NCBI GenBank assembly: GCA_937930845.1
Contig: CALHBJ010000011.1
Location: 1-64,000 of the forward strand
Source of the DNA: an uncultured Rhizobiaceae group bacterium
Lineage (GTDB): Bacteria > Pseudomonadota > Alphaproteobacteria > Rhizobiales > Rhizobiaceae
Reading direction: 5' to 3'
Length of the DNA stretch: 64,000 bases
Position 1 is the stretch's first letter. Each line of letters opens with the position of its first letter. Position numbers and translations under genes: made by a program. The notes below the pieces were generated by a model. The model was not told the origin of the DNA. It did not search any database and worked only from the letters and a program-made list of their open reading frames with translations. Below are positions 1-64,000 of the stretch, one piece after another.

Positions 1-102
1 TTCAACAATCGCCGTCTGCTTGAACCTGTAGGCAACATTCCACCCGCCGAGGCCGAACGGAATTACTATGCAATGCTGGACGAAACAAAAATGGCCGCAT
101 AA
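1..102 (+). CDS. IS3-family transposase OrfB, C-terminal fragment (partial at window edge)
   Basis: The open frame from base 1 to the TAA at 100-102 encodes the last 33 residues of an IS3-type transposase: NNRRLLEPVGNIPPAEAE followed by NYYAMLDE. This is the family's conserved tail after the catalytic rve (DDE integrase) domain, which lies upstream of the window. The YN/FNxRR..L..IPPAE signature is diagnostic of IS3 OrfB. In the family the protein cuts and joins the element's ends. Whether this copy is active cannot be told from the tail. Confidence 0.85.
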   Translation, partial: FNNRRLLEPVGNIPPAEAERNYYAMLDETKMAA

Positions 103-608
103 CTTAAACCAAAATGCCTCCGGTAAACCGGGGGCGGTTCATACCCACCTATCAGCAATTCATCATTGTTTTGCTCTTCGCCGACGACCATTCCAAAATT
201 ACATTCAATTGCGAGTGGATGTTCTTCAACAATATCTTTCACCAACAGATTTGTGTCCGACCAGCCAAAATCGTGATTGACGATCACATCCGCGAATAAT
301 CCATCATCATATGGCGGGGAACCACTGCGTAGCACTCCCACGAAACTTTCGTGCTCACCTAGTATTTCTTTCAATGCAATTAGAACGCAGTCTTGCGGTT
401 CGATGCCATTGTGCCTGGCCTCTTTGATCAGCACTTCTCGCAGTTTGATCGACAACCTCCAAACGTGTTTACAGTCCATCTCAACCGCATTGCTGCAAAG
501 GATCAGCTTAATGGGATCCGGCAATTCGTTCCACGTAATCGAGCGCAACGCTAAGTGGTCGATAAATTCCGTATCGTTCACCAGTTGTTTGTGAGTTTCA
601 TTGTTCAT
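66..608 (-). CDS. Hypothetical protein truncated by the IS; the last 25 codons come from the IS
   Basis: A 180-aa frame with no recognised domain. I place the start at the ATG at 608 (MNNETHKQL), because GGGGGAG lies 9 nt upstream of it but directly abuts the alternative ATG at 617. The frame runs from chromosomal DNA across the IS boundary near 141. From the residues EPPPVYRRHF onward it is encoded by the antisense strand of the IS end and stops at 66-68. The native gene was therefore probably longer and lost its 3' end to the insertion, leaving about 155 native residues. The native part is acidic and looks soluble. It is part of the accessory segment before tRNA-Val. Function unknown. Confidence 0.6.
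   Translation of the reverse strand: MNNETHKQLVNDTEFIDHLALRSITWNELPDPIKLILCSNAVEMDCKHVWRLSIKLREVLIKEARHNGIEPQDCVLIALKEILGEHESFVGVLRSGSPPYDDGLFADVIVNHDFGWSDTNLLVKDIVEEHPLAIECNFGMVVGEEQNNDELLIGGYEPPPVYRRHFGLSYAAIFVSSSIA
116..141. repeat. Terminal inverted repeat (right end) of the IS3-family element
   Basis: GC-rich end sequence containing CCTCCGGTAAACC then GGGGGCGGTTCA, typical of IS3-family right ends. The outer tip is inferred from the TGAACCGCC form and from the break in coding content on the opposite strand. The matching left repeat is not in the window. Confidence 0.55.
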
Positions 609-700
609 TTGAACCATCTCCCCCGCATCGACGGGGCCTTTTCTTCTGTTCGGGAGTTGTGCAGCTGACTAGGTTTTTTTCGTAGACAGCTGCATAAGAC

Positions 701-740
701 GAAAGCGAGCCGCTGACCGTAACAGCCAGCCTCGCTTTCT
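701..740 (-). terminator. Possible terminator hairpin downstream of the small HTH gene
   Basis: GAAAGCGAG (701-709) and CTCGCTTTC (731-739) form a perfect 9-bp stem with a loop of about 21 nt, only a few bases past the stop of the minus-strand HTH gene. The T-rich flank is short on both sides, so it is a weak intrinsic terminator at best. Confidence 0.35.
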
Positions 741-746
741 TTTCAA

Positions 747-995
747 TCAATAAGCTAGTAGCGCAGCAATTTCTGCTGGATCAGCCATGGTGGCAAAGTA
801 CACAGTTTCAACGCGTTTCGCCTTTTTGTCCTGAAAATCATGAAGGTCTTCCAAGCGGTAAAAACACCGATTCCGTAAGACGTGGTAGTTTGGACCAGTG
901 CCATCTGATCTCCAATTTTGAAGGGTCTTCGGCGCAAAACCCAGATAGATCGCTGCTTCTTCTGTAGAAAGCCATGTTCGTCTGTCATTCATCAT
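747..995 (-). CDS. Small helix-turn-helix DNA-binding protein, AlpA/excisionase-like
   Basis: An 82-aa protein whose N-terminal half (about residues 7-55) fits the MerR-like HTH_17 fold of AlpA/Xis-type proteins: WLSTEEAAIYLGFAPKTLQNWR, then a basic strand and YRLEDLHDF. Such proteins bind DNA as regulators or directionality factors of mobile elements. The start at 995 is supported by AAGGA 7 nt upstream; the next codon is also ATG. It is divergent from the ribbon-helix-helix gene at 1107, and the two share a perfect 28-bp palindrome. The neighbouring IS end and tRNA suggest remnants of an integrated element. Its target is unknown. Confidence 0.7.
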   Translation of the reverse strand: MMNDRRTWLSTEEAAIYLGFAPKTLQNWRSDGTGPNYHVLRNRCFYRLEDLHDFQDKKAKRVETVYFATMADPAEIAALLAY

Positions 996-1058
996 ATCTA
1001 GTTCCTTTGAATTAGGGGCAAAGTGCTCCCTTGATTTCCCAAAGGATAGCTGTCAATC

Positions 1059-1086
1059 ATATGCACGTCAAATTTGACGTGCATAT
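1059..1086. promoter_or_regulatory. Perfect 28-bp palindrome, candidate operator
   Basis: The half-site ATATGCACGTCAAA is followed directly by its exact reverse complement, with no spacer. It lies in the 111-bp region between two divergent DNA-binding-protein genes and ends 20 nt before the ATG at 1107. The position and dyad symmetry fit an operator for the Arc-like protein (RHH dimers bind symmetric sites) or for the HTH protein. The binding partner is inferred. Confidence 0.7.
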
Positions 1087-1106
1087 TTTGCAAAAGGAAT
1101 TACATC

Positions 1107-1802
1107 ATGGTTAAATCCGAAAAGCCTAAGAGATTTTACGCCCCCAACATTACGGTTAGAGTTTCAGAGCCAACGAAGAAAAAGCTTGAAGCGTCGGCTG
1201 CGGCGCACGACCGGTCGCTTCGTCAGGAGATAGAGGCGAGAATACAAGCATCTTTTGAAGCCGAAGATTTGGCTGCAATTCTGGTGAGTGATCGATCCCT
1301 GCTTGCCCCTTTAGTGATCTTTGCACGTCACTACGGACGCATACTCAAAATTGCCAACGTTGCGCCAGAGTCAAAGCTAGCATTGGGTCTTGCCGGAGAA
1401 CTCTTTCGACACACGGCACAAAGTTTTATTGGAGGTTCCATGCCGTTGGGATTGGCTGATTCGTACGAATACGAAAGCCAAGGACAAGTTGATCATACGG
1501 TCTCACAGGAAGCCGTATATGCTCTATCTCGTCTCATTGATGACAATCCCCTCGTAGCGGATATGAAATCGTCCAGTATAGCTATGACTATCGTTGAGAA
1601 ATGCCGCGATGCAATCGCTCAAGAGCGAAACACTGCGCCGCAAGTCTTCGACAAGACCTATCGCGCGATTCACTCATTCAAAGAGGCCATGGACGAGGCG
1701 AGAAGCGCTGAACGCATTTCCGAACAAATGTCCTGGTTAAATGACGCTGTTTTGCGCACTACGGCAAATCAAGGTAATATCAATGATGCAATCAGCGAGT
1801 AA
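1107..1802 (+). CDS. Arc-like ribbon-helix-helix DNA-binding protein
   Basis: A 231-aa protein. Residues about 13-50 (NITVRVSEPTKKKLEASAAA then DRSLRQEIEARI) match the Arc/MetJ ribbon-helix-helix pattern: a short basic beta strand followed by two helices. The remaining 180 residues are mostly helical with no domain I recognise, so this is longer than a bare Arc repressor. The start at 1107 has AAGGA 9 nt upstream. An earlier in-frame ATG at 1074 lies inside the 28-bp palindrome and is less likely. Expected role: a transcriptional regulator acting on its own divergent promoter region. It belongs to the accessory block that ends at tRNA-Val. Confidence 0.65.
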   Translation: MVKSEKPKRFYAPNITVRVSEPTKKKLEASAAAHDRSLRQEIEARIQASFEAEDLAAILVSDRSLLAPLVIFARHYGRILKIANVAPESKLALGLAGELFRHTAQSFIGGSMPLGLADSYEYESQGQVDHTVSQEAVYALSRLIDDNPLVADMKSSSIAMTIVEKCRDAIAQERNTAPQVFDKTYRAIHSFKEAMDEARSAERISEQMSWLNDAVLRTTANQGNINDAISE

Positions 1803-1881
1803 ACGAATTGCTTACTATTTGCTTATCAGGAACGAGAGGTGAAATCGCACATTTTCTAAGTACTTGAAATCGTTTAAGGAA

Positions 1882-1956
1882 TGGTGGGCGATACTGGGAT
1901 TGAACCAGTGACCCCTACAATGTCAATGTAGTGCTCTCCCGCTGAGCTAATCGCCC
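1882..1956 (-). tRNA. tRNA-Val (GAC anticodon)
   Basis: Read on the minus strand: acceptor stem GGGCGAT/ATCGCCC, D arm TAGCTCAGCGGGAGAGC, anticodon stem CTACA/TGTAG around the loop TTGACAT (anticodon GAC, valine), T arm with GGTTCAATCC, and an encoded CCA end. All four stems pair. Its 3' end points toward the accessory segment at 1-1860, the side where tRNA-targeting integrases usually insert. Confidence 0.95.
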
Positions 1957-2099
1957 GTCATTTATACGGAAACCGGTCAAATTAGGCCGGGTTTCGGGAT
2001 AGGTGCATGCGGTGTGCTTGCCGGTTGCATACATCACACAAACGCGCCTGCCGTCAACTGTTTATGGTGCAACTTATTGGGCGAATTGCCCAAAAGCGC

Positions 2100-2459
2100 T
2101 CACGCAGCGAGCATCTTCTCAACTTCATTGACCAGATCACGCAAGTGGAACGGCTTGGACAGAACCTTCGCGTCTTTTGGCGCGTCGGATTCCGGGTTCA
2201 GCGCAACTGCGGCAAAACCGGTGATGAACATGACCTTCAGGTCAGGGTCCAGTTCCGTGGCGCGCCGCGCCAGTTCGATGCCATCCATTTCGGGCATAAC
2301 GATATCGGTCAACAGCAAGGTAAACGGCTCTTCACGCAGCCGCTCATAAGCGCTCGCCCCGTTATCGTATGAAATTACATCATACCCGGCATTGGCCAGG
2401 GCTTTCGCCAGAAAGCGGCGCATATCATTGTCATCTTCGGCAAGGAGAATCTTGTTCAT
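2100..2459 (-). CDS. cpdR: CpdR-type single-domain response regulator (cell cycle)
   Basis: A 119-aa stand-alone receiver domain: acidic pocket E8-D9-D10, phospho-acceptor D52 in LLLTDIVMPEMDG, T80 and K102. The segment MFITGFAAVALNP then KDAKVLSKPFHLRDL is nearly identical to alphaproteobacterial CpdR as I know it. In Caulobacter and rhizobia, unphosphorylated CpdR localises ClpXP and promotes degradation of cell-cycle regulators, and the CckA-ChpT relay phosphorylates it. The C-terminus ends -LAA, a ClpX-degron-like tail. It is divergent from the N-formylglutamate amidohydrolase gene. The 222 nt between them hold only a short GCCC/GGGC stem. Confidence 0.93.
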   Translation of the reverse strand: MNKILLAEDDNDMRRFLAKALANAGYDVISYDNGASAYERLREEPFTLLLTDIVMPEMDGIELARRATELDPDLKVMFITGFAAVALNPESDAPKDAKVLSKPFHLRDLVNEVEKMLAA

Positions 2460-2681
2460 TCGACACTTTCAGCTTTGCAAACACCATAGCTGCCGGAACG
2501 CCCAAAGGGCAAACCGATCCTATTGCGACCTGTTATGCCCGCCCAAGGTAAAGTTGAAGTAAACTTGATTCAATTATGCAGCTCAAGGGCAAATTGGAAG
2601 GGCCTGGTGCTGGACTTGGTCCATTCGACCTGACAATCTTGCCCGCTATTGAGAGACACAAGGCAACAGGTTTGGCGGGTT

Positions 2682-3581
2682 GTGACATTGGCGCGCGAAG
2701 AATTCAGTTCGGTGGATTGTCCCCCTTTCAGCGTGTATGCGCCGGCTCAACAACGTGTCCCGTTCATATTCAATTCGCCCCATAGCGGGCGGCTCTATCC
2801 CAAATCCCTAAAAGATGCGTCGAACCTGAGCGACACCCAGCTGCGCCGTTCCGAGGATGTTCTGGTTGATGAATTATTCGCCAGTGTCGTTAAGCTGGGC
2901 GCGCCTCTGCTGGCCGCCCATTTTCCCCGTGCCTGGCTGGATGTGAACCGCGAACCCTACGAACTCGACCCAAAGCTCTTCAAACAACGGCTTCCAGCCC
3001 ATGCCAATATTCGCTCCATGCGGGTGGCCGGCGGGTTGGGCACAGTGCCGCGTCTGGTGGCAGAAAATCTGCCGATCTATCACACGCCACCCACTTTGAC
3101 ACAGGCGCTCAGCCGCATCGAGAACATCTACCGCCCCTACCATGAAACACTGCGCAAACTGATGGCCCGTTCGGCCGTGGACTTTGGCTATGCGGTCCTC
3201 GTTGATTGCCATTCCATGCCCTCCATTGGCGGCAAACAGGAAGGCAGTTCGCGTCCAGACATCATTATCGGCGACCGATACGGAACCTCTTGCCATGGCG
3301 AGATTTCCCATGAACTCATTCGCGGGTTCTCCGCCCTTGGCTATTCGGTCACACGCAACAAGCCCTATGCGGGCGGCTTCATTACCGAACATTACGGCCG
3401 CCCTCTCAAGGGGCTTCATGCGGTGCAAATCGAGGTCAACCGCGCCCTGTATATCGATGAAGCCAGCCTCAAGCCGACCTCCGGATTTACCACCCTGCAG
3501 GCCGACATCGCCAAGGTGATCAACAGCCTGGTCAGCCTGCCCGATTCACAATTTCCCGCCATTGATATTGCAGCAGAGTGA
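2682..3581 (+). CDS. N-formylglutamate amidohydrolase family protein
   Basis: About 299 aa, one N-formylglutamate amidohydrolase (HutG-type) domain. Hallmarks: FNSPHSG near the N-terminus, RAWLDVNREPYELDP, VDCHSMPS and GLHAVQIEVNRALYID. The family hydrolyses N-formyl-L-glutamate to formate and glutamate at the end of one histidine-degradation route. No other hut gene is nearby, so the substrate is less certain. The start is uncertain: GTG at 2682 follows GGCGGG, and an in-frame TTG at 2649 would add 11 residues. hisN follows after 9 nt and is probably co-transcribed. Confidence 0.85.
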   Translation: MTLAREEFSSVDCPPFSVYAPAQQRVPFIFNSPHSGRLYPKSLKDASNLSDTQLRRSEDVLVDELFASVVKLGAPLLAAHFPRAWLDVNREPYELDPKLFKQRLPAHANIRSMRVAGGLGTVPRLVAENLPIYHTPPTLTQALSRIENIYRPYHETLRKLMARSAVDFGYAVLVDCHSMPSIGGKQEGSSRPDIIIGDRYGTSCHGEISHELIRGFSALGYSVTRNKPYAGGFITEHYGRPLKGLHAVQIEVNRALYIDEASLKPTSGFTTLQADIAKVINSLVSLPDSQFPAIDIAAE

Positions 3582-3590
3582 TTTTTTTTA

Positions 3591-4403
3591 ATGCCTGACC
3601 TCCCCGTTGATGATGAGCTGACACAGCTGTTCCACGCCCTGTGTGACGCATCTGCGGTGGAGACTTTGTCGCGGTTCCGCACCAATACCAGCGTCGACAA
3701 CAAGCTGGATCAGGATTTCGATCCGGTCACCGAAGGTGACCGCGAGGCCGAACGGGCCATCCGCGCCCATCTTGCAGCCCATTATGGTGATCACGGTGTG
3801 ATCGGTGAAGAGTTTCAAAGGGTAAACGAAGACAGTTCCATCCAGTGGATTATTGATCCCATCGATGGCACTCGGGCGTTCATTTCCGGCCTTCCGGTGT
3901 GGGGCACCCTCATCGGGCTCTATGTCGACAATGTGCCGTTTGCCGGTGTGATGGACCAGCCTTTCACCCGCGAAAGATTTATGGCTGTGCCGGATCAATC
4001 GGGAAACCTCACATCCCATTTATACCGAGGGTCAGAACAACCTGTCACACTGAAAACCGGCAACATCGACAGTCTCCAGGACGCCACGTTGATGACGACC
4101 TCTCCCTATCTGCTGCAAAATGACGCCGACCGCAGCTATTTCAACCTGGAACAATCCGTAAAACTCTCCCGCTATGGGTGCGACTGTTACGCCTATGCCA
4201 TGGTGGCCTGCGGGCATGTGGACATTGCCGTGGAATCGGGGCTGAACATTTACGATATTGCTGCACTCATACCCATTATCGAAGGGGCTGGCGGAGTGGT
4301 GACAGACTGGCAGGGAAATTCGGCACATGAAGGCGGGCAAGTAGTTGCCGCTGCCAATTCACGTCTCCATGGCCTGGCGCTGGAGCGGCTTAATCAGCCT
4401 TGA
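3591..4403 (+). CDS. hisN: Histidinol-phosphatase, inositol-monophosphatase fold
   Basis: A 270-aa Mg-dependent phosphatase of the IMPase superfamily. Metal ligands are visible: E73/E74 in GEE, D89 and D92 in WIIDPIDGTRAF, and D222 in NIYDIAAL. The DFDPVTEGDREAE segment near residue 42 and the overall length fit the HisN subgroup, which dephosphorylates L-histidinol phosphate in histidine biosynthesis in Hyphomicrobiales; other IMPase substrates cannot be excluded. It lies 9 nt after the amidohydrolase gene. Its 3' end overlaps the convergent lysophospholipase gene by 14 nt. Confidence 0.82.
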   Translation: MPDLPVDDELTQLFHALCDASAVETLSRFRTNTSVDNKLDQDFDPVTEGDREAERAIRAHLAAHYGDHGVIGEEFQRVNEDSSIQWIIDPIDGTRAFISGLPVWGTLIGLYVDNVPFAGVMDQPFTRERFMAVPDQSGNLTSHLYRGSEQPVTLKTGNIDSLQDATLMTTSPYLLQNDADRSYFNLEQSVKLSRYGCDCYAYAMVACGHVDIAVESGLNIYDIAALIPIIEGAGGVVTDWQGNSAHEGGQVVAAANSRLHGLALERLNQP

Positions 4404-5415
4404 TTTCAAGCTTTTCGGGCGGTTCTACATCTTCGGCATTGGGGGATGCCCCAAGGAAAGTCCCAATCGCAGACATGGCCTGGGCGCGGAATGCATCACG
4501 CTCTTGCATGATTTCATGCCTTGCACCTGAAATGGTCAAAAATGCACCGGATCTGAGCTTGCGCGCAAACCGTTCAACCGCACTGGTATCCACGACCTGG
4601 TCATCGCTGCCACCAATTATCAGTGACGGCACGGATATGGAATTCACATATCCAGGTTCATGCACACGGGCCATGGCCCGGCACGCTGCGAAAACCCAGG
4701 AGACCGTGGGCGCGCCCAGCCCCAAAAAAGGGTGTTTGGCAAAAATGGCCTGATTTCTGGCAAAACGGGCCGGGTCAGACGTGAGCTTATTTCCTTCGAA
4801 TTTGCGCGTCATATAGGCGAGAGGATTTTTTGCCAGATATGTGCGTGAAAACCCAAGGAACGATGCGATCCCCAGCGCGCGCTGCAGAGTTTCCTGACGA
4901 AGAGGCAGATTGTTCAGGCGCAAAAGCGGCGTTGCCAGCACCATGCGCTCAATCCGATTACCCAAAGCCGGTGCGGCCATAAGCGATACCAGCGCACCGG
5001 TCGAATGGGCGACAATATTCAAAGGCGGCTTGCAATCGGGCAAGGCAACCTGAGTCAAAATAGCCTCAAGATCCTCCAGATATTGATTGAAATTTTCAAT
5101 ATGCCCTTTTTGTGCATTTGGCAGCAGTCGTTGAGATGCCCCCTGCCCGCGCCAGTCAAAAACCAGAACGCAAAAGCCCCAGGAACGGAACTCATCGATA
5201 GTTTCATAATATTTTTCAATGCATTCCGAACGACCTTGCAACAATATGATCGTGCCCAAAGGCCGGTCCGTCTTTACATCCTTGGCTGCGCGCCACCTGG
5301 CATACCGGATGGACGCCCCATCGGCGGTCTCGACCGTGCCCACACGGGCGCCCTTGGGAATCGACTGACCCTCAATGGCATATAATTTTGCACGTTTTTT
5401 CACTGGGTCAAGCAT
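4390..5415 (-). CDS. Alpha/beta hydrolase, lysophospholipase/monoacylglycerol lipase-like
   Basis: A 341-aa serine hydrolase of the Hydrolase_4 (PldB-like) family. The oxyanion/lid region LLQGRSECIEKYYETIDE is typical of lysophospholipases. Nucleophile S138 lies in AHSTGA (a GxSxG variant with Ala first), a likely Asp is D271 or D272 in GGSDDQVV, and catalytic H300 is in GARHEIMQE. No signal peptide is visible, so it is probably cytosolic or membrane-peripheral, acting on lysophospholipids or monoglycerides. It converges on hisN with a 14-nt overlap. The exact substrate is unknown. Confidence 0.8.
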   Translation of the reverse strand: MLDPVKKRAKLYAIEGQSIPKGARVGTVETADGASIRYARWRAAKDVKTDRPLGTIILLQGRSECIEKYYETIDEFRSWGFCVLVFDWRGQGASQRLLPNAQKGHIENFNQYLEDLEAILTQVALPDCKPPLNIVAHSTGALVSLMAAPALGNRIERMVLATPLLRLNNLPLRQETLQRALGIASFLGFSRTYLAKNPLAYMTRKFEGNKLTSDPARFARNQAIFAKHPFLGLGAPTVSWVFAACRAMARVHEPGYVNSISVPSLIIGGSDDQVVDTSAVERFARKLRSGAFLTISGARHEIMQERDAFRAQAMSAIGTFLGASPNAEDVEPPEKLEIKAD

Positions 5416-5486
5416 GGGGCTTTGCTAGCGGTTTATTTACCGCGGCTCAAGCGAAACACGCATCCTTGATCCAATCTTGAATCCAT

Positions 5487-5514
5487 CTTGAAACCATGAA
5501 AACGCCACCCATAT
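5487..5514 (+). promoter_or_regulatory. Putative RpoH (sigma-32) promoter for hsp20
   Basis: CTTGAAA at 5487-5493 and CCCATAT at 5508-5514, spaced by 14 nt, fit the heat-shock sigma-32 consensus (CTTGAAA / CCCCATNT; alphaproteobacterial CTTG...CYTAT). Transcription from here would begin near 5520, exactly where the structured leader of hsp20 starts. Confidence 0.65.
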
Positions 5515-5519
5515 CTTCC

Positions 5520-5626
5520 CTGTGGACGCCAATATTGGGTCCACAGAAGACCGGTTTGCCATCGGTGCCATCAAAGGCTGGTGCGCAAATCAACATTCAC
5601 ACCATCGCTCTTGAGAGGATCGCAAA
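5520..5626 (+). promoter_or_regulatory. ROSE-type RNA thermometer in the hsp20 leader
   Basis: The leader has a 5' hairpin (CTGTGGAC at 5520-5527 pairing with GTCCACAG at 5539-5546) and an SD-masking hairpin at 5604-5620. There ATC-G-CTC pairs with GAG-GAT around a TTGA loop, with one bulged G opposite the SD. That bulged-G stem, hiding AGGA 7 nt before the ATG, is the defining feature of ROSE elements, which melt on heat shock and free the ribosome site in rhizobial small heat-shock genes. The combination with an RpoH-like promoter is also typical. Confidence 0.85.
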
Positions 5627-6094
5627 ATGAGACATGTAGATTTTAGCCCACTTTACCGCTCCACCGTTGGGTTCGACCGCCTGTTCAACCTGTTGGACGC
5701 CATGGGGCAACCCGAACAGAACAGCCCAAGCTACCCCCCTTACAATATTGAGCGCATGGGCGAAAACGCCTATCGCATTTCGATGGCCGTGGCAGGGTTT
5801 GGCGAAAGCGACCTGGATATCGAAGCCAAGGAAAACACTTTGGTCGTGAAAGGCCAGCAGGCCAAGGACGAGGAAGAAGAAAACGAAGTTCTTTTCCGTG
5901 GCATTGCCGCGCGCAATTTTGAACGCCGTTTTCAACTGGCGGACCATGTTGAAGTGCGTTCAGCCTATTTGAAAAATGGCCTGTTACACATTGATCTGGT
6001 GCGGGAAATTCCCGAAGCGATGAAGCCGCGCAAGATTGCGATCGGCGATCAGGCCTCCAAGCAGATCGAATCCAAAGCCACAAAGGCGAAATAA
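5627..6094 (+). CDS. Small heat-shock protein, Hsp20/alpha-crystallin family
   Basis: 155 aa with an alpha-crystallin domain at about residues 36-140: [20 protein letters not shown], then [25 protein letters not shown] and a C-terminal PRKIAI (IxI-type motif for oligomer contacts). It binds unfolding proteins in the cytosol and holds them for Hsp70/ClpB. The N-terminal [19 protein letters not shown] is typical of class A rhizobial sHsps. Start at 5627 has AGGA 7 nt upstream inside the ROSE hairpin. Expected regulation: RpoH transcription plus a temperature-opened leader. Confidence 0.93.
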
Positions 6095-6112
6095 GGCGGC
6101 AATCTCATACAG

Positions 6113-6139
6113 GGCATCCGATGCAGGCCATCGGATGCC
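6113..6139 (+). terminator. Hairpin after hsp20, possible transcription end
   Basis: GGCATCCGATG (6113-6123) pairs perfectly with CATCGGATGCC (6129-6139) around a 5-nt loop, 19 nt past the hsp20 stop. There is no downstream T-run, so it may mark a Rho-dependent or processed 3' end. Confidence 0.4.
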
Positions 6140-6186
6140 AGTCTAATGTAGAAAGTCTTCTGTAGATTAGGCCAATTTTGATTGTG

Positions 6187-6228
6187 TAAAAAATAGTGTC
6201 TCGGACTCCTGTTGAGGGAGCCCGAGAC
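6187..6228 (-). terminator. Intrinsic-terminator-like hairpin on the minus strand
   Basis: GTCTCGG-A-CTCC pairs with GGAG-C-CCGAGAC (6198-6228; 11 of 12 positions). On the minus strand the stem is followed by ACTATTTTTT, a U-tract. No minus-strand gene lies upstream, so it would end either an unannotated small RNA or antisense transcription. Confidence 0.4.
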
Positions 6229-6705
6229 CTCGATCCGTTCCAACATCGCTTCGTCTAAGTGCATCACCGGGGGCGACGGTGGGATGCACATCAAGTCACA
6301 ACGCCAGTTCGAACCAAGCAATTGGGCAAGTTATCTTGTCTGATGGTTTCCAACGCCCTTAGGAACTATTTATTCCCTAACGACATTTTGCACAAGTTCT
6401 TCCACACTTTGGCGCGAAATCGAGGCTTAAAATCACCTATCAATCCTCAAAAAGCCGACAAAAATAGGACAGTATTGCTTACCCTTATTGCATTGTCCGA
6501 CACGTTTTTGTAGGAAGAACCAGATTTCAAGGCATCTCAATCAGGTGCTACACATAGTGCTGCCCGGATCCGCGTCGGCTTTGGGCAAACTGGCGGCTGC
6601 GGCATTGTGATACGACAATGCTCCGCATTTCATACGCAACCAGTCCACAAATTTAACGGCGGCCTCCGTTTGCGATGGTCGCCGATGTTGGTGAGGAGTG
6701 CAAAC

Positions 6706-9700
6706 ATGTCTACGATTGATACCGCAATACACAACGGGTCGACGAATTCTCGCACCAAGACAAATGCGCCCGGCGCTGCCCATCCTGGTCTGTACAATCC
6801 CGCCTACGAGCATGACGCCTGTGGCCTGGGCTTTGTTGCCAATATGAAGGGTGTGAAGTCCCACAAGATTGTTCAGGACGGCATCTGCATCCTGGAAAAT
6901 CTGGAACATCGTGGCGCCACCGGTGCCGACCCGTTAATGGGCGATGGTGCGGGAATGCTGGTGCAAATTCCCCATGATTTCTTCGCCGCAGAATGCGCCA
7001 AGATCGGTTTTGAATTGCCCGCAGAAGGCCGTTACGGGCTGGGCTATTTCTTCACCCCGCGCGACAAGAAACAATCGGCCCAAATTCGCAAGACGGTTGA
7101 AGCCGCAGCCGCTGACGAGGGTTTTGCGCTCATTGGTTGGCGTGAAGTGCCGACAGACAATTCCATGTTGTCCAAAGACCCGGAAATTGCCGCATCTGAG
7201 CCGGGCCACTGGCAGGCATTCTTTTCGTCAGAAAAAGAGTACGAAGGAGACGATTTCGAGCGGGCGCTCTATCTCATGCGCCGGGTTGTTTCCAACCGGG
7301 TGATCGAGGAATGGAACAATCCGCAGGATTTTTATGCGGTTTCCCTGTCTTCGCGAACTGTTGTCTACAAGGGCATGTTCCTGGCCGACCAGCTGGGCCC
7401 CTATTTCCATGACCTGCGCGATGAGCGGTTTGTCTCCGCGCTTGCCATGGTTCATCAACGTTTCTCGACCAACACCTTCCCTTCATGGAAACTGGCCCAC
7501 CCCTATCGCATGGTGGCCCATAATGGCGAGATCAACACCCTGCGCGGCAACGTCAACTGGATGGCCGCGCGCCAGGCCACCCTGTCTTCGCCCCTGTTCG
7601 GCGAAAACATCGAAAAAATCTGGCCGGTTTCCTATGAGGGCCAGTCCGATACAGCCTGTTTTGACAACGCGCTCGAACTGCTTTTCCAGGGCGGCTATTC
7701 CCTGCCCCATGCAATGATGATGCTGATCCCCGAGGCATGGGCAGGCAACACATTGATGGACGACGAACGGCGCGCGTTTTATGAATATCATGCAGCCTTG
7801 ATGGAGCCGTGGGATGGCCCCGCCGCAGTTGCCTTTACCGATGGCCGCAAAATCGGCGCTACCCTGGACCGCAATGGCCTTCGTCCGGCCCGCTATTTTG
7901 TGCTGGACGATGACACCGTGGTTCTGGCCTCCGAAGCGGGCACGCTTCCCTTTGACCAAAGCCGTGTGTTGACCAAATGGCGGCTGCAGCCGGGCAAAAT
8001 GCTGCTGCTGGACCTTGAAAAAGGCACCATCGTCTCCGACGAGGAAATCAAGAAAGAATTATCGACCGCCCAGCCCTATGACAAATGGCTTGAAGAAACC
8101 CAGATCGTTCTGGAAGAACTGCCCGGAGGCAAAACATCCCCACGCCGCTACCAGGGCGAAGCCCTGCTCGATGGCCAACAGGCATTTGGCTATACCCAGG
8201 AAGACATCAAACTTTTGATGACCCCCATGGCCACAACCGGCCAGGAAGCATTGGGGTCCATGGGCACCGATACGCCAATTTCGGCGATCAGCTCAAAATC
8301 CAAATTGCTCTACACCTATTTCAAGCAAAATTTTGCCCAGGTGACCAATCCGCCGATCGATCCGATCCGCGAAGAATCCGTGATGTGCCTTGTTTCGTTT
8401 ATCGGCCCCCGGCCCAACCTGCTCGACCATGCCCATGTGTCCGGCGAAAAACGTCTTGAAGTGCGTCAGCCGATCCTGCGCAATTCTGATTTGCAAAAAA
8501 TTCGCGATATCAGTGACATGGGTGACAATCAGTTTGTATCCCGCATCATCGACATCACCTACAACGCTAAATACGGCGCTGACGGGATGCGCGTGTGCCT
8601 GCAACACATGTGCGAACGGGCCGAAAAAGCCGTCCTCGCGGGCGAAAACATCATCATCCTGTCAGACCGGCAGTTTAGCGCCCAGCGCATCGCCGTTCCG
8701 GCACTTCTGGCAACCGCTGCTGTGCACCACCATCTGATCCGCAAGGGTTTGCGCACCTCGGTCGGGCTGGTTGTGGAATCTGCGGAACCGCGCGAAGTGC
8801 ATCATTTCGCCGTTCTGGCCGGTTATGGTGCTGAAGCCATCAACCCCTATCTCGCATTCGAAACCCTGGCCGAAATGCACAAGAACAACTACTTCCCGCC
8901 GGAAGTGGATGAGTTCGAAGTCATCCAGCGCTACATTAAATCCATCGACAAGGGCCTGCTCAAGGTCATGTCCAAAATGGGCATTTCCACTTACCAGTCC
9001 TATTGCGGCGCGCAGATATTTGACGCCATCGGCCTGTCGACCAAATTCATCGAGGAATTTTTCACCGGCACCGCAAGTCAGATTGAAGGCATTGGCCTGG
9101 AGGAAATCGCCCAGGAAACATTCCAGCGCCATCGCGAAGCTTACAGCGACGTGCCCGTACTGCGCAGCACTTTGGATGTGGGCGGGGATTATGCCCTGCG
9201 CCAGCGCGGCGAAGCCCATGCCTGGACATCCGATGAGGTCACCAATCTCCAACACGCAGTGCGTGGCAATTCCCAGGACAATTACCGCCTGTTCGCCGAC
9301 TCAATCAACAAGCAGTCTGAACGCTTGCTGACCATGCGTGGCCTGTTCCGTTTGCGCCCCGCCGAGGAAACCGGGCGCAAGCCTGTACCCCTCGATGAGG
9401 TGGAAAGCGCAGCCGATATCGTCAAACGCTTCGCAACCGGTGCCATGTCCTATGGCTCCATATCCGCAGAGGCCCATGAGACCCTGGCCATCGCCATGAA
9501 CCGCATCGGCGGCAAGTCCAACACGGGCGAAGGTGGCGAGGAAATAGAACGCTTCACCCCCATGAAAAACGGTGATTCAAAGCGTTCTGCCATCAAGCAG
9601 GTGGCGTCCGGCCGGTTTGGTGTGACAACTGAATATCTGGTGAATTCGGACATGATCCAGATCAAAATGGCCCAGGGCGCAAAGCCCGGCGAAGGCGGCC

Positions 9701-11412
9701 AGCTGCCTGGCCATAAAGTGGATGCGGTCATCGCCAAAGTGCGCCATTCAACCAAAGGCGTGGGTCTTATTTCCCCACCGCCCCACCATGACATTTATTC
9801 AATCGAAGATTTGGCCCAGCTGATCTACGATCTGAAAAACGTCAATCCGCAAGCTGACATTTCCGTCAAACTCGTTTCAGAAGTGGGTGTGGGAACTGTT
9901 GCCGCCGGCGTGGCAAAGGCGCGCGCGGATCACGTGACCATATCCGGCATGGAAGGCGGCACGGGCGCAAGTCCCCTCACCTCCATCAAACATGCCGGTT
10001 CACCCTGGGAAATTGGCCTGGCTGAAACCCATCAGACCCTTTTGAAAAACAAGTTACGCTCCCGCATCGCCGTGCAGGTGGATGGCGGATTGCGCACTGG
10101 CCGCGATGTGGTCGTTGGCGCATTGCTGGGGGCAGATGAGTTCGGTTTTGCAACCGCCCCACTGGTCGCAGCCGGATGTATCATGATGCGCAAATGCCAT
10201 CTCAATACCTGCCCGGTGGGTGTGGCCACCCAGGATCCGGTTTTGCGCAAACGCTTTAACGGTGCGCCCGAACATGTGATCAACTACTTCTTCTTCATCG
10301 CCGAAGAAGTGCGCGAACTGATGGCCGAACTGGGCTTCCGCAACATGAACGAGATGGTCGGGCAGATTGATGTGCTGGACCGTGATCAGGCAATTGAACA
10401 CTGGAAGGCCCGCGGCCTGGATTTCTCACGCTTGTTCTACAACCCAAAAATGGGCGACGATGTCCCGATCTATCACTGCGAAACCCAACTCCATCATATC
10501 ACTGATATTTTGGACCGCGAGCTGATCAAACAGGCCGCTCCCGCGCTGGAAAATGGCGAGGCTGTGAAGATTGAATTGCCGATAAACAACGTCAACCGTT
10601 CGGTCGGCGCGATGCTGTCGGGCGAAGTGGCCAAGCGCTACGGCCACGACGGCCTGCCTGACGACACGATCCATATCAAGTTGAATGGCACCACCGGCCA
10701 GGCATTTGGTGCCTGGGCCGCCAAGGGCGTAACGCTTGAGGTCAACGGCGAAGCGAACGACTATGTGGGCAAGGGCCTGTCCGGCGGCAAGATCATTGTT
10801 TATCCACCGGCGGAAGCCACAATGATCGATTCATTCAACTCGATCATCGTGGGCAACACGGTGCTCTACGGCGCAATTGACGGGGAATGCTATTTCCGTG
10901 GCGTGGCCGGTGAACGTTTTGCCGTGCGCAATTCAGGGGCCATTGCTGTTGTTGAGGGCGTTGGTGACCATGGCTGTGAATACATGACCGGTGGCATTGT
11001 CGCGGTACTGGGCCAAACGGGCCGTAACTTCGCCGCAGGCATGTCTGGTGGTATTGCCTATGTTCTCGACGAGGATGGTACATTTGCAAACCGATGCAAC
11101 CTGGCGATGGTAGAACTTGAGCCGGTGCCGGAAGAAGATGATCTCATGGAATCAGAACATCACCACGGTGGCGATATCGAGCATCACGGACGTGTGGATG
11201 TATCCTCTGATATGACACGTCATGATGACGAACGATTGCGCCAACTGATCGAAAACCATCTGGAATATACCGGTTCAACGCGCGCCACCGAAATTCTCGA
11301 AAATTGGGAAGAGTTCCGTCCAAAATTCGTGAAAGTCATGCCCACCGAATATCGCCGGGCATTGATGGAAATCGAAGCAGCCCAACAGGCTGCCGGTGTT
11401 GCAGCAGAATAA
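6706..11412 (+). CDS. gltB: Glutamate synthase (NADPH) large subunit
   Basis: 1568 aa, full length for the alpha subunit. With GltD it converts glutamine plus 2-oxoglutarate to two glutamates. Catalytic Cys39 lies in EHDACGLGF, so a 38-residue propeptide is expected to be removed to expose it. Order: N-terminal Ntn amidotransferase domain, central domain, FMN-binding synthase domain with [22 protein letters not shown] and a [3Fe-4S] site at Cys1158, Cys1164 and Cys1169, then the GXGXG beta-helix domain. A His-rich insert ([12 protein letters not shown]) lies near the C-terminus. The start at 6706 has GAGGAG 7 nt upstream. gltD follows after 44 nt. Confidence 0.97.
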
Positions 11413-11456
11413 TTTTTTAAGCGGAACAGCAAAGCTGCACCGCAGGAGATAAGTCT

Positions 11457-12890
<1,434 letters not shown>

Positions 12891-13041
12891 AGCGCGTTTC
12901 GTTTCATACGATTCACAGGAATGCACTTGAGCGGTTTGTTTGTGGGTCTGTTTCACTCACTCGTCACGACGAATAAGCGCGACACGCATGAGCACATGAG
13001 CACGCAGCGTAATTGTCAGAAAGTCCAGCGCAGGGTTTGGT

Positions 13042-14322
13042 CTAATTGGTCGCCACTGCCGTTGGCTGTTGTGCCACGTCCGGCTCAGGCGGCCACACGT
13101 AATTGTCGACCCGGCCATATCGCGATCCGCTGACCGGGTTTGCCGATGAAACAGGTGCGGGCACAACAACCGCCGCAACCGGCTTCGGGGCCGCCAGATC
13201 ACCGGCAAGCACGGCATCACCATCGGCAGAAGGGTCGTTCAACCGCACGACGATTGTGCGCCCGGTTTTGGCCGGGTCATAGGTTTGTTTTTCCGGCTGT
13301 GCCTCGGATTCAACGTCAAATGCAGACGCCAAAGAAGCCGATGAGGGCTGACCATCAAGTGCCTTGCGCACCGCAGCTTCCACATAAAACGACAATCTGC
13401 GCCGCCCGGCCTTGGTCAGATTGATACCGTCCTTCGACCGCAACAAGGTGATTTGGCCCTGCACATCGGGGCCGGAGCGGGTGTAGTTTCCATCTGCATC
13501 GGAAAAGCCATCCCACACATCTACAAACTGGCCGGTTTGCGAGGCTGCAGCCTTTCCAAAGCTCTCGTTGAAAAACAAATAATCCTGGTTCATCGTCTTG
13601 AACCGTACCGGGGGCAAACCAACCCATGAATAAGGAATACCAGTCGCCTTGAGGGCAGCACCCAATGCGTTGACGCGGCTGAGATAAATGGAATCCCATT
13701 CCGGCGTCCGTCGTTTCAGGCTCTTGCCATTCTCGATCAGCAATTGCCGGTCGTTGGAACCCAGCAGGTTAACGATATAAGCAGGCTTCACCTCCTCCAC
13801 CAGACCAGCAACCGCCTTTGGCCAGTCAATAATGTCATTGCGTATAAAGCCTGACAGACCCTTGGTGCGGTCCACCACGACCACATTGGCCGTATCGGCC
13901 AGCCCAATCTGCAACCCATCGGCCAATCCACCGGCAAAGAAGTCACCAATCACCAGCACCTTTTGGGCATCAGCAAGTTTTTCCGGGATTGCGGCGGGTA
14001 ATTTTGCCCTGGAACTGGATGCGCTGCGTCTGCTGCGATTGCGCTTTTTGCTTCTGGCTGTCCGCTTGCGCGATTTGGTGCGTCGACTCTTGGCGCGCGT
14101 AGTTCGACGCTTGCGTTTGACCACCTCCTGTTTGGCTTTCTTGCGACCAAACAATATCCGAAACAGGCTACGGCGTTTCTTTTTATTGGCCTCTTGTGCC
14201 TGGACCTCTCCCGTTCCCACAAAAGCGGTCAGAAAAGAACTGTTTCGGCTGGATTGTGGCAGCACAAATGTGGCTGCCAATAACGCCAGCGCCACCACAC
14301 TAATCTTCAACCATTTTACCAC
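13042..14322 (-). CDS. Periplasmic SGNH-family hydrolase, DUF459
   Basis: 426 aa. An N-terminal hydrophobic segment (residues 4-22) acts as signal peptide or anchor. Residues about 50-110 form a strongly basic low-complexity stretch rich in KRR/SKK. The SGNH domain (about 115-345) shows VLVIGDFFAGGLADGL (block I with Asp-Phe in place of the usual Asp-Ser), LLGSNDRQ (block III-like GSND) and GINLTKAGRRRLSF (block V region). The tail is Ala/Pro/Val-rich. DUF459 is common in Hyphomicrobiales next to MltB-type transglycosylases and is presumed to act on the envelope; its substrate is unknown. It lies 35 nt downstream of the transglycosylase gene and probably shares its transcript. Confidence 0.8.
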   Translation of the reverse strand: MVKWLKISVVALALLAATFVLPQSSRNSSFLTAFVGTGEVQAQEANKKKRRSLFRILFGRKKAKQEVVKRKRRTTRAKSRRTKSRKRTARSKKRNRSRRSASSSRAKLPAAIPEKLADAQKVLVIGDFFAGGLADGLQIGLADTANVVVVDRTKGLSGFIRNDIIDWPKAVAGLVEEVKPAYIVNLLGSNDRQLLIENGKSLKRRTPEWDSIYLSRVNALGAALKATGIPYSWVGLPPVRFKTMNQDYLFFNESFGKAAASQTGQFVDVWDGFSDADGNYTRSGPDVQGQITLLRSKDGINLTKAGRRRLSFYVEAAVRKALDGQPSSASLASAFDVESEAQPEKQTYDPAKTGRTIVVRLNDPSADGDAVLAGDLAAPKPVAAVVVPAPVSSANPVSGSRYGRVDNYVWPPEPDVAQQPTAVATN

Positions 14323-14357
14323 AGCGACGGTCCTGAAATGGGCCGCCCGACAACTCC

Positions 14358-15611
14358 TTAGAGCGCACGCAGCCGTTTGAGCAATTTCGGCGATTCAAAC
14401 CCGTTGGGATTCATCTTAAGCTTGATCTGCGCTTTACGAATGGCGCTACGGGTGCCGCCGCCGATTTTCCCATCAATATCGCTTTGGTACAAGCCCATTC
14501 GCGCCAACAAGGATTGCAATTCGATGCGCTCATCAAGGGTGAGTTTCCTGAACGGACGCGGTATCGCTTGCTTAAACCCTCCATAGCCGGCGATTTGGTC
14601 AGCAAGATGACCCACCGCGAGCGCGTATTTATCGGAATTATTATAGCGCTTAATCACGAAGAAATTCTTGGTCAGCAAAAAGGCCGGGCCATTTTTTCCC
14701 GCTGGAAATTTCAAGACACCCTTTTGCCCGCTGCGCGGAAACGGTTTGCCATTAGCCCGCCGCACGCCAAGCTTTGACCATGAGCCAAGTGTTCGGCTCT
14801 TACCCGCCTGCTTCGCAATCCGTCGTGGCACCTTGACCTCATAGCCCCAGCTTTCGCCCGTGCGCCAGCCATTGCGGCGCAACAAATTTGCGGCAGTCGC
14901 CAGGGCATCGGGAATGGAGTCCCAAATATCCTTGCGACCATCCCCATCAATGTCCTGGCCATAGGCAATGTAACTTGTGGGTATAAATTGCGTATGGCCC
15001 ATGGCCCCGGCCCAGGAGCCGCGCAATTTATCCGTGCCAATTCGACCGGACTGAAGTACTTTCATCGCTGCAATGAGCTGGGAACGCGCAAACTTGCGCC
15101 GCCGCTTGTCCGCATAGGCCAGAGTTGCCAAGGACCGGATGACACTGCGCAAACTCTTTTGCTTTTTCATCGCCTCGCCGTAGCCGGACTCCATCGACCA
15201 GATGGCCAGCAAAACATGGCCGCTAACGCCATATTTGCGCTCAATGCGCGTGAGCCAGCGGTTCCAATTGCGCTTCTCTTCCTGGCCCCGTGCAATGGTT
15301 TGTTCGTTGACGCGACTGTCAAAATACATCCACAATTGCTGCCTGAATTCCGGCTGATACCGTGCCAGTTCCAGAACTTCCGGATCCGGCGAGGTGATGC
15401 CCGCAAACGCCTTGTTATAGGTTGCACTGGAAATGCCGTTCTTGCGGGCAACGCCACTGAATCCCCGCACCCATTTCTTGAACCCGGCATTGGCGTCAGC
15501 CGTTTGGATTTCGAATACAAGAAACCCAACTGCCACCAGCGCCATCGTCGCCACACGTAGTAACTTTTCCCAAATTGCCATAGTCAATCGCACCCATCTG
15601 CCTAACTTCAT
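14358..15611 (-). CDS. Lytic murein transglycosylase, MltB family, with peptidoglycan-binding domain
   Basis: About 417 aa. After a signal peptide ending near TADANA comes an SLT_2 domain. The catalytic Glu is in LLAIWSMESGYG (E141 from this start), followed by AGAMGHTQFIPTSY and DIDGDGRKDIWDS, the usual MltB signatures. The last ~65 residues are a PG_binding_1 domain (LARMGLYQSDIDGKIGGGTRSA). The enzyme cleaves glycan strands of murein to 1,6-anhydro products. No clear SD is seen; ATG at 15611 gives a good signal peptide, with ATG 15581 and GTG 15644 as alternatives. It is divergent from galU. Confidence 0.85.
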   Translation of the reverse strand: MKLGRWVRLTMAIWEKLLRVATMALVAVGFLVFEIQTADANAGFKKWVRGFSGVARKNGISSATYNKAFAGITSPDPEVLELARYQPEFRQQLWMYFDSRVNEQTIARGQEEKRNWNRWLTRIERKYGVSGHVLLAIWSMESGYGEAMKKQKSLRSVIRSLATLAYADKRRRKFARSQLIAAMKVLQSGRIGTDKLRGSWAGAMGHTQFIPTSYIAYGQDIDGDGRKDIWDSIPDALATAANLLRRNGWRTGESWGYEVKVPRRIAKQAGKSRTLGSWSKLGVRRANGKPFPRSGQKGVLKFPAGKNGPAFLLTKNFFVIKRYNNSDKYALAVGHLADQIAGYGGFKQAIPRPFRKLTLDERIELQSLLARMGLYQSDIDGKIGGGTRSAIRKAQIKLKMNPNGFESPKLLKRLRAL

Positions 15612-15800
15612 TTGGAAACCGAAAGAGATTCCCGATTCTCCCACTCAAAAGCAAAGCCGTTAACGTTTGGTTTACCATGTTCACCTGGATCGGCCCAATT
15701 GAACACATTTGGTAATCAAAGGATGTCAATCGTGATGAAAATTTGACGGATCGATCTGTAGACCTGTCGAAATGCATCACACTTGCAGGAGCTTTTTTTT

Positions 15801-16703
15801 ATGCCTGATTCAAATTCCGCCATTCGTCCTGTTCGAAAAGCCGTATTTCCAGTTGCCGGATTGGGCACACGTTTCCTGCCTGCGTCCAAATCCGTTCCCA
15901 AGGAAATGCTCACGGTCGTCGACATGCCGGTCATCCAATACGCCGTGAATGAAGCCCGCGAAGCGGGCATTGAGCATTTCGTATTCGTGACAGGCCGCAA
16001 CAAGGCGGTCATCGAAGATCACTTCGATCTGCAGCCTGAACTGCTGGAAACGCTGGCCAGCCGCAACAAAACCGAAATGCTTGAAATGTTGGCCCGTCAA
16101 CAGCCGGAAGCGGGCCGCACAAGTTTCACCAGGCAGCAGGCACCCCTTGGACTTGGCCATGCAGTGTGGTGTGCCAGAGACATTATTGGCGATGAACCTT
16201 TTGCATTGCTTCTGCCTGACATGGTCATGAAGGCTCCGGCAAACGGCACCGGTTGCCTGGCATCGATGATGGACGTTTACAATCAAACGGGTGGAAACAT
16301 CATCGCGGCGGAACAATGCGACTCCGCACAGGTTTCCAGTTACGGAATTGTGGCCCCTGGAGACCGCGCGGCGGGCGGGTTTGAGATCAAGGGCATGGTA
16401 GAAAAACCCAACCCGGAAGACGCACCTTCAAACCTGATGATCAACGGGCGCTACATTTTGCAGCCGGAAATTTTCACATTGCTGGAAAATCAGGCAACCG
16501 GCGCGGGTGGCGAAATTCAATTGACCGACGCCATGTTGCGGCTCTTGGACGCACAATCCTTCTTTGGCTATGACTTCAAAGGCAAGACCTTTGATTGCGG
16601 TTCAAAGGAAGGCTTCATTTCCGCCAATGTGCATTTCGCCCTGGATAATGAGGAGATCGGCCCCATGGTGCGTCAACTTCTCACCAGTGCTTTGGCCCAA
16701 TAA
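15801..16703 (+). CDS. galU: UTP--glucose-1-phosphate uridylyltransferase
   Basis: A 300-aa nucleotidyltransferase that makes UDP-glucose, the donor for exopolysaccharide, LPS and osmoregulated glucans. The nucleotide-binding signature [22 protein letters not shown] lies at residues 15-36, followed by EGxG-type elements such as [13 protein letters not shown] and LLPDMVM, and [18 protein letters not shown]. Start at 15801 has AGGAG 9 nt upstream; an in-frame start 18 nt earlier lacks an SD. It is divergent from the transglycosylase gene and converges on the outer-membrane protein gene. Confidence 0.94.
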
Positions 16704-16745
16704 TTTCCGCAATCGTGCGGGCTGCGCCTTGTTGCGCGGCCTGCA

Positions 16746-18440
16746 TCAACGTTGGAAGCGCAGACCGGCGCGGGCGGTGAAGGCATCAAAGCTGGACCCG
16801 TCCTCATTGCTGATCGCCTGTTCATAGCCCACACGGCCAATGAGGGAGACCGCGCGGTTAAACCGCCATTCGGCGCCCAATTCGGCCTGCAGGAACATGT
16901 CTTCCCGGTCGCTGGTATCATAGACGCGATATGATCCAAACAGACGCGCATTCACGCTGAAATCCGGGCGGATTTCTCGCTCGGCGGTGATGCCCAGGGA
17001 ATGAACCGCCGAACCGTTTTCATCTTGCACGGCCGAACCGGCCAGTGTTGAGGCGATGTCCGTGGTGATCGTTGTAAAGCGTTCCGGCGACCAGATGATT
17101 TGGGCATTCACCAGCGGGCTGGCCAGCGTATCCAGTGCCTCATCATCAAAATCTTCCGCGCGATAGCCCACGCCCAATGTGCCGTTCAGTTTCTCACTCA
17201 GATTGAATGAGAAACCTGCCTGGGCTTCATAGATCGCACTGCTGCGCCTGTTGCCACCGCGATCCACTTCCTTGTCATAGGAGCGGCCACCCACGGAGAT
17301 CTGGGCAAAAGGCTGGAATGCCGGGCTGACTTCATAGGCCGCCTGTGCGGTGGCCACGTAAAGCGTGTTATTGCGGTCTTCCTGATCTGCTGATGCACCG
17401 CTCACGACGCTCACATCGCCAAATGTTGTGCGGGTAATCGTGCCGCGCAGTCGTGTTGTCAATCGACCAGACGTGCGGCTGATTTCAGCAAATGAAGCCA
17501 AATCATTAATGGTCGGCCTGCCGTCCAACTCTTCGCCCACGGGCAAATCCAGATTGTCACTGGAGGGACTTTCTGTGGTCAAATTATAGTCAAATCCGGC
17601 ACGCGCGGTGAGTTCGCGCGAGATATCCAGCCTTAGATCCGCACTCGCATTTGCGGTGGGCAGGTTTTCCGTCTCGCCGGTCAGAAATTTCTGATAGCTC
17701 CCGCCGATCTGGCCGCGCAACTCGTGGCGGGCCCAATCGGATATGAATTCCAACTGAGCGTCAGATTGGGAAAAAGCTGAACCTTCGCCATTTTCAAGAC
17801 TGTCCGCGTTTGAACTCCAACCCAGTTCCTGGGTTAAAACCGGAAAAAGGGTAAAACTGCCAAGCCGTATTCCCAATGCTGCAAAAGGATCCTCTTCTGG
17901 ATCATCGCGTTCGCGTTCAATCGGCAATGCGGGAAGCTGCGACAGCGGTGTTGTGTCACCAGACGCGGTGATAATCCCCACCTGGCGGGCACGCCGTGCC
18001 CGATTGTTTCCGCTGCCCTGCCCGTCATTCTCCGCTGCTGCTGACTGATTTTGCCGGCCTGCGGGCCGCGCCGCTCCCGAACGCCCATCATCATTGGCAA
18101 ATGGGTTGCGGTTCTCACGCTGGCGAAACGAATCCTCAGAATCACGATTGCGGTCATCGGAAAACGCATCGGAGTCCCGCGCCCGATTGGCGTCCGCCTG
18201 TTCAATATCATCGGTGAAAATAACTTGCGGCGCGTTGGACCTCACCAGCGGATCACCGCTATCTGGTGAATTGTCATCGCGACCATCCAGGTCATCGTCT
18301 GACAAAGGTACATTAGCATCCAGCGTACGACGCAATTCATTTGCCTGTTGAGCCTGGACCCGTGACCAATTCGCAACAGCCGACAGACACAGGGCTGCGC
18401 CTGTCGTGACAATCAGCAGTTTTTTAGGCGTAAGACGCAT
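16746..18440 (-). CDS. Outer-membrane beta-barrel protein with long disordered N-terminal region
   Basis: About 564 aa. A signal peptide (RLTPKKLLIVTTGAALCLSA..AQA) is followed by about 170 residues rich in Asp, Arg, Asn and Ser (DDDLDGRDDN, RDSDAFSDDRNRDS), probably disordered. From about residue 190 there are alternating amphipathic strands with aromatic residues (GLGV.., LRGQIGGSYQKFL, LTARAGFDYNLT, GTLGVGYRAEDF), ending RAGLRFQR, as in BBP2/OMP_b-brl-type barrels. A porin-like or anchoring role is possible; function unknown. ATG at 18440 is preferred (GGA 7 nt upstream) over an in-frame TTG at 18467. A TTAACCAT half-site, resembling half of a CtrA box, lies upstream near 18510. Confidence 0.72.
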   Translation of the reverse strand: MRLTPKKLLIVTTGAALCLSAVANWSRVQAQQANELRRTLDANVPLSDDDLDGRDDNSPDSGDPLVRSNAPQVIFTDDIEQADANRARDSDAFSDDRNRDSEDSFRQRENRNPFANDDGRSGAARPAGRQNQSAAAENDGQGSGNNRARRARQVGIITASGDTTPLSQLPALPIERERDDPEEDPFAALGIRLGSFTLFPVLTQELGWSSNADSLENGEGSAFSQSDAQLEFISDWARHELRGQIGGSYQKFLTGETENLPTANASADLRLDISRELTARAGFDYNLTTESPSSDNLDLPVGEELDGRPTINDLASFAEISRTSGRLTTRLRGTITRTTFGDVSVVSGASADQEDRNNTLYVATAQAAYEVSPAFQPFAQISVGGRSYDKEVDRGGNRRSSAIYEAQAGFSFNLSEKLNGTLGVGYRAEDFDDEALDTLASPLVNAQIIWSPERFTTITTDIASTLAGSAVQDENGSAVHSLGITAEREIRPDFSVNARLFGSYRVYDTSDREDMFLQAELGAEWRFNRAVSLIGRVGYEQAISNEDGSSFDAFTARAGLRFQR

Positions 18441-18608
18441 CAACCGGTCCGGAAGGGCAAGAGACAAGGCTCACGGCAAGGCTCACCGCAAGACAATTAC
18501 CGAAATGTAAACAGGCATGGTTAATGCTTCCTTTCAAACCGGCCGTCTCAACGGTGTTCAAAGGGAATTTTTTGTTTCAGCCTGACATGGGATGGTTTAG
18601 GGAGAAGC

Positions 18609-19589
18609 ATGAGCCAAAATACCACCCCCTCAAGCGCAATCCAGTCGGCCATGCGCACGCTAAAAACCGAAGCCAATGGCCTGTTGGCTTTAACAGAAGC
18701 GTTTTCAAATGGCCTTGCCGGTCCGTTTGAGGCTGCCATTACCGTTCTGCAGGGAATTACCGGGCGGGTGATCGTCACCGGCGTGGGTAAAAGCGGCCAC
18801 ATCGCCACCAAGGTAGCCTCGACCCTTGCATCCACCGGCACACCGGCTTTCTTTGTACATTCCACCGAAGCCAATCACGGCGACCTGGGCATGATCGCCC
18901 GTGATGATGCGATCATCGCGTTTTCCTGGTCCGGTGAAACCACAGAACTGCGCGGCACGCTGGATTATTCAAAACGCTTTTCAATTCCGCTGATTGCAAT
19001 CACGGCAAATGCGAATTCCACCCTGGCTCAACATGCCCACACGGTGCTGGCCCTGCCGAAGGAAGTGGAAGCCTGCCCCCACAATCTGGCACCCACAACA
19101 TCGTCCCTAATGCAAATGGCACTGGGCGATGCAATCGCGGTGGCATTGCTGGAAAACCGCAAGTTCACCGCGGATAATTTTGGCGTATTTCATCCCGGCG
19201 GCAAGTTGGGTGCCCAATTGAGCCGGGTCGCGGAGATTATGCACACGGGCGCTGAAATCCCGCTCATCGCATCGGGTTCCATGATGACGGAAGCGATATT
19301 GACCATTTCCAACAAAGGCTTTGGCTGTGTCGGCGTTATCCAGAATAACGACCTGATTGGCATCGTGACGGATGGTGATCTGCGCCGGCACATATCCACG
19401 TCACTGCTTGGCGAAAAGGTCGATGATGTGATGAACCCCACGCCCAAGACGATTTCCCCGGACATGCTGGCGGTGGAAGCTCTCGACATTCTCAACAAGC
19501 AAAGCATCACCACATTGATGGTCACCGACGGCCCCAAGCCCGTTGGCATTATTCACCTGCATGACCTGCTTAGACTGGGCGTTGCCTGA
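18609..19589 (+). CDS. kdsD: Arabinose-5-phosphate isomerase, KpsF/GutQ family
   Basis: 326 aa. An N-terminal SIS domain (about 40-175) with TGVGKSGHIATKVASTLAST and ANHGDLGMI is followed by two CBS domains (about 205-260 and 272-326). The enzyme interconverts D-ribulose 5-phosphate and D-arabinose 5-phosphate, the first step to Kdo of LPS. Start at 18609 has GGGAG 4 nt upstream. No other kds gene is adjacent. It is flanked by the divergent outer-membrane gene and the convergent NfeD gene. The assignment is firm at family level. Confidence 0.92.
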   Translation: MSQNTTPSSAIQSAMRTLKTEANGLLALTEAFSNGLAGPFEAAITVLQGITGRVIVTGVGKSGHIATKVASTLASTGTPAFFVHSTEANHGDLGMIARDDAIIAFSWSGETTELRGTLDYSKRFSIPLIAITANANSTLAQHAHTVLALPKEVEACPHNLAPTTSSLMQMALGDAIAVALLENRKFTADNFGVFHPGGKLGAQLSRVAEIMHTGAEIPLIASGSMMTEAILTISNKGFGCVGVIQNNDLIGIVTDGDLRRHISTSLLGEKVDDVMNPTPKTISPDMLAVEALDILNKQSITTLMVTDGPKPVGIIHLHDLLRLGVA

Positions 19590-19608
19590 ACCTGTTCTGC
19601 CCAAGGGG

Positions 19609-20073
19609 TCAGGTGTCTGGCTGAACCTGCAATTTGCCATCCGCGATTCCCGCCACAATTACCGGCGTTCCCTTGGGCATATCAGGGCCAACAACCAGCC
19701 ATACGCTATCACCCAAACGCACCCGGCCTGTGCCGTTGGCCAGTGCTTCTTCCAGCACAGCCCGTGCGCCCACATGCCGCCCAAGCGGGTCATTGAGGCC
19801 ATTTTGCTCTCCGGGCGGACGGTCCGTTGGAAACAGTCGACGCCCGACAAAGACAAACACAATCGACAACACCGCAAAGGCAACAACCTGTGACTGCCAG
19901 GGCCACCAGGAAATCGCAGCCATGCCGGTCATCGTCAGCGTTCCAATTACCAGCGCCGACAATCCAAACCAGACCAGCACGGAACCGGGAATGAAGATTT
20001 CTGCCAGCAGCAGCACCAAACCCAATATGAACCAGAACCAGGGGCCGATTTCACTGATCAATTGGAGTATCAC
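19609..20073 (-). CDS. NfeD-family membrane protein
   Basis: A 154-aa short NfeD-type protein: hydrophobic segments at about residues 10-50 and 60-80 ([23 protein letters not shown], then [15 protein letters not shown]), and a C-terminal soluble OB-fold-like domain ([25 protein letters not shown]). NfeD proteins pair with SPFH/stomatin-like proteins in membrane-microdomain assemblies. The start overlaps the stop of the SPFH gene by 4 nt (ATGA), so the two are translationally coupled. No catalytic function is expected. Confidence 0.85.
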
Positions 20074-21062
20074 TTTGTGCCCCCCGTTGAACGTGACGAG
20101 GGAACCGAGCGCGAGGATTTTGCTCCACTGTCCGACTTGCCACCATCGCCAAACACATCCTTGGCGATCTCGCCAATACCGGCCAATGAACCGATCAAAG
20201 ATGAAGTTTCCATGGGCAGCATAATGACCTTTTGATTATTGGCCGACCCAATAGTCTGCAGGGCCTCGGTATATTTTTGCGCAACAAAATAGTTGATCGC
20301 CTGACTGTTGCCCGAACCAATCGCTTCCGACACCATGCGGGTTGCTTCCGCTTCAGCTTGCGCCTCCCGTTCACGGGCTTCCGATTCACGGAACGCGGCT
20401 TCTTTCAAACCCTCAGCCTCAAGAATTTGCGCTTCCTTTTGCCCCTGCGCGCGCAAAATCGCGGCCTGACGAGCACCTTCAGCTTCCAGAATCTGCGCAC
20501 GCTTTTCACGTTCAGCTTTCATCTGACGCGCCATGGCATCCACCAGATCTGTTGGCGGATTGATGTCTTTCACCTCAATACGGGTCATCTTGATGCCCCA
20601 GGGCGCCACCGCATCGTCCACCACATGAAGAATACGTGTATTGATTTCATCGCGTTTCGACAGCAATTCATCAAGATCCATCGATCCCATCACGGTACGC
20701 AAATTGGTCATGGTGATGTTGAGAATGGCGTTTTCAAGACCGCTCACTTCATAAGCCGCCTTTGGGGCATCCAGCACCTGAAAGAACGTTACACCGTCCA
20801 CGCTACAGGTGGCATTGTCCTTGGTGATCACCTCTTGTGTGGGCACATCAAGCACCTGTTCCATCATGTTCATGCGCGCACCAACGCGATCAATGAAGGG
20901 CCAGATAATATTAAGGCCGGGACGCAAAGTGCGCTCAAACCGGCCAAACCGCTCGACTGTAAAATTGAACCCCTGCGGCACAATTTTGATCATCGACAAT
21001 ATGACGACGATCAGCAGGACACCCAGAACCAGGATTGTAATATCGGCTATTTGCAGAATCAT
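20070..21062 (-). CDS. SPFH/Band 7 stomatin-like protein
   Basis: 330 aa. An N-terminal membrane anchor ([16 protein letters not shown]) is followed by a Band 7 domain (about 30-190: [60 protein letters not shown]). A long Ala/Glu-rich helical segment (about 195-265) forms the coiled coil. It resembles QmcA/stomatin-type scaffolds that make oligomeric rings at the inner membrane and may influence FtsH or membrane order. SD GAGGGG precedes the ATG at 21062. It is co-translated with the NfeD partner. Confidence 0.88.
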
Positions 21063-21150
21063 AGAAATTCCCCTCTCATAACCCCCATGTGGGGCTATAA
21101 GAGCAAAAATTCAATCAAAACCAGCAGATAGTGGTCAGACCGATTTGACC

Positions 21151-22218
21151 TTAGATCCAGCCCTGAAGTTCGCGCCGCACGATTGTTTCAATCAGCGCCA
21201 TGCCATCGGCACCATCATTGAGGCAGGGAATATGGCTGAAATGTTCGCCGCCATTGTCCTCAAATTCCTCACGCACTTCTCCGGCAATTTCTTCCAGCGT
21301 TTCAAGACAATCCGATGAGAAACCCGGATTGACAACGCAGATGCGTTTTATCCCCTCATGCGCCAACCGTTCCACGGTCTTGTCCGTATAGGGCTGCAAC
21401 CATTCTTCTGGGCCAAACCGGGACTGGAATGTGGACAACAGAAAATCATCCGACCAGCCCATTTTCTCGCGCAGCAAACGAGACGTTTTAAGACACTGGC
21501 AATGGTAAGGGTCGCCCTTGTCGAAATAGCTTTTGGGGATACCGTGATAGGAAGCCACGATATGCTCAGGTTCAAAATCCAGGCCTTCCAGATGGGTCGT
21601 GATCGACTGCGCCAGAGCGTCGATATAGGCTGGATCATCATGATAGGGCGGCACAGTGCGCACGGCTGGCATCCAGCGCATTTTCATCAGCGCTTCAAAG
21701 GCCTTGTCGTTCACCGTTGCCGTGGTTGCTGCACTGTATTGAGGGTAAAGCGGGAATATAAGAATCCGCTCACACCCCTGTTCTTTCAACACCTTCATCC
21801 GGCTTTCAATCGACGGATTGCCATAGCGCATCCCCCAATCAATGATCAGATGTGGGTGCGCCTCAAGCCGTTCAGCCAGTTGATCACTTTGCGAGCGCGT
21901 GAATGTTCTCAGCGGCGACTCGTCCAGTTCTTCATTCCAAATTGAGGCATAAAGTGCACCGGACTTCTTTGGCCGCGTGTTCAAAATGATCCCATTAAGC
22001 AACGGCCACCAGATAATTCTGGGTGTCTCAATCACCCGCCGGTCCGACAGAAATTCCTTGAGATATTTGCGCATATTCTTTTTGTCGTGGCCATCGGGCG
22101 TTCCCAGATTGACCAGCAGAACCCCAACCTTGCCAAAATTCACTGCCGGATGTTTGTCGGGGAAATGCTCTGCAGAAACATCTCTTTCAAACGCGCCGTT
22201 TGGTGGTGCAATCGTCAT
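21151..22218 (-). CDS. hemH: Ferrochelatase
   Basis: About 355 aa, class I ferrochelatase, which inserts Fe(II) into protoporphyrin IX at the last step of heme synthesis. Landmarks: VGVLLVNLGTPD, RVIETPRIIWWPLL, LIIDWGMRYGNPSI, the active-site His in IVASYHGIPKSYFDKGDPY, CQCLKTSRLL, and FLLSTFQSRFGPEEWLQPYT with CVVNPGFSSDCLETLEEI (the second catalytic region, with the Glu pair). The start is uncertain: ATG 22218 with AGG 8 nt upstream is preferred; ATG 22239 and TTG 22287 are alternatives. It stands alone. Confidence 0.93.
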   Translation of the reverse strand: MTIAPPNGAFERDVSAEHFPDKHPAVNFGKVGVLLVNLGTPDGHDKKNMRKYLKEFLSDRRVIETPRIIWWPLLNGIILNTRPKKSGALYASIWNEELDESPLRTFTRSQSDQLAERLEAHPHLIIDWGMRYGNPSIESRMKVLKEQGCERILIFPLYPQYSAATTATVNDKAFEALMKMRWMPAVRTVPPYHDDPAYIDALAQSITTHLEGLDFEPEHIVASYHGIPKSYFDKGDPYHCQCLKTSRLLREKMGWSDDFLLSTFQSRFGPEEWLQPYTDKTVERLAHEGIKRICVVNPGFSSDCLETLEEIAGEVREEFEDNGGEHFSHIPCLNDGADGMALIETIVRRELQGWI

Positions 22219-22319
22219 GGGCTGGCCTAACTTCGTCATGAAATTTCGCGTGGCGATGCCATAGCGCGTCCCCACAGGCAAACGCAAATAGCGGCTGTGT
22301 TACCAACAGTCGCGGGGCC

Positions 22320-22444
22320 CCGATTTCAGTGCAGAATCGGCCCACAACGCACATTTCTGCTCCCAGCGGGGTGACGAAGCTGTGTTTCAGTGCAAGAATT
22401 TCAGTCCAATGCGTTTCGCATATATGCGCTCGACCGAAATTCTT
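22320..22444 (+). other. Structured leader candidate ahead of the 5'-nucleotidase gene
   Basis: Within the 290-nt gap, CCGATT (22320-22325) pairs with AATCGG (22335-22340). Further on, AAGAATTTC (22394-22402) pairs perfectly with GAAATTCTT (22436-22444), enclosing the self-complementary CGCATATATGCG (22417-22428). The 5' arms of the two stems share a repeated TTTCAGTGCA(A)GAAT sequence. It could be a structured mRNA leader or a protein site. I do not recognise a riboswitch family. Confidence 0.35.
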
Positions 22445-22508
22445 CGTGCGAAACAGGCATTAGCACAGAACCGACAATTTTTACGTACACAGTAATCGGG
22501 AGAATTCC

Positions 22509-24017
22509 ATGCGAAATCTTAAACTGAAACTGGCCAGCCTCGCCCTGGGCGCCGCACTCTCACTGGGTGGCGCGTTGCAGGCCCTGGCCGAAACAGTCAA
22601 TGTGAGCTTCATCGTTGCCAGCGACATGGACACCATGTCTGGCAAGGAACGTGGCGGCGTTGCCCGACTTGCCGCCGTTGTGAAGGCCGAGCGTGCAAAA
22701 GGCGGTAATTCCGTATTTGTATATCCCGGCGATTTGCTCTCCCCTTCCATTCTGGCCGGCTTCGACAAGGGCGCTCACATGGTGCAGCTGCTCAACATGA
22801 CACCGCCGGACATTCTGGTCCCGGGCAATCATGAATATGATTTCGGCCCGGAAATTTTCATCGAACGCATGAATGAGGGAAACTTCCCCAAACTGGCGAC
22901 CAATACGCGCTACAAAGACGGGTCTAAAATCCCCGGATTTGAAGACACTATGATGAAGCAGTTTGGCGATGTGAAAATCGGCTTCATGGGCATTACAACG
23001 GCGGACACGCCGGACATTTCCAGCCCCGGCAACATCACATTCAGCCCCAGCGTGGAAACCGCCACAAAGACCAGCGCTATTTTGCGCGATCAGGGCGCAG
23101 ATATGGTGGTAGCTGTGGTGCACACCACGCAAAAAATCGACTTCGACCTGCTGTATCGCGGCGGAGTGGACGTGGTTTTGTCCGGCCACGATCACAATCT
23201 GCATGTCTTTTACGATGGCCGCCGCGCTTTAGTGGAATCCAAGGAAGAGGCCGAATATGTGACAATCATGGATGTGGCATTTGACGTGGGCGAAAGCCGG
23301 GGAAAGCGCCGCGTGCGCTGGTGGCCTAATTATCGCATCATCGACACCGCGACCGTGACGCCGGACCCCGAAGTGGCCAAAATGGTGGCAGGCTTTGAAG
23401 CCACACTGTCGAAAGAACTCGATGTGGCCCTGGGTAAATCTGACATTGAACTGGACACGCGCAAGGCCAGCGTGCGCACATCGGAAAATGCATTCGGCAA
23501 TCTGGTGGCCGATGGAATGCGCGACGCGGTATCTGCCGACATCGCCTTCACCAATGGCGGCGGCATTCGCGGCAACACCGTGTATGATGCCGGTCACACC
23601 CTCACGCGCCGCGATGTCTTGACCGAGCTTCCTTTTGGAAACGGCACGGTGAAGCTGGAAGTTACTGGCGCAACCATTTTGGCCGCACTGGAACATGGCT
23701 ACGCCGCAGCTCCCGAAGCCGCAGGCTCTTTCCTGCATGTGTCAAACATGAAACTGACAATCGACACCACCAAACCGGCCGGTTCACGCATATCCGATGT
23801 CACAATCGGCGGCGCCGCGCTTGATCCTGCCAAGTCTTACACCCTGGCCACAAACGACTTCATGGCGCGCGGTGGCGATGGCTATAAAATGCTGCGCGAT
23901 GGCAAGGTATTGATCGATGCGGATTCCGCCAAGCTGATGGCCAATGATGCCATGGCCCGCGTTCGTAAACTGGGCACTGTCACCACAGGTATCGATGGGC
24001 GATTGACCATCAAATAA
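22509..24017 (+). CDS. Periplasmic bifunctional metallophosphatase/5'-nucleotidase
   Basis: 502 aa with a Sec signal peptide (NLKLKLASLALGAALSLGGAL..ALA), a metallophosphatase domain (about 30-280: GD at 74-75, GNHEYDFG at 106-113, VVLSGHDHN) and a 5_nucleotid_C domain (about 300-500: NAFGNLVADGMR, FTNGGGIRGN, FGNGTVKLEVTG, NDFMARGGDGYKML). The family hydrolyses extracellular nucleotides or UDP-sugars to scavenge phosphate and nucleosides. The first metal motif, usually D-x-H, here reads D39-M-D41, so one canonical His ligand is absent. Start at 22509 is preceded by GGGAG. A good terminator follows. Confidence 0.88.
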   Translation: MRNLKLKLASLALGAALSLGGALQALAETVNVSFIVASDMDTMSGKERGGVARLAAVVKAERAKGGNSVFVYPGDLLSPSILAGFDKGAHMVQLLNMTPPDILVPGNHEYDFGPEIFIERMNEGNFPKLATNTRYKDGSKIPGFEDTMMKQFGDVKIGFMGITTADTPDISSPGNITFSPSVETATKTSAILRDQGADMVVAVVHTTQKIDFDLLYRGGVDVVLSGHDHNLHVFYDGRRALVESKEEAEYVTIMDVAFDVGESRGKRRVRWWPNYRIIDTATVTPDPEVAKMVAGFEATLSKELDVALGKSDIELDTRKASVRTSENAFGNLVADGMRDAVSADIAFTNGGGIRGNTVYDAGHTLTRRDVLTELPFGNGTVKLEVTGATILAALEHGYAAAPEAAGSFLHVSNMKLTIDTTKPAGSRISDVTIGGAALDPAKSYTLATNDFMARGGDGYKMLRDGKVLIDADSAKLMANDAMARVRKLGTVTTGIDGRLTIK

Positions 24018-24059
24018 GGCGTCAAGCGCAACAGGCGGGCGCCCTGAATAACAGTTCTG

Positions 24060-24094
24060 AAATAGCCGGGTGCTCCGCATTCGGCTATTTTTTT
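24060..24094 (+). terminator. Intrinsic terminator of the 5'-nucleotidase gene
   Basis: AAATAGCCG (24060-24068) pairs with CGGCTATTT (24082-24090) and runs into seven T residues (24088-24094). It overlaps the stop codon of the convergent ligase gene. Confidence 0.75.
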
Positions 24095-25328
24095 AACTTT
24101 CGTAATCGCGCTCGTCTGAAATGACTTTGCCATCATTGGGCAGGTTGTCGGCCATTTCCACACGCCCGCCCAGTTTTGTGACATCCCGCAACGTTACTTC
24201 CACTGCATTGACATCCACCCCGGTGCCGGTGACCAACAGGCGCATGGCGTCTTTGTCACCCTCACGTTCCACAACAAGGCGTGCGCCGGTTAGTTCACTG
24301 TGGCGTTTCATGAGTTCGCCAATTTGCTTGGGGTCAACAAACATGCCCTTGACCTTGGTGCGTTGGTCGGCTCGTCCCATCCAACCAGCTATGCGCATGT
24401 TCGTGCGCCAACAGGGCGAAATGCCGGGCACCACAGCGGACAAATCCCCCGTGCCAAACCGCACCAGCGGATAGGCCATGGAGAAATTCGTAACCACCAG
24501 TTCCCCCACTTCGCCTTCTGCAACGGGATCATCCGTTCCGGGCCGGACAATCTCCACAATCAAGTCTTCATTGACCACCATGCCGGGAAGCAATTGCCCC
24601 TCATGCATAGTTTCAAATGCGATCGCCCCAAGGTCCGCCGTGGCATAGGCCTGCATCACCTGCACACCACGATTGGCATAATCTTCGCGCATGGACGGGA
24701 ACAGTGCACCACCAGAAACCAGCGCTTTCTTGATGGAAGAAAGATCGCGCCCCATCTCATCGGCTTTGTCCAGCATGACCTTCAAATAGTCCGGCGTACC
24801 CGTATAGCCCACCGGCCTGAGCGCCTCCGCCGCTTCCACCTGAATTTCAGTATTGCCCGTGCCGCCTGGAAACACAGTGCATCCAAGCGCCCGTAATCCT
24901 TCGTCCAGCAAAAAACCGCCCGGCGTCATGTGATAACTGATCGCATTGTGCACCACATCGCCAGAGCGGAACCCGGCTGCAAACAGGGCGCGCGACGCAA
25001 GCCAGGGATCAGCGCCGAGCCCTTGTGGTTCCCAAATCGGGCCCGGCGACATGAACACCCGTGATCCGGCCAGTGCATCAAGGTTTGCAAACCCGCCAAA
25101 TGGCGGCTTTGCAGCTTGCGCTTCCATGAGTTCGTGTTTGCGCAAAACCGGCAGCTTGGCCAGCGCGGCGCGGGAACTGATCGCCGCCACATCAACACCT
25201 GCCAGATGCGCTCTAAGGCCGGGCGATGCTTCAACCGCAGCGGTAAGATGTTGCGGCAGCCGCTCAAACAACGCCGCCTCCCGCGCATCAGAACCGCGGG
25301 TTTCCAATTCGTCAAAATGATTTTTCAT
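24093..25328 (-). CDS. Phenylacetate-CoA ligase-like (PaaK-type) AMP-forming enzyme
   Basis: About 411 aa, one ANL-superfamily adenylation domain resembling PaaK: FMSPGPIWEPQGLG in the phosphate-loop region, GSRV.., the GYTGTPDYLKVML region, GGALFPSMREDYANRG, a likely acyl/AMP pocket at AYATADLGAIAFE, then LVVTNFSMAYPLVRFGTGDLSAV and RTKVKGMFVDPKQI. It would activate an aromatic or other carboxylic acid to its CoA thioester. The start at 25328 gives MKNHFDELETR; the upstream extension to 25394 overlaps the neighbouring gene and lacks an SD. It lies downstream of the liv operon, which fits activation of an imported acid. Substrate unknown. Confidence 0.8.
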   Translation of the reverse strand: MKNHFDELETRGSDAREAALFERLPQHLTAAVEASPGLRAHLAGVDVAAISSRAALAKLPVLRKHELMEAQAAKPPFGGFANLDALAGSRVFMSPGPIWEPQGLGADPWLASRALFAAGFRSGDVVHNAISYHMTPGGFLLDEGLRALGCTVFPGGTGNTEIQVEAAEALRPVGYTGTPDYLKVMLDKADEMGRDLSSIKKALVSGGALFPSMREDYANRGVQVMQAYATADLGAIAFETMHEGQLLPGMVVNEDLIVEIVRPGTDDPVAEGEVGELVVTNFSMAYPLVRFGTGDLSAVVPGISPCWRTNMRIAGWMGRADQRTKVKGMFVDPKQIGELMKRHSELTGARLVVEREGDKDAMRLLVTGTGVDVNAVEVTLRDVTKLGGRVEMADNLPNDGKVISDERDYES

Positions 25329-25344
25329 ATTCTTGTACCCGGTT

Positions 25345-25815
25345 CTAACTGTCGTCGAGGGCTGTGATTGGCTTGTAAGCCGACAAGGCTTCAATCACCC
25401 GTTCAACACTGGCGTCCAGTGGTGACAAATCCACCATGAATGTATTGCGCTTGGAAGTCTCACCTTGTCTTGCCGGCCAAAGCGACACTTCAATCAGAAA
25501 ATCGTTTTCAGCCCGCCCCAATCGCAATTGCTTAATGTTATCCCAGGGCACTGCCTGGGATGAATGTCGGGCATAAAACAAGCCGTCCGGTCGGATGGCA
25601 AAAACGACTTCCTGGCGCAAATAGCGCCAGATCATCATGGCCGAACAAAAGCTGAAAAACACACAAGCAGAAATCCCGGTGATCCAGTTGGGATGGGCGA
25701 CGCCCAAAAGCCGGGCAAACAACCACACCAGAAAACTGACAATCAATGTCAGCCCAATCGATGTCACAACCGAGTTACGAAAGGAGTTTTGGGAATAGCG
25801 GTATTGATGAGCCAT
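25345..25815 (-). CDS. Small two-TM membrane protein with a PH-like cytosolic domain, unknown function
   Basis: 156 aa. Two hydrophobic segments, about residues 15-35 (VVTSIGLTLIVSFLVWLFARLL) and 43-63 (WITGISACVFFSFCSAMMIW), are followed by a soluble part. Its pattern FAIRPDGLFYARHSSQAVPWDNIKQLRLG is like the bacterial-PH/DUF (YcxB-like) domains that follow two TM helices. No catalytic motif is seen. It lies 16 nt upstream of the PaaK-like ligase gene and 82 nt downstream of livF on the same strand, so it is probably in the same transcription unit. Function not known. Confidence 0.6.
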   Translation of the reverse strand: MAHQYRYSQNSFRNSVVTSIGLTLIVSFLVWLFARLLGVAHPNWITGISACVFFSFCSAMMIWRYLRQEVVFAIRPDGLFYARHSSQAVPWDNIKQLRLGRAENDFLIEVSLWPARQGETSKRNTFMVDLSPLDASVERVIEALSAYKPITALDDS

Positions 25816-25897
25816 CGGTTTTCTTGCACCGCCACCTAACGGGTGCCGTCTCCATTCAAGGTTCGGCGCACAAGCGCCCTCGCCCGCCCGGACCCAT

Positions 25898-26728
25898 TCA
25901 CGCCAGCCAGCGTTTGCGGCGCTTATAGTGTTTCACGTCTTTGAACGACCTGCGCCCTTCGCCACCAACGCCGAGGTAAAATTCCTTCACGTCTTCATTC
26001 TCACGAAGCACACTGCCAGCACCATCCAACACGATGCGCCCGGATTCCAGGATATATCCATAGGTGGCGTAGCGCAGGGCAATGTTGGTGTTTTGCTCAG
26101 CCAGCAGGAAAGAAACCCCTTCCTGCGTATTCAGTTTTTTGACGATCTCAAAAATCTCTTCCACCAATTGTGGAGCCAGACCCATGGAGGGTTCATCCAG
26201 CAGAATCATTTCAGGTTTCGACATCAGCGCACGGCCAATGGCGCACATTTGCTGCTCGCCGCCCGACGTATATCCGGCAAGGCTGGAACGCCGTTCGCGC
26301 AAGCGCGGGAAATAATTATAGACCAGTTCCAGATCAGCACGAATTGCCGCCGCACCATCTTTGCGCGTGAATGCGCCGGTCATGAGGTTTTCTTCGATGG
26401 TGAGGTGGCCAAAACAATGGCGGCCTTCCATCACCTGAATGCACCCGCGGCGCACCAGCTCGTTTGGAGAAAGCGACTGAACTTCTTCTCCCTTAAACAA
26501 AATATTGCCCTTCGTCACATCTCCCCGTTCTGCCCCAAGCAGATTGGAGATTGCCTTCAGGGTTGTGGTCTTGCCAGCACCATTGGCGCCCAAAATGGCG
26601 ACAATACCACCGCGCGGCACCGTCAGCGAAACCCCCTTCAATACCAAAATCACATGATCATAGATCACTTCGATATTGTTGACCTCAAGGATCGTTTCAG
26701 CAGGTTGCATTTCTTCAGCAGCAGACAT
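25898..26728 (-). CDS. livF: Branched-chain-type ABC transporter ATP-binding protein LivF
   Basis: 276 aa. Walker A GANGAGKTT at residues 47-55, a signature loop TSGGEQQMCAIGRAL and Walker B MILLDEPSMGLAP. The Q-loop region and QVMEGRHCFG are typical of LivF, which forms a heterodimer with LivG on the cytosolic face of LivH/LivM. The C-terminal RRSFKDVKHYKRRKRWL extension is longer and more basic than in E. coli LivF. Start at 26728 has AGG 8 nt upstream. It is separated from the upstream livK by a strong hairpin. Confidence 0.9.
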   Translation of the reverse strand: MSAAEEMQPAETILEVNNIEVIYDHVILVLKGVSLTVPRGGIVAILGANGAGKTTTLKAISNLLGAERGDVTKGNILFKGEEVQSLSPNELVRRGCIQVMEGRHCFGHLTIEENLMTGAFTRKDGAAAIRADLELVYNYFPRLRERRSSLAGYTSGGEQQMCAIGRALMSKPEMILLDEPSMGLAPQLVEEIFEIVKKLNTQEGVSFLLAEQNTNIALRYATYGYILESGRIVLDGAGSVLRENEDVKEFYLGVGGEGRRSFKDVKHYKRRKRWLA

Positions 26729-26772
26729 GGGTGGAACCTATGGGGTTTCTGGCAGTCGTCGGGAATAGTCAA

Positions 26773-26798
26773 AAGGGCGCGGCCAAAACCGCGCCCTT
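26773..26798 (-). terminator. Intercistronic hairpin between livK and livF
   Basis: AAGGGCGCGG and CCGCGCCCTT form a perfect 10-bp GC-rich stem with a 6-nt loop, 15 nt past the livK stop. On the minus strand it is followed by TTG rather than a long U-tract. It is probably an attenuator or 3'-protecting structure giving more livK than livF mRNA. Confidence 0.55.
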
Positions 26799-26812
26799 GA
26801 GATGTTAGCGGA

Positions 26813-28111
26813 TTAACCGCAGGTCTGGGATTTCCAGTCTGGCTTGTCCGAAACGTATTTTGCAGCCGCATCTTCAAGCAGCGGACCGACGATATCCGTC
26901 ATTGGCGCGATGAGATCGGTGACCCGTTCCCAGTCATTGCCATTCCACTGCTGAATGAACACGGAGCCACCGCCTTCATGGTCCTTACAGGAGCCTTTCA
27001 CAGCACCAGTAAAGCCCTCAAGGCCAAGCTCTTTCAAACGCGCATCCGACAAGTCAAATGCTTCAAGGCCGGCACGCATGTCTTCACCGGTGATATTTTT
27101 CTTACCCGTAAGTTTTTGCGCCGCAGCAATTGCTTCAGCCACGATCACAGCGTTGAAAAGGCCACGGTTGTAGAGAACGTCCCCAACCTTATCAGGGTCA
27201 GATTGGCTCTTGCCTGCATCCACCACGTGCTTCTTCACGTCCTGCAACGCAGGGAAGCCCATGCCGATGCCGGAGAAGTTGGCAGCAAGATACCCCTTGC
27301 CCGCATCTCCCACACTGTCCAGGTCCGCATGGGCACCTGACCACCAGTTGCCGATGAACTTATCCAGTGGGAAACGAATTTTCTTCGCTTCTTTCACCGC
27401 AGTCGCGTTCATCGCACCCCAGCCCCACATGATCATCCAGTCAGGACGTTCCTTGCGCACGTTCAGCCACTGGGAACCCTGATTCTGCATGTCTTTGCCT
27501 GCAACGGGGAAACCGACCCATTCAAAGCCAAGCTTAGGTGCAAGCTGCTCCAGAAGCGGGATTGGCTCACGGCCATAACCGGCATCAAGATAGATGAAAC
27601 CGATCTTCTTGCCTTTCAGACCACCATTGGCGTCGATATATTTGAGAATTGAAGACATCTGGCTCCAATACCCGGTGGGATATGTGAATGTATAAGGGAA
27701 CTTTTCCCCCACACCCGCAGCGGACAGGCCATAACCCATGGACAGAACCGGTATCTTGTCGACCGGCGCTTTCGGGATCAGCTGCAATGTGATGCCGGTT
27801 GAAAGCGGGTTATACACCAGGGCGCCTTTGCCTTTGGTCGCTTCGTAGCACTCAACGCCTTTTTGGGCGTTGTAGCCGGTTTCACATTCTTCAACCTTGA
27901 TCTTAATGCCGCCGATGCCGCCATCACGCTCGTTGAGCATGTTGAGATAATCAGCAAATCCATTGGCAAACGGAATACCACCGCCCGCAAACGGTCCGGT
28001 ACGATAGCTCAGCGATGGAACATAAAGCTCCTCTGCCTGCACTGCAGTAAGCGTACCGGCGCTTGCCAGTGCGGTCGCTGCGACGCCCAAGATTAGCGAT
28101 TTTAGCTTCAT
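26813..28111 (-). CDS. livK: Periplasmic substrate-binding protein of the Liv-type ABC transporter
   Basis: 432 aa. A Sec signal peptide (KLKSLILGVAATALASAGTLTAVQA) precedes a Peripla_BP_6-type domain: ELYVPSLSYRTGPFAGGGIPFANGFADYLN, GGIGGIKIKVEECETGYNAQKGVECYEAT. It binds substrate in the periplasm and delivers it to LivH/LivM. Its length and lack of the classical leucine-binding loop put it among HAAT relatives whose ligands are often aromatic or organic acids. The start at 28111 has GGAGGAAA about 6-10 nt upstream; a 24-residue longer frame is not supported. Confidence 0.88.
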   Translation of the reverse strand: MKLKSLILGVAATALASAGTLTAVQAEELYVPSLSYRTGPFAGGGIPFANGFADYLNMLNERDGGIGGIKIKVEECETGYNAQKGVECYEATKGKGALVYNPLSTGITLQLIPKAPVDKIPVLSMGYGLSAAGVGEKFPYTFTYPTGYWSQMSSILKYIDANGGLKGKKIGFIYLDAGYGREPIPLLEQLAPKLGFEWVGFPVAGKDMQNQGSQWLNVRKERPDWMIMWGWGAMNATAVKEAKKIRFPLDKFIGNWWSGAHADLDSVGDAGKGYLAANFSGIGMGFPALQDVKKHVVDAGKSQSDPDKVGDVLYNRGLFNAVIVAEAIAAAQKLTGKKNITGEDMRAGLEAFDLSDARLKELGLEGFTGAVKGSCKDHEGGGSVFIQQWNGNDWERVTDLIAPMTDIVGPLLEDAAAKYVSDKPDWKSQTCG

Positions 28112-28242
28112 TTCAATTTCCTCCAATAATGGCGCCTTCGGCACCGGTTTTTTTGAAACCCTCAATTTATCTAGACTGAACACGGTTCCTGTTCATTCAG
28201 CCCAACCGCCCATAAAAACGGCCTATTCCCCCAAAGCCTTCC

Positions 28243-29322
28243 CTATCCGTAAGGGAATGGCCAATTGCGTAATTTCTCCTTTGTGATCTGCCACAGCCGG
28301 GCAAACCCGTGGGGTTCCAAAATAAGAAAGGCGATGATCAGGGAGCCGATCAAGACGGACGTAACGTGCTCCATCGTTGCCGCATTGATGCCGAGATTAA
28401 AGAACCCTGGCAAAGCACGCATGATGATCGGCAATACGAAAATGAAAAACGCGCCCATGAAACAGCCGATCAGGCTGCCCAGCCCACCAATGATTACCAT
28501 GAACAGAACCAGGAATGATTTGTTGATGTCGAAGCTTTCAACCTCTGCCGAACCCAGCCACAGGAACACCATCATCGCACCGGCAACACCGCAATAGTAA
28601 GACGACATGGCAAAAGCGGAAAGCTTGGCATAGAGCGGGCGAATGCCCATCAGTTCCGCGGCAATATCCATGTCGCGGATCATCATCCAGGAACGGCCAA
28701 TGCGACCGCGAATGACATTGGAAGCGATCCAGGTGAGGAACACGACAATCGACAAGACAATCAGATATCGGTGTACCGGATCACCCGATGCCGGATCAAT
28801 GGGCAGGCCAAACAGCTTGGGCGTGGTGGAATCAATCGCCCCGGAATCGTTGTAATTGTAGAGCCAGGGAATGCGAATAAACGACCATTCCAGAAAGAAC
28901 TGGGCAGCCAGCGTGGTGATCGCCAGATACAGACCTTTAATGCGCAGCGACGGCAGACCAAAAAGAATGCCAATACCCGCCGCGAAAAACCCCGAAATGA
29001 AGAAGTGAATGATGATGTTCACATCGGGGAAAATGGTCACCAGCTTATAACAGGCATAGGCCCCCACGCCCATAAACGCCCCCGTGCCGAGGGACAATTG
29101 CCCCGAATAGCCGGTCAGGATGTTCAACCCAACAGCCGCCAGCGCCCAGATCAGGAAGGGGATCATGATCGAGTTCATCCAGAAATCATTGGCCAGAAGC
29201 GGCACCCCGATAAAGGCAAATGCGATGATGATGCCCAGGCCAATCCTGTCCTGAAGGATCGGAAAGATCGCCTGATCGTCCCGGTAATTGGTCTTGAATT
29301 GTCCAGCTTCGCGATAAAACAT
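28243..29322 (-). CDS. livM: Branched-chain-type ABC transporter permease LivM
   Basis: A 359-aa polytopic protein with about 9-10 hydrophobic segments. LivM signatures: ALAAVGLNILTGYSGQLSLGTGAFMGVGAYA and the cytoplasmic loop RIGRSWMMIRDMDIAAELMGIRPLYAKLSAFAMSS (EAA-type coupling helix), then VIIGGLGSLIGCFMGAFFI. It forms the transmembrane heterodimer with LivH. The start at 29322 has a GGGGAG upstream at about 11 nt. It lies between livK and livH. Confidence 0.92.
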   Translation of the reverse strand: MFYREAGQFKTNYRDDQAIFPILQDRIGLGIIIAFAFIGVPLLANDFWMNSIMIPFLIWALAAVGLNILTGYSGQLSLGTGAFMGVGAYACYKLVTIFPDVNIIIHFFISGFFAAGIGILFGLPSLRIKGLYLAITTLAAQFFLEWSFIRIPWLYNYNDSGAIDSTTPKLFGLPIDPASGDPVHRYLIVLSIVVFLTWIASNVIRGRIGRSWMMIRDMDIAAELMGIRPLYAKLSAFAMSSYYCGVAGAMMVFLWLGSAEVESFDINKSFLVLFMVIIGGLGSLIGCFMGAFFIFVLPIIMRALPGFFNLGINAATMEHVTSVLIGSLIIAFLILEPHGFARLWQITKEKLRNWPFPYG

Positions 29323-29366
29323 TAGGAACCGAACTCCCCGGAGTAAGTCTTCATACGCATGTCAGA

Positions 29367-30317
29367 TCACACCCGCTCGATAATTTTTTCGCCGAACAAT
29401 CCTTGCGGACGGAACAGCAGGAAGATGAGAGCCAGCACATAGGCAAACCAGGCTTCGACACCGCCGCCCACAAGGCCACCCCAATAGACTTCGGCCAGTT
29501 TTTCGCCGATGCCGATGATCAGTCCGCCGACAATGGCACCGGGGATCGATGTGAACCCGCCCAAAATCAGCACCGCCAAAGCCTTGAATGCGATGATCTC
29601 CAGGGCAAAGGACACATCAGATCGTGCGCCCCACATGATGCCTGTCACCAGCGCCACAACGCCCGCAGCAAACCACACGATTGCCCAAATCTGGTTAAGT
29701 GAAATGCCCACGGACAGCGCCGCATTATGGTCATCTGCCACGGCGCGCAGGGCACGACCGATCCGGGTCTTGGAAAAGAAAATCGCCAGCGCAATCACCA
29801 TCAGCGAGGCGATCACCACAGCCGCAATGTCCAGGTGTTGCAGCGATACCAACCCGCCCAGAATATCAAAATCGGTAACACCCGTTGGCAGGCCCAGTTC
29901 CTCGGTAATCATGGATTTCGGCTCACCGCCGAACACCGTTTCGCCCACGCCTTTGAGAAACAGGGTCAACCCAATCGTGGCCATCAGCAAGATTGCATCA
30001 TGTTGCCCAACCAGCGGGCGCAACACGACCCGCTCAATACCAATGGCCAAAATGGCCATCACACCAAGTGTCAGGAACAGGGCAATCCAGGCGGGAATGC
30101 CCAATGCGTGCAGGCCCACCATGGTCAATGCCGCAAACACCACCATGATGCCCTGGGCAAAATTGAAAACGCCGGAGGCTTTGTAAATCAACACGAAACC
30201 CAGCGCGATCAGCGCATAGAGCGTGCCGGCAACAAAGCCTTCCCAGATCAGTTGCACAAAAAAGTCCGGCGCCGATGCCATATCAACAAACGGATTGATA
30301 AAAATGTCATGCAACAT
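29367..30317 (-). CDS. livH: Branched-chain-type ABC transporter permease LivH
   Basis: A 316-aa membrane protein with about 8 TM segments. Family marks: GTLYALIALGFVLIYKASGVFNFAQG near residue 30, TRIGRALRAVADDHNAALSVGISLNQI (coupling loop), and AFKALAVLILGGFTSIPGAIVGGLIIGI. It pairs with LivM. The start at 30317 has AGGAG 10 nt upstream. The membrane microprotein gene at 30348-30512 lies directly upstream, and livG upstream of that. Confidence 0.92.
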   Translation of the reverse strand: MLHDIFINPFVDMASAPDFFVQLIWEGFVAGTLYALIALGFVLIYKASGVFNFAQGIMVVFAALTMVGLHALGIPAWIALFLTLGVMAILAIGIERVVLRPLVGQHDAILLMATIGLTLFLKGVGETVFGGEPKSMITEELGLPTGVTDFDILGGLVSLQHLDIAAVVIASLMVIALAIFFSKTRIGRALRAVADDHNAALSVGISLNQIWAIVWFAAGVVALVTGIMWGARSDVSFALEIIAFKALAVLILGGFTSIPGAIVGGLIIGIGEKLAEVYWGGLVGGGVEAWFAYVLALIFLLFRPQGLFGEKIIERV

Positions 30318-30347
30318 GATGGCTTATCTCCTGTGTCACCGGGAATA

Positions 30348-30512
30348 TCATGAAGGGGCTTGCACCAGTTCCGGAAACAGGCCAGCCAATCCCAGCGCAA
30401 TCATCAGCACCGCGATGGCAAATCGCATCCAGCGCGGCACCATGATCAGCGCCACTCCGGCGGCCAGCAAAAAAATTGATACGGCCTTTGGGTAGTCGGT
30501 CAAAATATCCAT
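30348..30512 (-). CDS. 54-aa membrane microprotein, DUF3096-like, between livG and livH
   Basis: A short frame below the usual ORF cut-off. It starts MDILTDYPKAVSIFLLAAGV and contains ALIMVPRWMRFAIAVLMIALG before GLFPELVQAPS. Two hydrophobic helices (about residues 11-25 and 30-46) flank a VPRW turn, the layout of DUF3096-type small membrane proteins (...GILILIMPRLLNYIVAIYLI-like). It begins 12 nt after the livG stop with GGTGGA 6 nt before the ATG. Its stop is 30 nt before the livH start, so it fills an otherwise empty gap in the operon. A role in assembling or regulating the permease is possible but unproven. Confidence 0.7.
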   Translation of the reverse strand: MDILTDYPKAVSIFLLAAGVALIMVPRWMRFAIAVLMIALGLAGLFPELVQAPS

Positions 30513-30524
30513 CTTGATCCACCA

Positions 30525-31361
30525 TTAATGGGGCACCCCCAGATAGGCATCGATAACTTCCTGGCTGGATTGCACTTCCGCCGGTTCCCCGTCCGCAATC
30601 TTCTTACCATAGTCCAGCACAACCACCCGGTCGGCCAGATCCATCACAACGCCCATGTCATGTTCAATCAGCGCAATCGTGGTGCCGAATTGCCGGTTCA
30701 CATCAATGATGAACCGGCTCATATCTTCTTTTTCTTCCAGGTTCATCCCGGCCATGGGCTCATCCAGCAATAGCAGGTCAGGCTCCAGTGCCAGCGCCCG
30801 GCCAAGCTCCACACGCTTTTGCAATCCATAGGGCAACTTACCCACCGGCTGGCGGCGGATATGAGCGATTTCCAGAAAATCAATAATCTCTTCGACCCGA
30901 CGCCGGTGCTCAATTTCCTCGTTCCGCGCGGGACCGAAGTAAAACATCTGGGTCAGAAAATTCTGTTTCATTTTCAACGACCGGCCCGACATGATGTTGT
31001 CGAGTGTCGACATGCCGGTAAACAGGGCAACATTCTGGAATGTTCGCGCGATGCCCGATGCCGCCGCCTCATAGGGCCTCATGCGTGACCGCTTTTCACC
31101 GCGAAATGTAATCGAGCCTTCCTGGGGATGGTAAAAGCCGTTGATCACGTTGAGCATCGACGTTTTGCCAGCGCCGTTGGGCCCAATAATCGCCCGCACT
31201 TCGCCTTTGAGAATGTTGAACGAAATATCTTCAATTGCCGTGACACCACCAAACCGCAAGGTCACATTCTCGACTTTCAGCAACTCATCGCCCTGCGCAA
31301 TGCCATCATTGCGACCGGAACTAAGATCCATGCCATGGATTTTTGAATCATGAGCGTTCAC
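30525..31361 (-). CDS. livG: Branched-chain-type ABC transporter ATP-binding protein LivG
   Basis: 278 aa. Walker A GPNGAGKTS at residues 60-68, a long helical insert (GRSLKMKQNFLTQMFYFGPARNEE) typical of LivG, a signature region LPYGLQKRVELGRALAL and Walker B LLLLDEPMAGMN. The C-terminal tail PAEVQSSQEVIDAYLG is standard for LivG. The start is GTG at 31361 within a GTGA overlap with the stop of the upstream DUF4268 gene; GGAGG lies 7 nt before it. A later ATG (residue 11) is possible. Confidence 0.92.
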   Translation of the reverse strand: MNAHDSKIHGMDLSSGRNDGIAQGDELLKVENVTLRFGGVTAIEDISFNILKGEVRAIIGPNGAGKTSMLNVINGFYHPQEGSITFRGEKRSRMRPYEAAASGIARTFQNVALFTGMSTLDNIMSGRSLKMKQNFLTQMFYFGPARNEEIEHRRRVEEIIDFLEIAHIRRQPVGKLPYGLQKRVELGRALALEPDLLLLDEPMAGMNLEEKEDMSRFIIDVNRQFGTTIALIEHDMGVVMDLADRVVVLDYGKKIADGEPAEVQSSQEVIDAYLGVPH

Positions 31362-31373
31362 TCCGCAGCCTCC
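31358..31373. repeat. 16-bp direct repeat, copy 1 (DUF4268/livG joint)
   Basis: TCACTCCGCAGCCTCC on the plus strand, identical to the copy at 32341-32356 and 983 nt from it. On the coding strand it reads GGAGGCTGCGGAGTGA: an SD, the codons for EAAE's end, and a GTGA stop/start overlap. Confidence 0.85.
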
Positions 31374-32344
31374 AGTTCAAGTTGGTGTTCAGGCGGCTCA
31401 AAACTAAGAATTCTAGGGGTAAAACACTCTGCAAATGCCACAACTTTGTCAGCAAGCCAGTCATGCTGCTCTTGCCAATTACTTTCATCTTTCACAATTA
31501 CATCATTGAGTTGATGGAAAATGCGAGAGGCCTTCTGTTCATCCATTCTCATCCAGTGCAAGTCGAAGTCAAACGACTTCTCAATTTCGCGTCTGGACAG
31601 TTGCAGTTCATCAAAAGTTTGCTTTGCATGAGAACCGCCAAGATAACATTCAACAGCCAGATAATTGTCACGCCGTCCTGCTTTGGCAGAGATTGAATAA
31701 CCAGATTTACCGATGGAGAAGCTATTGTAATAGCCCTTCGGCGCGCTGGTAATGGAAAGTCCGCTCTTCTTCTTCGCCAGCACCTCGTGGAAAGCTTCCC
31801 AATAGGTCACATAGAATTTGTTACGTTCGCTCATTTCTCGATTGAATGTATTTGCACTAGATATTTTAGACCATTCATTGGGTCTCGCGACTACATCAAA
31901 CCGGGGCGCAGGTAAGCTATCGCCAATTTTATAAGCTTCGAGTTCGATAGCGAAAAAACTATGATCTACAGTTGTATTACGATTAAGCCAGTCTATCGCA
32001 GCACGGTGATCTTCCCGCACTTGAGCAGATATCCAGACAATTACAGCTCTCTCATCCAGACCAGCAAGGTATGTAATAATCTGACCAAGGTGGCCATGGT
32101 CTGTCGCACCTAATTGATTCTCTATGAGTACCAATCGATCTTCCGCATCACGCGCAACGATATCGGCAATAAAATTACCAATACGTTTTTCAGTATCTTC
32201 AAGTTCAATATCACCCAGCCAGATTGCCTCACCCAATAAATTGAGATTCTCGGTCTTGGCCAGCCATGGCGTGAAGCCATGGGCTTCATGCTGCCAAATC
32301 TCCTTAACCGGCACAGATTGAAGCCTGCCTAAATCGGGAATCAC
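31358..32344 (-). CDS. DUF4268 protein with PD-(D/E)XK nuclease-like motif, inserted in the liv operon
   Basis: 328 aa. The N-terminal half carries a nuclease-fold signature: GNFIADIVARDAEDRLVLIENQLGATDHGHLGQI, with D61, E75 and Q77 as likely D-x(n)-ExQ residues, as in DNA-repair/restriction-associated PD-(D/E)XK proteins. The C-terminal half (about 165-320) fits DUF4268 (FYVTYWEAFHEVL, GKSGYSISAKAG, LAVECYLGG). DUF4268 proteins are often linked with defence or mobile loci. The gene is visibly AT-richer than its neighbours. It overlaps the acyl-CoA synthetase stop and the livG start by 4 nt each, and a 16-bp repeat marks both joints. Nuclease activity is inferred only. Confidence 0.78.
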   Translation of the reverse strand: MIPDLGRLQSVPVKEIWQHEAHGFTPWLAKTENLNLLGEAIWLGDIELEDTEKRIGNFIADIVARDAEDRLVLIENQLGATDHGHLGQIITYLAGLDERAVIVWISAQVREDHRAAIDWLNRNTTVDHSFFAIELEAYKIGDSLPAPRFDVVARPNEWSKISSANTFNREMSERNKFYVTYWEAFHEVLAKKKSGLSITSAPKGYYNSFSIGKSGYSISAKAGRRDNYLAVECYLGGSHAKQTFDELQLSRREIEKSFDFDLHWMRMDEQKASRIFHQLNDVIVKDESNWQEQHDWLADKVVAFAECFTPRILSFEPPEHQLELEAAE

Positions 32345-32356
32345 TCCGCAGCCTCC
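32341..32356. repeat. 16-bp direct repeat, copy 2 (acyl-CoA synthetase/DUF4268 joint)
   Basis: Identical to 31358-31373; the flanking bases differ on both sides. It encodes the last residues and stop of the acyl-CoA synthetase plus the SD and GTG start of the DUF4268 gene. Confidence 0.85.
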
Positions 32357-34314
32357 TTCATGCTTTCGGCTGGGTAGGTTTTTGCGTCGGCGATTTTTAC
32401 TGTCGCTGAGATATTACCTTTGCGGCCATCTTCGAAGACCACTTCTGTGTTGACGAATTTTTCTTCCGATCCGTCATAAAGCGCATCGATGAGATCATCA
32501 TATCGCTCATTGATCAGGCTGCGGCGTACTTTCATGGTGCGCGTCAGTTCGCCATCATCCGCGTCCAGTTCCTTGTGCAAAACAAGAAAACGGTGAATTT
32601 GAGCCCCCGCCACCCGCTCTTCCGAGGCCAGATCCTTGTTCACCTGATCCACATGTTCGCCCATCATTTTGTAGACCAGCGGATGGTTCGCCAATTCCTG
32701 ATAGGATGCATAGGCAATGTTGTTGCGTTCCGCCCAGTTGGCGACCGGTTGCAAATCAATATTCAGCATCACGGCCGCATAATCACGCCCGTCACCCAGC
32801 GCCACGGCTTCTTTGATATTGGGGAAGAATTTCAGCTTGTTCTCAATATATTTGGGCGGGAACATTGAGCCATTATTCAGCCGACCCACATCCTTGGCGC
32901 GGTCGATAATGCGCAAATGCCCTTCGGCATCGAGGAAACCGGCATCGCCTGTTTTCACCCAGCCATCCTTGGACTTGGTGTCTTTGGTGGCTTTGGCGTT
33001 CTTGTAATAGCCCATAAAGACGCCCGGCGAACGGTAAAGCACCTCACCGCTGTCGGTGATTTCGATTTCCACATCCGGCGAAGGCGTCCCAACCGTGTCA
33101 GCGGAAATCTGTCCGTCCGGTTGGGCGGTGATGTAAACGCTTGCTTCCGTCTGGCCGTAAAGCTGCTTCAGATTAAGACCCAGCGACCGGTAAAAGCGGA
33201 AAATCTCAGGCCCGATGGCCTCGCCCGCCGTATAGCCCACCTTCATGCGGGTCATGCCCAAACGGTTTTTAAGCGGCCCATATACGAGGAAATCGCCAAT
33301 GCGATACAACAGCCGATCGATCAATGAGATATCTTTTTCACCATTCAAGATCCGCTCGCCAACCCGGTTGGCCACCCCCAGAAAATAGTGAAACATTTTC
33401 TGTTTCAGTTTTCCCGCATCTTCCATACGCACCATAATATCGGTGAGCAATCCTTCAAACACCCGCGGTGGTGCGAAAAAATAGGTTGGCGCAATCTCGC
33501 GCCGGTTCTCGGTCACCGTGTCCGGGCTTTCGGGGCAACACACACAATATCCTGCGGTTAAAGACTGGCCATAGGAGAAAATATGATCCCCCACCCATGC
33601 CAGCGGCAGATAGGCGATGATTTCATCGCTATAGTCAAACCCGTCAAACTTGTTGGCATTCAGCGATGATATGACCAGATTGTCATAGGACAGCATCACA
33701 CCCTTGGGCTTGCCCGTGGTGCCGGATGTGTAAAGCATGACCGAAAGGTCTTCGCCTTTTCCCTTGTCGATTTCCGCCAACCACTTTTGGCCTATCGCCG
33801 GATCGGATTCCAACAAAGCCTGGCCATCGCGTTGCAAGGCCTGAACATGGTGGAGAAACGGCTCATCATAATCGCCCAGTCCGCGCTGCCAGTCGTAAAT
33901 GATGTATTCAAGTTTCGGCAGCTGGTCCTTGATGGAAAGCAGCTTGTCCACCTGCTCCTGATCCTGAACAACGGCAAAACGCACTTCCGCATGTTGCAGA
34001 ACATAAACCATCTCGTCGGCAACCGCGTCCGCATAAACAGGAATGGGCACACCACCGAGCGCCTGAACAGCACAAAAGCTCCAATACAAGACGGGGCGAT
34101 TGCCACCGACAATGGCGACCTTGTCGTCGCGCGTTAAGCCAATGGATTGCAGCCCCACAGAAAGGTTGCGGATTTCCGCCAACATTTCCCGCCAGGTCCA
34201 GCTTTGCCAGATGCCAAAATCCTTGTGGCGCATCGCGGGCCGTTGACCGAATTTCTCTGCATTTTCCAGCAGGAATTTCGGGAATGTATCACATCCTCCG
34301 GTGGCGTTTGCCAT
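32341..34314 (-). CDS. AMP-dependent long-chain acyl-CoA synthetase
   Basis: 657 aa, full-length ANL enzyme of the long-chain (FadD15-like) group. The AMP/phosphate loop LYTSGTTGKPKG lies at about residues 194-205, followed by AYLPLAWVGDHIFSYGQSL, LYGQTEASVYITAQ, and the hinge region GWVKTGDAGFLDAEGHLRIIDRAKDV. It joins a carboxylic acid to CoA via an acyl-adenylate. Start at 34314 has GGAGGACG upstream. As the first gene of the liv transcription unit it probably activates what the transporter imports. Ends in -EAAE. Confidence 0.88.
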   Translation of the reverse strand: MANATGGCDTFPKFLLENAEKFGQRPAMRHKDFGIWQSWTWREMLAEIRNLSVGLQSIGLTRDDKVAIVGGNRPVLYWSFCAVQALGGVPIPVYADAVADEMVYVLQHAEVRFAVVQDQEQVDKLLSIKDQLPKLEYIIYDWQRGLGDYDEPFLHHVQALQRDGQALLESDPAIGQKWLAEIDKGKGEDLSVMLYTSGTTGKPKGVMLSYDNLVISSLNANKFDGFDYSDEIIAYLPLAWVGDHIFSYGQSLTAGYCVCCPESPDTVTENRREIAPTYFFAPPRVFEGLLTDIMVRMEDAGKLKQKMFHYFLGVANRVGERILNGEKDISLIDRLLYRIGDFLVYGPLKNRLGMTRMKVGYTAGEAIGPEIFRFYRSLGLNLKQLYGQTEASVYITAQPDGQISADTVGTPSPDVEIEITDSGEVLYRSPGVFMGYYKNAKATKDTKSKDGWVKTGDAGFLDAEGHLRIIDRAKDVGRLNNGSMFPPKYIENKLKFFPNIKEAVALGDGRDYAAVMLNIDLQPVANWAERNNIAYASYQELANHPLVYKMMGEHVDQVNKDLASEERVAGAQIHRFLVLHKELDADDGELTRTMKVRRSLINERYDDLIDALYDGSEEKFVNTEVVFEDGRKGNISATVKIADAKTYPAESMKEAAE

Positions 34315-34471
34315 GTCCAGTGCGTCCTCCCAAACGACTAGCAGACCAACACACTGTGCGGCCCAATATGTGCGGGGACATTGCCCCCTTAGTTATTCTC
34401 ATTTTTTAGCACGGCAGGCGCGAAGGCAAGCAATTGTTTGAATAACTTTAGTTCAAGTGCACAACCTGTGC

Positions 34472-35521
34472 TCACCCAAGCCAATTCACCCATCTACCGT
34501 GATAATCCGCCCGGCCCAGGGCGGTTTCGATTGCGCCCGGCCATTGCTTCATTTTGATCCCGGCACCGGGGGACTGCCCATCGGCCTCAAATTGCAACCA
34601 CACCAGGGGTGCCTGGTGCGTTGCCTGCGCACCGGCGGCGCATATCAGTTCCTCGCCGCGCGCTTTATCTTCATCCGCCAAATATTGCCAGGCAATCGTT
34701 GAATACACCAACGTACATTGGCCGGGGGTATTGCTGTTCAAATTCTGGTCCAACCATGTAACAGCATCAGCTATGTCCAATTGGGCAGGATTGGCACGGG
34801 CCAACATAACAGCAGCATCAAACCGGGCAATACGTTCACTTTGATCCGGCCACAGATAAGAGCGAAGCCGCAACAGTTCGCCATCTTTGGTCACATCCAA
34901 CGGATTGATGTCACAGCCCGCGCGTGATGCGATATGAATGTCAGCCAGCGCAGGGGAAGGCCCGGACCAGTCTGGCCGCAGGTGCAATGCGCTTCTCAAA
35001 TCACCGGCACTGGTTTTGCCCAATGTGTAACGGAACCGGTCCAATTGAAGGTTTAGCCCTGCCGAAGCGCCAATTTCCAATAGTCTAAAGGGCAGTTCAT
35101 ACTGGTTCGCTAATCGCATCAATGCTGGCATCAGGACGCTGGACCGCTGCACCTCATTGGTTTGAGGCGGCGATTTCATCCACTCCAGCAAGAATTGGGC
35201 ATTGATCTCCAGCGCGTCGGCAATATGTTTCCACGCCGGAGCCTCACCGGATTTGGGGTCATACGCGGCTGCAAATTCATCATCAGCCCGGGTCAATACC
35301 AGAGCCTGAAGCCCGCCACACAATCGCAGGGGCAAATTATCACCTGATGCATCGGCCTTGCCCGGCCAGTTCAAACAAAGCGCCCCAACTTCACTTGTCT
35401 CATCAAGATGAGCGCCCAAGGTCCGGCACAGGGCCGCAGTGAACGGCGATCCCAGACTGTCACATGCCTCAGCCTGGCCCATGAAGATATCACGGATCGC
35501 CAAGTGTGTGCTGCGCGACAC
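34472..35521 (-). CDS. DUF2332 family protein
   Basis: About 349 aa. The pattern IRDIFMGQAEACDSLGSPFTAALCRTLG at the N-terminus, then RLLEIGASAGLNLQLDRFRY (an SAM-methyltransferase-like glycine motif), RAGCDINPLDVTKDGELLRLRSYLWPDQSERIARFDAA and QCTLVYSTIAWQYL match DUF2332. The family has no proven function; the GASAGLNL stretch suggests a Rossmann-like nucleotide or SAM site. I choose GTG 35521, just after the stop of the upstream gene. An earlier start at 35560 would overlap the oxidoreductase gene by 38 nt. It follows the oxidoreductase gene and is probably co-transcribed. Confidence 0.75.
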   Translation of the reverse strand: MSRSTHLAIRDIFMGQAEACDSLGSPFTAALCRTLGAHLDETSEVGALCLNWPGKADASGDNLPLRLCGGLQALVLTRADDEFAAAYDPKSGEAPAWKHIADALEINAQFLLEWMKSPPQTNEVQRSSVLMPALMRLANQYELPFRLLEIGASAGLNLQLDRFRYTLGKTSAGDLRSALHLRPDWSGPSPALADIHIASRAGCDINPLDVTKDGELLRLRSYLWPDQSERIARFDAAVMLARANPAQLDIADAVTWLDQNLNSNTPGQCTLVYSTIAWQYLADEDKARGEELICAAGAQATHQAPLVWLQFEADGQSPGAGIKMKQWPGAIETALGRADYHGRWVNWLG

Positions 35522-35522
35522 C

Positions 35523-38500
35523 TTACTCAGCTGCTTCCAGGGTTTTGAGCCCATCGACATTTTTCAAGCCGGCCCGCAGGCGCATGCGCTCGGCATTTGC
35601 CTTTTCCACATTCGCCTCTTTGACATGGCCGAACCCGCGAATGAGTTGCGGATAGGTCGCCAACCGAATGGCCGCATCGAGTGTCTTGGGCTTCAACTCG
35701 GTTTCGATCTCGTCCAACACGTCTTCGTATTCAGCCAACAGATTGCGTTCCATTTTACGTTCCGCAGTGTAGCCAAAGATGTCAAAAACGCCGCCACGCA
35801 AAAACCGCATCCGGGCGAGCCAGCCATAGGCCTTCATCATCCATGGTCCGTATTGCTTCTTGATCAGATGCCCCTTGGAATCCCGATTTGAAAACAGCGG
35901 CGGAGCCAGATGGAATTCAAAAGAATCCCAGCTTTCAAACTGTGTTTTCACCTGTTCCAAAAACGCACCATCGGAATATAGGCGGGCCACTTCATACTCG
36001 TCCTTGATCGCCATCAGCTTGAACAGATTATGTGCCACGGCTTCGGTCAACGCACCCTTGCTGGAACCGGACGCCTCTTCTGCGGCACGAATGCGCGCGA
36101 CACGGGCTGCAAACCGGGCGGCGTAATTCTTGTTTTGATAGGCGGTCAATTGTTGAACCCGGCGTTCAATGGCTTCGTCCACCGTTTCAGATTTTTTGCG
36201 ATGTTCCAGAACATCTGCCACCGGCGTTTCGCTAACAGGCAACAGGCTCCTGTCATGTGCGGCAACCCGCCCCCACTGAAACGCCATCTGGTTCATGGGA
36301 ATTTGCACACCGTTGAGTTCAATGGCGCGCATAATGGCTTGTTCGCTCACCGGCAGACCGCCATTTTGCCAGGCAAATCCCAACATGAACATGTTCGACG
36401 CAATGGCATCGCCCATCAGCGCAACCGCCAGTTTTTCTGCCTCAACGACATCTGTACGATCTTTGCCCGCCATCTTTTCCAGCGTCTTGATAATCCGCTG
36501 AGTCGGGAAGGAGAAATCCACATTATGGGTAAATTCACCTGAGAGTTTCTCGTGGCTGTTCAACACAACTTTGGTGCGGCCTTTTTGAATAGAGCCAAGC
36601 ACTTTTTGAGTTGAAGCGGTCACCATATCGCACCCAAGGATGAGATCGGCACCCGATGCTGCAATGCGAATGGATTTGATATCTTCCGGCGTTGGCGCGA
36701 TGCGCAAATGGCTGGCCACTTCCCCGCCTTTTTGAGCAAGCCCGGCCATATCGATAATGGCAGAACCTTTGCCTTCCAGATGCGCCGCCATGCCCAAAAC
36801 GGCACCAACGGTAACAACACCTGTTCCACCAACACCGGTAACGATGACCCCATATGAGCCAGTAAGTTTCGGCAATGTGGGCTGCGGAACAGTGGGCAAT
36901 TCAGCCGAAAGGCCCGGCGCGCTTTTGCCTTTTTTCAACTGCGCGCCATGGACGGTGACAAAGCTGGGGCAAAAGCCATTGATACAGGAGAAGTCTTTGT
37001 TACACGAAGACTGGTCAATCTGGCGCTTGCGGCCAAACTCGGTATCGACGGCACCCACCGCGACACAGTTGGATTTCACACCGCAATCACCGCAGCCTTC
37101 ACACACCTGCTCGTTGATCACAATGCGCTTATCCGGGTCCGGGAATGCGCCGCGCTTGCGGCGGCGGCGTTTCTCGCTGGCACAGGTCTGGTCATAGATC
37201 ATGACCGTCAGACCCTTGGTCGCGGCCAGTTCCTTTTGCACTTCATCCAGTTGTGAGCGGTGGTGAATCGTTGTTCCAAGCGGCCAGGAAATCTGGCTGG
37301 AATATTTCTCAGGTTCATCAGAGACAATGACCACCCGTTTAGCACCTTCGGCAGCGACTTGCGCCGCAATATCCCACGGCGTCAATGAACCTTCATTGGG
37401 CTGGCCACCGGTCATCGCCACCGCATCATTGAACAATATCTTATAGGTAATTGAAGCGCCGGATGCGGCGGCTGCGCGCACTGCCAGATAGCCGGAATGG
37501 TTATAGGTGCCGTCGCCCAGATTCTGGAACACATGATCGCGTTTTGAGAAGTGATGTTCACCAAGCCAATTGGCCCCTTCCCCACCCATTTGGGTAAATC
37601 CTTCGGTGCTCCGGTCCATCCAGATCGACATGAAATGGCACCCGATGCCAGCATAGGCGCGGCTGCCTTCCGGCACATGGGTGGACGTGTTGTGGGGGCA
37701 ACCGGCGCAAAAATAGGGAACCCGATTTGCCACGCCCTTGGTAGCAGCCAAACCGGCCTGGGCATCTTTCAGCGCCTTCACATGGGCCGATAACTTGCGG
37801 TCCTTGGCAAATTTGTTCAGCCGTTCGCCAACCGCGATTGCAATCGTGTTCGAGTCCAGTTGGGCCTTGGCCGGGAACAGCCAATTCCCCTTCTCGTCCT
37901 TCTTGCCGATGATCAAAGGCGGTTTGGCGATGCCATAAAGCGCCTCGATCAACTGGCTTTCGATCAATGACCGCTTTTCTTCAACAACGATAATCTGATC
38001 GAGCCCTTTGGCGAATTTACGCAACTCAGCCTGGGACAATGGCCACACGCACCCAACCTTATAAAGCCGCATGCCCAGATTGTTGGCGCGCACCTCATCC
38101 AGGCCCAGATCATCCATTGCCTGGCGCACATCAAGATAGGATTTACCGGCGGTGATCACGCCGATGCGTGGCTTGCGCCCTCCGGCGAGGATGGTCTTGT
38201 TGACGTTGTTTGCTGCAAGCCAGTCGAGCACTGCGTTGTGCTTATGCTCCACCAGCCGCTCCTCCTGGGGGAGCATTGTGTCACCGGGGCGGATGTACAA
38301 TCCGTCCGCCGGGCGCCGGTCGACCTTCGGATCCACCAGCTTAATTCGGTCGGGGCGACCATCGATAACAGCCGTAGACTCAATCGTGTCTTTGACACAT
38401 TTAATGCCCACCCACACTCCGGCATAGCGCGACAAGCCAAGGCCAAGCACACCGTAGTCGAGTATTTCCTGCACCCCGGCAGGGGACAGGACGGGCATGC

Positions 38501-39086
38501 CATAATTGACAAAGGTAAATTCGCTTTGGTGAGCAGTGGTGGAGCTTTCCGCCACGTGATCATCGCCCATGAGCGCCAGCACGCCGCCATTTGGAGATGT
38601 TCCAGCCATATTGGCGTGACGGAACACATCGCCAGACCGGTCTACACCCGGCCCCTTGCCATACCAGATGCTGAACACACCATCATACTTGCCTTCGCCG
38701 CGCATTTCGGACTGCTGGGCACCCCAGATGGCCGTGGCAGCAAGGTCTTCGTTCAGCCCTGGCTCAAACACGATATCGCTTTTGACAAGACGATTTTGTT
38801 CCTTCCACATCGCCAAATCCAGCCCGCCAATAGGCGAGCCGCGATAGCCCGTAATATATCCAGCCGTGTTGAGGCCTTTGTTTGCATCACGCGCTTTCTG
38901 CATCAGCATCAGCCGCACTATTGCCTGGGTGCCGGTGATGAACACCTGCCCCTTTTCAAGGTCATATTTATCGTCGAGATGAACGGGCTTCAGCTTTGCA
39001 ACACCATTGGTCGCCGCAACAAGCTTGCCGGTCGCTGTTTTCGAAACAGACTTTTTCGAACCGGTTTTCCTGTCTTTCGTAGCCAT
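35523..39086 (-). CDS. Indolepyruvate ferredoxin oxidoreductase, fused alpha/beta type
   Basis: 1187 aa, full length for the single-chain bacterial form. Order: TPP-dependent pyrimidine-binding domain (FITGTQAIVRLMLMQ, GYITGYRGSPIGGLD), TPP-binding domain (ACPHNTSTHVPEGS-like Cys-rich segment, GIGCHFMSIWMDRS, MGGEGANWLGEHHFS), an Fe-S segment (VCEGCGDCGVKSNC, SCNKDFSC), and a C-terminal gamma/POR domain (GVGGTGVVTVGAVLGMAAH, AQKGGEVASHLRIA). It oxidatively decarboxylates arylpyruvates to aryl-acetyl-CoA. Start at 39086 (MATKDRK) has GGAG 9 nt upstream; the longer frame lacks support. Next to the acyl-CoA ligases and liv genes it suggests aromatic amino-acid or related acid breakdown. Ends -EAAE. 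Confidence 0.9.
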   Translation of the reverse strand: MATKDRKTGSKKSVSKTATGKLVAATNGVAKLKPVHLDDKYDLEKGQVFITGTQAIVRLMLMQKARDANKGLNTAGYITGYRGSPIGGLDLAMWKEQNRLVKSDIVFEPGLNEDLAATAIWGAQQSEMRGEGKYDGVFSIWYGKGPGVDRSGDVFRHANMAGTSPNGGVLALMGDDHVAESSTTAHQSEFTFVNYGMPVLSPAGVQEILDYGVLGLGLSRYAGVWVGIKCVKDTIESTAVIDGRPDRIKLVDPKVDRRPADGLYIRPGDTMLPQEERLVEHKHNAVLDWLAANNVNKTILAGGRKPRIGVITAGKSYLDVRQAMDDLGLDEVRANNLGMRLYKVGCVWPLSQAELRKFAKGLDQIIVVEEKRSLIESQLIEALYGIAKPPLIIGKKDEKGNWLFPAKAQLDSNTIAIAVGERLNKFAKDRKLSAHVKALKDAQAGLAATKGVANRVPYFCAGCPHNTSTHVPEGSRAYAGIGCHFMSIWMDRSTEGFTQMGGEGANWLGEHHFSKRDHVFQNLGDGTYNHSGYLAVRAAAASGASITYKILFNDAVAMTGGQPNEGSLTPWDIAAQVAAEGAKRVVIVSDEPEKYSSQISWPLGTTIHHRSQLDEVQKELAATKGLTVMIYDQTCASEKRRRRKRGAFPDPDKRIVINEQVCEGCGDCGVKSNCVAVGAVDTEFGRKRQIDQSSCNKDFSCINGFCPSFVTVHGAQLKKGKSAPGLSAELPTVPQPTLPKLTGSYGVIVTGVGGTGVVTVGAVLGMAAHLEGKGSAIIDMAGLAQKGGEVASHLRIAPTPEDIKSIRIAASGADLILGCDMVTASTQKVLGSIQKGRTKVVLNSHEKLSGEFTHNVDFSFPTQRIIKTLEKMAGKDRTDVVEAEKLAVALMGDAIASNMFMLGFAWQNGGLPVSEQAIMRAIELNGVQIPMNQMAFQWGRVAAHDRSLLPVSETPVADVLEHRKKSETVDEAIERRVQQLTAYQNKNYAARFAARVARIRAAEEASGSSKGALTEAVAHNLFKLMAIKDEYEVARLYSDGAFLEQVKTQFESWDSFEFHLAPPLFSNRDSKGHLIKKQYGPWMMKAYGWLARMRFLRGGVFDIFGYTAERKMERNLLAEYEDVLDEIETELKPKTLDAAIRLATYPQLIRGFGHVKEANVEKANAERMRLRAGLKNVDGLKTLEAAE

Positions 39087-39191
39087 ACCAAATCGCTCCA
39101 TGGTCGGATTAAACCCTCGCCTGATAGGTAAGGATTGTTGACCTTTATTTCTTCCCCGTCAACAATCAGCCGGCATTGATTTGCGCCTATC

Positions 39192-40577
39192 TTACTGCCC
39201 AAACACCGCTCTTGGCAAAAAAGTAGCCAATTGAGGAAATGCTACCACAATTCCCAATGCCAGCAATTGCAGCACGACAAAGGGTGCAACCCCCCGATAA
39301 ATCTGCGGAGTGGTGAGGCTTTCGGGCGCAACACTGCGCAGGTAAAACAAGGAAACGCCAAACGGCGGCGTCAAAAAGGATGTTTGCAGATTAAGCGCGA
39401 TGAGTATGCCCAGCCACACCGGGCTCATGGCCGACCCATCCGCCATGGGCATGGCCAGCAATACCGGCGCAACCAAGGGCACGACCACATAGGTGATCTC
39501 CAGAAACTCCAAAAAGAAGCCCAGCAGGAAGATCAGCCCCATCACCAGCACCAGTGCCGACAATGTGCCCCCCGGCAGGGAATTGAGAAAAGAGGCAATC
39601 GTCTCCTCCCCACCAAGCCCGCGGAACGTGAGGGAAAATAGTGAAGCGCCCACCACGATTAGCATAATCATGGCGGTCAGATGCGCGCTTTCCTGAACCA
39701 CCTCATTGAGCTTGCCCCATGACAATCTGCGCCCGGCAATCAACAAAGCCCCAAACGCACCAATGGCCGCCGCTTCGGAAGGGGCGGCAATACCCGCCAG
39801 AATGGAACCCAATACGGCAATGATGAGCAACAGCGGCAACACAAGCACCAAGCCGGTACTGCGCGTAACATCCTGCGCCACGGCTTCATCTTCAATTTCC
39901 GCTAAATCTGCGTCCGTTGTTCCACGATGAAACAATAGAAAATACGCACAATAGAGGCCCACCAGGAGCAGCCCTGGCAAGATGGCTCCCAAAAACAAAT
40001 CGGTCACCGTCACCGTGTCGGGGGCAAAGTTTCCTGAATCCAGTTGAGATTTTTGCCATGCATTGGAAATTTGATCCCCAAGGACAATTAAAACGATAGA
40101 CGGTGGAATGATCTGACCCAGCGTCCCGCTTGCCGCGACCGTGCCCGCTGCCACATGGGGAGCAACACCGCGCGCGAGCAAGCTTGGCAGGGCAAACAGC
40201 CCAAGCGTCACCACGCTTGCGCCAACGATGCCCGTGGACGCGGCAAGCAATGTGCCGACAATCGTGACACTGATGCAAAGTCCCGCTCGGCTTCGTTGAA
40301 ACAAACGGGCAGCAGCCCCCAGCATGTCCGCGGCAAGATTGGATTTTTCAAGCAGGTAGCCCATCACCACAAACAGCGGGATCGACACGAGGATTGGATT
40401 GGTCAGAACGCCGAATATGCGCGAGGGAATTGCATGAAACAACGCCCCGTCAAATTGCCCGCCAGCCCATACAATCACTGCCATCACGATGCTGGCACCA
40501 CCCAATGTGAGTGCAACGGGATATCCGGCCAATAACAGGCAAAACGTAAAAATCAAAAACAGCAGATCGATGCTCAA
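39192..40577 (-). CDS. TRAP transporter large permease (DctM-type), second set
   Basis: 461 aa, DctM/FcbT3 family, about 12 TM segments. Typical motifs: AIPSRIFGVLTNPILVSIPLFVVMGYLLEKS, GIVGASVVTLGLFALPSLLARGV, ASGTLGQIIPPSIVLIVLGDQ, AAPSEAAAIGAFGALLIAG and LQTSFLTPPFGVSLFYLRSVAP. It makes the ion-coupled translocation unit. The start is TTG at 40577, overlapping the stop of the small-permease gene (TTGA), so the pair is translationally coupled. It is a normal-length paralogue of the 885-aa permease encoded upstream. Confidence 0.9.
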   Translation of the reverse strand: MSIDLLFLIFTFCLLLAGYPVALTLGGASIVMAVIVWAGGQFDGALFHAIPSRIFGVLTNPILVSIPLFVVMGYLLEKSNLAADMLGAAARLFQRSRAGLCISVTIVGTLLAASTGIVGASVVTLGLFALPSLLARGVAPHVAAGTVAASGTLGQIIPPSIVLIVLGDQISNAWQKSQLDSGNFAPDTVTVTDLFLGAILPGLLLVGLYCAYFLLFHRGTTDADLAEIEDEAVAQDVTRSTGLVLVLPLLLIIAVLGSILAGIAAPSEAAAIGAFGALLIAGRRLSWGKLNEVVQESAHLTAMIMLIVVGASLFSLTFRGLGGEETIASFLNSLPGGTLSALVLVMGLIFLLGFFLEFLEITYVVVPLVAPVLLAMPMADGSAMSPVWLGILIALNLQTSFLTPPFGVSLFYLRSVAPESLTTPQIYRGVAPFVVLQLLALGIVVAFPQLATFLPRAVFGQ

Positions 40578-41125
40578 GAGCCACCATGCCCCTCATTTCG
40601 GCCTTTGCCAAATGCCTGAACAAACCCGCCTGCCAGCAGCAATACACCCAATACCGGCACCAAAGTTTTGATCAGAAAGACGCCAGGCAAGCCGGACACT
40701 TCCACGGAGCCTTCAAGCACACCCCAGGCACGCATTGCGTAAGTGAAGCCTGCAATTGAAAGGGCCAGCGCCATGGGGACCAGCAGCGCGATGAGACCAG
40801 CCCTGTCGCGCCATGCACCGTATCGCCCCCGGCGCGCTGCGCCGATCAAATCAATGCGCACATGGCGGTCGCGCGCAAGCGTTGAACCCACAACCAACAC
40901 GAACAGGAAGGCCTGTAGGGCAATCACGGCTTCCTGCATCCACACATAGTTCACGGCAAAGAGATATCGACCGGCAACCACCAGCACCTGGATAACCACC
41001 ATTAATGCGATCAGCCAGGCACATGTGCGCCCGGTCACATCTATCCACTTTGCCAACCGGTTCATGATTCCAATCCAGCCTGTGCGAGCGCGTTTGCCCC
41101 TAAAGGAAGAGTGAAGGGCGCTCAT
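40574..41125 (-). CDS. TRAP transporter small permease (DctQ-type), second set
   Basis: About 183 aa with four TM segments of the DctQ family: RLAKWIDVTGRTCAWLIALMVVIQVLVVAGRYLF, VWMQEAVIALQAFLFVLVVGSTLARDRHVRIDL, AGLIALLVPMALALSIAGFTYA and GVFLIKTLVPVLGVLLLAGG. It partners the 461-aa DctM by coupled translation. Start at ATG 41125 has GGGGAGG 4-5 nt upstream; a shorter form at 41065 (MNRLAKW) is also conceivable. The 25-nt gap to the upstream 885-aa gene implies one transcript. Confidence 0.82.
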   Translation of the reverse strand: MSALHSSFRGKRARTGWIGIMNRLAKWIDVTGRTCAWLIALMVVIQVLVVAGRYLFAVNYVWMQEAVIALQAFLFVLVVGSTLARDRHVRIDLIGAARRGRYGAWRDRAGLIALLVPMALALSIAGFTYAMRAWGVLEGSVEVSGLPGVFLIKTLVPVLGVLLLAGGFVQAFGKGRNEGHGGS

Positions 41126-41150
41126 GCGCCCTCCCCAATTCACAGCTGTA

Positions 41151-43808
41151 TCAGAAATTCAGCGAAATATCGCGATGAACAGCCCGGCACGATGCAATCG
41201 ACAAACCCTGCTCCCGCGTGACCCGAGATTGCTGGCGCATGCCAATGGTATCGCGCAATGCCAGTTCATAATCAGCCACAACCTGGGCCACCTGGCCTTC
41301 GGCTTTGGTGCGCCACTCCAATTGGTCTTCGTATAGAGCCTTCGCCTTATCAAACTCCGCCAGCGCTTTTTCCAACTCCGGCGTTTTGCGCCGCAAGGCA
41401 CGGCGCACTTTGGAGAGGCCGGATTTGACCTTTGAGGCACCTTCAATATCGCCCACACGGCTGGCAAAATCGTTGACGGTTTTTTCCATATCAGCGGGTG
41501 GGTTGGTCTCGATCTGCGCCCGTAGGGCATCAAATTCTGTGGCCAATTCCTTATAGGCCGCCGTGGATTGCAGCGTCGCGGAGGCTTCCTGAACACCTGC
41601 GTAAGTTTCATCAGCGGTACGGCGGAATTGCGTGCGCAGCTTCGCTTCCGCCTTGGTCAACTCGGCAAAAGCTGCCTGCTTTTCCTTCCAGTCATCTGGA
41701 ATGGTCGCCAGCAGCGCTGCCCGTTCAGCCTTCAGTTTTTCGACCCGCTTCAGCATTTCTGCCTTACGTGTCTCAACATCATCACCACGAAGCCGGGTAA
41801 CAGCCGTTTCCAGAGCAGTAATTTTTGGATCGAACACACGGGCATCGCGTTCAATGCCACGCACGGTCACATGCAAGGGGCGAAACGCAATGGCAGCCTC
41901 ATCAACCACAGCCTCGGCTGCCTTGGATTCGACCAGCAATGCCTTGGCTTTTTCCACGCCGTCAAAGCTTGAGGTCAAATCCTTGGCCATCGCCTTTGGC
42001 AGGAAACTCACATCAATCGGCTTCAACCCGGCGATGGCACGATCCAGTGTTTCATCACCATTGATGAGTTTTCCATGCACATATTCTTCCACACAATATT
42101 GCAAACGCGGGTTGCGTGGTGGTGGTGCCGTATCAGACAGCATGGACACGCGGTTTGGCAGATAGTTCACCAGGGGCGGATAATTCGCCACGATAATCAA
42201 TGCAGCGATTTGCAGGATGATGAACGCAATCACGCCTTTGTACATGTCAATAGTTTTGACCACCGCTGGCGCCACGCCACGCAGATAGAACAGCGCAAAA
42301 CCAAATGGCGGGGTGAGGAATGAGGTTTGAATGTTCAAACCGATCATCACACCCAACCAAACAGCGGTGATGTTCGCCGATGGGTCTGCCAAGAGAATTG
42401 GCGCCACAATCGGCACCACCACAACGGCGATCTCAATGAAGTCGAGAAAGAAGCCGAGGATGAAGATCACGGCCATGACGGTGATGAACTTTGCCCAAAA
42501 ACCGCCGGGAATACCTTCCAGGAAATGCTTGACCAGTTCCTCGCCACCAAAGGCGCGGAACGCCGCCGTCAACATGGCCGCACCCAACAGGATGATGAAT
42601 ACCAGCGATGTCGCCTTGGCAGTCTCGATCATCACTTCCTGCAGGGTATTGTCGATCTGATAGGCGCGCTTCGCACTCCAGGCCAGGGCACCAATCAAGA
42701 CCACAACCGCCGCGATTGAGATATAAACCCCGGTCAGGTTTTCAGATGTGGAAATGTTGCGAATATTTGTGTCGTAATTGCCCAGCGCAAACGCAATGAC
42801 CAACAGGGCAATCAGTGACAATATGGCAGGCGTAAAACTGCCCTTTTGTCCATCTGTTAATCGGTAACCGGCCATCAACAATGCACCAGCAGCGCCAATG
42901 GCACCGGCCTGGTTCACAGTTGCGATGCCGGAAATGATAGAACCCAGAACAAGAAAGATCAGCGCCAGCGGTGGCACCAGCGCAAGGCCGAGTTTGAAGA
43001 AAAACTCACCATCCAGCTTGCCTTCACTACGCACCGGTGGTGCCACATGGGGGCGCAGGAACGCATAGACAAGAATGTAAACCATATAGAGACCGACCAA
43101 CACCAGGCCGGGCACCAACGCACCAAGAAACATTTCACCGGCAGATGTGGACGTCACATCAAAGGAGGACGGCATCGATAATTCGCCGGTGGATGCCTTG
43201 TGCAATGCTTTACGCGCGGTCGACGCCTGATCGGTCGCACTTGCCAGCTGATCGGCCAGAATGATCAATACAATCGAAGGCGGGATGATCTGTCCCAGAG
43301 TGCCCGAAGCCGCAATCGTGCCAGTGGCCAGGGATTTTGAATAATTATTGCGCAACATGGCCGGAAGCGAAATCAGGCCCATTGCGACAACGGTTGCACC
43401 CACAATGCCCGTGGTGGCAGCCAGCAAGGCACCCACAAAAACCACTGAAATACCCAATCCACCGGGAACAGGCCCAAACAGCTGAGCCATGGTGATCAGC
43501 AGATCTTCGGCGATTTTGGACCGCTGCAGCATAATGCCCATGAAGATAAACAGGGGAATCGCAATCAGCGTGTCTCGTTCAACTTCCCAATACACCCCTC
43601 GAAGGTTTGTCACCCCCGCCGAGGTCCACTGGCTCAAATTGCCCTGAGCAAAATAGGCACTGGAATCACCAGCAAACAACCAGCCACAAAGTGCAGCAGC
43701 AGCAAAGGTCAGGATGGCGGAACCAGGCAACGCGAATGCCACCGGATAGCCCGAACCCAACCCGATCGCCATCAGGACGACCAGCAGTAGAAGAAATACG
43801 AGTTCCAT
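41151..43808 (-). CDS. TRAP transporter large permease (DctM/FcbT3-type) with long helical C-terminal tail
   Basis: 885 aa. Residues 1 to about 550 are a DctM core: ERDTLIAIPLFIFMGIMLQRSKIAE, GIVGATVVAMGLISLPAML, ASGTLGQIIPPSIVLIILADQ, NIQTSFLTPPFGFALFYLRGVAP. Compared with the 461-aa paralogue the core has two insertions, about residues 190-225 and 315-390; the latter adds hydrophobic segments. From about 560 to the end is a soluble, charged, helical tail of some 325 residues (KKRVEKLKAERAALLATI-type heptads), probably coiled coil. In the mannitol/chloroaromatic (FcbT) TRAP class the core carries the substrate; the tail's job is unknown. Confidence 0.85.
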   Translation of the reverse strand: MELVFLLLLVVLMAIGLGSGYPVAFALPGSAILTFAAAALCGWLFAGDSSAYFAQGNLSQWTSAGVTNLRGVYWEVERDTLIAIPLFIFMGIMLQRSKIAEDLLITMAQLFGPVPGGLGISVVFVGALLAATTGIVGATVVAMGLISLPAMLRNNYSKSLATGTIAASGTLGQIIPPSIVLIILADQLASATDQASTARKALHKASTGELSMPSSFDVTSTSAGEMFLGALVPGLVLVGLYMVYILVYAFLRPHVAPPVRSEGKLDGEFFFKLGLALVPPLALIFLVLGSIISGIATVNQAGAIGAAGALLMAGYRLTDGQKGSFTPAILSLIALLVIAFALGNYDTNIRNISTSENLTGVYISIAAVVVLIGALAWSAKRAYQIDNTLQEVMIETAKATSLVFIILLGAAMLTAAFRAFGGEELVKHFLEGIPGGFWAKFITVMAVIFILGFFLDFIEIAVVVVPIVAPILLADPSANITAVWLGVMIGLNIQTSFLTPPFGFALFYLRGVAPAVVKTIDMYKGVIAFIILQIAALIIVANYPPLVNYLPNRVSMLSDTAPPPRNPRLQYCVEEYVHGKLINGDETLDRAIAGLKPIDVSFLPKAMAKDLTSSFDGVEKAKALLVESKAAEAVVDEAAIAFRPLHVTVRGIERDARVFDPKITALETAVTRLRGDDVETRKAEMLKRVEKLKAERAALLATIPDDWKEKQAAFAELTKAEAKLRTQFRRTADETYAGVQEASATLQSTAAYKELATEFDALRAQIETNPPADMEKTVNDFASRVGDIEGASKVKSGLSKVRRALRRKTPELEKALAEFDKAKALYEDQLEWRTKAEGQVAQVVADYELALRDTIGMRQQSRVTREQGLSIASCRAVHRDISLNF

Positions 43809-43822
43809 TATTTCATAGGCCC

Positions 43823-44857
43823 CTAATGAACTGTTTCTGCTCGGTCGAGCTTCGATCCGGGTTCTTCCCGAAGATCAGCTACCGCTTCCAGAAGGTAGGA
43901 TACAAACTGGATCAACATGGTGATCGCAAAAATGACGAGGAAAGACGCCATGAGATATTTCACATACATGCCAAAGCCGGACTGCGAGACTTCAAAATTG
44001 GTGACAGTGCCGTAAACAATCGCGTTCTTGCCGCCCAGGCTGACGATGATAATCGCCCAGCACAGCGTCATGCCCAGCAACAAAGAGCCCCAGGCATTGA
44101 CGAATGCCTTGGTGCGGTTTTGCATCCCGGCATAAAAAACATCGACCCGCACATGGCCTTCTTCCAGCAATGTGTAGGCAGACGCAAAGAGGAACAGCGC
44201 CGCATACCAGAAGCGCACCAGATCGCCCATGAAGGCCTGTTCGTAGGAAAAAATGAACCGGGTGAACACGATCAGCAATTCTGCGATCACGATCATAAGC
44301 GTGAGCCAATGAAAGCCCAGAGTGCGCGCCCGAAGGGCAATAAGGCCCGAAACCAAAATCAAGGGAATATGGACATAGGGCCCACGATAGGCAGAACGTC
44401 CCAGCTTTTGAGACATTTCCTTGCCAAACCAGGGCTCCAACATGCCTTCAACCCGAATGAAGGAAATCGCCGCATCCACAAGCCCCACAAGCATGACCGC
44501 AAAAAATGCCCACCTGATGAGATAGGCATTAAAGTCGGAAATCCGCTGCGCATCCTTGCGCAGGGATATTCCTGCGGTGCGCGACACATAGGCAAACACA
44601 AGCGCAAAGCCCACGGCATATAGTCCAAGTTGAACAATGGCCGCCAGACCACCTTCGCCACCAATCAGGCTTGGCACGCCTGGCCAGCCATAGGACAGCG
44701 TCATGACATTATTAATCAGCCATACGGCCAGCACACTCAACATGCTCCAGCCAAAAAGGCGGGTAAGGGTGGCGCTCGTTTGACTTCGAATCCCAGTTGA
44801 TGCCGGAGCAGTGGTGACTTGCTCAACGGCGTCTGCGTTTGTTGACGCGGTATTCAT
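43823..44857 (-). CDS. TRAP transporter small permease (DctQ/FcbT2-type), enlarged
   Basis: About 344 aa, twice the usual DctQ length. The N-terminal half adds hydrophobic segments (MLSVLAVWLINNVMTLSYG, LGLYAVGFALVFAYVS, RWAFFAVMLVGLVDAAISF). The C-terminal half is the DctQ core (ARTLGFHWLTLMIVIAELLIVFTRFIFSYEQAFMGDLVRFWYAAL, EEGHVRVDVFYAGM, KYLMASFLVIFAITML). The start at 44857 has GGGGAG 10 nt upstream; an 18-residue longer frame is not needed. It precedes the 885-aa permease gene by 14 nt and must be its partner. Confidence 0.82.
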   Translation of the reverse strand: MNTASTNADAVEQVTTAPASTGIRSQTSATLTRLFGWSMLSVLAVWLINNVMTLSYGWPGVPSLIGGEGGLAAIVQLGLYAVGFALVFAYVSRTAGISLRKDAQRISDFNAYLIRWAFFAVMLVGLVDAAISFIRVEGMLEPWFGKEMSQKLGRSAYRGPYVHIPLILVSGLIALRARTLGFHWLTLMIVIAELLIVFTRFIFSYEQAFMGDLVRFWYAALFLFASAYTLLEEGHVRVDVFYAGMQNRTKAFVNAWGSLLLGMTLCWAIIIVSLGGKNAIVYGTVTNFEVSQSGFGMYVKYLMASFLVIFAITMLIQFVSYLLEAVADLREEPGSKLDRAETVH

Positions 44858-45168
44858 GCGGCGCGTTCTCCCCGAACCAATGCCCAATCCTCTACCCAAT
44901 TCCAGGCCCATCGACTGGCCCGGTCCTTGCCCCGACCAAATGTCTGGCGAACGCTGCCAATTCTAATGAGCAACGCCATCGCTTCCAACCCCGATGACGC
45001 GATAGTCAGTGCACAATCATCAGTTTTTAGCCAGTAGGAAAATTCGTTTTCGGATTGAACAAACGGTTTGCACCCATCATGCCAAACGCAAATGTGCAAG
45101 CCCGCCCTCATATCCTCAATGCAGATCGGGCGAAGCAAGCGCCTCGCCCGATCCAGAAGTCATGCGAC
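44858..45168. other. 311-nt gene-free stretch between dctP and the permease genes
   Basis: No convincing gene. It contains the strong hairpin at 45124-45153 just past dctP and is otherwise featureless; a 94-codon minus-strand frame here lacks an SD and resembles no family I know. Such spacing between a TRAP binding-protein gene and its permeases often lets mRNA levels differ. Confidence 0.5.
45124..45153 (-). terminator. Hairpin after the TRAP binding-protein gene (attenuator or 3' stabiliser)
   Basis: GATCGGGCGA (45124-45133) pairs perfectly with TCGCCCGATC (45144-45153), 15 nt past the dctP stop. No U-tract follows, so transcription probably continues partly into the permease genes. Confidence 0.55.
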
Positions 45169-46263
45169 TTAGGTAATTCCAAGAACGCGGTTGCGCTGGT
45201 TGGAATATTCAACTTCCGCAAGAGCGCGGTAGCCACCCATTTCGCGAAGTGCTTTCTGGTAGCTGGCGTCGATGCGCGCAGCCAGATCAGAATGCGCCCG
45301 TGTTTCTTCGAACACTTCTTCAGCAGCTTCACCAAATGCATCCCATGTATCGTCGGTAAACGAACGGATCTGCACACCGTGATCGGCTTTCAGCTTGGCA
45401 AGGTATTCACCGTTTTTGGCGATAGCCTCTTCCGGCTGAGCTGCATTTTCTTCGTTACAGGCAGCTTCGATGACGGTTTTTTCCCAAGCAGTAAGACCTT
45501 CCCACCAGGACTTGTTCATGCCGAAGGCAAGACCGCCCCCTGGCTCATGCATGCCTGTGGTGTAGTAGAATTTGGCCGCTTCGTAGAACTTCATAAAGAA
45601 GTCATTATAGGGACCAACCCACTCAGTCGCGTCAATCGCACCAGATACGAGGTTTTCGTAGATCTGACCGCCGGGAAGCGAAACAGGTGAAGCGCCAAGC
45701 TTGGCCATCACGTCGCCACCGAGACCCGGAATACGCATTTTCAGGCCCTTGAGGTCTTCAGCAGATTCAATCTCCTTGTTGAACCAACCGCCGGCCTGGG
45801 CGCCAGTACCGCCGCAGCTGATGGATTTGATGCCGAAACCGCCGGACAATTCGTCCCACAATTCCTGACCGCCACCATACTTGACCCAAGCATTCCACTC
45901 AGGAGTGGTCATACCGAAGGGTACGGAAGTGTAATAAGCAAGACCAGGGTGCTTGCCTTTCCAGTAATAGTCAGCGCCGATGTAAGCGTTGGAATTGCCA
46001 TTAGCCACATCGTCGAAAACGTCAAATGCACCGACTTTTTCGCCAGCAGAGAAATATTTTGTGGTCAGCTTACCATCGGACAAAGCCGTGATACGGTCGC
46101 ACAAACGCTGGGCGGAAATGCCCAGACCAGGGAAGTCACGTGGCCAAGTGGAAACCACTGTCACTTCTTTGATGCCCTGCGACAAAGCAGGCGTGGCGAG
46201 CGTTGCTGCTGCACCAACGGTACCGGCTACACCGGCCTTTTTGATAAATGAACGTCTATCCAT
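45169..46263 (-). CDS. TRAP transporter substrate-binding protein (DctP/FcbT1-type), Tat-exported
   Basis: 364 aa. A twin-arginine signal (MDRRSFIKKAGVAGTVGAAA then TLATPALSQ) is followed by a DctP domain: VVSTWPRDFPGLGISAQRLCDRITALSDGKLTTKYFSAGE, a conserved Arg in LKMRIPGLGGDVMAKLGASPVSLPGGQIYENL, and GAIDATEWVGPYND. The last two are typical of the mannitol/chloroaromatic subgroup. It captures the ligand in the periplasm. Start at 46263 has GGAGGATAT upstream. It is transcribed divergently from the kinase gene at 46456 and feeds the permeases downstream; it is the only binding protein for two permease pairs here. Confidence 0.92.
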   Translation of the reverse strand: MDRRSFIKKAGVAGTVGAAATLATPALSQGIKEVTVVSTWPRDFPGLGISAQRLCDRITALSDGKLTTKYFSAGEKVGAFDVFDDVANGNSNAYIGADYYWKGKHPGLAYYTSVPFGMTTPEWNAWVKYGGGQELWDELSGGFGIKSISCGGTGAQAGGWFNKEIESAEDLKGLKMRIPGLGGDVMAKLGASPVSLPGGQIYENLVSGAIDATEWVGPYNDFFMKFYEAAKFYYTTGMHEPGGGLAFGMNKSWWEGLTAWEKTVIEAACNEENAAQPEEAIAKNGEYLAKLKADHGVQIRSFTDDTWDAFGEAAEEVFEETRAHSDLAARIDASYQKALREMGGYRALAEVEYSNQRNRVLGIT

Positions 46264-46455
46264 GGATATCCTCCGAGTTCGTTCACGAGTTTTACTGCGA
46301 CTGGAAAGCCCCGTCCCAGCAGGCTAATTTACACGTCCTCGTTACACCACGATGCAAGCCCGGATAAAATCGGTACTTATACCTATGTGGCTAACTTGTC
46401 TTTTGGCGCTAGATTACCTCAAACAAAACGTATCCAGATAACAGAGGATATCGGA

Positions 46456-47856
46456 TTGAACTTCAAGACAAAATTACTGGCAGTGGCCGTTTTACCCGTT
46501 GCGCTGATTTCAATTGCCTCATTTTGGGTCATCCAGGCCCAAACTGAGCAATTGGCCCAAACCCAGATTCAGGAGATGGAAGCGCGCACCTTGAAGGAGC
46601 GCCGTGCTGAACTTCAAAAAATGAACAAGCTCGCCATCAGTTCATTGCGTGGCCTCTACCAGGATTCCAGCCTGCCCGAACCCATCGCCAAAGAGCGCGC
46701 CAAACAACGCCTGCACGACATGGCCTTTGGCGAAGACGGCTATTTCTTCGTCTACGACCAAACCGGCACCAATCTCGTTCACCCAAGATTGCCGGAACTT
46801 GTCGGCAAGAACTGGTGGGGGTTGCAAGATCCTAACGGCGATTACGTCATCCAAAATCTCATCCGCGTGGCCAAAGCGGGAGGCGGTTTTCACACCTATG
46901 TCTGGAACAAACCGTCCACCGGCAAACTAAGCCGCAAGATCGGCCATGCGGTCTATCTGGAAAAATGGAACTGGATGATCGGCACCGGCCTCTACATTGA
47001 TGATGTGGAGGCGGAAGTCGCAGCCATGCGTGAAACCCTGGGAGGTTCGATCAACCGCACCAAACAGGTGGTGTTGAGTTTTTCCATTGCCGGCGTATTG
47101 CTGGCCGGTCTGTTCACCTGGGCCATTCGCCTTTCCGAACAGCGCTTTGCCGACAAGCGATTGAAAGAACTGACCCACAGGATTGTTGAAGTTCAGGAAG
47201 ATGAGCGCAAGCGTGTGTCGGGTGAATTGCACGACGGCATTTCCCAGCTATTGGTTTCTGCCCGCTATGGTCTGGATCAGGCAATGGGCGAATCCGGCAA
47301 ACAGGTCAATGCCAATAGGGCCGTCCACAAATCCGCGCGTGCAATCGAAAATGCGATTGCCGAGGTGCGGCGAATTTCCATGGCTTTGCGGCCCTCGGTG
47401 CTGGATGACATCGGACTGGCCGCAGCGCTTAAAAGTCTTGGCCGCGATTTTGGCGACCAGACCGGGCTGCATGTTTCGGTCGCCGCCCAGCGCACCAGCA
47501 AATTGCTTTCCAGCAAACCACGCACAGCATTGTATAGGGTCGCACAGGAAGCGCTCACCAATGTGGCGAAACACTCCAACGCAAAAAATGTCTGGATATC
47601 CCTGAAGCTGAGCGATCATTCCATAACCCTGCGCATCGAAGACGATGGAAGCATTGATTTAAAGCCCGATTCCCACACCCTGCCCAAGGGCATGGGTTTG
47701 AGAAACATGCGCGAACGCATGGATGCTTTTTCCGGCAGTCTTGAAATCGAAGCCTCCCAATCAGGTGGCCTGTGCGTCACGGCCAAACTGCCCCTGGAAA
47801 TCAACGAAATGCCAACCCAGGGATTGCCAACGCCCGAGGCACCTTCCATTGCCTGA
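46456..47856 (+). CDS. Sensor histidine kinase, Cache sensor plus NarL-type kinase core
   Basis: About 466 aa. TM1 at about residues 7-27, an extracytoplasmic single-Cache sensor (DGYFFVYDQTGTNLVHPRLPELVGKNW, YVWNKPSTGKLSRKIGHAVYLEKWNWMIGTGLYIDDV), TM2 at about 205-224, a HisKA_3 dimerisation domain with phospho-acceptor H259 in DERKRVSGELHDGISQLL, and a HATPase domain (RVAQEALTNVAKHSNAKNVW, GMGLRNMRERMDAF). The start is probably TTG 46456, with AGAGGA 7 nt upstream; a GTG 69 nt earlier has no SD. Divergent from the TRAP binding-protein gene, so it probably senses that transporter's ligand. Overlaps the regulator gene. Confidence 0.87.
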   Translation: MNFKTKLLAVAVLPVALISIASFWVIQAQTEQLAQTQIQEMEARTLKERRAELQKMNKLAISSLRGLYQDSSLPEPIAKERAKQRLHDMAFGEDGYFFVYDQTGTNLVHPRLPELVGKNWWGLQDPNGDYVIQNLIRVAKAGGGFHTYVWNKPSTGKLSRKIGHAVYLEKWNWMIGTGLYIDDVEAEVAAMRETLGGSINRTKQVVLSFSIAGVLLAGLFTWAIRLSEQRFADKRLKELTHRIVEVQEDERKRVSGELHDGISQLLVSARYGLDQAMGESGKQVNANRAVHKSARAIENAIAEVRRISMALRPSVLDDIGLAAALKSLGRDFGDQTGLHVSVAAQRTSKLLSSKPRTALYRVAQEALTNVAKHSNAKNVWISLKLSDHSITLRIEDDGSIDLKPDSHTLPKGMGLRNMRERMDAFSGSLEIEASQSGGLCVTAKLPLEINEMPTQGLPTPEAPSIA

Positions 47857-48493
47857 TCACTCCAGTCCCGACAGCACCATCAAACTCTTGATCGCCGATG
47901 ATCACGAACTTGTCCGCGATGGCATCCGCGCCCGCCTCGAATCCGAACAGGAAATATTCATTGCGGGAGAAGCTCGCGATGGTTCAGAAGCCGTCACGCT
48001 TGCCCGCGAACTCAAGCCCGATCTGATGATGATCGACATCAACATGCCCAACATGAACGGCCTTGATGCGGTGGCTGAAATCCGGCGTCAAAATCTGCCG
48101 TGCAAAATCTTGATGTTGTCACTCTACGATAATGCGGAATATGTCCGCCGCGCCCGCGCCTTGGAAACTAACGGCTATATCCTCAAAGATATCTCTCAGT
48201 CGGAAATGATCATGGCCATCCGCACCGCCTCCAAGGGTGGCTTTTATATGAGCGCAGATCTGGCCGCGCGCCTGTCCGGTCAGGATGAAGCTGATGACAC
48301 CTACAATCTCACCCACCGGGAGCGGGAAGTGCTGGCAGCCATCGCCAAGGGCAAACTCAATAAACAGATTGCTGCTGAGCTAAACATTTCCCAGCGCACC
48401 GTTGAAAGCCACCGCTCGGCCATTCGCACCAAAACCGGCGGCGGTAATGCCGCATCGCTGGCGAGGATCGCAAGCGAACTGGGCCTCGACTAA
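47849..48493 (+). CDS. LuxR/NarL-family response regulator
   Basis: About 214 aa. Receiver domain with D17/D18, phospho-acceptor D63 (MMIDINMPNMNG) and K113 (GYILKDISQ), then a LuxR-type HTH (about 147-205: LTHREREVLAAIAKGKLNKQIAAELNISQRTVESHR). The start is probably TTG 47849 (LPDHSSPDSTIK), 8 nt inside the kinase gene and preceded by GAGG at 9 nt; this gives a normal receiver N-terminus. Coupled to the kinase, it probably controls the divergent TRAP operon. Confidence 0.88.
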   Translation: MPDHSSPDSTIKLLIADDHELVRDGIRARLESEQEIFIAGEARDGSEAVTLARELKPDLMMIDINMPNMNGLDAVAEIRRQNLPCKILMLSLYDNAEYVRRARALETNGYILKDISQSEMIMAIRTASKGGFYMSADLAARLSGQDEADDTYNLTHREREVLAAIAKGKLNKQIAAELNISQRTVESHRSAIRTKTGGGNAASLARIASELGLD

Positions 48494-48560
48494 ACGCGCC
48501 CAAATCGGGCTGATGCGCAAAAGCCTGCCAGTCGCCCAGTCACCCAGTCACCCGCTGAGT

Positions 48561-49088
48561 TCAGCGCGCCAGATAGCGCCCATTCACCCAACCCCGCGTA
48601 CCGCGATAGGAAATGCGCCGCCATTTACCGGATCGGCCAAGAACTTCCACATAACACGCATTGCGGGGAATATAGCCGCGCACCGACGATGACGCATTGG
48701 GCCGGGAGCGAATGTTGAGCACGTCGCCCGATGCCACGCCGCGCACACAGCGAAGGTTTTCGCGACCAACGGAATCATCTTCTGCCGACAGGAAACGGGC
48801 ATTCACAAAGCCACCCCGACCATAATCGACCCACACCCAGCGACCCTGCCGCTGGCCGGTGGAAACGCCGCAGGTGCGCGGACGAATAAAGCCAACGATC
48901 CTGAACTTGGCGCCCGGGCCGCTGCGGATGTTCAGCACATCGTTGGAGCGCACACCACGCACACACGCGGCGTCCGATTCTGACACCAAATGGGGCAGAA
49001 GCGGTGAAGCCAGCGTCAAAAATGCCGCCCCCACCAACGCAATCGAAAAAAGCCGGAAGGTCGCAAAAAATTTTATCAAATGAAACAT
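48561..49088 (-). CDS. Secreted SH3b-domain protein (two SH3 repeats)
   Basis: About 175 aa. An N-terminal hydrophobic signal (FFATFRLFSIALVGAAFLTLA) is followed by two bacterial SH3 modules: CVRGVRSNDVLNIRSGPGAKFRIVGFI and CVRGVASGDVLNIRSRPNASSSVRGYI, each ending with a GxWVxVDY/GKWRRISYRGTRGWV-type strand set. Each repeat has a conserved Cys pair, likely disulfides. Such domains bind cell-wall peptides or proteins. Start at 49088 has GGAG 9 nt upstream; an ATG 15 nt earlier is less well spaced. It stands alone; no function beyond envelope binding is evident. Confidence 0.78.
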   Translation of the reverse strand: MFHLIKFFATFRLFSIALVGAAFLTLASPLLPHLVSESDAACVRGVRSNDVLNIRSGPGAKFRIVGFIRPRTCGVSTGQRQGRWVWVDYGRGGFVNARFLSAEDDSVGRENLRCVRGVASGDVLNIRSRPNASSSVRGYIPRNACYVEVLGRSGKWRRISYRGTRGWVNGRYLAR

Positions 49089-49339
49089 GGGCCCAAACTC
49101 CATCTAAACCTGCGCAAAATTGAACAGGTAATTGAAACTGTGCCCCTAGTTCACCAATTATTGCATTTGCCGAGGCCAAGATAAATATGCAAAATGAAAG
49201 CCCAAGATTAAGCGACATATGCGCGCCGCGCGCTTTATCTCAAACCATCAAAGGCGAGCATCTGTCCGTTCGTTCATCACGTCACCCAATCATTTGCCGC
49301 CCCCGTTGATATTACACCCATATGCCACAAGGAAATTCG

Positions 49340-50125
49340 ATGTCTTTACCACTGATCGCCGTCACCACGGATATCAAAACTGTAGATCCTTATTTGTGGC
49401 ACGCCGTGCCAAGCGCCTATGTGGACGCGGCCGCCGATGTGGCGGGCGTATTGCCCCTGTTGGCTCCCAATCTTGGTGACCGACTTGACGTTGACACGCT
49501 TCTGGACCGGGTGGACGGGGTGCTTGTCACCGGGTCACGATCCAATGTGCACCCGTCCCACTATGGCGTTGAACCCACGAAAGACCATGAGCCTTTCGAC
49601 CCTGATCGCGATGCGACAACCCTGCCGCTGATACGCCGCGCCATTGAGCGGGGAGTTCCCCTGCTCGCAATCTGCCGCGGCATTCAGGAACTCAACGTGG
49701 CGCTCGGCGGTTCAATCACGGCGGCCTTTCAAAAAACCCGCGCCATCGAAAACCATGGATACCCCTGGGAAGGCACATTGGACGAACGGTTTCGCCTTGC
49801 CCATGCCATCGACATCGCGGAAGGCTCATGCATTGCAGACATTTTGAGCGAAGACATGGCCGCCGGTCCGGTGAAGGTAAATTCACTGCACACCCAGGCG
49901 CTCGACCAATTGGGCAAGAATATTCGCGTCGAAGCCATTGCTGAAGACGGCACCGTTGAAGCCGTCTCGGTGGACGGCGCTGCGGGATACGTTGTTGGCG
50001 TGCAATGGCACCCCGAATATTGGGCCGCAACCGACAGTCCGTCCAACCGTATTCTGAAATCATTTGGCGCAGCAGCCCGCGCCTACCTCGCCAACAAGGC
50101 CGGTCTGGCGGTCGCAGCAGAATGA
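49340..50125 (+). CDS. Gamma-glutamyl-gamma-aminobutyrate hydrolase-like (PuuD family), coupled to nitrile hydratase
   Basis: 261 aa, class I glutamine-amidotransferase fold of the peptidase C26 (PuuD) group. Nucleophile C112 lies in [18 protein letters not shown], and the His/Glu pair in [21 protein letters not shown] near residue 60 is typical of the family. PuuD relatives cut gamma-glutamyl bonds such as gamma-glutamyl-GABA. Start at 49340 has AAGGA 7 nt upstream. Its stop overlaps the nthA start (ATGA), which ties it to nitrile metabolism. The true substrate is unknown. Ends -VAAE. Confidence 0.85.
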
Positions 50126-50763
50126 GCAACGATCACCACCACGATCATGATCATGATCATGATCACGACCATTCCCACCTCAGCGAAATGGATGCGCGGG
50201 TGCGGGCACTAGAAAGCCTGTTGGCAGAAAAGGGATATATCGATCCGGCTGCACTGAATGAAATTGTCGAAATTTATGAAACCCGCATTGGCCCCCAAAA
50301 CGGCGCAAGCGTTATCGCCAAAGCTTGGGTCGATGAGGGCTTCAACACCTGGTTGATGGAAGATGCCACGGCGGCCATCCATTCGCTTGGATTTACCAGC
50401 CGTCAGGGTGAACACATGGTGGCCGTGGCCAATACCGAACACACCCACCACATGGTCGTTTGCACACTTTGTTCTTGTTATCCATGGTCGGTTCTTGGCC
50501 TGCCGCCCACCTGGTATAAATCTCCCCCTTACCGGTCCCGCGCTGTCATCGATCCCCGTGGCGTGTTGGCCGATTTCGGTCTGGTACTGCCTGATGATGT
50601 CGCCGTGGAGGTGCATGATTCAACCGCAGAAACACGCTATCTGGTTGTTCCCAAACGGCCCGATGGCACGCAAGGTTGGGATGAAAAGCAACTGGCCAGA
50701 CTGGTGACACGAAATGCCATGATCGGCACAGGACTGGCCTTGAATCCGGCGGACCTGACATGA
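50122..50763 (+). CDS. nthA: Nitrile hydratase alpha subunit, cobalt type, with His/Asp-rich N-terminus
   Basis: 213 aa. The metal-binding loop is [10 protein letters not shown] with C114, C117, S118 and C119; Thr at position 115 of the CTLCSC motif is the cobalt-type signature (iron-type enzymes have Ser). NHase alpha hydrates nitriles to amides. Residues 5-19 are an unusual alternating His/Asp run ([15 protein letters not shown]), a likely metal-binding extension. Start at 50122 overlaps the PuuD-like gene's stop. nthB starts in an ATGA overlap at the other end, so all are translationally coupled. Confidence 0.94.
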
Positions 50764-51419
50764 ATGGCGGTGCTGATCTTGGCGGCATGCAGGGCTTCGG
50801 CCCCGTTATTGACGATGGCGATGGTCCCCATTTTCACGGCGATTGGGAAAAGCGTGTCATGGCGATGGTTGTTGCCCTGGGGGCCTGTGGCCAATGGAAT
50901 ATTGACATCTCACGCCATGCCCGCGAAAGCCTGCCACCGGCGGACTATCTGACATTCTCCTATTATCGCATTTGGCTGGAAGGCGTTGAAAAGCTCCTCT
51001 TGGATCGGGGCATGATCACGCCCCAGGAACGCGATGGTCAAATGCGTATCCCGGCCATTCCCGTGCGCGGCACATTGGAAGCTGATAAAGTCTGGCAGGC
51101 TTTGCATTCTCTTTCGGGATCAGCTGAGCGCCCCGCCAGCTCTGATCCTGCATTTGCCCAAGGCGCACAGGTGCGCACAGCCAACATTCACCCCGAAAGC
51201 CACACACGCCTGCCCCGCTATGCCCGCGCCCGCACGGGCACTGTGACAAAAATACTGGGCCATCATGTTTATCCAGACAGTGCTGGAAACGGACTGGGTG
51301 ATGATCCAAAATGGCTTTATCAGGTCCGCTTCACCGCCCGCGAATTATTTGGGCCAGACCGAAATCCCCACGATTCAGTAACCCTCGATCTATGGGAACC
51401 ACATCTTGAACAAGCCTGA
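50760..51419 (+). CDS. nthB: Nitrile hydratase beta subunit
   Basis: 219 aa, full length. The N-terminus [16 protein letters not shown] with [26 protein letters not shown] is typical of NHase beta, and the C-terminal SH3-like barrel shows [21 protein letters not shown] and [13 protein letters not shown]. It forms the heterodimer core with alpha and supplies two Arg residues near the metal centre. Starts within the alpha stop (ATGA). The accessory gene begins 14 nt before its end. Confidence 0.94.
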
Positions 51420-51732
51420 TCTGACCGCCCTTGAGGGCATGACATTGCGCCAGGGCGAGCCGGTTTTTGCTGAACCCTGGGAAGCCCAGGCATTTGCCAT
51501 GGTCATCAATCTGCATGAGCGGGGTGCATTTTCCTGGGATCAATGGGCAAACGCCCTGTCCCAGGAAATTCACTCTGGTATCGACCGCCCCTATTACCGC
51601 CACTGGCTGGCCGCACTTGAAGATTTGGTTGTCGAACTCGGCCTGTCGTCGACTTCCGCAATCAAGGACCGCGAACAAGCCTGGCACGCCGCCGCCGCCC
51701 GAACACCCCATGGCGAGCCGATTGAGCTATAA
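51406..51732 (+). CDS. Nitrile hydratase accessory/activator protein
   Basis: 108 aa, matching the small NHase activator (P14K-like) family: EGMTLRQGEPVFAEPWEAQAFAMVINLHERGAFSWDQWANALSQEI, then DRPYYRHWLAALEDLV. In cobalt NHases this protein helps insert Co and oxidise the Cys ligands. The start appears to be TTG 51406, overlapping nthB by 14 nt. It resembles the beta-subunit N-terminus, from which the family derives. It ends 25 nt before the convergent Fic gene. Confidence 0.85.
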   Translation: MNKPDLTALEGMTLRQGEPVFAEPWEAQAFAMVINLHERGAFSWDQWANALSQEIHSGIDRPYYRHWLAALEDLVVELGLSSTSAIKDREQAWHAAAARTPHGEPIEL

Positions 51733-51756
51733 TGATCGATACGTGGCTTGAGATGC

Positions 51757-52923
51757 TTATCTGCCGTCTGAGATATCGATGATTTCTTTTGCCCAATAGA
51801 GCTTCGGGTTTTCATAACCCTGAACCTGTTGAAGGACACCCAACCGCACTAAGAGATCAACGTTCTTTTTTGCGGACTGATAACTGGTGCTGCAAAGCTT
51901 TGAGACATCAGTAATTGACATGACAGGGCGCTCAAACAAATGATCTGCAATCAGCAGAGCAGAGGTCGACTTGGACTTTTCATGGATCAACCCCCGGTAT
52001 CGCTCCTGAAGCGCGTTCAGTTTCGCGATTGTCTTGGTCGTTTCAATGCATGATTCCTTGACCGCGATAAGAAAATATCTCAACCACCTTTCCCAATCTC
52101 CTTGAGCAGATACGGCAAACATCGAGTCAATATATTCGTCTTTGTTCGCTTCAATATACGAGCTTACATAAAGCAATGGACTGCTCAATAATTGGCGACT
52201 TAAGAGTTGGAGTGTGACCAACATGCGGCCCACGCGGCCATTGCCATCACCAAATGGATGGATTGTTTCAAATTGATAATGGCTTAATCCGGCGACAATT
52301 AGGGGCGGAATGCCATTTTCTTCGTTGTTGATGAACTGTTCCAAGTCATCCATGCACGAGTTTGCCTGATTTGGTGGAGGCGGAATGAAACGGGCATTTT
52401 GAATATTTCTGGCACCAATCCAGTTTTGATACTGCCTGTATTCTCCTGGATGTTTGTTGCTGCCGCGTACCTTGGTCGATTGATCCAATAATATGGCATG
52501 CATTCCTCTAATGAGCCGATGGGATATTGGTAGCGTTCGCACCTGCTCAATGGCATATTCTATGGCACGAATGTAATTGCGCACTTCCAATGCCGCATCG
52601 TTTGAAGAAGCGTCATCCAGCGCCTCCACCAAAGCAAGCTCATCTGCAGTTGAGTACGTACCTTCCATCGCCGAGGACCGCAAAGCCTCATTCCTCTGAA
52701 GAGGACGGATAACCATGTAAGGGTTGGCGATAGTGCTTCCAATTTCACTAAGCCCTCCCAAGGCCGCTGAAGCCTCACCAAATTCAGCAATGATATTTCC
52801 CAAGTTCAGTTCAGGCGGCAGCCCGTGCGGCACAAATGCACGAGCTCCTTCAATGGTGGGCACCAAATTTCCGCTGTCTGTTCCCCGGAATTGTGATGTA
52901 TCCATTGGTGAACTTTCATTCAA
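51757..52923 (-). CDS. Fic-domain protein with internal inhibitory motif
   Basis: 388 aa. The Fic active site HPFGDGNGR lies at residues 222-230, the AMP-transfer loop that AMPylates target proteins. An upstream SSAMEGTYS (about 83-91) matches the (S/T)xxxE(G/N) inhibitory helix, here N-terminal (class II Fic). An N-terminal region of about 80 residues and a C-terminal winged-helix-like part (MSITDVSKLCSTSYQSAKKNVDLLVRLGVLQ, about 335-370) flank it. Such proteins are common in mobile or stress loci. It is somewhat AT-richer than its neighbours and separates the nitrile hydratase operon from the amidase. Target unknown. Confidence 0.88.
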   Translation of the reverse strand: MNESSPMDTSQFRGTDSGNLVPTIEGARAFVPHGLPPELNLGNIIAEFGEASAALGGLSEIGSTIANPYMVIRPLQRNEALRSSAMEGTYSTADELALVEALDDASSNDAALEVRNYIRAIEYAIEQVRTLPISHRLIRGMHAILLDQSTKVRGSNKHPGEYRQYQNWIGARNIQNARFIPPPPNQANSCMDDLEQFINNEENGIPPLIVAGLSHYQFETIHPFGDGNGRVGRMLVTLQLLSRQLLSSPLLYVSSYIEANKDEYIDSMFAVSAQGDWERWLRYFLIAVKESCIETTKTIAKLNALQERYRGLIHEKSKSTSALLIADHLFERPVMSITDVSKLCSTSYQSAKKNVDLLVRLGVLQQVQGYENPKLYWAKEIIDISDGR

Positions 52924-53032
52924 CGCCAGCGCGCTTTATTTAACCTTGCATGCCCCAAAGTTAAATAGACTCTCTTTGCGTTGAACTGTCAATTGAACGC
53001 ATATTCAATCTTCAACACCTGCAAAAACCGCG

Positions 53033-54214
53033 CTATCCCAGCATTTGCCGGGCGATTTCGATTAGGCGGCGGTCGCTGCCGCGGGGGCCCATCAAGCTGA
53101 TGCCCAGGGGCGCTCCGTGGACTTGCGCCAGCGGCAAGGTGATTTGTGGCAAGCCGGACAGGCCCGACAAACACAACAGCACCAGAGCTTTTTCGCGGAA
53201 CTCCTGCAATGATTCATCCGGGTCGCTTTTCAGCGGCGCGCAACTTGGCATGGTTGGGAAGACCAGAAGCCCATCATCCCCGATGAGATTTTCCAGGATA
53301 CCCGTGATCTCAACCCGCTCACGCGAAGCATCGTCGAAATCCGCCTGTGTGAGCGACTTCCCAAACTCGAAACGTTCTTTTATCCCCGGTCCAAGCGCCG
53401 GCTTTGTTCGCTCAATCCATGGTCCAAGTTCTGCCCAGGATTCAAACGCCTGACATTTGCGGAATGCCCAATAGGCTTTTTCGAGATCAATACCCAGGCT
53501 GACAAGTTCCCGCTCATCCTGAAAATGCGCATCCACCTTTTCGCAGGCTGCGGCATAGGCACGGTATTCCGCATCGCCAATCAACTGCATATCCAGATCC
53601 GGGCTGCCGATGAGACGCCGCAACGGCGTGGCACTATCGTCCTCATCCATCACGACGTTAGCAACGGCGCTGTAGGTTTCCGCATCCTTGGCAAACCAGC
53701 CAAAGCAATCAAAGCTTTCCGCCAGGGCCATGGTTTTATCAAGCGACAGACGGCCATGAGTGGCGCGCAGGCCGATCAATCCGCAATAGGAAGCCGGTCC
53801 ACGCACGGAACCGCCCGTATCTGATCCGGTTGCCACGTCAACAATGCCCGCGCTCACAAGGGAGACCGATCCCGATGACGACCCGCCGGTCACCCGGTCC
53901 GGGGCCGCGGCGTTCACCGGTGCTCCATAATGGGCGTTGATCCCAGTGAGCGAAAAACACAATTCCTCACACTGACTTTTGCCGGTTATTTCAATGCCCG
54001 CATCGAGCATTTGTTGCACCACGGGCTGGGTTTCCGTGTCCGGCTCAGCCTCAGCCAAACGGGTGGGCGACCCCCAGCCATTGGGATAGCCGGCCACTTG
54101 AAAAATATCTTTGACCGCAAGTGTAAGGCCCGCCAACGGACCGGATTTTGCATGGGGGACATCAACTGGTGGATAGTCACACCAGGCATTCAGTTCTGCG
54201 CCCGGACGGTTCAT
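53033..54214 (-). CDS. Amidase, amidase-signature family
   Basis: About 393 aa. The Ser-cisSer-Lys triad is visible: K35 in GLTLAVKDIFQVAG, Ser112-114 in GGSSSGS, and nucleophile S136 in GSDTGGSVRGPASYCG. Shorter than GatA; C-terminal GLPQITLPLAQVHGAPLGISLMGPRGSDRRL is typical of aliphatic or aromatic amidases. It hydrolyses amides to acids and ammonia, completing nitrile to acid with the nitrile hydratase. Start at 54214 has AGGAG 7 nt upstream. The Fic gene stands between it and the hydratase operon. Confidence 0.88.
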   Translation of the reverse strand: MNRPGAELNAWCDYPPVDVPHAKSGPLAGLTLAVKDIFQVAGYPNGWGSPTRLAEAEPDTETQPVVQQMLDAGIEITGKSQCEELCFSLTGINAHYGAPVNAAAPDRVTGGSSSGSVSLVSAGIVDVATGSDTGGSVRGPASYCGLIGLRATHGRLSLDKTMALAESFDCFGWFAKDAETYSAVANVVMDEDDSATPLRRLIGSPDLDMQLIGDAEYRAYAAACEKVDAHFQDERELVSLGIDLEKAYWAFRKCQAFESWAELGPWIERTKPALGPGIKERFEFGKSLTQADFDDASRERVEITGILENLIGDDGLLVFPTMPSCAPLKSDPDESLQEFREKALVLLCLSGLSGLPQITLPLAQVHGAPLGISLMGPRGSDRRLIEIARQMLG

Positions 54215-54301
54215 CGCATGGCTCCTAGAAATCAATTATTGCGGCAACGATATCCGATCGCGGAGCCTGCACAAAAGAAAAGTATAAAATATTTCGTGAC
54301 T

Positions 54302-55285
54302 TTAAGAGATGGCAATAATGCCTGCCTCACCTTCCCCGCTGCCAAATGCCAGGCGCGTGCCTTGCCTGTCCCACGCCAATGAGGAAATTTCGCCTTTGCC
54401 GGGGCGGCGCAGCACGCTTTCAGCCCCGTCTTCAATGCGCACCGCCATCACCATGCCATCGGCAAAACCAATGGCAACCACATCTTCTGTGGGATGGCAG
54501 GCCACCTGTGTGACCATGCTGTCGCCGCGCGTGCCCAATTCCTTGGGCGCTTTGCCCATGGGACCATCCTTGCCGAAAAACGGCCAGCAAATGGCGGCCT
54601 GCGCACCCGAAGAAGCCAACCATCGCCCCTTTGCAGACCAGGAAAGACTTTTGGGCTTGGCGGGATAGCCGGTCATTCGCATATGTTTGCCATCGCCGGT
54701 TTTCTTATCGTCCAGCCGCCACCCATGCAGGGCATTTTCTACCATGGATGTGACAACATATTTGCCATCGGGCGAAAACAGCACCCGGTTGTGCGCACCG
54801 TCCCAGTGGAGATCAACGGGCGGTGCGGTTGCTGCTGCAAAATGCAGTGAAACCCCGTTATACCGCGCCAGCGCAAGCCGCATGCCCTTGGGTGCAAAGG
54901 CGAGACCTTCGACCGCCCGTTCGTGATTGATTTCCCGCACCGTGTCGGCGGTTTTTATCCAGACTGTGCGCCCACTGGCATAGGCCACGGCCCCATTTGG
55001 GCCACAGGTCACCACATCAATCCACTTGCGTTCATGGAGCGCCAATTCAGTGACGGAACCATCTGCAGCCGTTGCCACAACGCGCCCGTCCTCGCCGCCG
55101 CTCACAAGGCTATTGCCATCCAGGGAAAGTGCAGCGCTCAACAAGCCATCATGAGCAAGTACTGAACGCCGCTCGCCGGTGGGGAAATCAATGGCACCAT
55201 CCACCAGCGCGAACGCGGGCTGATCATCCACAAATCCCGCCCATTCCACATGGGCATCAAAATCATACGGAGCAACGGTCGCCAT
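54302..55285 (-). CDS. WD40-repeat beta-propeller protein
   Basis: 327 aa of repeated WD40-like units: LSAALSLDGNSLVSGGEDGRVV, VLFSPDGKYVVTSMVENALHGWRL, LSWSAKGRWLASSGAQAAICWPF, VACHPTEDVVAIGFADGMVMAVRI, LAWDRQGTRLAFGSGEGEAGII. About seven blades form a propeller for protein contacts. No signal peptide. The start is 3 nt after the stop of the CobW-like gene, and this WD40-CobW pair is known to me from other Hyphomicrobiales. It probably assists the GTPase; no enzyme function. Confidence 0.82.
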   Translation of the reverse strand: MATVAPYDFDAHVEWAGFVDDQPAFALVDGAIDFPTGERRSVLAHDGLLSAALSLDGNSLVSGGEDGRVVATAADGSVTELALHERKWIDVVTCGPNGAVAYASGRTVWIKTADTVREINHERAVEGLAFAPKGMRLALARYNGVSLHFAAATAPPVDLHWDGAHNRVLFSPDGKYVVTSMVENALHGWRLDDKKTGDGKHMRMTGYPAKPKSLSWSAKGRWLASSGAQAAICWPFFGKDGPMGKAPKELGTRGDSMVTQVACHPTEDVVAIGFADGMVMAVRIEDGAESVLRRPGKGEISSLAWDRQGTRLAFGSGEGEAGIIAIS

Positions 55286-55288
55286 GGG

Positions 55289-56347
55289 TTATGCAGCAAT
55301 ACAGGCGTTGAAAGTGCGCTCGATTTTTTCACGGTCCAGCCCGCGACCGATAAATACCATGCGGGTCTCGCGTTTTTCATCATCGCGCCAGGGCCGCTGA
55401 TGGTCGCCTTCCACAATCATGTGAACACCCTGCACAACGAACCGGTCTTCATCCCCCTTAAACGCCACAATGCCTTTCAGGCGCAGAATATCCGGTCCAT
55501 CAATCTGGGTCAGCTTGTTGATCCAGGGGAAGAATTTTTCATGATCCATGTCGCCTGCCCGCAAAGAAATTGATGTCACTGTTGTGTCATGAGTTGCTGC
55601 ATCCAGACGAGATTCATCGCCATGACTATGGTGGTGGTCATGGGCGTGGCCGTGGTGATCACAGGCCGGGCCGCATTCATGGTCAGGATGGTCATGGTCG
55701 TCTGCAAGAAGAAAATGCGGATCATTTTCAAGAATGCGATCAAGATCAAACGCACCGCGGTCGAGCACATCATTCAGCGCAACGCCAGATCGCTCAGCAG
55801 TTGAAATGACCGCATGGGGATTGATCTTACGCACAGTTGCTTTCAGCCGTTCGATCTCATCGGCCTCAACCAGGTCGGTTTTGTTGATAATCACCACATC
55901 GGCAAAAGCGACCTGGTCTTCAGCTTCGGGCGCATCTTTCAGGGTCTGGGGAAAATGCCGTGCATCCACAAGGGCAATCACCGCATCCAGCCGTGCCTTG
56001 GCGCGCACATCTTCATCCATAAAAAACGTCTGCGCCACCGGGGCGGGGTCGGCCAATCCGGTGGTTTCCACCAAAATGCCGTCAAACCGGCCCTTGCGTT
56101 TCAACAGCCCCTGCACTACCCGCACCAGGTCTCCCCGCACGGTGCAGCACACACAGCCATTGTTCATCTCGTAAATCTCTTCATCGCTTTCCACGATGAG
56201 ATCATTGTCGATGCCAATCTCGCCAAACTCATTGACGATGACCGCAAATTTACGCCCATGGTCTTCCGACAATATCCGATTGAGCAGCGTTGTCTTGCCC
56301 GCACCAAGATAGCCGGTCAGCACTGTTACAGGGGTCAAATCGGTCAT
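55289..56347 (-). CDS. CobW/COG0523-family GTPase with His-rich metal-binding loop
   Basis: About 352 aa, G3E GTPase. Walker A GYLGAGKTTLLN begins at about residue 12, followed by the metal motif CVCC (about 65-68, CxCC) and an NKTDLVEADE guanine motif. Between about 200 and 230 lies a loop of repeated His, Asp and Cys (DDHDHPDHECGPACDHHGHAH), then the CobW_C domain. Such GTPases deliver zinc, cobalt or other metals to client enzymes. Neighbouring nitrile hydratase and amidohydrolases are candidate clients. Start at 56347 (MTDLTPV) has GGA upstream; GTG 56353 is an alternative. Confidence 0.85.
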   Translation of the reverse strand: MTDLTPVTVLTGYLGAGKTTLLNRILSEDHGRKFAVIVNEFGEIGIDNDLIVESDEEIYEMNNGCVCCTVRGDLVRVVQGLLKRKGRFDGILVETTGLADPAPVAQTFFMDEDVRAKARLDAVIALVDARHFPQTLKDAPEAEDQVAFADVVIINKTDLVEADEIERLKATVRKINPHAVISTAERSGVALNDVLDRGAFDLDRILENDPHFLLADDHDHPDHECGPACDHHGHAHDHHHSHGDESRLDAATHDTTVTSISLRAGDMDHEKFFPWINKLTQIDGPDILRLKGIVAFKGDEDRFVVQGVHMIVEGDHQRPWRDDEKRETRMVFIGRGLDREKIERTFNACIAA

Positions 56348-56391
56348 ACTCACATTATCCAGCTTGTTTAACAGGTTTCATATGGGGGCTG

Positions 56392-57180
56392 TCAGTTCGA
56401 CCAGCAAGACAAATCAAACCGGTGCACATCATCCAGCAATTCGCATATTCCCCGACTGGCAATTTCCAGCAATTGTTCGCCTTTTTCTGCTGAGGCGGCG
56501 GCCGCATTTCCCACCACTCCTTTCGGGTTGAGGTCTTGCATTTTCCAGCCAAATCCATGGGGGCCATAGGCACGAAGATGGGTGTAACGTTCCATAAAGC
56601 CCGCCTGCTCACTCGCGAAATTCTCAGCCCGTTCCAGATCAACCGTATCTGGGGCCAGGGCCAGCATCACCGATGTTTCGATATCGCCCCCATGAATGCC
56701 CAGCATTTCCTCGTGGTCGGATACAATGCCCGAACCTTTGATAAACCGGTCCCATTTGGTGGCAACCGCCAGCATCGCCCGGCGCACCCGCAATTCCTGG
56801 CACACAATCGCGGCGATTGGCGAATTGCCCCCATGGGCATTCATCAGCACAATTTTGCCAAGACCCGCATCCGCGCAGGCTTCACCAATTTTGATCCAGC
56901 GCGACAAGGCAGCGTCGAAACTCAAGGTCTTGCTGCCGGCAAAATCCATATGCTCGGTGGAATATCCAACCGGCTCAACCGGTAAGATCACCACATCAAT
57001 TTCAGCGGGCAATTGGCGCGCCATCGCCATGCACACCCCCTCGGCGATTATCGTATCGGTTTCCAACGGCAGGTGCGGACCATGTTGCTCCGTTGCTCCA
57101 AGGGGCAAAACCGCAATGGTGTTCATTGAAACCGGCACATCATGCAATGCCGCCATCGATGATAAGAACCGAACAGGCAT
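56392..57180 (-). CDS. Creatininase-family amidohydrolase
   Basis: 262 aa. Metal ligands match the family: E31, H33 and H36 in GATEQHGPHLPLETDT, D42, then NAHGGNSPI and GIHGGDIETSVML. The family includes creatininase and deformylases acting on cyclic or formylated purine-like compounds. Its start overlaps the upstream 8-oxoguanine deaminase stop by one base (TGATG), so the two are coupled and probably act in one pathway, possibly on a purine-derived product. The exact substrate is not deducible. Confidence 0.85.
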   Translation of the reverse strand: MPVRFLSSMAALHDVPVSMNTIAVLPLGATEQHGPHLPLETDTIIAEGVCMAMARQLPAEIDVVILPVEPVGYSTEHMDFAGSKTLSFDAALSRWIKIGEACADAGLGKIVLMNAHGGNSPIAAIVCQELRVRRAMLAVATKWDRFIKGSGIVSDHEEMLGIHGGDIETSVMLALAPDTVDLERAENFASEQAGFMERYTHLRAYGPHGFGWKMQDLNPKGVVGNAAAASAEKGEQLLEIASRGICELLDDVHRFDLSCWSN

Positions 57181-58547
57181 CAGATATTTTCCAAAAACGC
57201 CTTGGCCGCTTCTCCGTGTTCATGGCGCAGTTTTGCCACATCCATGTTGACCGGCATTGTGTCTTCAACCTTCCACGCCCCGGCGACCATCACCCGGTCC
57301 GCCTCATGCGCACCACACAACACAAGCGCGGCCAAAGGATCACCTGCCCCGGAAAAGCGCAACTCATCCAGTGTGAACATCGACAGGTCTGCCTGCTTGC
57401 CAACCGCAATCTTGCCAATATCATCACGGCCAAGACAACGTGCGGAACCTTCCGTTGCCCAACGGAAGGCATCGAAATGCGTCACCGAAGCCGCATCATA
57501 GGTCAACCGATTGATCATCAGCGCATGGCGTACCGCTTCAATGAGATTTGAATTGTCGTTGGACGCGCTGCCATCCACGCCCAGACCAACCGGGGAACCG
57601 GCAGCTTCCAGTTCCAGTGTGCGGCAATGCCCAGAGGCCAGCACCATATTGGAGGTTGGACAATGGCAAACGCCCACCCCCGCATGGCCAAGGCGGCGCA
57701 CTTCATCATCGTTAAAATGAATGCCATGGGCGAGCCAGACCCGGTCGTTCATCCACCCAAGCTCTTCCAGATAGTCAACCGGACGGCAGCCATAATTGGC
57801 AACGCAATATGCGTCTTCATCGAGCGTTTCGCCCAAATGGGTGTGGCAGGTACAATCATGGCGATGCGCCAGTTCCATCGTTTCCATCATCAAATGTTTG
57901 GTCACGGTAAACGGTGCGCACGGTGCAAGCGCCACCTGCAACATGGAGCCGTCCGAACGGTCGTGATATTTGTTCAGCACCCGCTCGCAATCGGCCAAAA
58001 TGGCATCATCATCTTGAACAATCGAATCCGGCGGCAAGCCACCGTCTTTTTCAGACAGGCTCATGGAACCGCGCGTCACCGTCATGCGGATGCCAAGTTT
58101 CTCGGCTTCCTCCACCTGAATATCCATGGCGTTCTCAAGGCCCGCTGGATAAAGATAGTGATGGTCTGAAACGGTGGTACAGCCACTCATCATCAGTTCG
58201 GTAAGCGCAAGGCGTGTGGCCAGCCGGAACGCATCGGGTTTCACATTGCGTGCCCAGATCGGATACAGGGCCTTCAACCACGGAAACAGTTCCTTGTTGA
58301 TTGCCGATGGATGTGCCCGTGTCATAGTCTGAAAAAAGTGGTGATGGGTATTGATCAGCCCAGGCAAAACCACATGTCGGCTGGCATCAAAAACCTGATC
58401 AACCGGCATGGTCGGCTGGCCGCCGGATGCAACAAGCTCGACAATTTTCGATCCATCGATGACAATTCCGCCACCCGCCCCCGCATTGGCCCCGCCACTA
58501 TTATTGTCGGCCAGAATAGCGAGGGGATTTTTGATCCAGGTTTTCAT
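57180..58547 (-). CDS. 8-oxoguanine deaminase-type amidohydrolase
   Basis: 455 aa, full length for the ATZ/TRZ-like amidohydrolase superfamily. Metal motif H68-x-H70 in LINTHHHFFQTMTRAHPS, with PWLKALYPIWARN, CTTVSDHHYLYPAG, CHTHLGET, AHGIHF, and LGVDGSASNDNSNL carrying the catalytic Asp. The HHHFFQT and DHHYLYP elements are the ones I associate with 8-oxoguanine deaminase, which turns 8-oxoguanine into urate. Start at 58547. It is divergent from the EamA gene and coupled to the creatininase-family gene. Confidence 0.86.
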   Translation of the reverse strand: MKTWIKNPLAILADNNSGGANAGAGGGIVIDGSKIVELVASGGQPTMPVDQVFDASRHVVLPGLINTHHHFFQTMTRAHPSAINKELFPWLKALYPIWARNVKPDAFRLATRLALTELMMSGCTTVSDHHYLYPAGLENAMDIQVEEAEKLGIRMTVTRGSMSLSEKDGGLPPDSIVQDDDAILADCERVLNKYHDRSDGSMLQVALAPCAPFTVTKHLMMETMELAHRHDCTCHTHLGETLDEDAYCVANYGCRPVDYLEELGWMNDRVWLAHGIHFNDDEVRRLGHAGVGVCHCPTSNMVLASGHCRTLELEAAGSPVGLGVDGSASNDNSNLIEAVRHALMINRLTYDAASVTHFDAFRWATEGSARCLGRDDIGKIAVGKQADLSMFTLDELRFSGAGDPLAALVLCGAHEADRVMVAGAWKVEDTMPVNMDVAKLRHEHGEAAKAFLENI

Positions 58548-58695
58548 GATTTTCCGATCGTGAGCACTTTTTGTACGTCAATAAGTCTTTGCAAATCACA
58601 CTATCTCTCCCTGATCAAAACGGGCAAGTTATGTTCTTGAGTTTCAATGTTTGTTGCCCGGATATCCACATTCGGGAAACTCAGTTGGGAGCCCC

Positions 58696-59640
58696 ATGAG
58701 TTCTGCATCAAAAACGACCGTGGCAACAAATCCCCATGCCAATCTGGACAATGTCGTCACGCCCATGGCCGCATGGGCCGCAATCCTGCCCGCCTGGTTT
58801 TTGTTTTCGGTTCTTGATGCGAGCGCAAAATATGTGGTGCTTGCAGGCTTTGCCCCCCTGTTTGTTGCCTGGTGCCGGTTCACCGGACATGCCGTATTTA
58901 TCTGTCTTGCCATGCGCGTTTGGCAGCACCCGGAACGATTGAAATCCAATCACCCCTGGCTTCAGATATTGCGTGGCGCGCTATTGGCCACCGGCACAGT
59001 GACTAATTTTTTAGCCCTGCAACATCTGCAATTGGCACAAGTCATGGCCATCATACTGGCCGTGCCGATGGTCGTGACAGCCCTGTCAGGCCCGTTGCTG
59101 GGAGAATGGGCTGGTTGGCGCCGTTGGTTCGCCGTGATTGTGGGTTTCATCGGCGTATTGGTTGTGGTCAGGCCGGGAACCAGCATGTTCCAGTGGCCCA
59201 TTTTATACTCCCTTGTGACGCTCCTTGCCGCGTCCCTGTATTTTGTCATGACCCGCAAAATGGCAAGTACCGAGACCGATGAAAGCATGATCACCTATTC
59301 GGGCGTTGTGCCCGCATTGATATTGTTGCCCCCCGCCATGGTGCTTGCACAAATACCCACCAGTTGGGATATCTGGCTGGCCCTGCTGGTTACCGGTGTG
59401 TGTGGCGCTGTGGGTCATTTATTCCTCATTCGCGCGCACCGCCTTGCCCCCGCACCGCTCATCGCTCCAGCGGTTTTCTCCCAGATTTTATGGTCTATCT
59501 TGATTGGATATATCGTATTCTCCGACCTGCCCGACGGTTGGACGGTGTTTGGAATTGCCATCATATCCATGAGTGGATTTTATATTTTCAACCGAGAACG
59601 CTCGCTGATTAAGTCACTTGCGGCGGCGCACGCTTCCTGA
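58696..59640 (+). CDS. EamA/DMT-superfamily transporter
   Basis: About 314 aa, ten TM segments in two EamA repeats: ILPAWFLFSVLDASAKYVVLAGFAPLFVAWCRF in the first, VTLLAASLYFVMTRKMASTETDESMITYSGVV opening the second, and PLIAPAVFSQILWSILIGYIVFSDLPDGWTVFGIAII near the end. It exports or imports a small metabolite; specificity unknown. Start at 58696 has GGGAG 4 nt upstream; a 15-residue longer frame lacks an SD. It is divergent from the 8-oxoguanine deaminase gene and precedes the LacI-type regulator. Confidence 0.85.
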   Translation: MSSASKTTVATNPHANLDNVVTPMAAWAAILPAWFLFSVLDASAKYVVLAGFAPLFVAWCRFTGHAVFICLAMRVWQHPERLKSNHPWLQILRGALLATGTVTNFLALQHLQLAQVMAIILAVPMVVTALSGPLLGEWAGWRRWFAVIVGFIGVLVVVRPGTSMFQWPILYSLVTLLAASLYFVMTRKMASTETDESMITYSGVVPALILLPPAMVLAQIPTSWDIWLALLVTGVCGAVGHLFLIRAHRLAPAPLIAPAVFSQILWSILIGYIVFSDLPDGWTVFGIAIISMSGFYIFNRERSLIKSLAAAHAS

Positions 59641-59737
59641 ACGGAATTTTCGTCCACAAACCCGTGATACGAAGGCTTTGGCAGACGGCCATTGGGCATG
59701 TTAAGGAATCCTGTCTGAATGTGGAGCACCCCCTCTC

Positions 59738-60748
59738 GTGGTCGCAAAAATTACCCTGGCAACAATCGCCCATGACCTTGGCGTGTCAACAGCCACCGTT
59801 TCACTGGCGTTGCGTGACTCGCCCCTTGTGGCAGAGGGCACCCGCGTGCGCATCCGCGACCGGGCCAAGGAAATTGGCTATGTTTACGACCGCAGGGCGG
59901 CAAGCCTGCGCACCCAAAGATCCGACATCGTGGGCGTGCTGGTGCGCGATATCATCAATCCGTTTTTTGCTGAAATCCTGCGCTCAATCGAAGCGGAGCT
60001 TGGCACAAACCGCCAGACATTCCTCTTGTGCAATCATGGCGATGATCTGGAACTGCAAAATAATTTCATTTCCACACTCATGCAGTTTGGCGCGGATGGA
60101 GTGATCATGTCCCCATCTGTGGGCACCGATGCGGAAGACATTGACCGCATCGAGGCGGCGGGTCTGAAAGTAACGCTGGTCGCCCGCACGGTGGAAAACG
60201 CCAATGTGCCCGCCTTTCTTGGCAATGACGAGGCCGGGTTTCATCTGGTCACCCGCCACCTGATTGAAAATGGCCACACAGATATCGCCCTTGTTGGTGG
60301 CACCCGCCTCACATCCACCGGGCGCGCCCGCCGCCGGGGCTTTCACGCCGCATTCAAGGAAGCGGGACTGCCTGTTCCCAGCCGCGCAGACATTGAAACC
60401 CCCTATGACCGGAAAGCCGGTTTCGAAGCGGTTGAGAAAATTCTGGCATGCGGCAATCCACCAACGGCGATCGCCTGTTGCAGCGACACCGTAGCGCTTG
60501 GCGTTATGCATGGATTGCGGGCAAAGGGAATTGAACCGGGCAAAGACATCGCAGTCACCGGATATGATGACATCGAAGAAGCGTCGATTTCCAGTCCGTC
60601 ACTCACCACCGTCGACGACGGGCATGATGAAATCGGTCGTTTGGCCGCACGCACCCTGTTTCAAAAGATCAAAGGCGAGGCACCCAACACTGAACCGGTG
60701 CTCATTGCCCCAAATCTGCGCATTCGCGAATCGGTCTCAAAAATCTGA
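59738..60748 (+). CDS. LacI-family transcriptional regulator
   Basis: 336 aa. HTH at residues 4-50 (ITLATIAHDLGVSTATVSLALRDSPLV, RIRDRAKEIGYVYDRRAASL) and a periplasmic-binding-like effector domain (IVGVLVRDIINPFFAEILRSIE, DGVIMSPSVG, TGYDDIEEASISSPSLTTV). GTG start at 59738 with GGAG 11 nt upstream. LacI proteins repress sugar-catabolic genes until a ligand binds. The convergent epimerase and SDR genes are likely targets. Related in style to sugar-acid repressors; the ligand is unknown. Confidence 0.88.
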   Translation: MVAKITLATIAHDLGVSTATVSLALRDSPLVAEGTRVRIRDRAKEIGYVYDRRAASLRTQRSDIVGVLVRDIINPFFAEILRSIEAELGTNRQTFLLCNHGDDLELQNNFISTLMQFGADGVIMSPSVGTDAEDIDRIEAAGLKVTLVARTVENANVPAFLGNDEAGFHLVTRHLIENGHTDIALVGGTRLTSTGRARRRGFHAAFKEAGLPVPSRADIETPYDRKAGFEAVEKILACGNPPTAIACCSDTVALGVMHGLRAKGIEPGKDIAVTGYDDIEEASISSPSLTTVDDGHDEIGRLAARTLFQKIKGEAPNTEPVLIAPNLRIRESVSKI

Positions 60749-60760
60749 TTGCATACCGCC

Positions 60761-61741
60761 TCACGCAGGTAATTTACCGCCAAGCTCATCATCGATATGG
60801 GCCTGAATGACATCTTCAAACCGGGTTTCGCTCACGAAGCCCAATCCAAGTGCACGACTGGCATCGAACTGACGCGGCCAATTGGCCACAATGGCCACAA
60901 TCGTTGGGTCTTCACGCCGCTCAATCCGCTCAACTGCTGCAGGACCCGCAACCTTGCCCAGGGCCGTGATCATTTCACCCACGGTAATTGCCAGGCCCGG
61001 CATTGTCAGATTGCGCCTGGGGCCAATTTTTTCACCATCCATATTGGCCGCATGGAGACAAAATCCAATCGCTGATCGGGGGCTGGCCACCCAGTGCAGA
61101 ACATCGTCAGACACCGGCAAGATCGCGGGTTCCCCGGCCAGGGGTTCGCGGATGATGTTTGAGAAAAAGCCGGAAGCTGCCGCATTTGGAGCACCAGGGC
61201 GAACAACAATCGTTGGCAATCTAAGACCGACACCATCCATGTGACCCTTGCGGGTATAGTCCGCCAACAACAATTCGCCGATGGCTTTTTGTGTCCCATA
61301 TGAGGTGAGCGGCGTGGTGTGAAACTCATCACCAATGCGCTCTGGAAAGGGCGCACCAAATACGGCTATCGACGAGGCATAGACAACACGCGGGCAATAA
61401 TCGCGCTCCTCGATGATCGCGTTAAACAGGTTCTGCGTGCCGTCGAGATTGATCCGGTAGCCCTTTTCAAAATCGGCCTCCGCTTCACCGGAGACGATCG
61501 CTGCAAGGTGAAATATCACATCCGGGCGGGTGCCAACCATGGCCGCAACCGTTGGCGCATCGCTAATGTCACCCGCCTGTTTAGTCACCGCGATATCATC
61601 CGTGCTGGAAACTGCGGCCTCAACAATATCGAATGCATAGATTGCCGTAATCGGGCTGCCGCGCAATGTGCCCTCACTCAACAACCGCTCAATCAGCTTG
61701 CGGCCAATCATGCCGGCTGCGCCCAATACAAGAATTTTCAC
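60761..61741 (-). CDS. denD: NAD-dependent epimerase/dehydratase, D-erythronate dehydrogenase-like
   Basis: About 326 aa, extended SDR. NAD motif GAAGMIGRKL at the N-terminus, active-site YxxxK in SYGTQKAIGELLL, and the stretch ASGFFSNIIREPLAGEPAILPVSDD then HWVASPRSAIGF, which I associate with DenD. DenD oxidises D-erythronate at C2 in C4 sugar-acid breakdown. Start is probably GTG 61741, with GGAG 8 nt upstream; the frame can extend to TTG 61759. The SDR gene ends 24 nt upstream, so they are probably one operon converging on the LacI gene. Other denKC/ote partners are not in the window. Confidence 0.78.
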   Translation of the reverse strand: MKILVLGAAGMIGRKLIERLLSEGTLRGSPITAIYAFDIVEAAVSSTDDIAVTKQAGDISDAPTVAAMVGTRPDVIFHLAAIVSGEAEADFEKGYRINLDGTQNLFNAIIEERDYCPRVVYASSIAVFGAPFPERIGDEFHTTPLTSYGTQKAIGELLLADYTRKGHMDGVGLRLPTIVVRPGAPNAAASGFFSNIIREPLAGEPAILPVSDDVLHWVASPRSAIGFCLHAANMDGEKIGPRRNLTMPGLAITVGEMITALGKVAGPAAVERIERREDPTIVAIVANWPRQFDASRALGLGFVSETRFEDVIQAHIDDELGGKLPA

Positions 61742-61765
61742 GTCACCTACTCCCAGCAATTTCGA

Positions 61766-62500
61766 TCAGAGCGTCCATCCGCCATCAATTGGAATCGCCG
61801 TTCCTGTGGTGAAGGCGCTTTCATCGCTCGCCAGATAGGTGGCAAGGGCGGCAATTTCATCGGCCTCGCCCACGCGCCCCATAGGTTGGCGGGAAACGAA
61901 CATTTCCATGGCCTTGTCCTTGCCACCAACCTCTTTACCCAATTCTTCCACACGCTGTTCCCATGAAGGTGAGCGCACGGTGCCGGGACAAATCGCATTG
62001 CAGCGAATGCCCTGGCTGATGAAATCCACAGCCACTGATTTTGTCAGCCCAATCACCGCAGCCTTGGTGGTGCCGTACACATATCGGTTCGGTGCCCCTT
62101 TGATGGAAGATGCTCCAGAAGACATGTTGATAATGGAGCCACCGCCCCGCGCCAGCATGCCGGGCAGAAAGCTGGAAATAGTGTTGTGCATGCTTTTGAC
62201 ATTGAGATTGAACGAAAATTCCCAGGCAGCCGCATCGCATTCCAGAACCGACCCGTGATGCACAAATCCGGCGACATTCGCCAGGATATCAATGCCGCCA
62301 ATTTCATCAGCCAGTGACTTAACCGCATCAGCATCTGTGACATCCAGCGCCCTGCCGCCAAGATCGCTGACCAGATCAGCGTTCAGATCGGTGGCAATAA
62401 CGGTCGCCCCCTCGCGCGCAAACATATCGGCAATCGCCCGACCAATTCCCTGACCGGCAGCTGTTACCAATGCAATTTTTCCGCCAAGACGTTCGCCCAT
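61766..62500 (-). CDS. Short-chain dehydrogenase, BDH2/DHRS6-like
   Basis: 244 aa, classical SDR. Cofactor motif TAAGQGIG at 13-20, NVAGFVHHG, active-site Ser in NMSSGASSIKG and YxxxK in YVYGTTKAAV. The runs NVAGFVHHGSVLECD, TTKAAVIGLTKSVAVDFISQ and GIRCN closely resemble mammalian BDH2/DHRS6 and bacterial sugar-acid dehydrogenases of that clade. Start at 62500 has AGGGAAT upstream; longer frames to 62656 overlap the acetyltransferase gene. It lies 4 nt after that gene's stop and before denD, so an oxidation step on a hydroxy-acid is likely. Substrate unproven. Confidence 0.83.
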   Translation of the reverse strand: MGERLGGKIALVTAAGQGIGRAIADMFAREGATVIATDLNADLVSDLGGRALDVTDADAVKSLADEIGGIDILANVAGFVHHGSVLECDAAAWEFSFNLNVKSMHNTISSFLPGMLARGGGSIINMSSGASSIKGAPNRYVYGTTKAAVIGLTKSVAVDFISQGIRCNAICPGTVRSPSWEQRVEELGKEVGGKDKAMEMFVSRQPMGRVGEADEIAALATYLASDESAFTTGTAIPIDGGWTL

Positions 62501-62504
62501 AATT

Positions 62505-63176
62505 CTATTCCCTGAATTCTGCCAGCTTTTTGATTTGCTGACCTTTGCTGTCAAAATTCTGCGGGTCAAGCCAGCTTTCAAATGCATGGCGCATGGAATG
62601 CCATTCATGGTCGAGAATTGAAAACCACGCAGTGTCCCGATTGGCGTCTTTGACAATTGCCGCCTGCCGGAAAACCCCTTCAGGGGTCATGCCAAAACGT
62701 TCGGCGGCACGCTTGGATGGCTCATTGGCATTGTTGCATTTCCATTCGAACCGCCGATAGCCCAGATCGTCAAACACATATCTGGCGAACAGATAAAACG
62801 CTTCGGTGGTCACCGGCGTTCTGGAAATCCGACCACCCCAGAATATATGGCCCGTCTCAATGACCCCATTTTCGGCATCGATGCGCATGAGGGTCTGCCG
62901 CCCCTCAACCGTACCGCGCGTTTTGTCGATCACCGCAAAATAGAGCGGATCTTCGCTCGACTGAGCGGTTTCAAGCCACGGTTGAAATGACGCCCGATCC
63001 GGCGGCTTATAGTCTGGAAGGTAAGCAAATCTGTCATCAGCATCCGCAAAAGTTGATGCATCGAAAAGTTCATCCCCGTGCAGCTTTGCCTGCAAGGGTT
63101 CAAGCCGACAATATTGTCCCTCGAGCGAGATTCGCTGGGGTCGCGGGCGCGGTTGCCAATTGGATAGATCAGACAA
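62505..63176 (-). CDS. GNAT-family N-acetyltransferase, RimJ/RimL-like
   Basis: 223 aa. A ribosomal-protein-acetyltransferase-like GNAT fold: RISLEGQYCRLEPLQ at the start, DPLYFAVIDKTRGTVEGRQTLMRID, ETGHIFWGGRISRTPVTTEAFYLFARYVFDDLGYRRFEWKCNNANEPSKRAAERFGMTPEGVFRQ. The RRFEWKCNNANEPSKRAAERFG block forms motif B and CoA contact. It acetylates a primary amine on a small molecule or protein. Probably heads the operon with the SDR and DenD genes. Target unknown. Confidence 0.85.
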   Translation of the reverse strand: MSDLSNWQPRPRPQRISLEGQYCRLEPLQAKLHGDELFDASTFADADDRFAYLPDYKPPDRASFQPWLETAQSSEDPLYFAVIDKTRGTVEGRQTLMRIDAENGVIETGHIFWGGRISRTPVTTEAFYLFARYVFDDLGYRRFEWKCNNANEPSKRAAERFGMTPEGVFRQAAIVKDANRDTAWFSILDHEWHSMRHAFESWLDPQNFDSKGQQIKKLAEFRE

Positions 63177-63290
63177 ATTGACCTCACATGTGATTTGTTA
63201 GGGTACAGTACAGACTATCGGCCAACACGGCTTGCGGTAAGGCCAAAAGCCATCGAAAATGAAGGCCAATTTGGCAAAGGGCATGAGTAT

Positions 63291-64000
63291 ATGGTTACGA
63301 CAATTTCCGGCTTTGATCGCATCGGCGAAGAGAACGCATTCGCGGTGCTCGCCCGCGCCACCGAACTGGCATCCACAGGTATGGATGTCATTAATCTCGG
63401 CATCGGCCAGCCAGACTTTCCAACGCCCGAACATATTGTGGAAGCCGCCGTCAAGGCTTTGCGAGACGGCCACCATGGCTACACGCCGGCAACGGGGATT
63501 TTGCCCCTGCGCGAAGCCGTTGCCCGCCGCACCCTGGACACAACCGGTGTTGAAGTTTCACCCGAACGGGTGTGCATCATGCCCGGCGGCAAAGTCACCA
63601 TGTTTGCCGCCATTTTGATGATGGGTGAACCGGGCGCAGAAATAATGTATCCTGATCCCGGGTTCCCGATTTATCGTTCCATGATCGAATTCACTGGTGC
63701 CAAGCCCGTGCCAATTCCTGTGCGGGAAGAAAACGGATTTGCCTTTTCCGGCGAAGAAGCCCTGGCACTCGTCAATGAAAAAACCCGCCTGATTATCTTG
63801 AACTCACCCGCCAATCCCACAGGCGGTGTTACCCCTCGCCGCGAAGTTCAGACCCTCGTCGATGGGTTAGAGAAATATCCCGATGCGGTCATCCTGTCCG
63901 ACGAAATTTATGACGTGATGACCTATGACGGAGAAGAGCATGTATCCCTGCTGCAATTTCCCTCCATCCGCGACCGGTTGATCATCCTCAATGGCTGGTC
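63291..64000 (+). CDS. PLP-dependent class I/II aminotransferase (N-terminal part; runs off the window)
   Basis: The first 236 codons of a fold-type I aminotransferase: ELASTGMDVINLGIGQPDFPTPEHIVEAA, YTPATGILPLREAVARR, ILNSPANPTGG with the substrate-side Asn, and VILSDEIYDVMTY carrying the Asp that holds the PLP pyridine nitrogen. The PLP-lysine lies beyond 64000. It transfers amino groups between amino acids and 2-oxo acids, in the AspC/aromatic subgroup. Start at 63291 has AAAGGG 9 nt upstream. It is divergent from the acetyltransferase gene. Confidence 0.9.
   Translation, partial: MVTTISGFDRIGEENAFAVLARATELASTGMDVINLGIGQPDFPTPEHIVEAAVKALRDGHHGYTPATGILPLREAVARRTLDTTGVEVSPERVCIMPGGKVTMFAAILMMGEPGAEIMYPDPGFPIYRSMIEFTGAKPVPIPVREENGFAFSGEEALALVNEKTRLIILNSPANPTGGVTPRREVQTLVDGLEKYPDAVILSDEIYDVMTYDGEEHVSLLQFPSIRDRLIILNGW

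Follow-up and report, generated by a model that had tools for sequence, protein, structure and literature searches.

A DUF4268 gene inserted at a stop/start overlap of a liv operon and bordered by two identical 16-bp modules

The DUF4268 gene and its borders

The stretch of DNA analysed here, which we call the window, is 64,000 nt long (contig CALHBJ010000011.1, positions 1 to 64,000) and belongs to the genome of an uncultured Rhizobiaceae bacterium, searched over 3,759,524 bases. On its minus strand, a gene recognised by the DUF4268 and PDC-S11 profiles stands between an acyl-CoA synthetase gene and a livG-type gene, with a stop/start overlap at either end:

32341..34314, minus strand: upstream host gene, AMP-binding acyl-CoA synthetase, 657 aa (29 relatives at 55-85% identity)
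32341..32356, minus strand: 16-bp module at the acyl-CoA synthetase/DUF4268 border, with Shine-Dalgarno (SD) GGAGG at 32352-32356, EAAE codons, TGA stop and GTG start
31358..32344, minus strand: DUF4268 (PF14088) / PADLOC PDC-S11 gene, 328 aa, assigned from profile matches, GTG start
31904..32290, minus strand: NucS/EndoMS-like PD-(D/E)XK-type nuclease domain, residues 19-147
31412..31813, minus strand: DUF4268 domain, residues 178-311, an alpha/beta fold that resembles YbjN and type III secretion chaperones
31374..32340, minus strand: foreign stretch between the module copies, 967 bp (983 bp with one copy)
31358..31373, minus strand: 16-bp module at the DUF4268/livG border, SD at 31369-31373
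30525..31361, minus strand: downstream host gene, livG-type branched-chain amino acid ABC ATPase, 278 aa (PF00005, PF12399)
GTGA overlaps of the DUF4268 gene, minus strand: its start with the acyl-CoA synthetase stop, its stop with the livG start

Searching the window for TCACTCCGCAGCCTCC revealed exact copies at 31358-31373 and 32341-32356, no third copy in the 64 kb at up to 3 mismatches, and no copy beyond these two in the 3,759,524-base genome, confirming an earlier note on this DNA that had reported two exact copies and no others. The coding (minus) strand of either copy reads GGAGGCTGCGGAGTGA, and its content agrees with that note's description: the GGAGG Shine-Dalgarno doubles as codons for E-A and is followed by A-E-stop of the upstream gene, with the GTG of the next gene contained in GTGA. 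Identity between the copies ends abruptly at 16 bp (preceding bases ...CATGAA versus ...TGAACT; following bases TTCCCG versus ACGCTC), and the limits of the repeat are those of the functional module, which begins with the first G of the SD and closes with the stop's final base. The 967 bp in between consist of the DUF4268 gene alone, beginning with its second codon and ending with the last codons that are its own. Taken alone, an exact 16-mer repeat in 64 kb is not rare: the window holds 7 such pairs (5 distinct repeats), and 30 random windows drawn from a first-order Markov model averaged 1.5, with up to 8 in a single window. The unusual point is that the copies sit exactly at both ends of one foreign gene. 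Another of the exact 16-mer repeats is a short direct tandem repeat of GATCAT at 50143-50165. Elsewhere in the window, LEAAE is also the ending of a large 2-oxoacid:ferredoxin oxidoreductase-like gene at 35523-39101 (PF01558, PF20169), behind which lies a DUF2332 gene at 34472-35560.

The composition of the DUF4268 gene sets it apart from its surroundings: it has 45.2% GC and a GC3 of 0.413, as compared to 0.585-0.683 for eight other measured genes. Among the 273 ORFs in 452 kb of the genome that have at least 250 codons (mean GC3 0.597, sd 0.041), its frame ranks lowest with a GC3 of 0.419, so that the earlier description of the inserted gene as AT-richer is borne out. The flanking host genes, with GC3 values of 0.623 and 0.634, are normal for the genome.

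The acyl-CoA synthetase/livG junction in relatives

We searched 60 relatives, with one genome per species searchable, and found both neighbour genes in 29 of them at the thresholds used (11 congeners and 18 members of the family and order). The acyl-CoA synthetase and livG genes are adjacent in all 29; the largest match-to-match distance is 228 nt (G052), and in the other relatives it is at most 81 nt. All 11 congeners have an [A/G]TGA overlap at this junction. Of the 30 acyl-CoA synthetase loci read, our own included, 24 have EAAE as the C-terminal residues and 4 have EAAQ. Relatives thus show the uninterrupted junction, with the same kind of module, that the earlier note had looked to as support for an insertion, and one genome (G002) carries the identical 16-mer in single copy. 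No DUF4268 homologue was detected at E<=0.001 in any of 14 congeners, some of whose assemblies are incomplete (61-100%), while across the order 9 of 397 genomes, this one included, carry a homologue at E<=1e-30. In one genome of the same family (G027), the homologue is split across two reading frames.

With 29 of 29 sites empty and no homologue in the congeners, it is well supported that a single foreign gene entered exactly at the acyl-CoA synthetase/livG GTGA overlap in the lineage of this genome, and that it left the neighbour genes intact and the stop/start coupling in place on both sides. The scarless insertion of a foreign, nuclease-like gene proposed in the earlier note therefore stands, and neither outcome that would have spoken against it, vertical presence across relatives or neighbour-like GC, was observed. 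The locus combines the features of an operon insertion: an operon empty in relatives, the same strand and a foreign composition. We rejected the repeat alone as proof of insertion, because native operons have near-identical consecutive modules.

Restriction-like genes inside operons are already known. Excerpts of PMC10273834 and PMC4615327 describe the insertion of PabI-family R-M genes into his and glutamate synthase operons, where likewise a restriction-like gene lies on the same strand in a metabolic operon and is missing from related genomes. The present case differs in that a lone gene, with no methyltransferase, sits precisely within a stop/start overlap of 4 bp and is accompanied by a 16-bp junction copy; the borders described in those excerpts involve the replacement of 4 bp and a TAAA at the boundary. 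R-M genes that insert with a long and variable duplication of the target (Nobusato et al., 2000, as cited in an excerpt of PMC3031569) likewise end up between direct target repeats, but the repeat at the DUF4268 gene has 16 bp only and coincides with the translation-coupling module. The exact 16-base host-junction copy is thus unusual, and the border unusually tidy. The locus offers a clean example of a solitary restriction-like gene that has settled in a core operon without damage, with 11 congeners that have both genes and an empty site.

The protein, its family and other operon sites

The protein matches PF14088 over residues 178-311 (E 6.2e-24; 85 bits, gathering cut-off 27) and PADLOC PDC-S11 over nearly its full length (E 6.5e-110; 365 bits; residues 1-312 on positions 1-312 of the 318-position candidate model), and it shares both matches with the known PDC-S11 and DUF4268 families. 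It departs from these relatives in its C-terminal tail, which from about residue 313 is unconserved among 8 aligned homologues and in this protein terminates in a host-like EAAE, and in sequence, the best homologues among the matches listed being 43-44% identical.

Residues E20, E52, D61, E75, N76 and Q77 are invariant in 61 sequences, with the spacing D-14-E-2, and the nuclease-core fold agrees with a NucS-like domain; the D61...E75-N-Q77 pattern that the earlier note called PD-(D/E)XK-like is conserved, and nuclease and defence roles are predicted. Q77 stands where the PD-(D/E)XK lysine is expected. The conserved residues of NucS are E127, D160, E174 and K176. NucS/EndoMS has ExK, whereas the DUF4268 protein has ExQ plus the DUF4268 domain. 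NucS/EndoMS structures (2vld, 5gke) are matched over the nuclease half only, from chain residue 126 on, and the NucS/EndoMS profile NF003270 gave 12 bits against a cut-off of 216 (E 0.081), well below membership. A sequence search of solved structures returned nothing useful. We infer a stand-alone restriction-like effector against foreign or modified DNA; relatives variously adjoin type I restriction genes, stand without close partners, occur on plasmids and virus-like contigs and in several cases lie in core operons.

None of the homologues listed is a close donor: the plasmid (64) and phage (4) records are all below 60% identity, and 60 virus-like contigs encode relatives. In a tree of the family, the window protein falls in no supported clade, and its nearest rows by path are those beside type I R-M genes. 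Among 143 usable DUF4268 genes, an NTGA overlap with a neighbouring ORF was found at the start in 18, at the end in 20 and at both in 10. Seventeen of the downstream neighbours group with L084's HsdR-type protein, and the upstream neighbours in L084 and L152 match a type I specificity-subunit domain. At five loci (L081, L084, L094, L147 and L152), the DUF4268 gene is framed by an HsdS-like and an HsdR-like gene and overlaps each by 4 bp, these neighbours being profile-checked on both sides in L084 and upstream in L152; there it gives the impression of a fourth component of type I restriction systems.

Core operons house other members. In two Paracoccus species (L105, L121) and an alphaproteobacterial MAG (L151), a DUF4268 gene separates pyrB from pyrC, as it does in L144, where other sequence also stands between pyrB and the gene; such a gene directly follows uvrB in L082 and a succinate dehydrogenase flavoprotein gene in L119. 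The tree places L151 apart from the Paracoccus rows (L105/L121), with which it forms no sister pair, and this suggests that they entered pyrB-pyrC separately. Together, these several sites (acyl-CoA synthetase-livG, pyrB-pyrC, after uvrB and after the succinate dehydrogenase gene) suggest that DUF4268/PDC-S11 genes need no adjoining R-M partner and can borrow housekeeping expression. The pyrB-pyrC junction is highly variable in an alphaproteobacterial family (L230-L233, L260-L289): among the 22 comparable loci listed, 2 (L280, L282) have direct ATGA coupling, and in 19 a cargo of roughly 200-1,300 bp intervenes, its final stop overlapping the start of pyrC.

Origin of the second junction module

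Our preferred reading, to which we give a probability of about 0.68, is that a foreign DUF4268/NucS-like gene was inserted at the GTGA overlap and that the host junction was copied during insertion. The 16-bp junction of the host, with its SD, last codons and stop/start, would have been duplicated at the second border, most simply if the incoming DNA recombined at the short module; recombination between an incoming module and the host module could explain why the repeat ends where the module ends. Such an exchange would supply start, stop, SD and frame together, would restore the livG Shine-Dalgarno at once and would place the DUF4268 gene under liv-operon transcription. No clear promoter of its own was found in 30500-34500, where promoter-like sites occur at the level of chance (4 versus 3.9 expected), and to judge from its position the gene should be co-transcribed with the liv genes.

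A repeat exact to the module would, however, be expected under convergence too. The gene could have arrived with an unrelated 3' end, or with an EAAE tail from a donor operon, and selection for an SD before livG could then have produced the EAAE/GGAGGC module, which is common in Alphaproteobacteria; we regard this as somewhat unlikely. Convergence would require a chance match to the host copy at all wobble positions, and the match is 16 of 16, including the two alanine codons and the GTG start. Of the 1326 pairs formed by 52 filtered coupled junctions in 452 kb of this genome, ours is the only identical one: none of the other 1325 is identical, and the next best differ at 2 bases. We also found 35 GGAGGCNGCNGANTGA modules in 15 genomes and none in a backward control; by hand count, 2 of 38 other within-genome GGAGGCNGCNGANTGA pairs are identical in these 15 genomes. 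EAAE, on the other hand, is the commonest four-residue ending of the coupled genes sampled, with 4 of 52 when the two at this locus are included and 2 of 50 among the other junctions, which favours convergence. The product of 2/50 and 2/38 puts full convergence at about 0.2% a priori, and copying is therefore favoured, though not settled.

Native operons show how far such resemblance can go. In this genome, a fumarase-family gene of normal GC3 (PF05681; C11 292701-293686, L301:8701-9686) has EAAE/SD modules at both ends, GGAGGCTGCAGAATGA and GGAAGCCGCAGAATGA, which differ at 2 of 16 bases and are spaced exactly 983 bp apart, the same as at the DUF4268 insertion. The spacing match of this native pair is a coincidence, and the pair is a convergent look-alike. 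In G040, phnJ (PF06007; L222:1501-2355) likewise carries EAAE/SD modules at its two ends, at a spacing of 851 bp, the upstream gene ending in LAEAAE and phnJ in REAAE. Since such modules occur at neighbouring junctions of native operons, the resemblance at our locus can be partly convergent. Convergence also gains from the genes upstream of DUF4268 in L084 (a type I specificity subunit) and L094, which end in LEAAE, and from the cargo genes between pyrB and pyrC, which are coupled without a copied junction at all 19 loci with cargo (junctions of one locus differ by 5 of 16 at the least and by 9.21 on average, as compared to 8.69 across loci).

None of 117 usable homologous DUF4268 loci has a start/stop repeat longer than 11 bp. 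A copied module was likewise absent from all 10 other doubly coupled loci, which include the close kin L105 and L121 as well as L144, whose upstream ORF (290 aa) may not be a gene; the 5' and 3' borders of one locus are no more alike than those of different loci (mean distance 7.5 versus 7.64 of 12). The earlier proposal of a translation-coupling cassette as the carrier of the gene thus went unsupported, and we rejected a family-wide mobile cassette of this kind. A transposon, integron cassette or other self-mobile element that made a 16-bp target duplication is scarcely credible: foreign DNA between short direct target repeats does resemble a target-site duplication, but the 967 bp contain the DUF4268 gene only, none of 25 inverted-repeat pairs listed for 29000-35000 joins the two ends, other family members lack a comparable repeat, and a transposon-like duplication would require an in-frame landing by a gene that lacks a start and stop of its own. 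Near-identical repeats at overlapping junctions can be convergent, and should therefore not be taken as footprints of mobile elements without a junction control. It is also highly improbable that the insertion happened elsewhere and that a pre-formed acyl-CoA synthetase-DUF4268-livG segment came from another species by homologous recombination; such donors would be missed with one genome per species searchable, but the flanking genes have a GC3 normal for the genome, and nothing of similar size lies between both genes in the 29 relatives.

A bolder reading, which we consider distinctly unlikely, is that convergently evolved EAAE/SD modules of the form GGAGGCNGCNGARTGA are short, ready-made recombination adaptors in Alphaproteobacteria, the repeat being a fresh footprint of their use. 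Single defence genes could then move from one operon to another in frame, coupled and promoterless, because possible donor (hsdS-DUF4268-hsdR) and recipient operons would both carry GGAGGCNGCNGARTGA. In L151, the DUF4268 gene ends in AGVMLG and pyrB in VGVMV, a likeness suggestive to the eye in which 7 of 16 bases differ.
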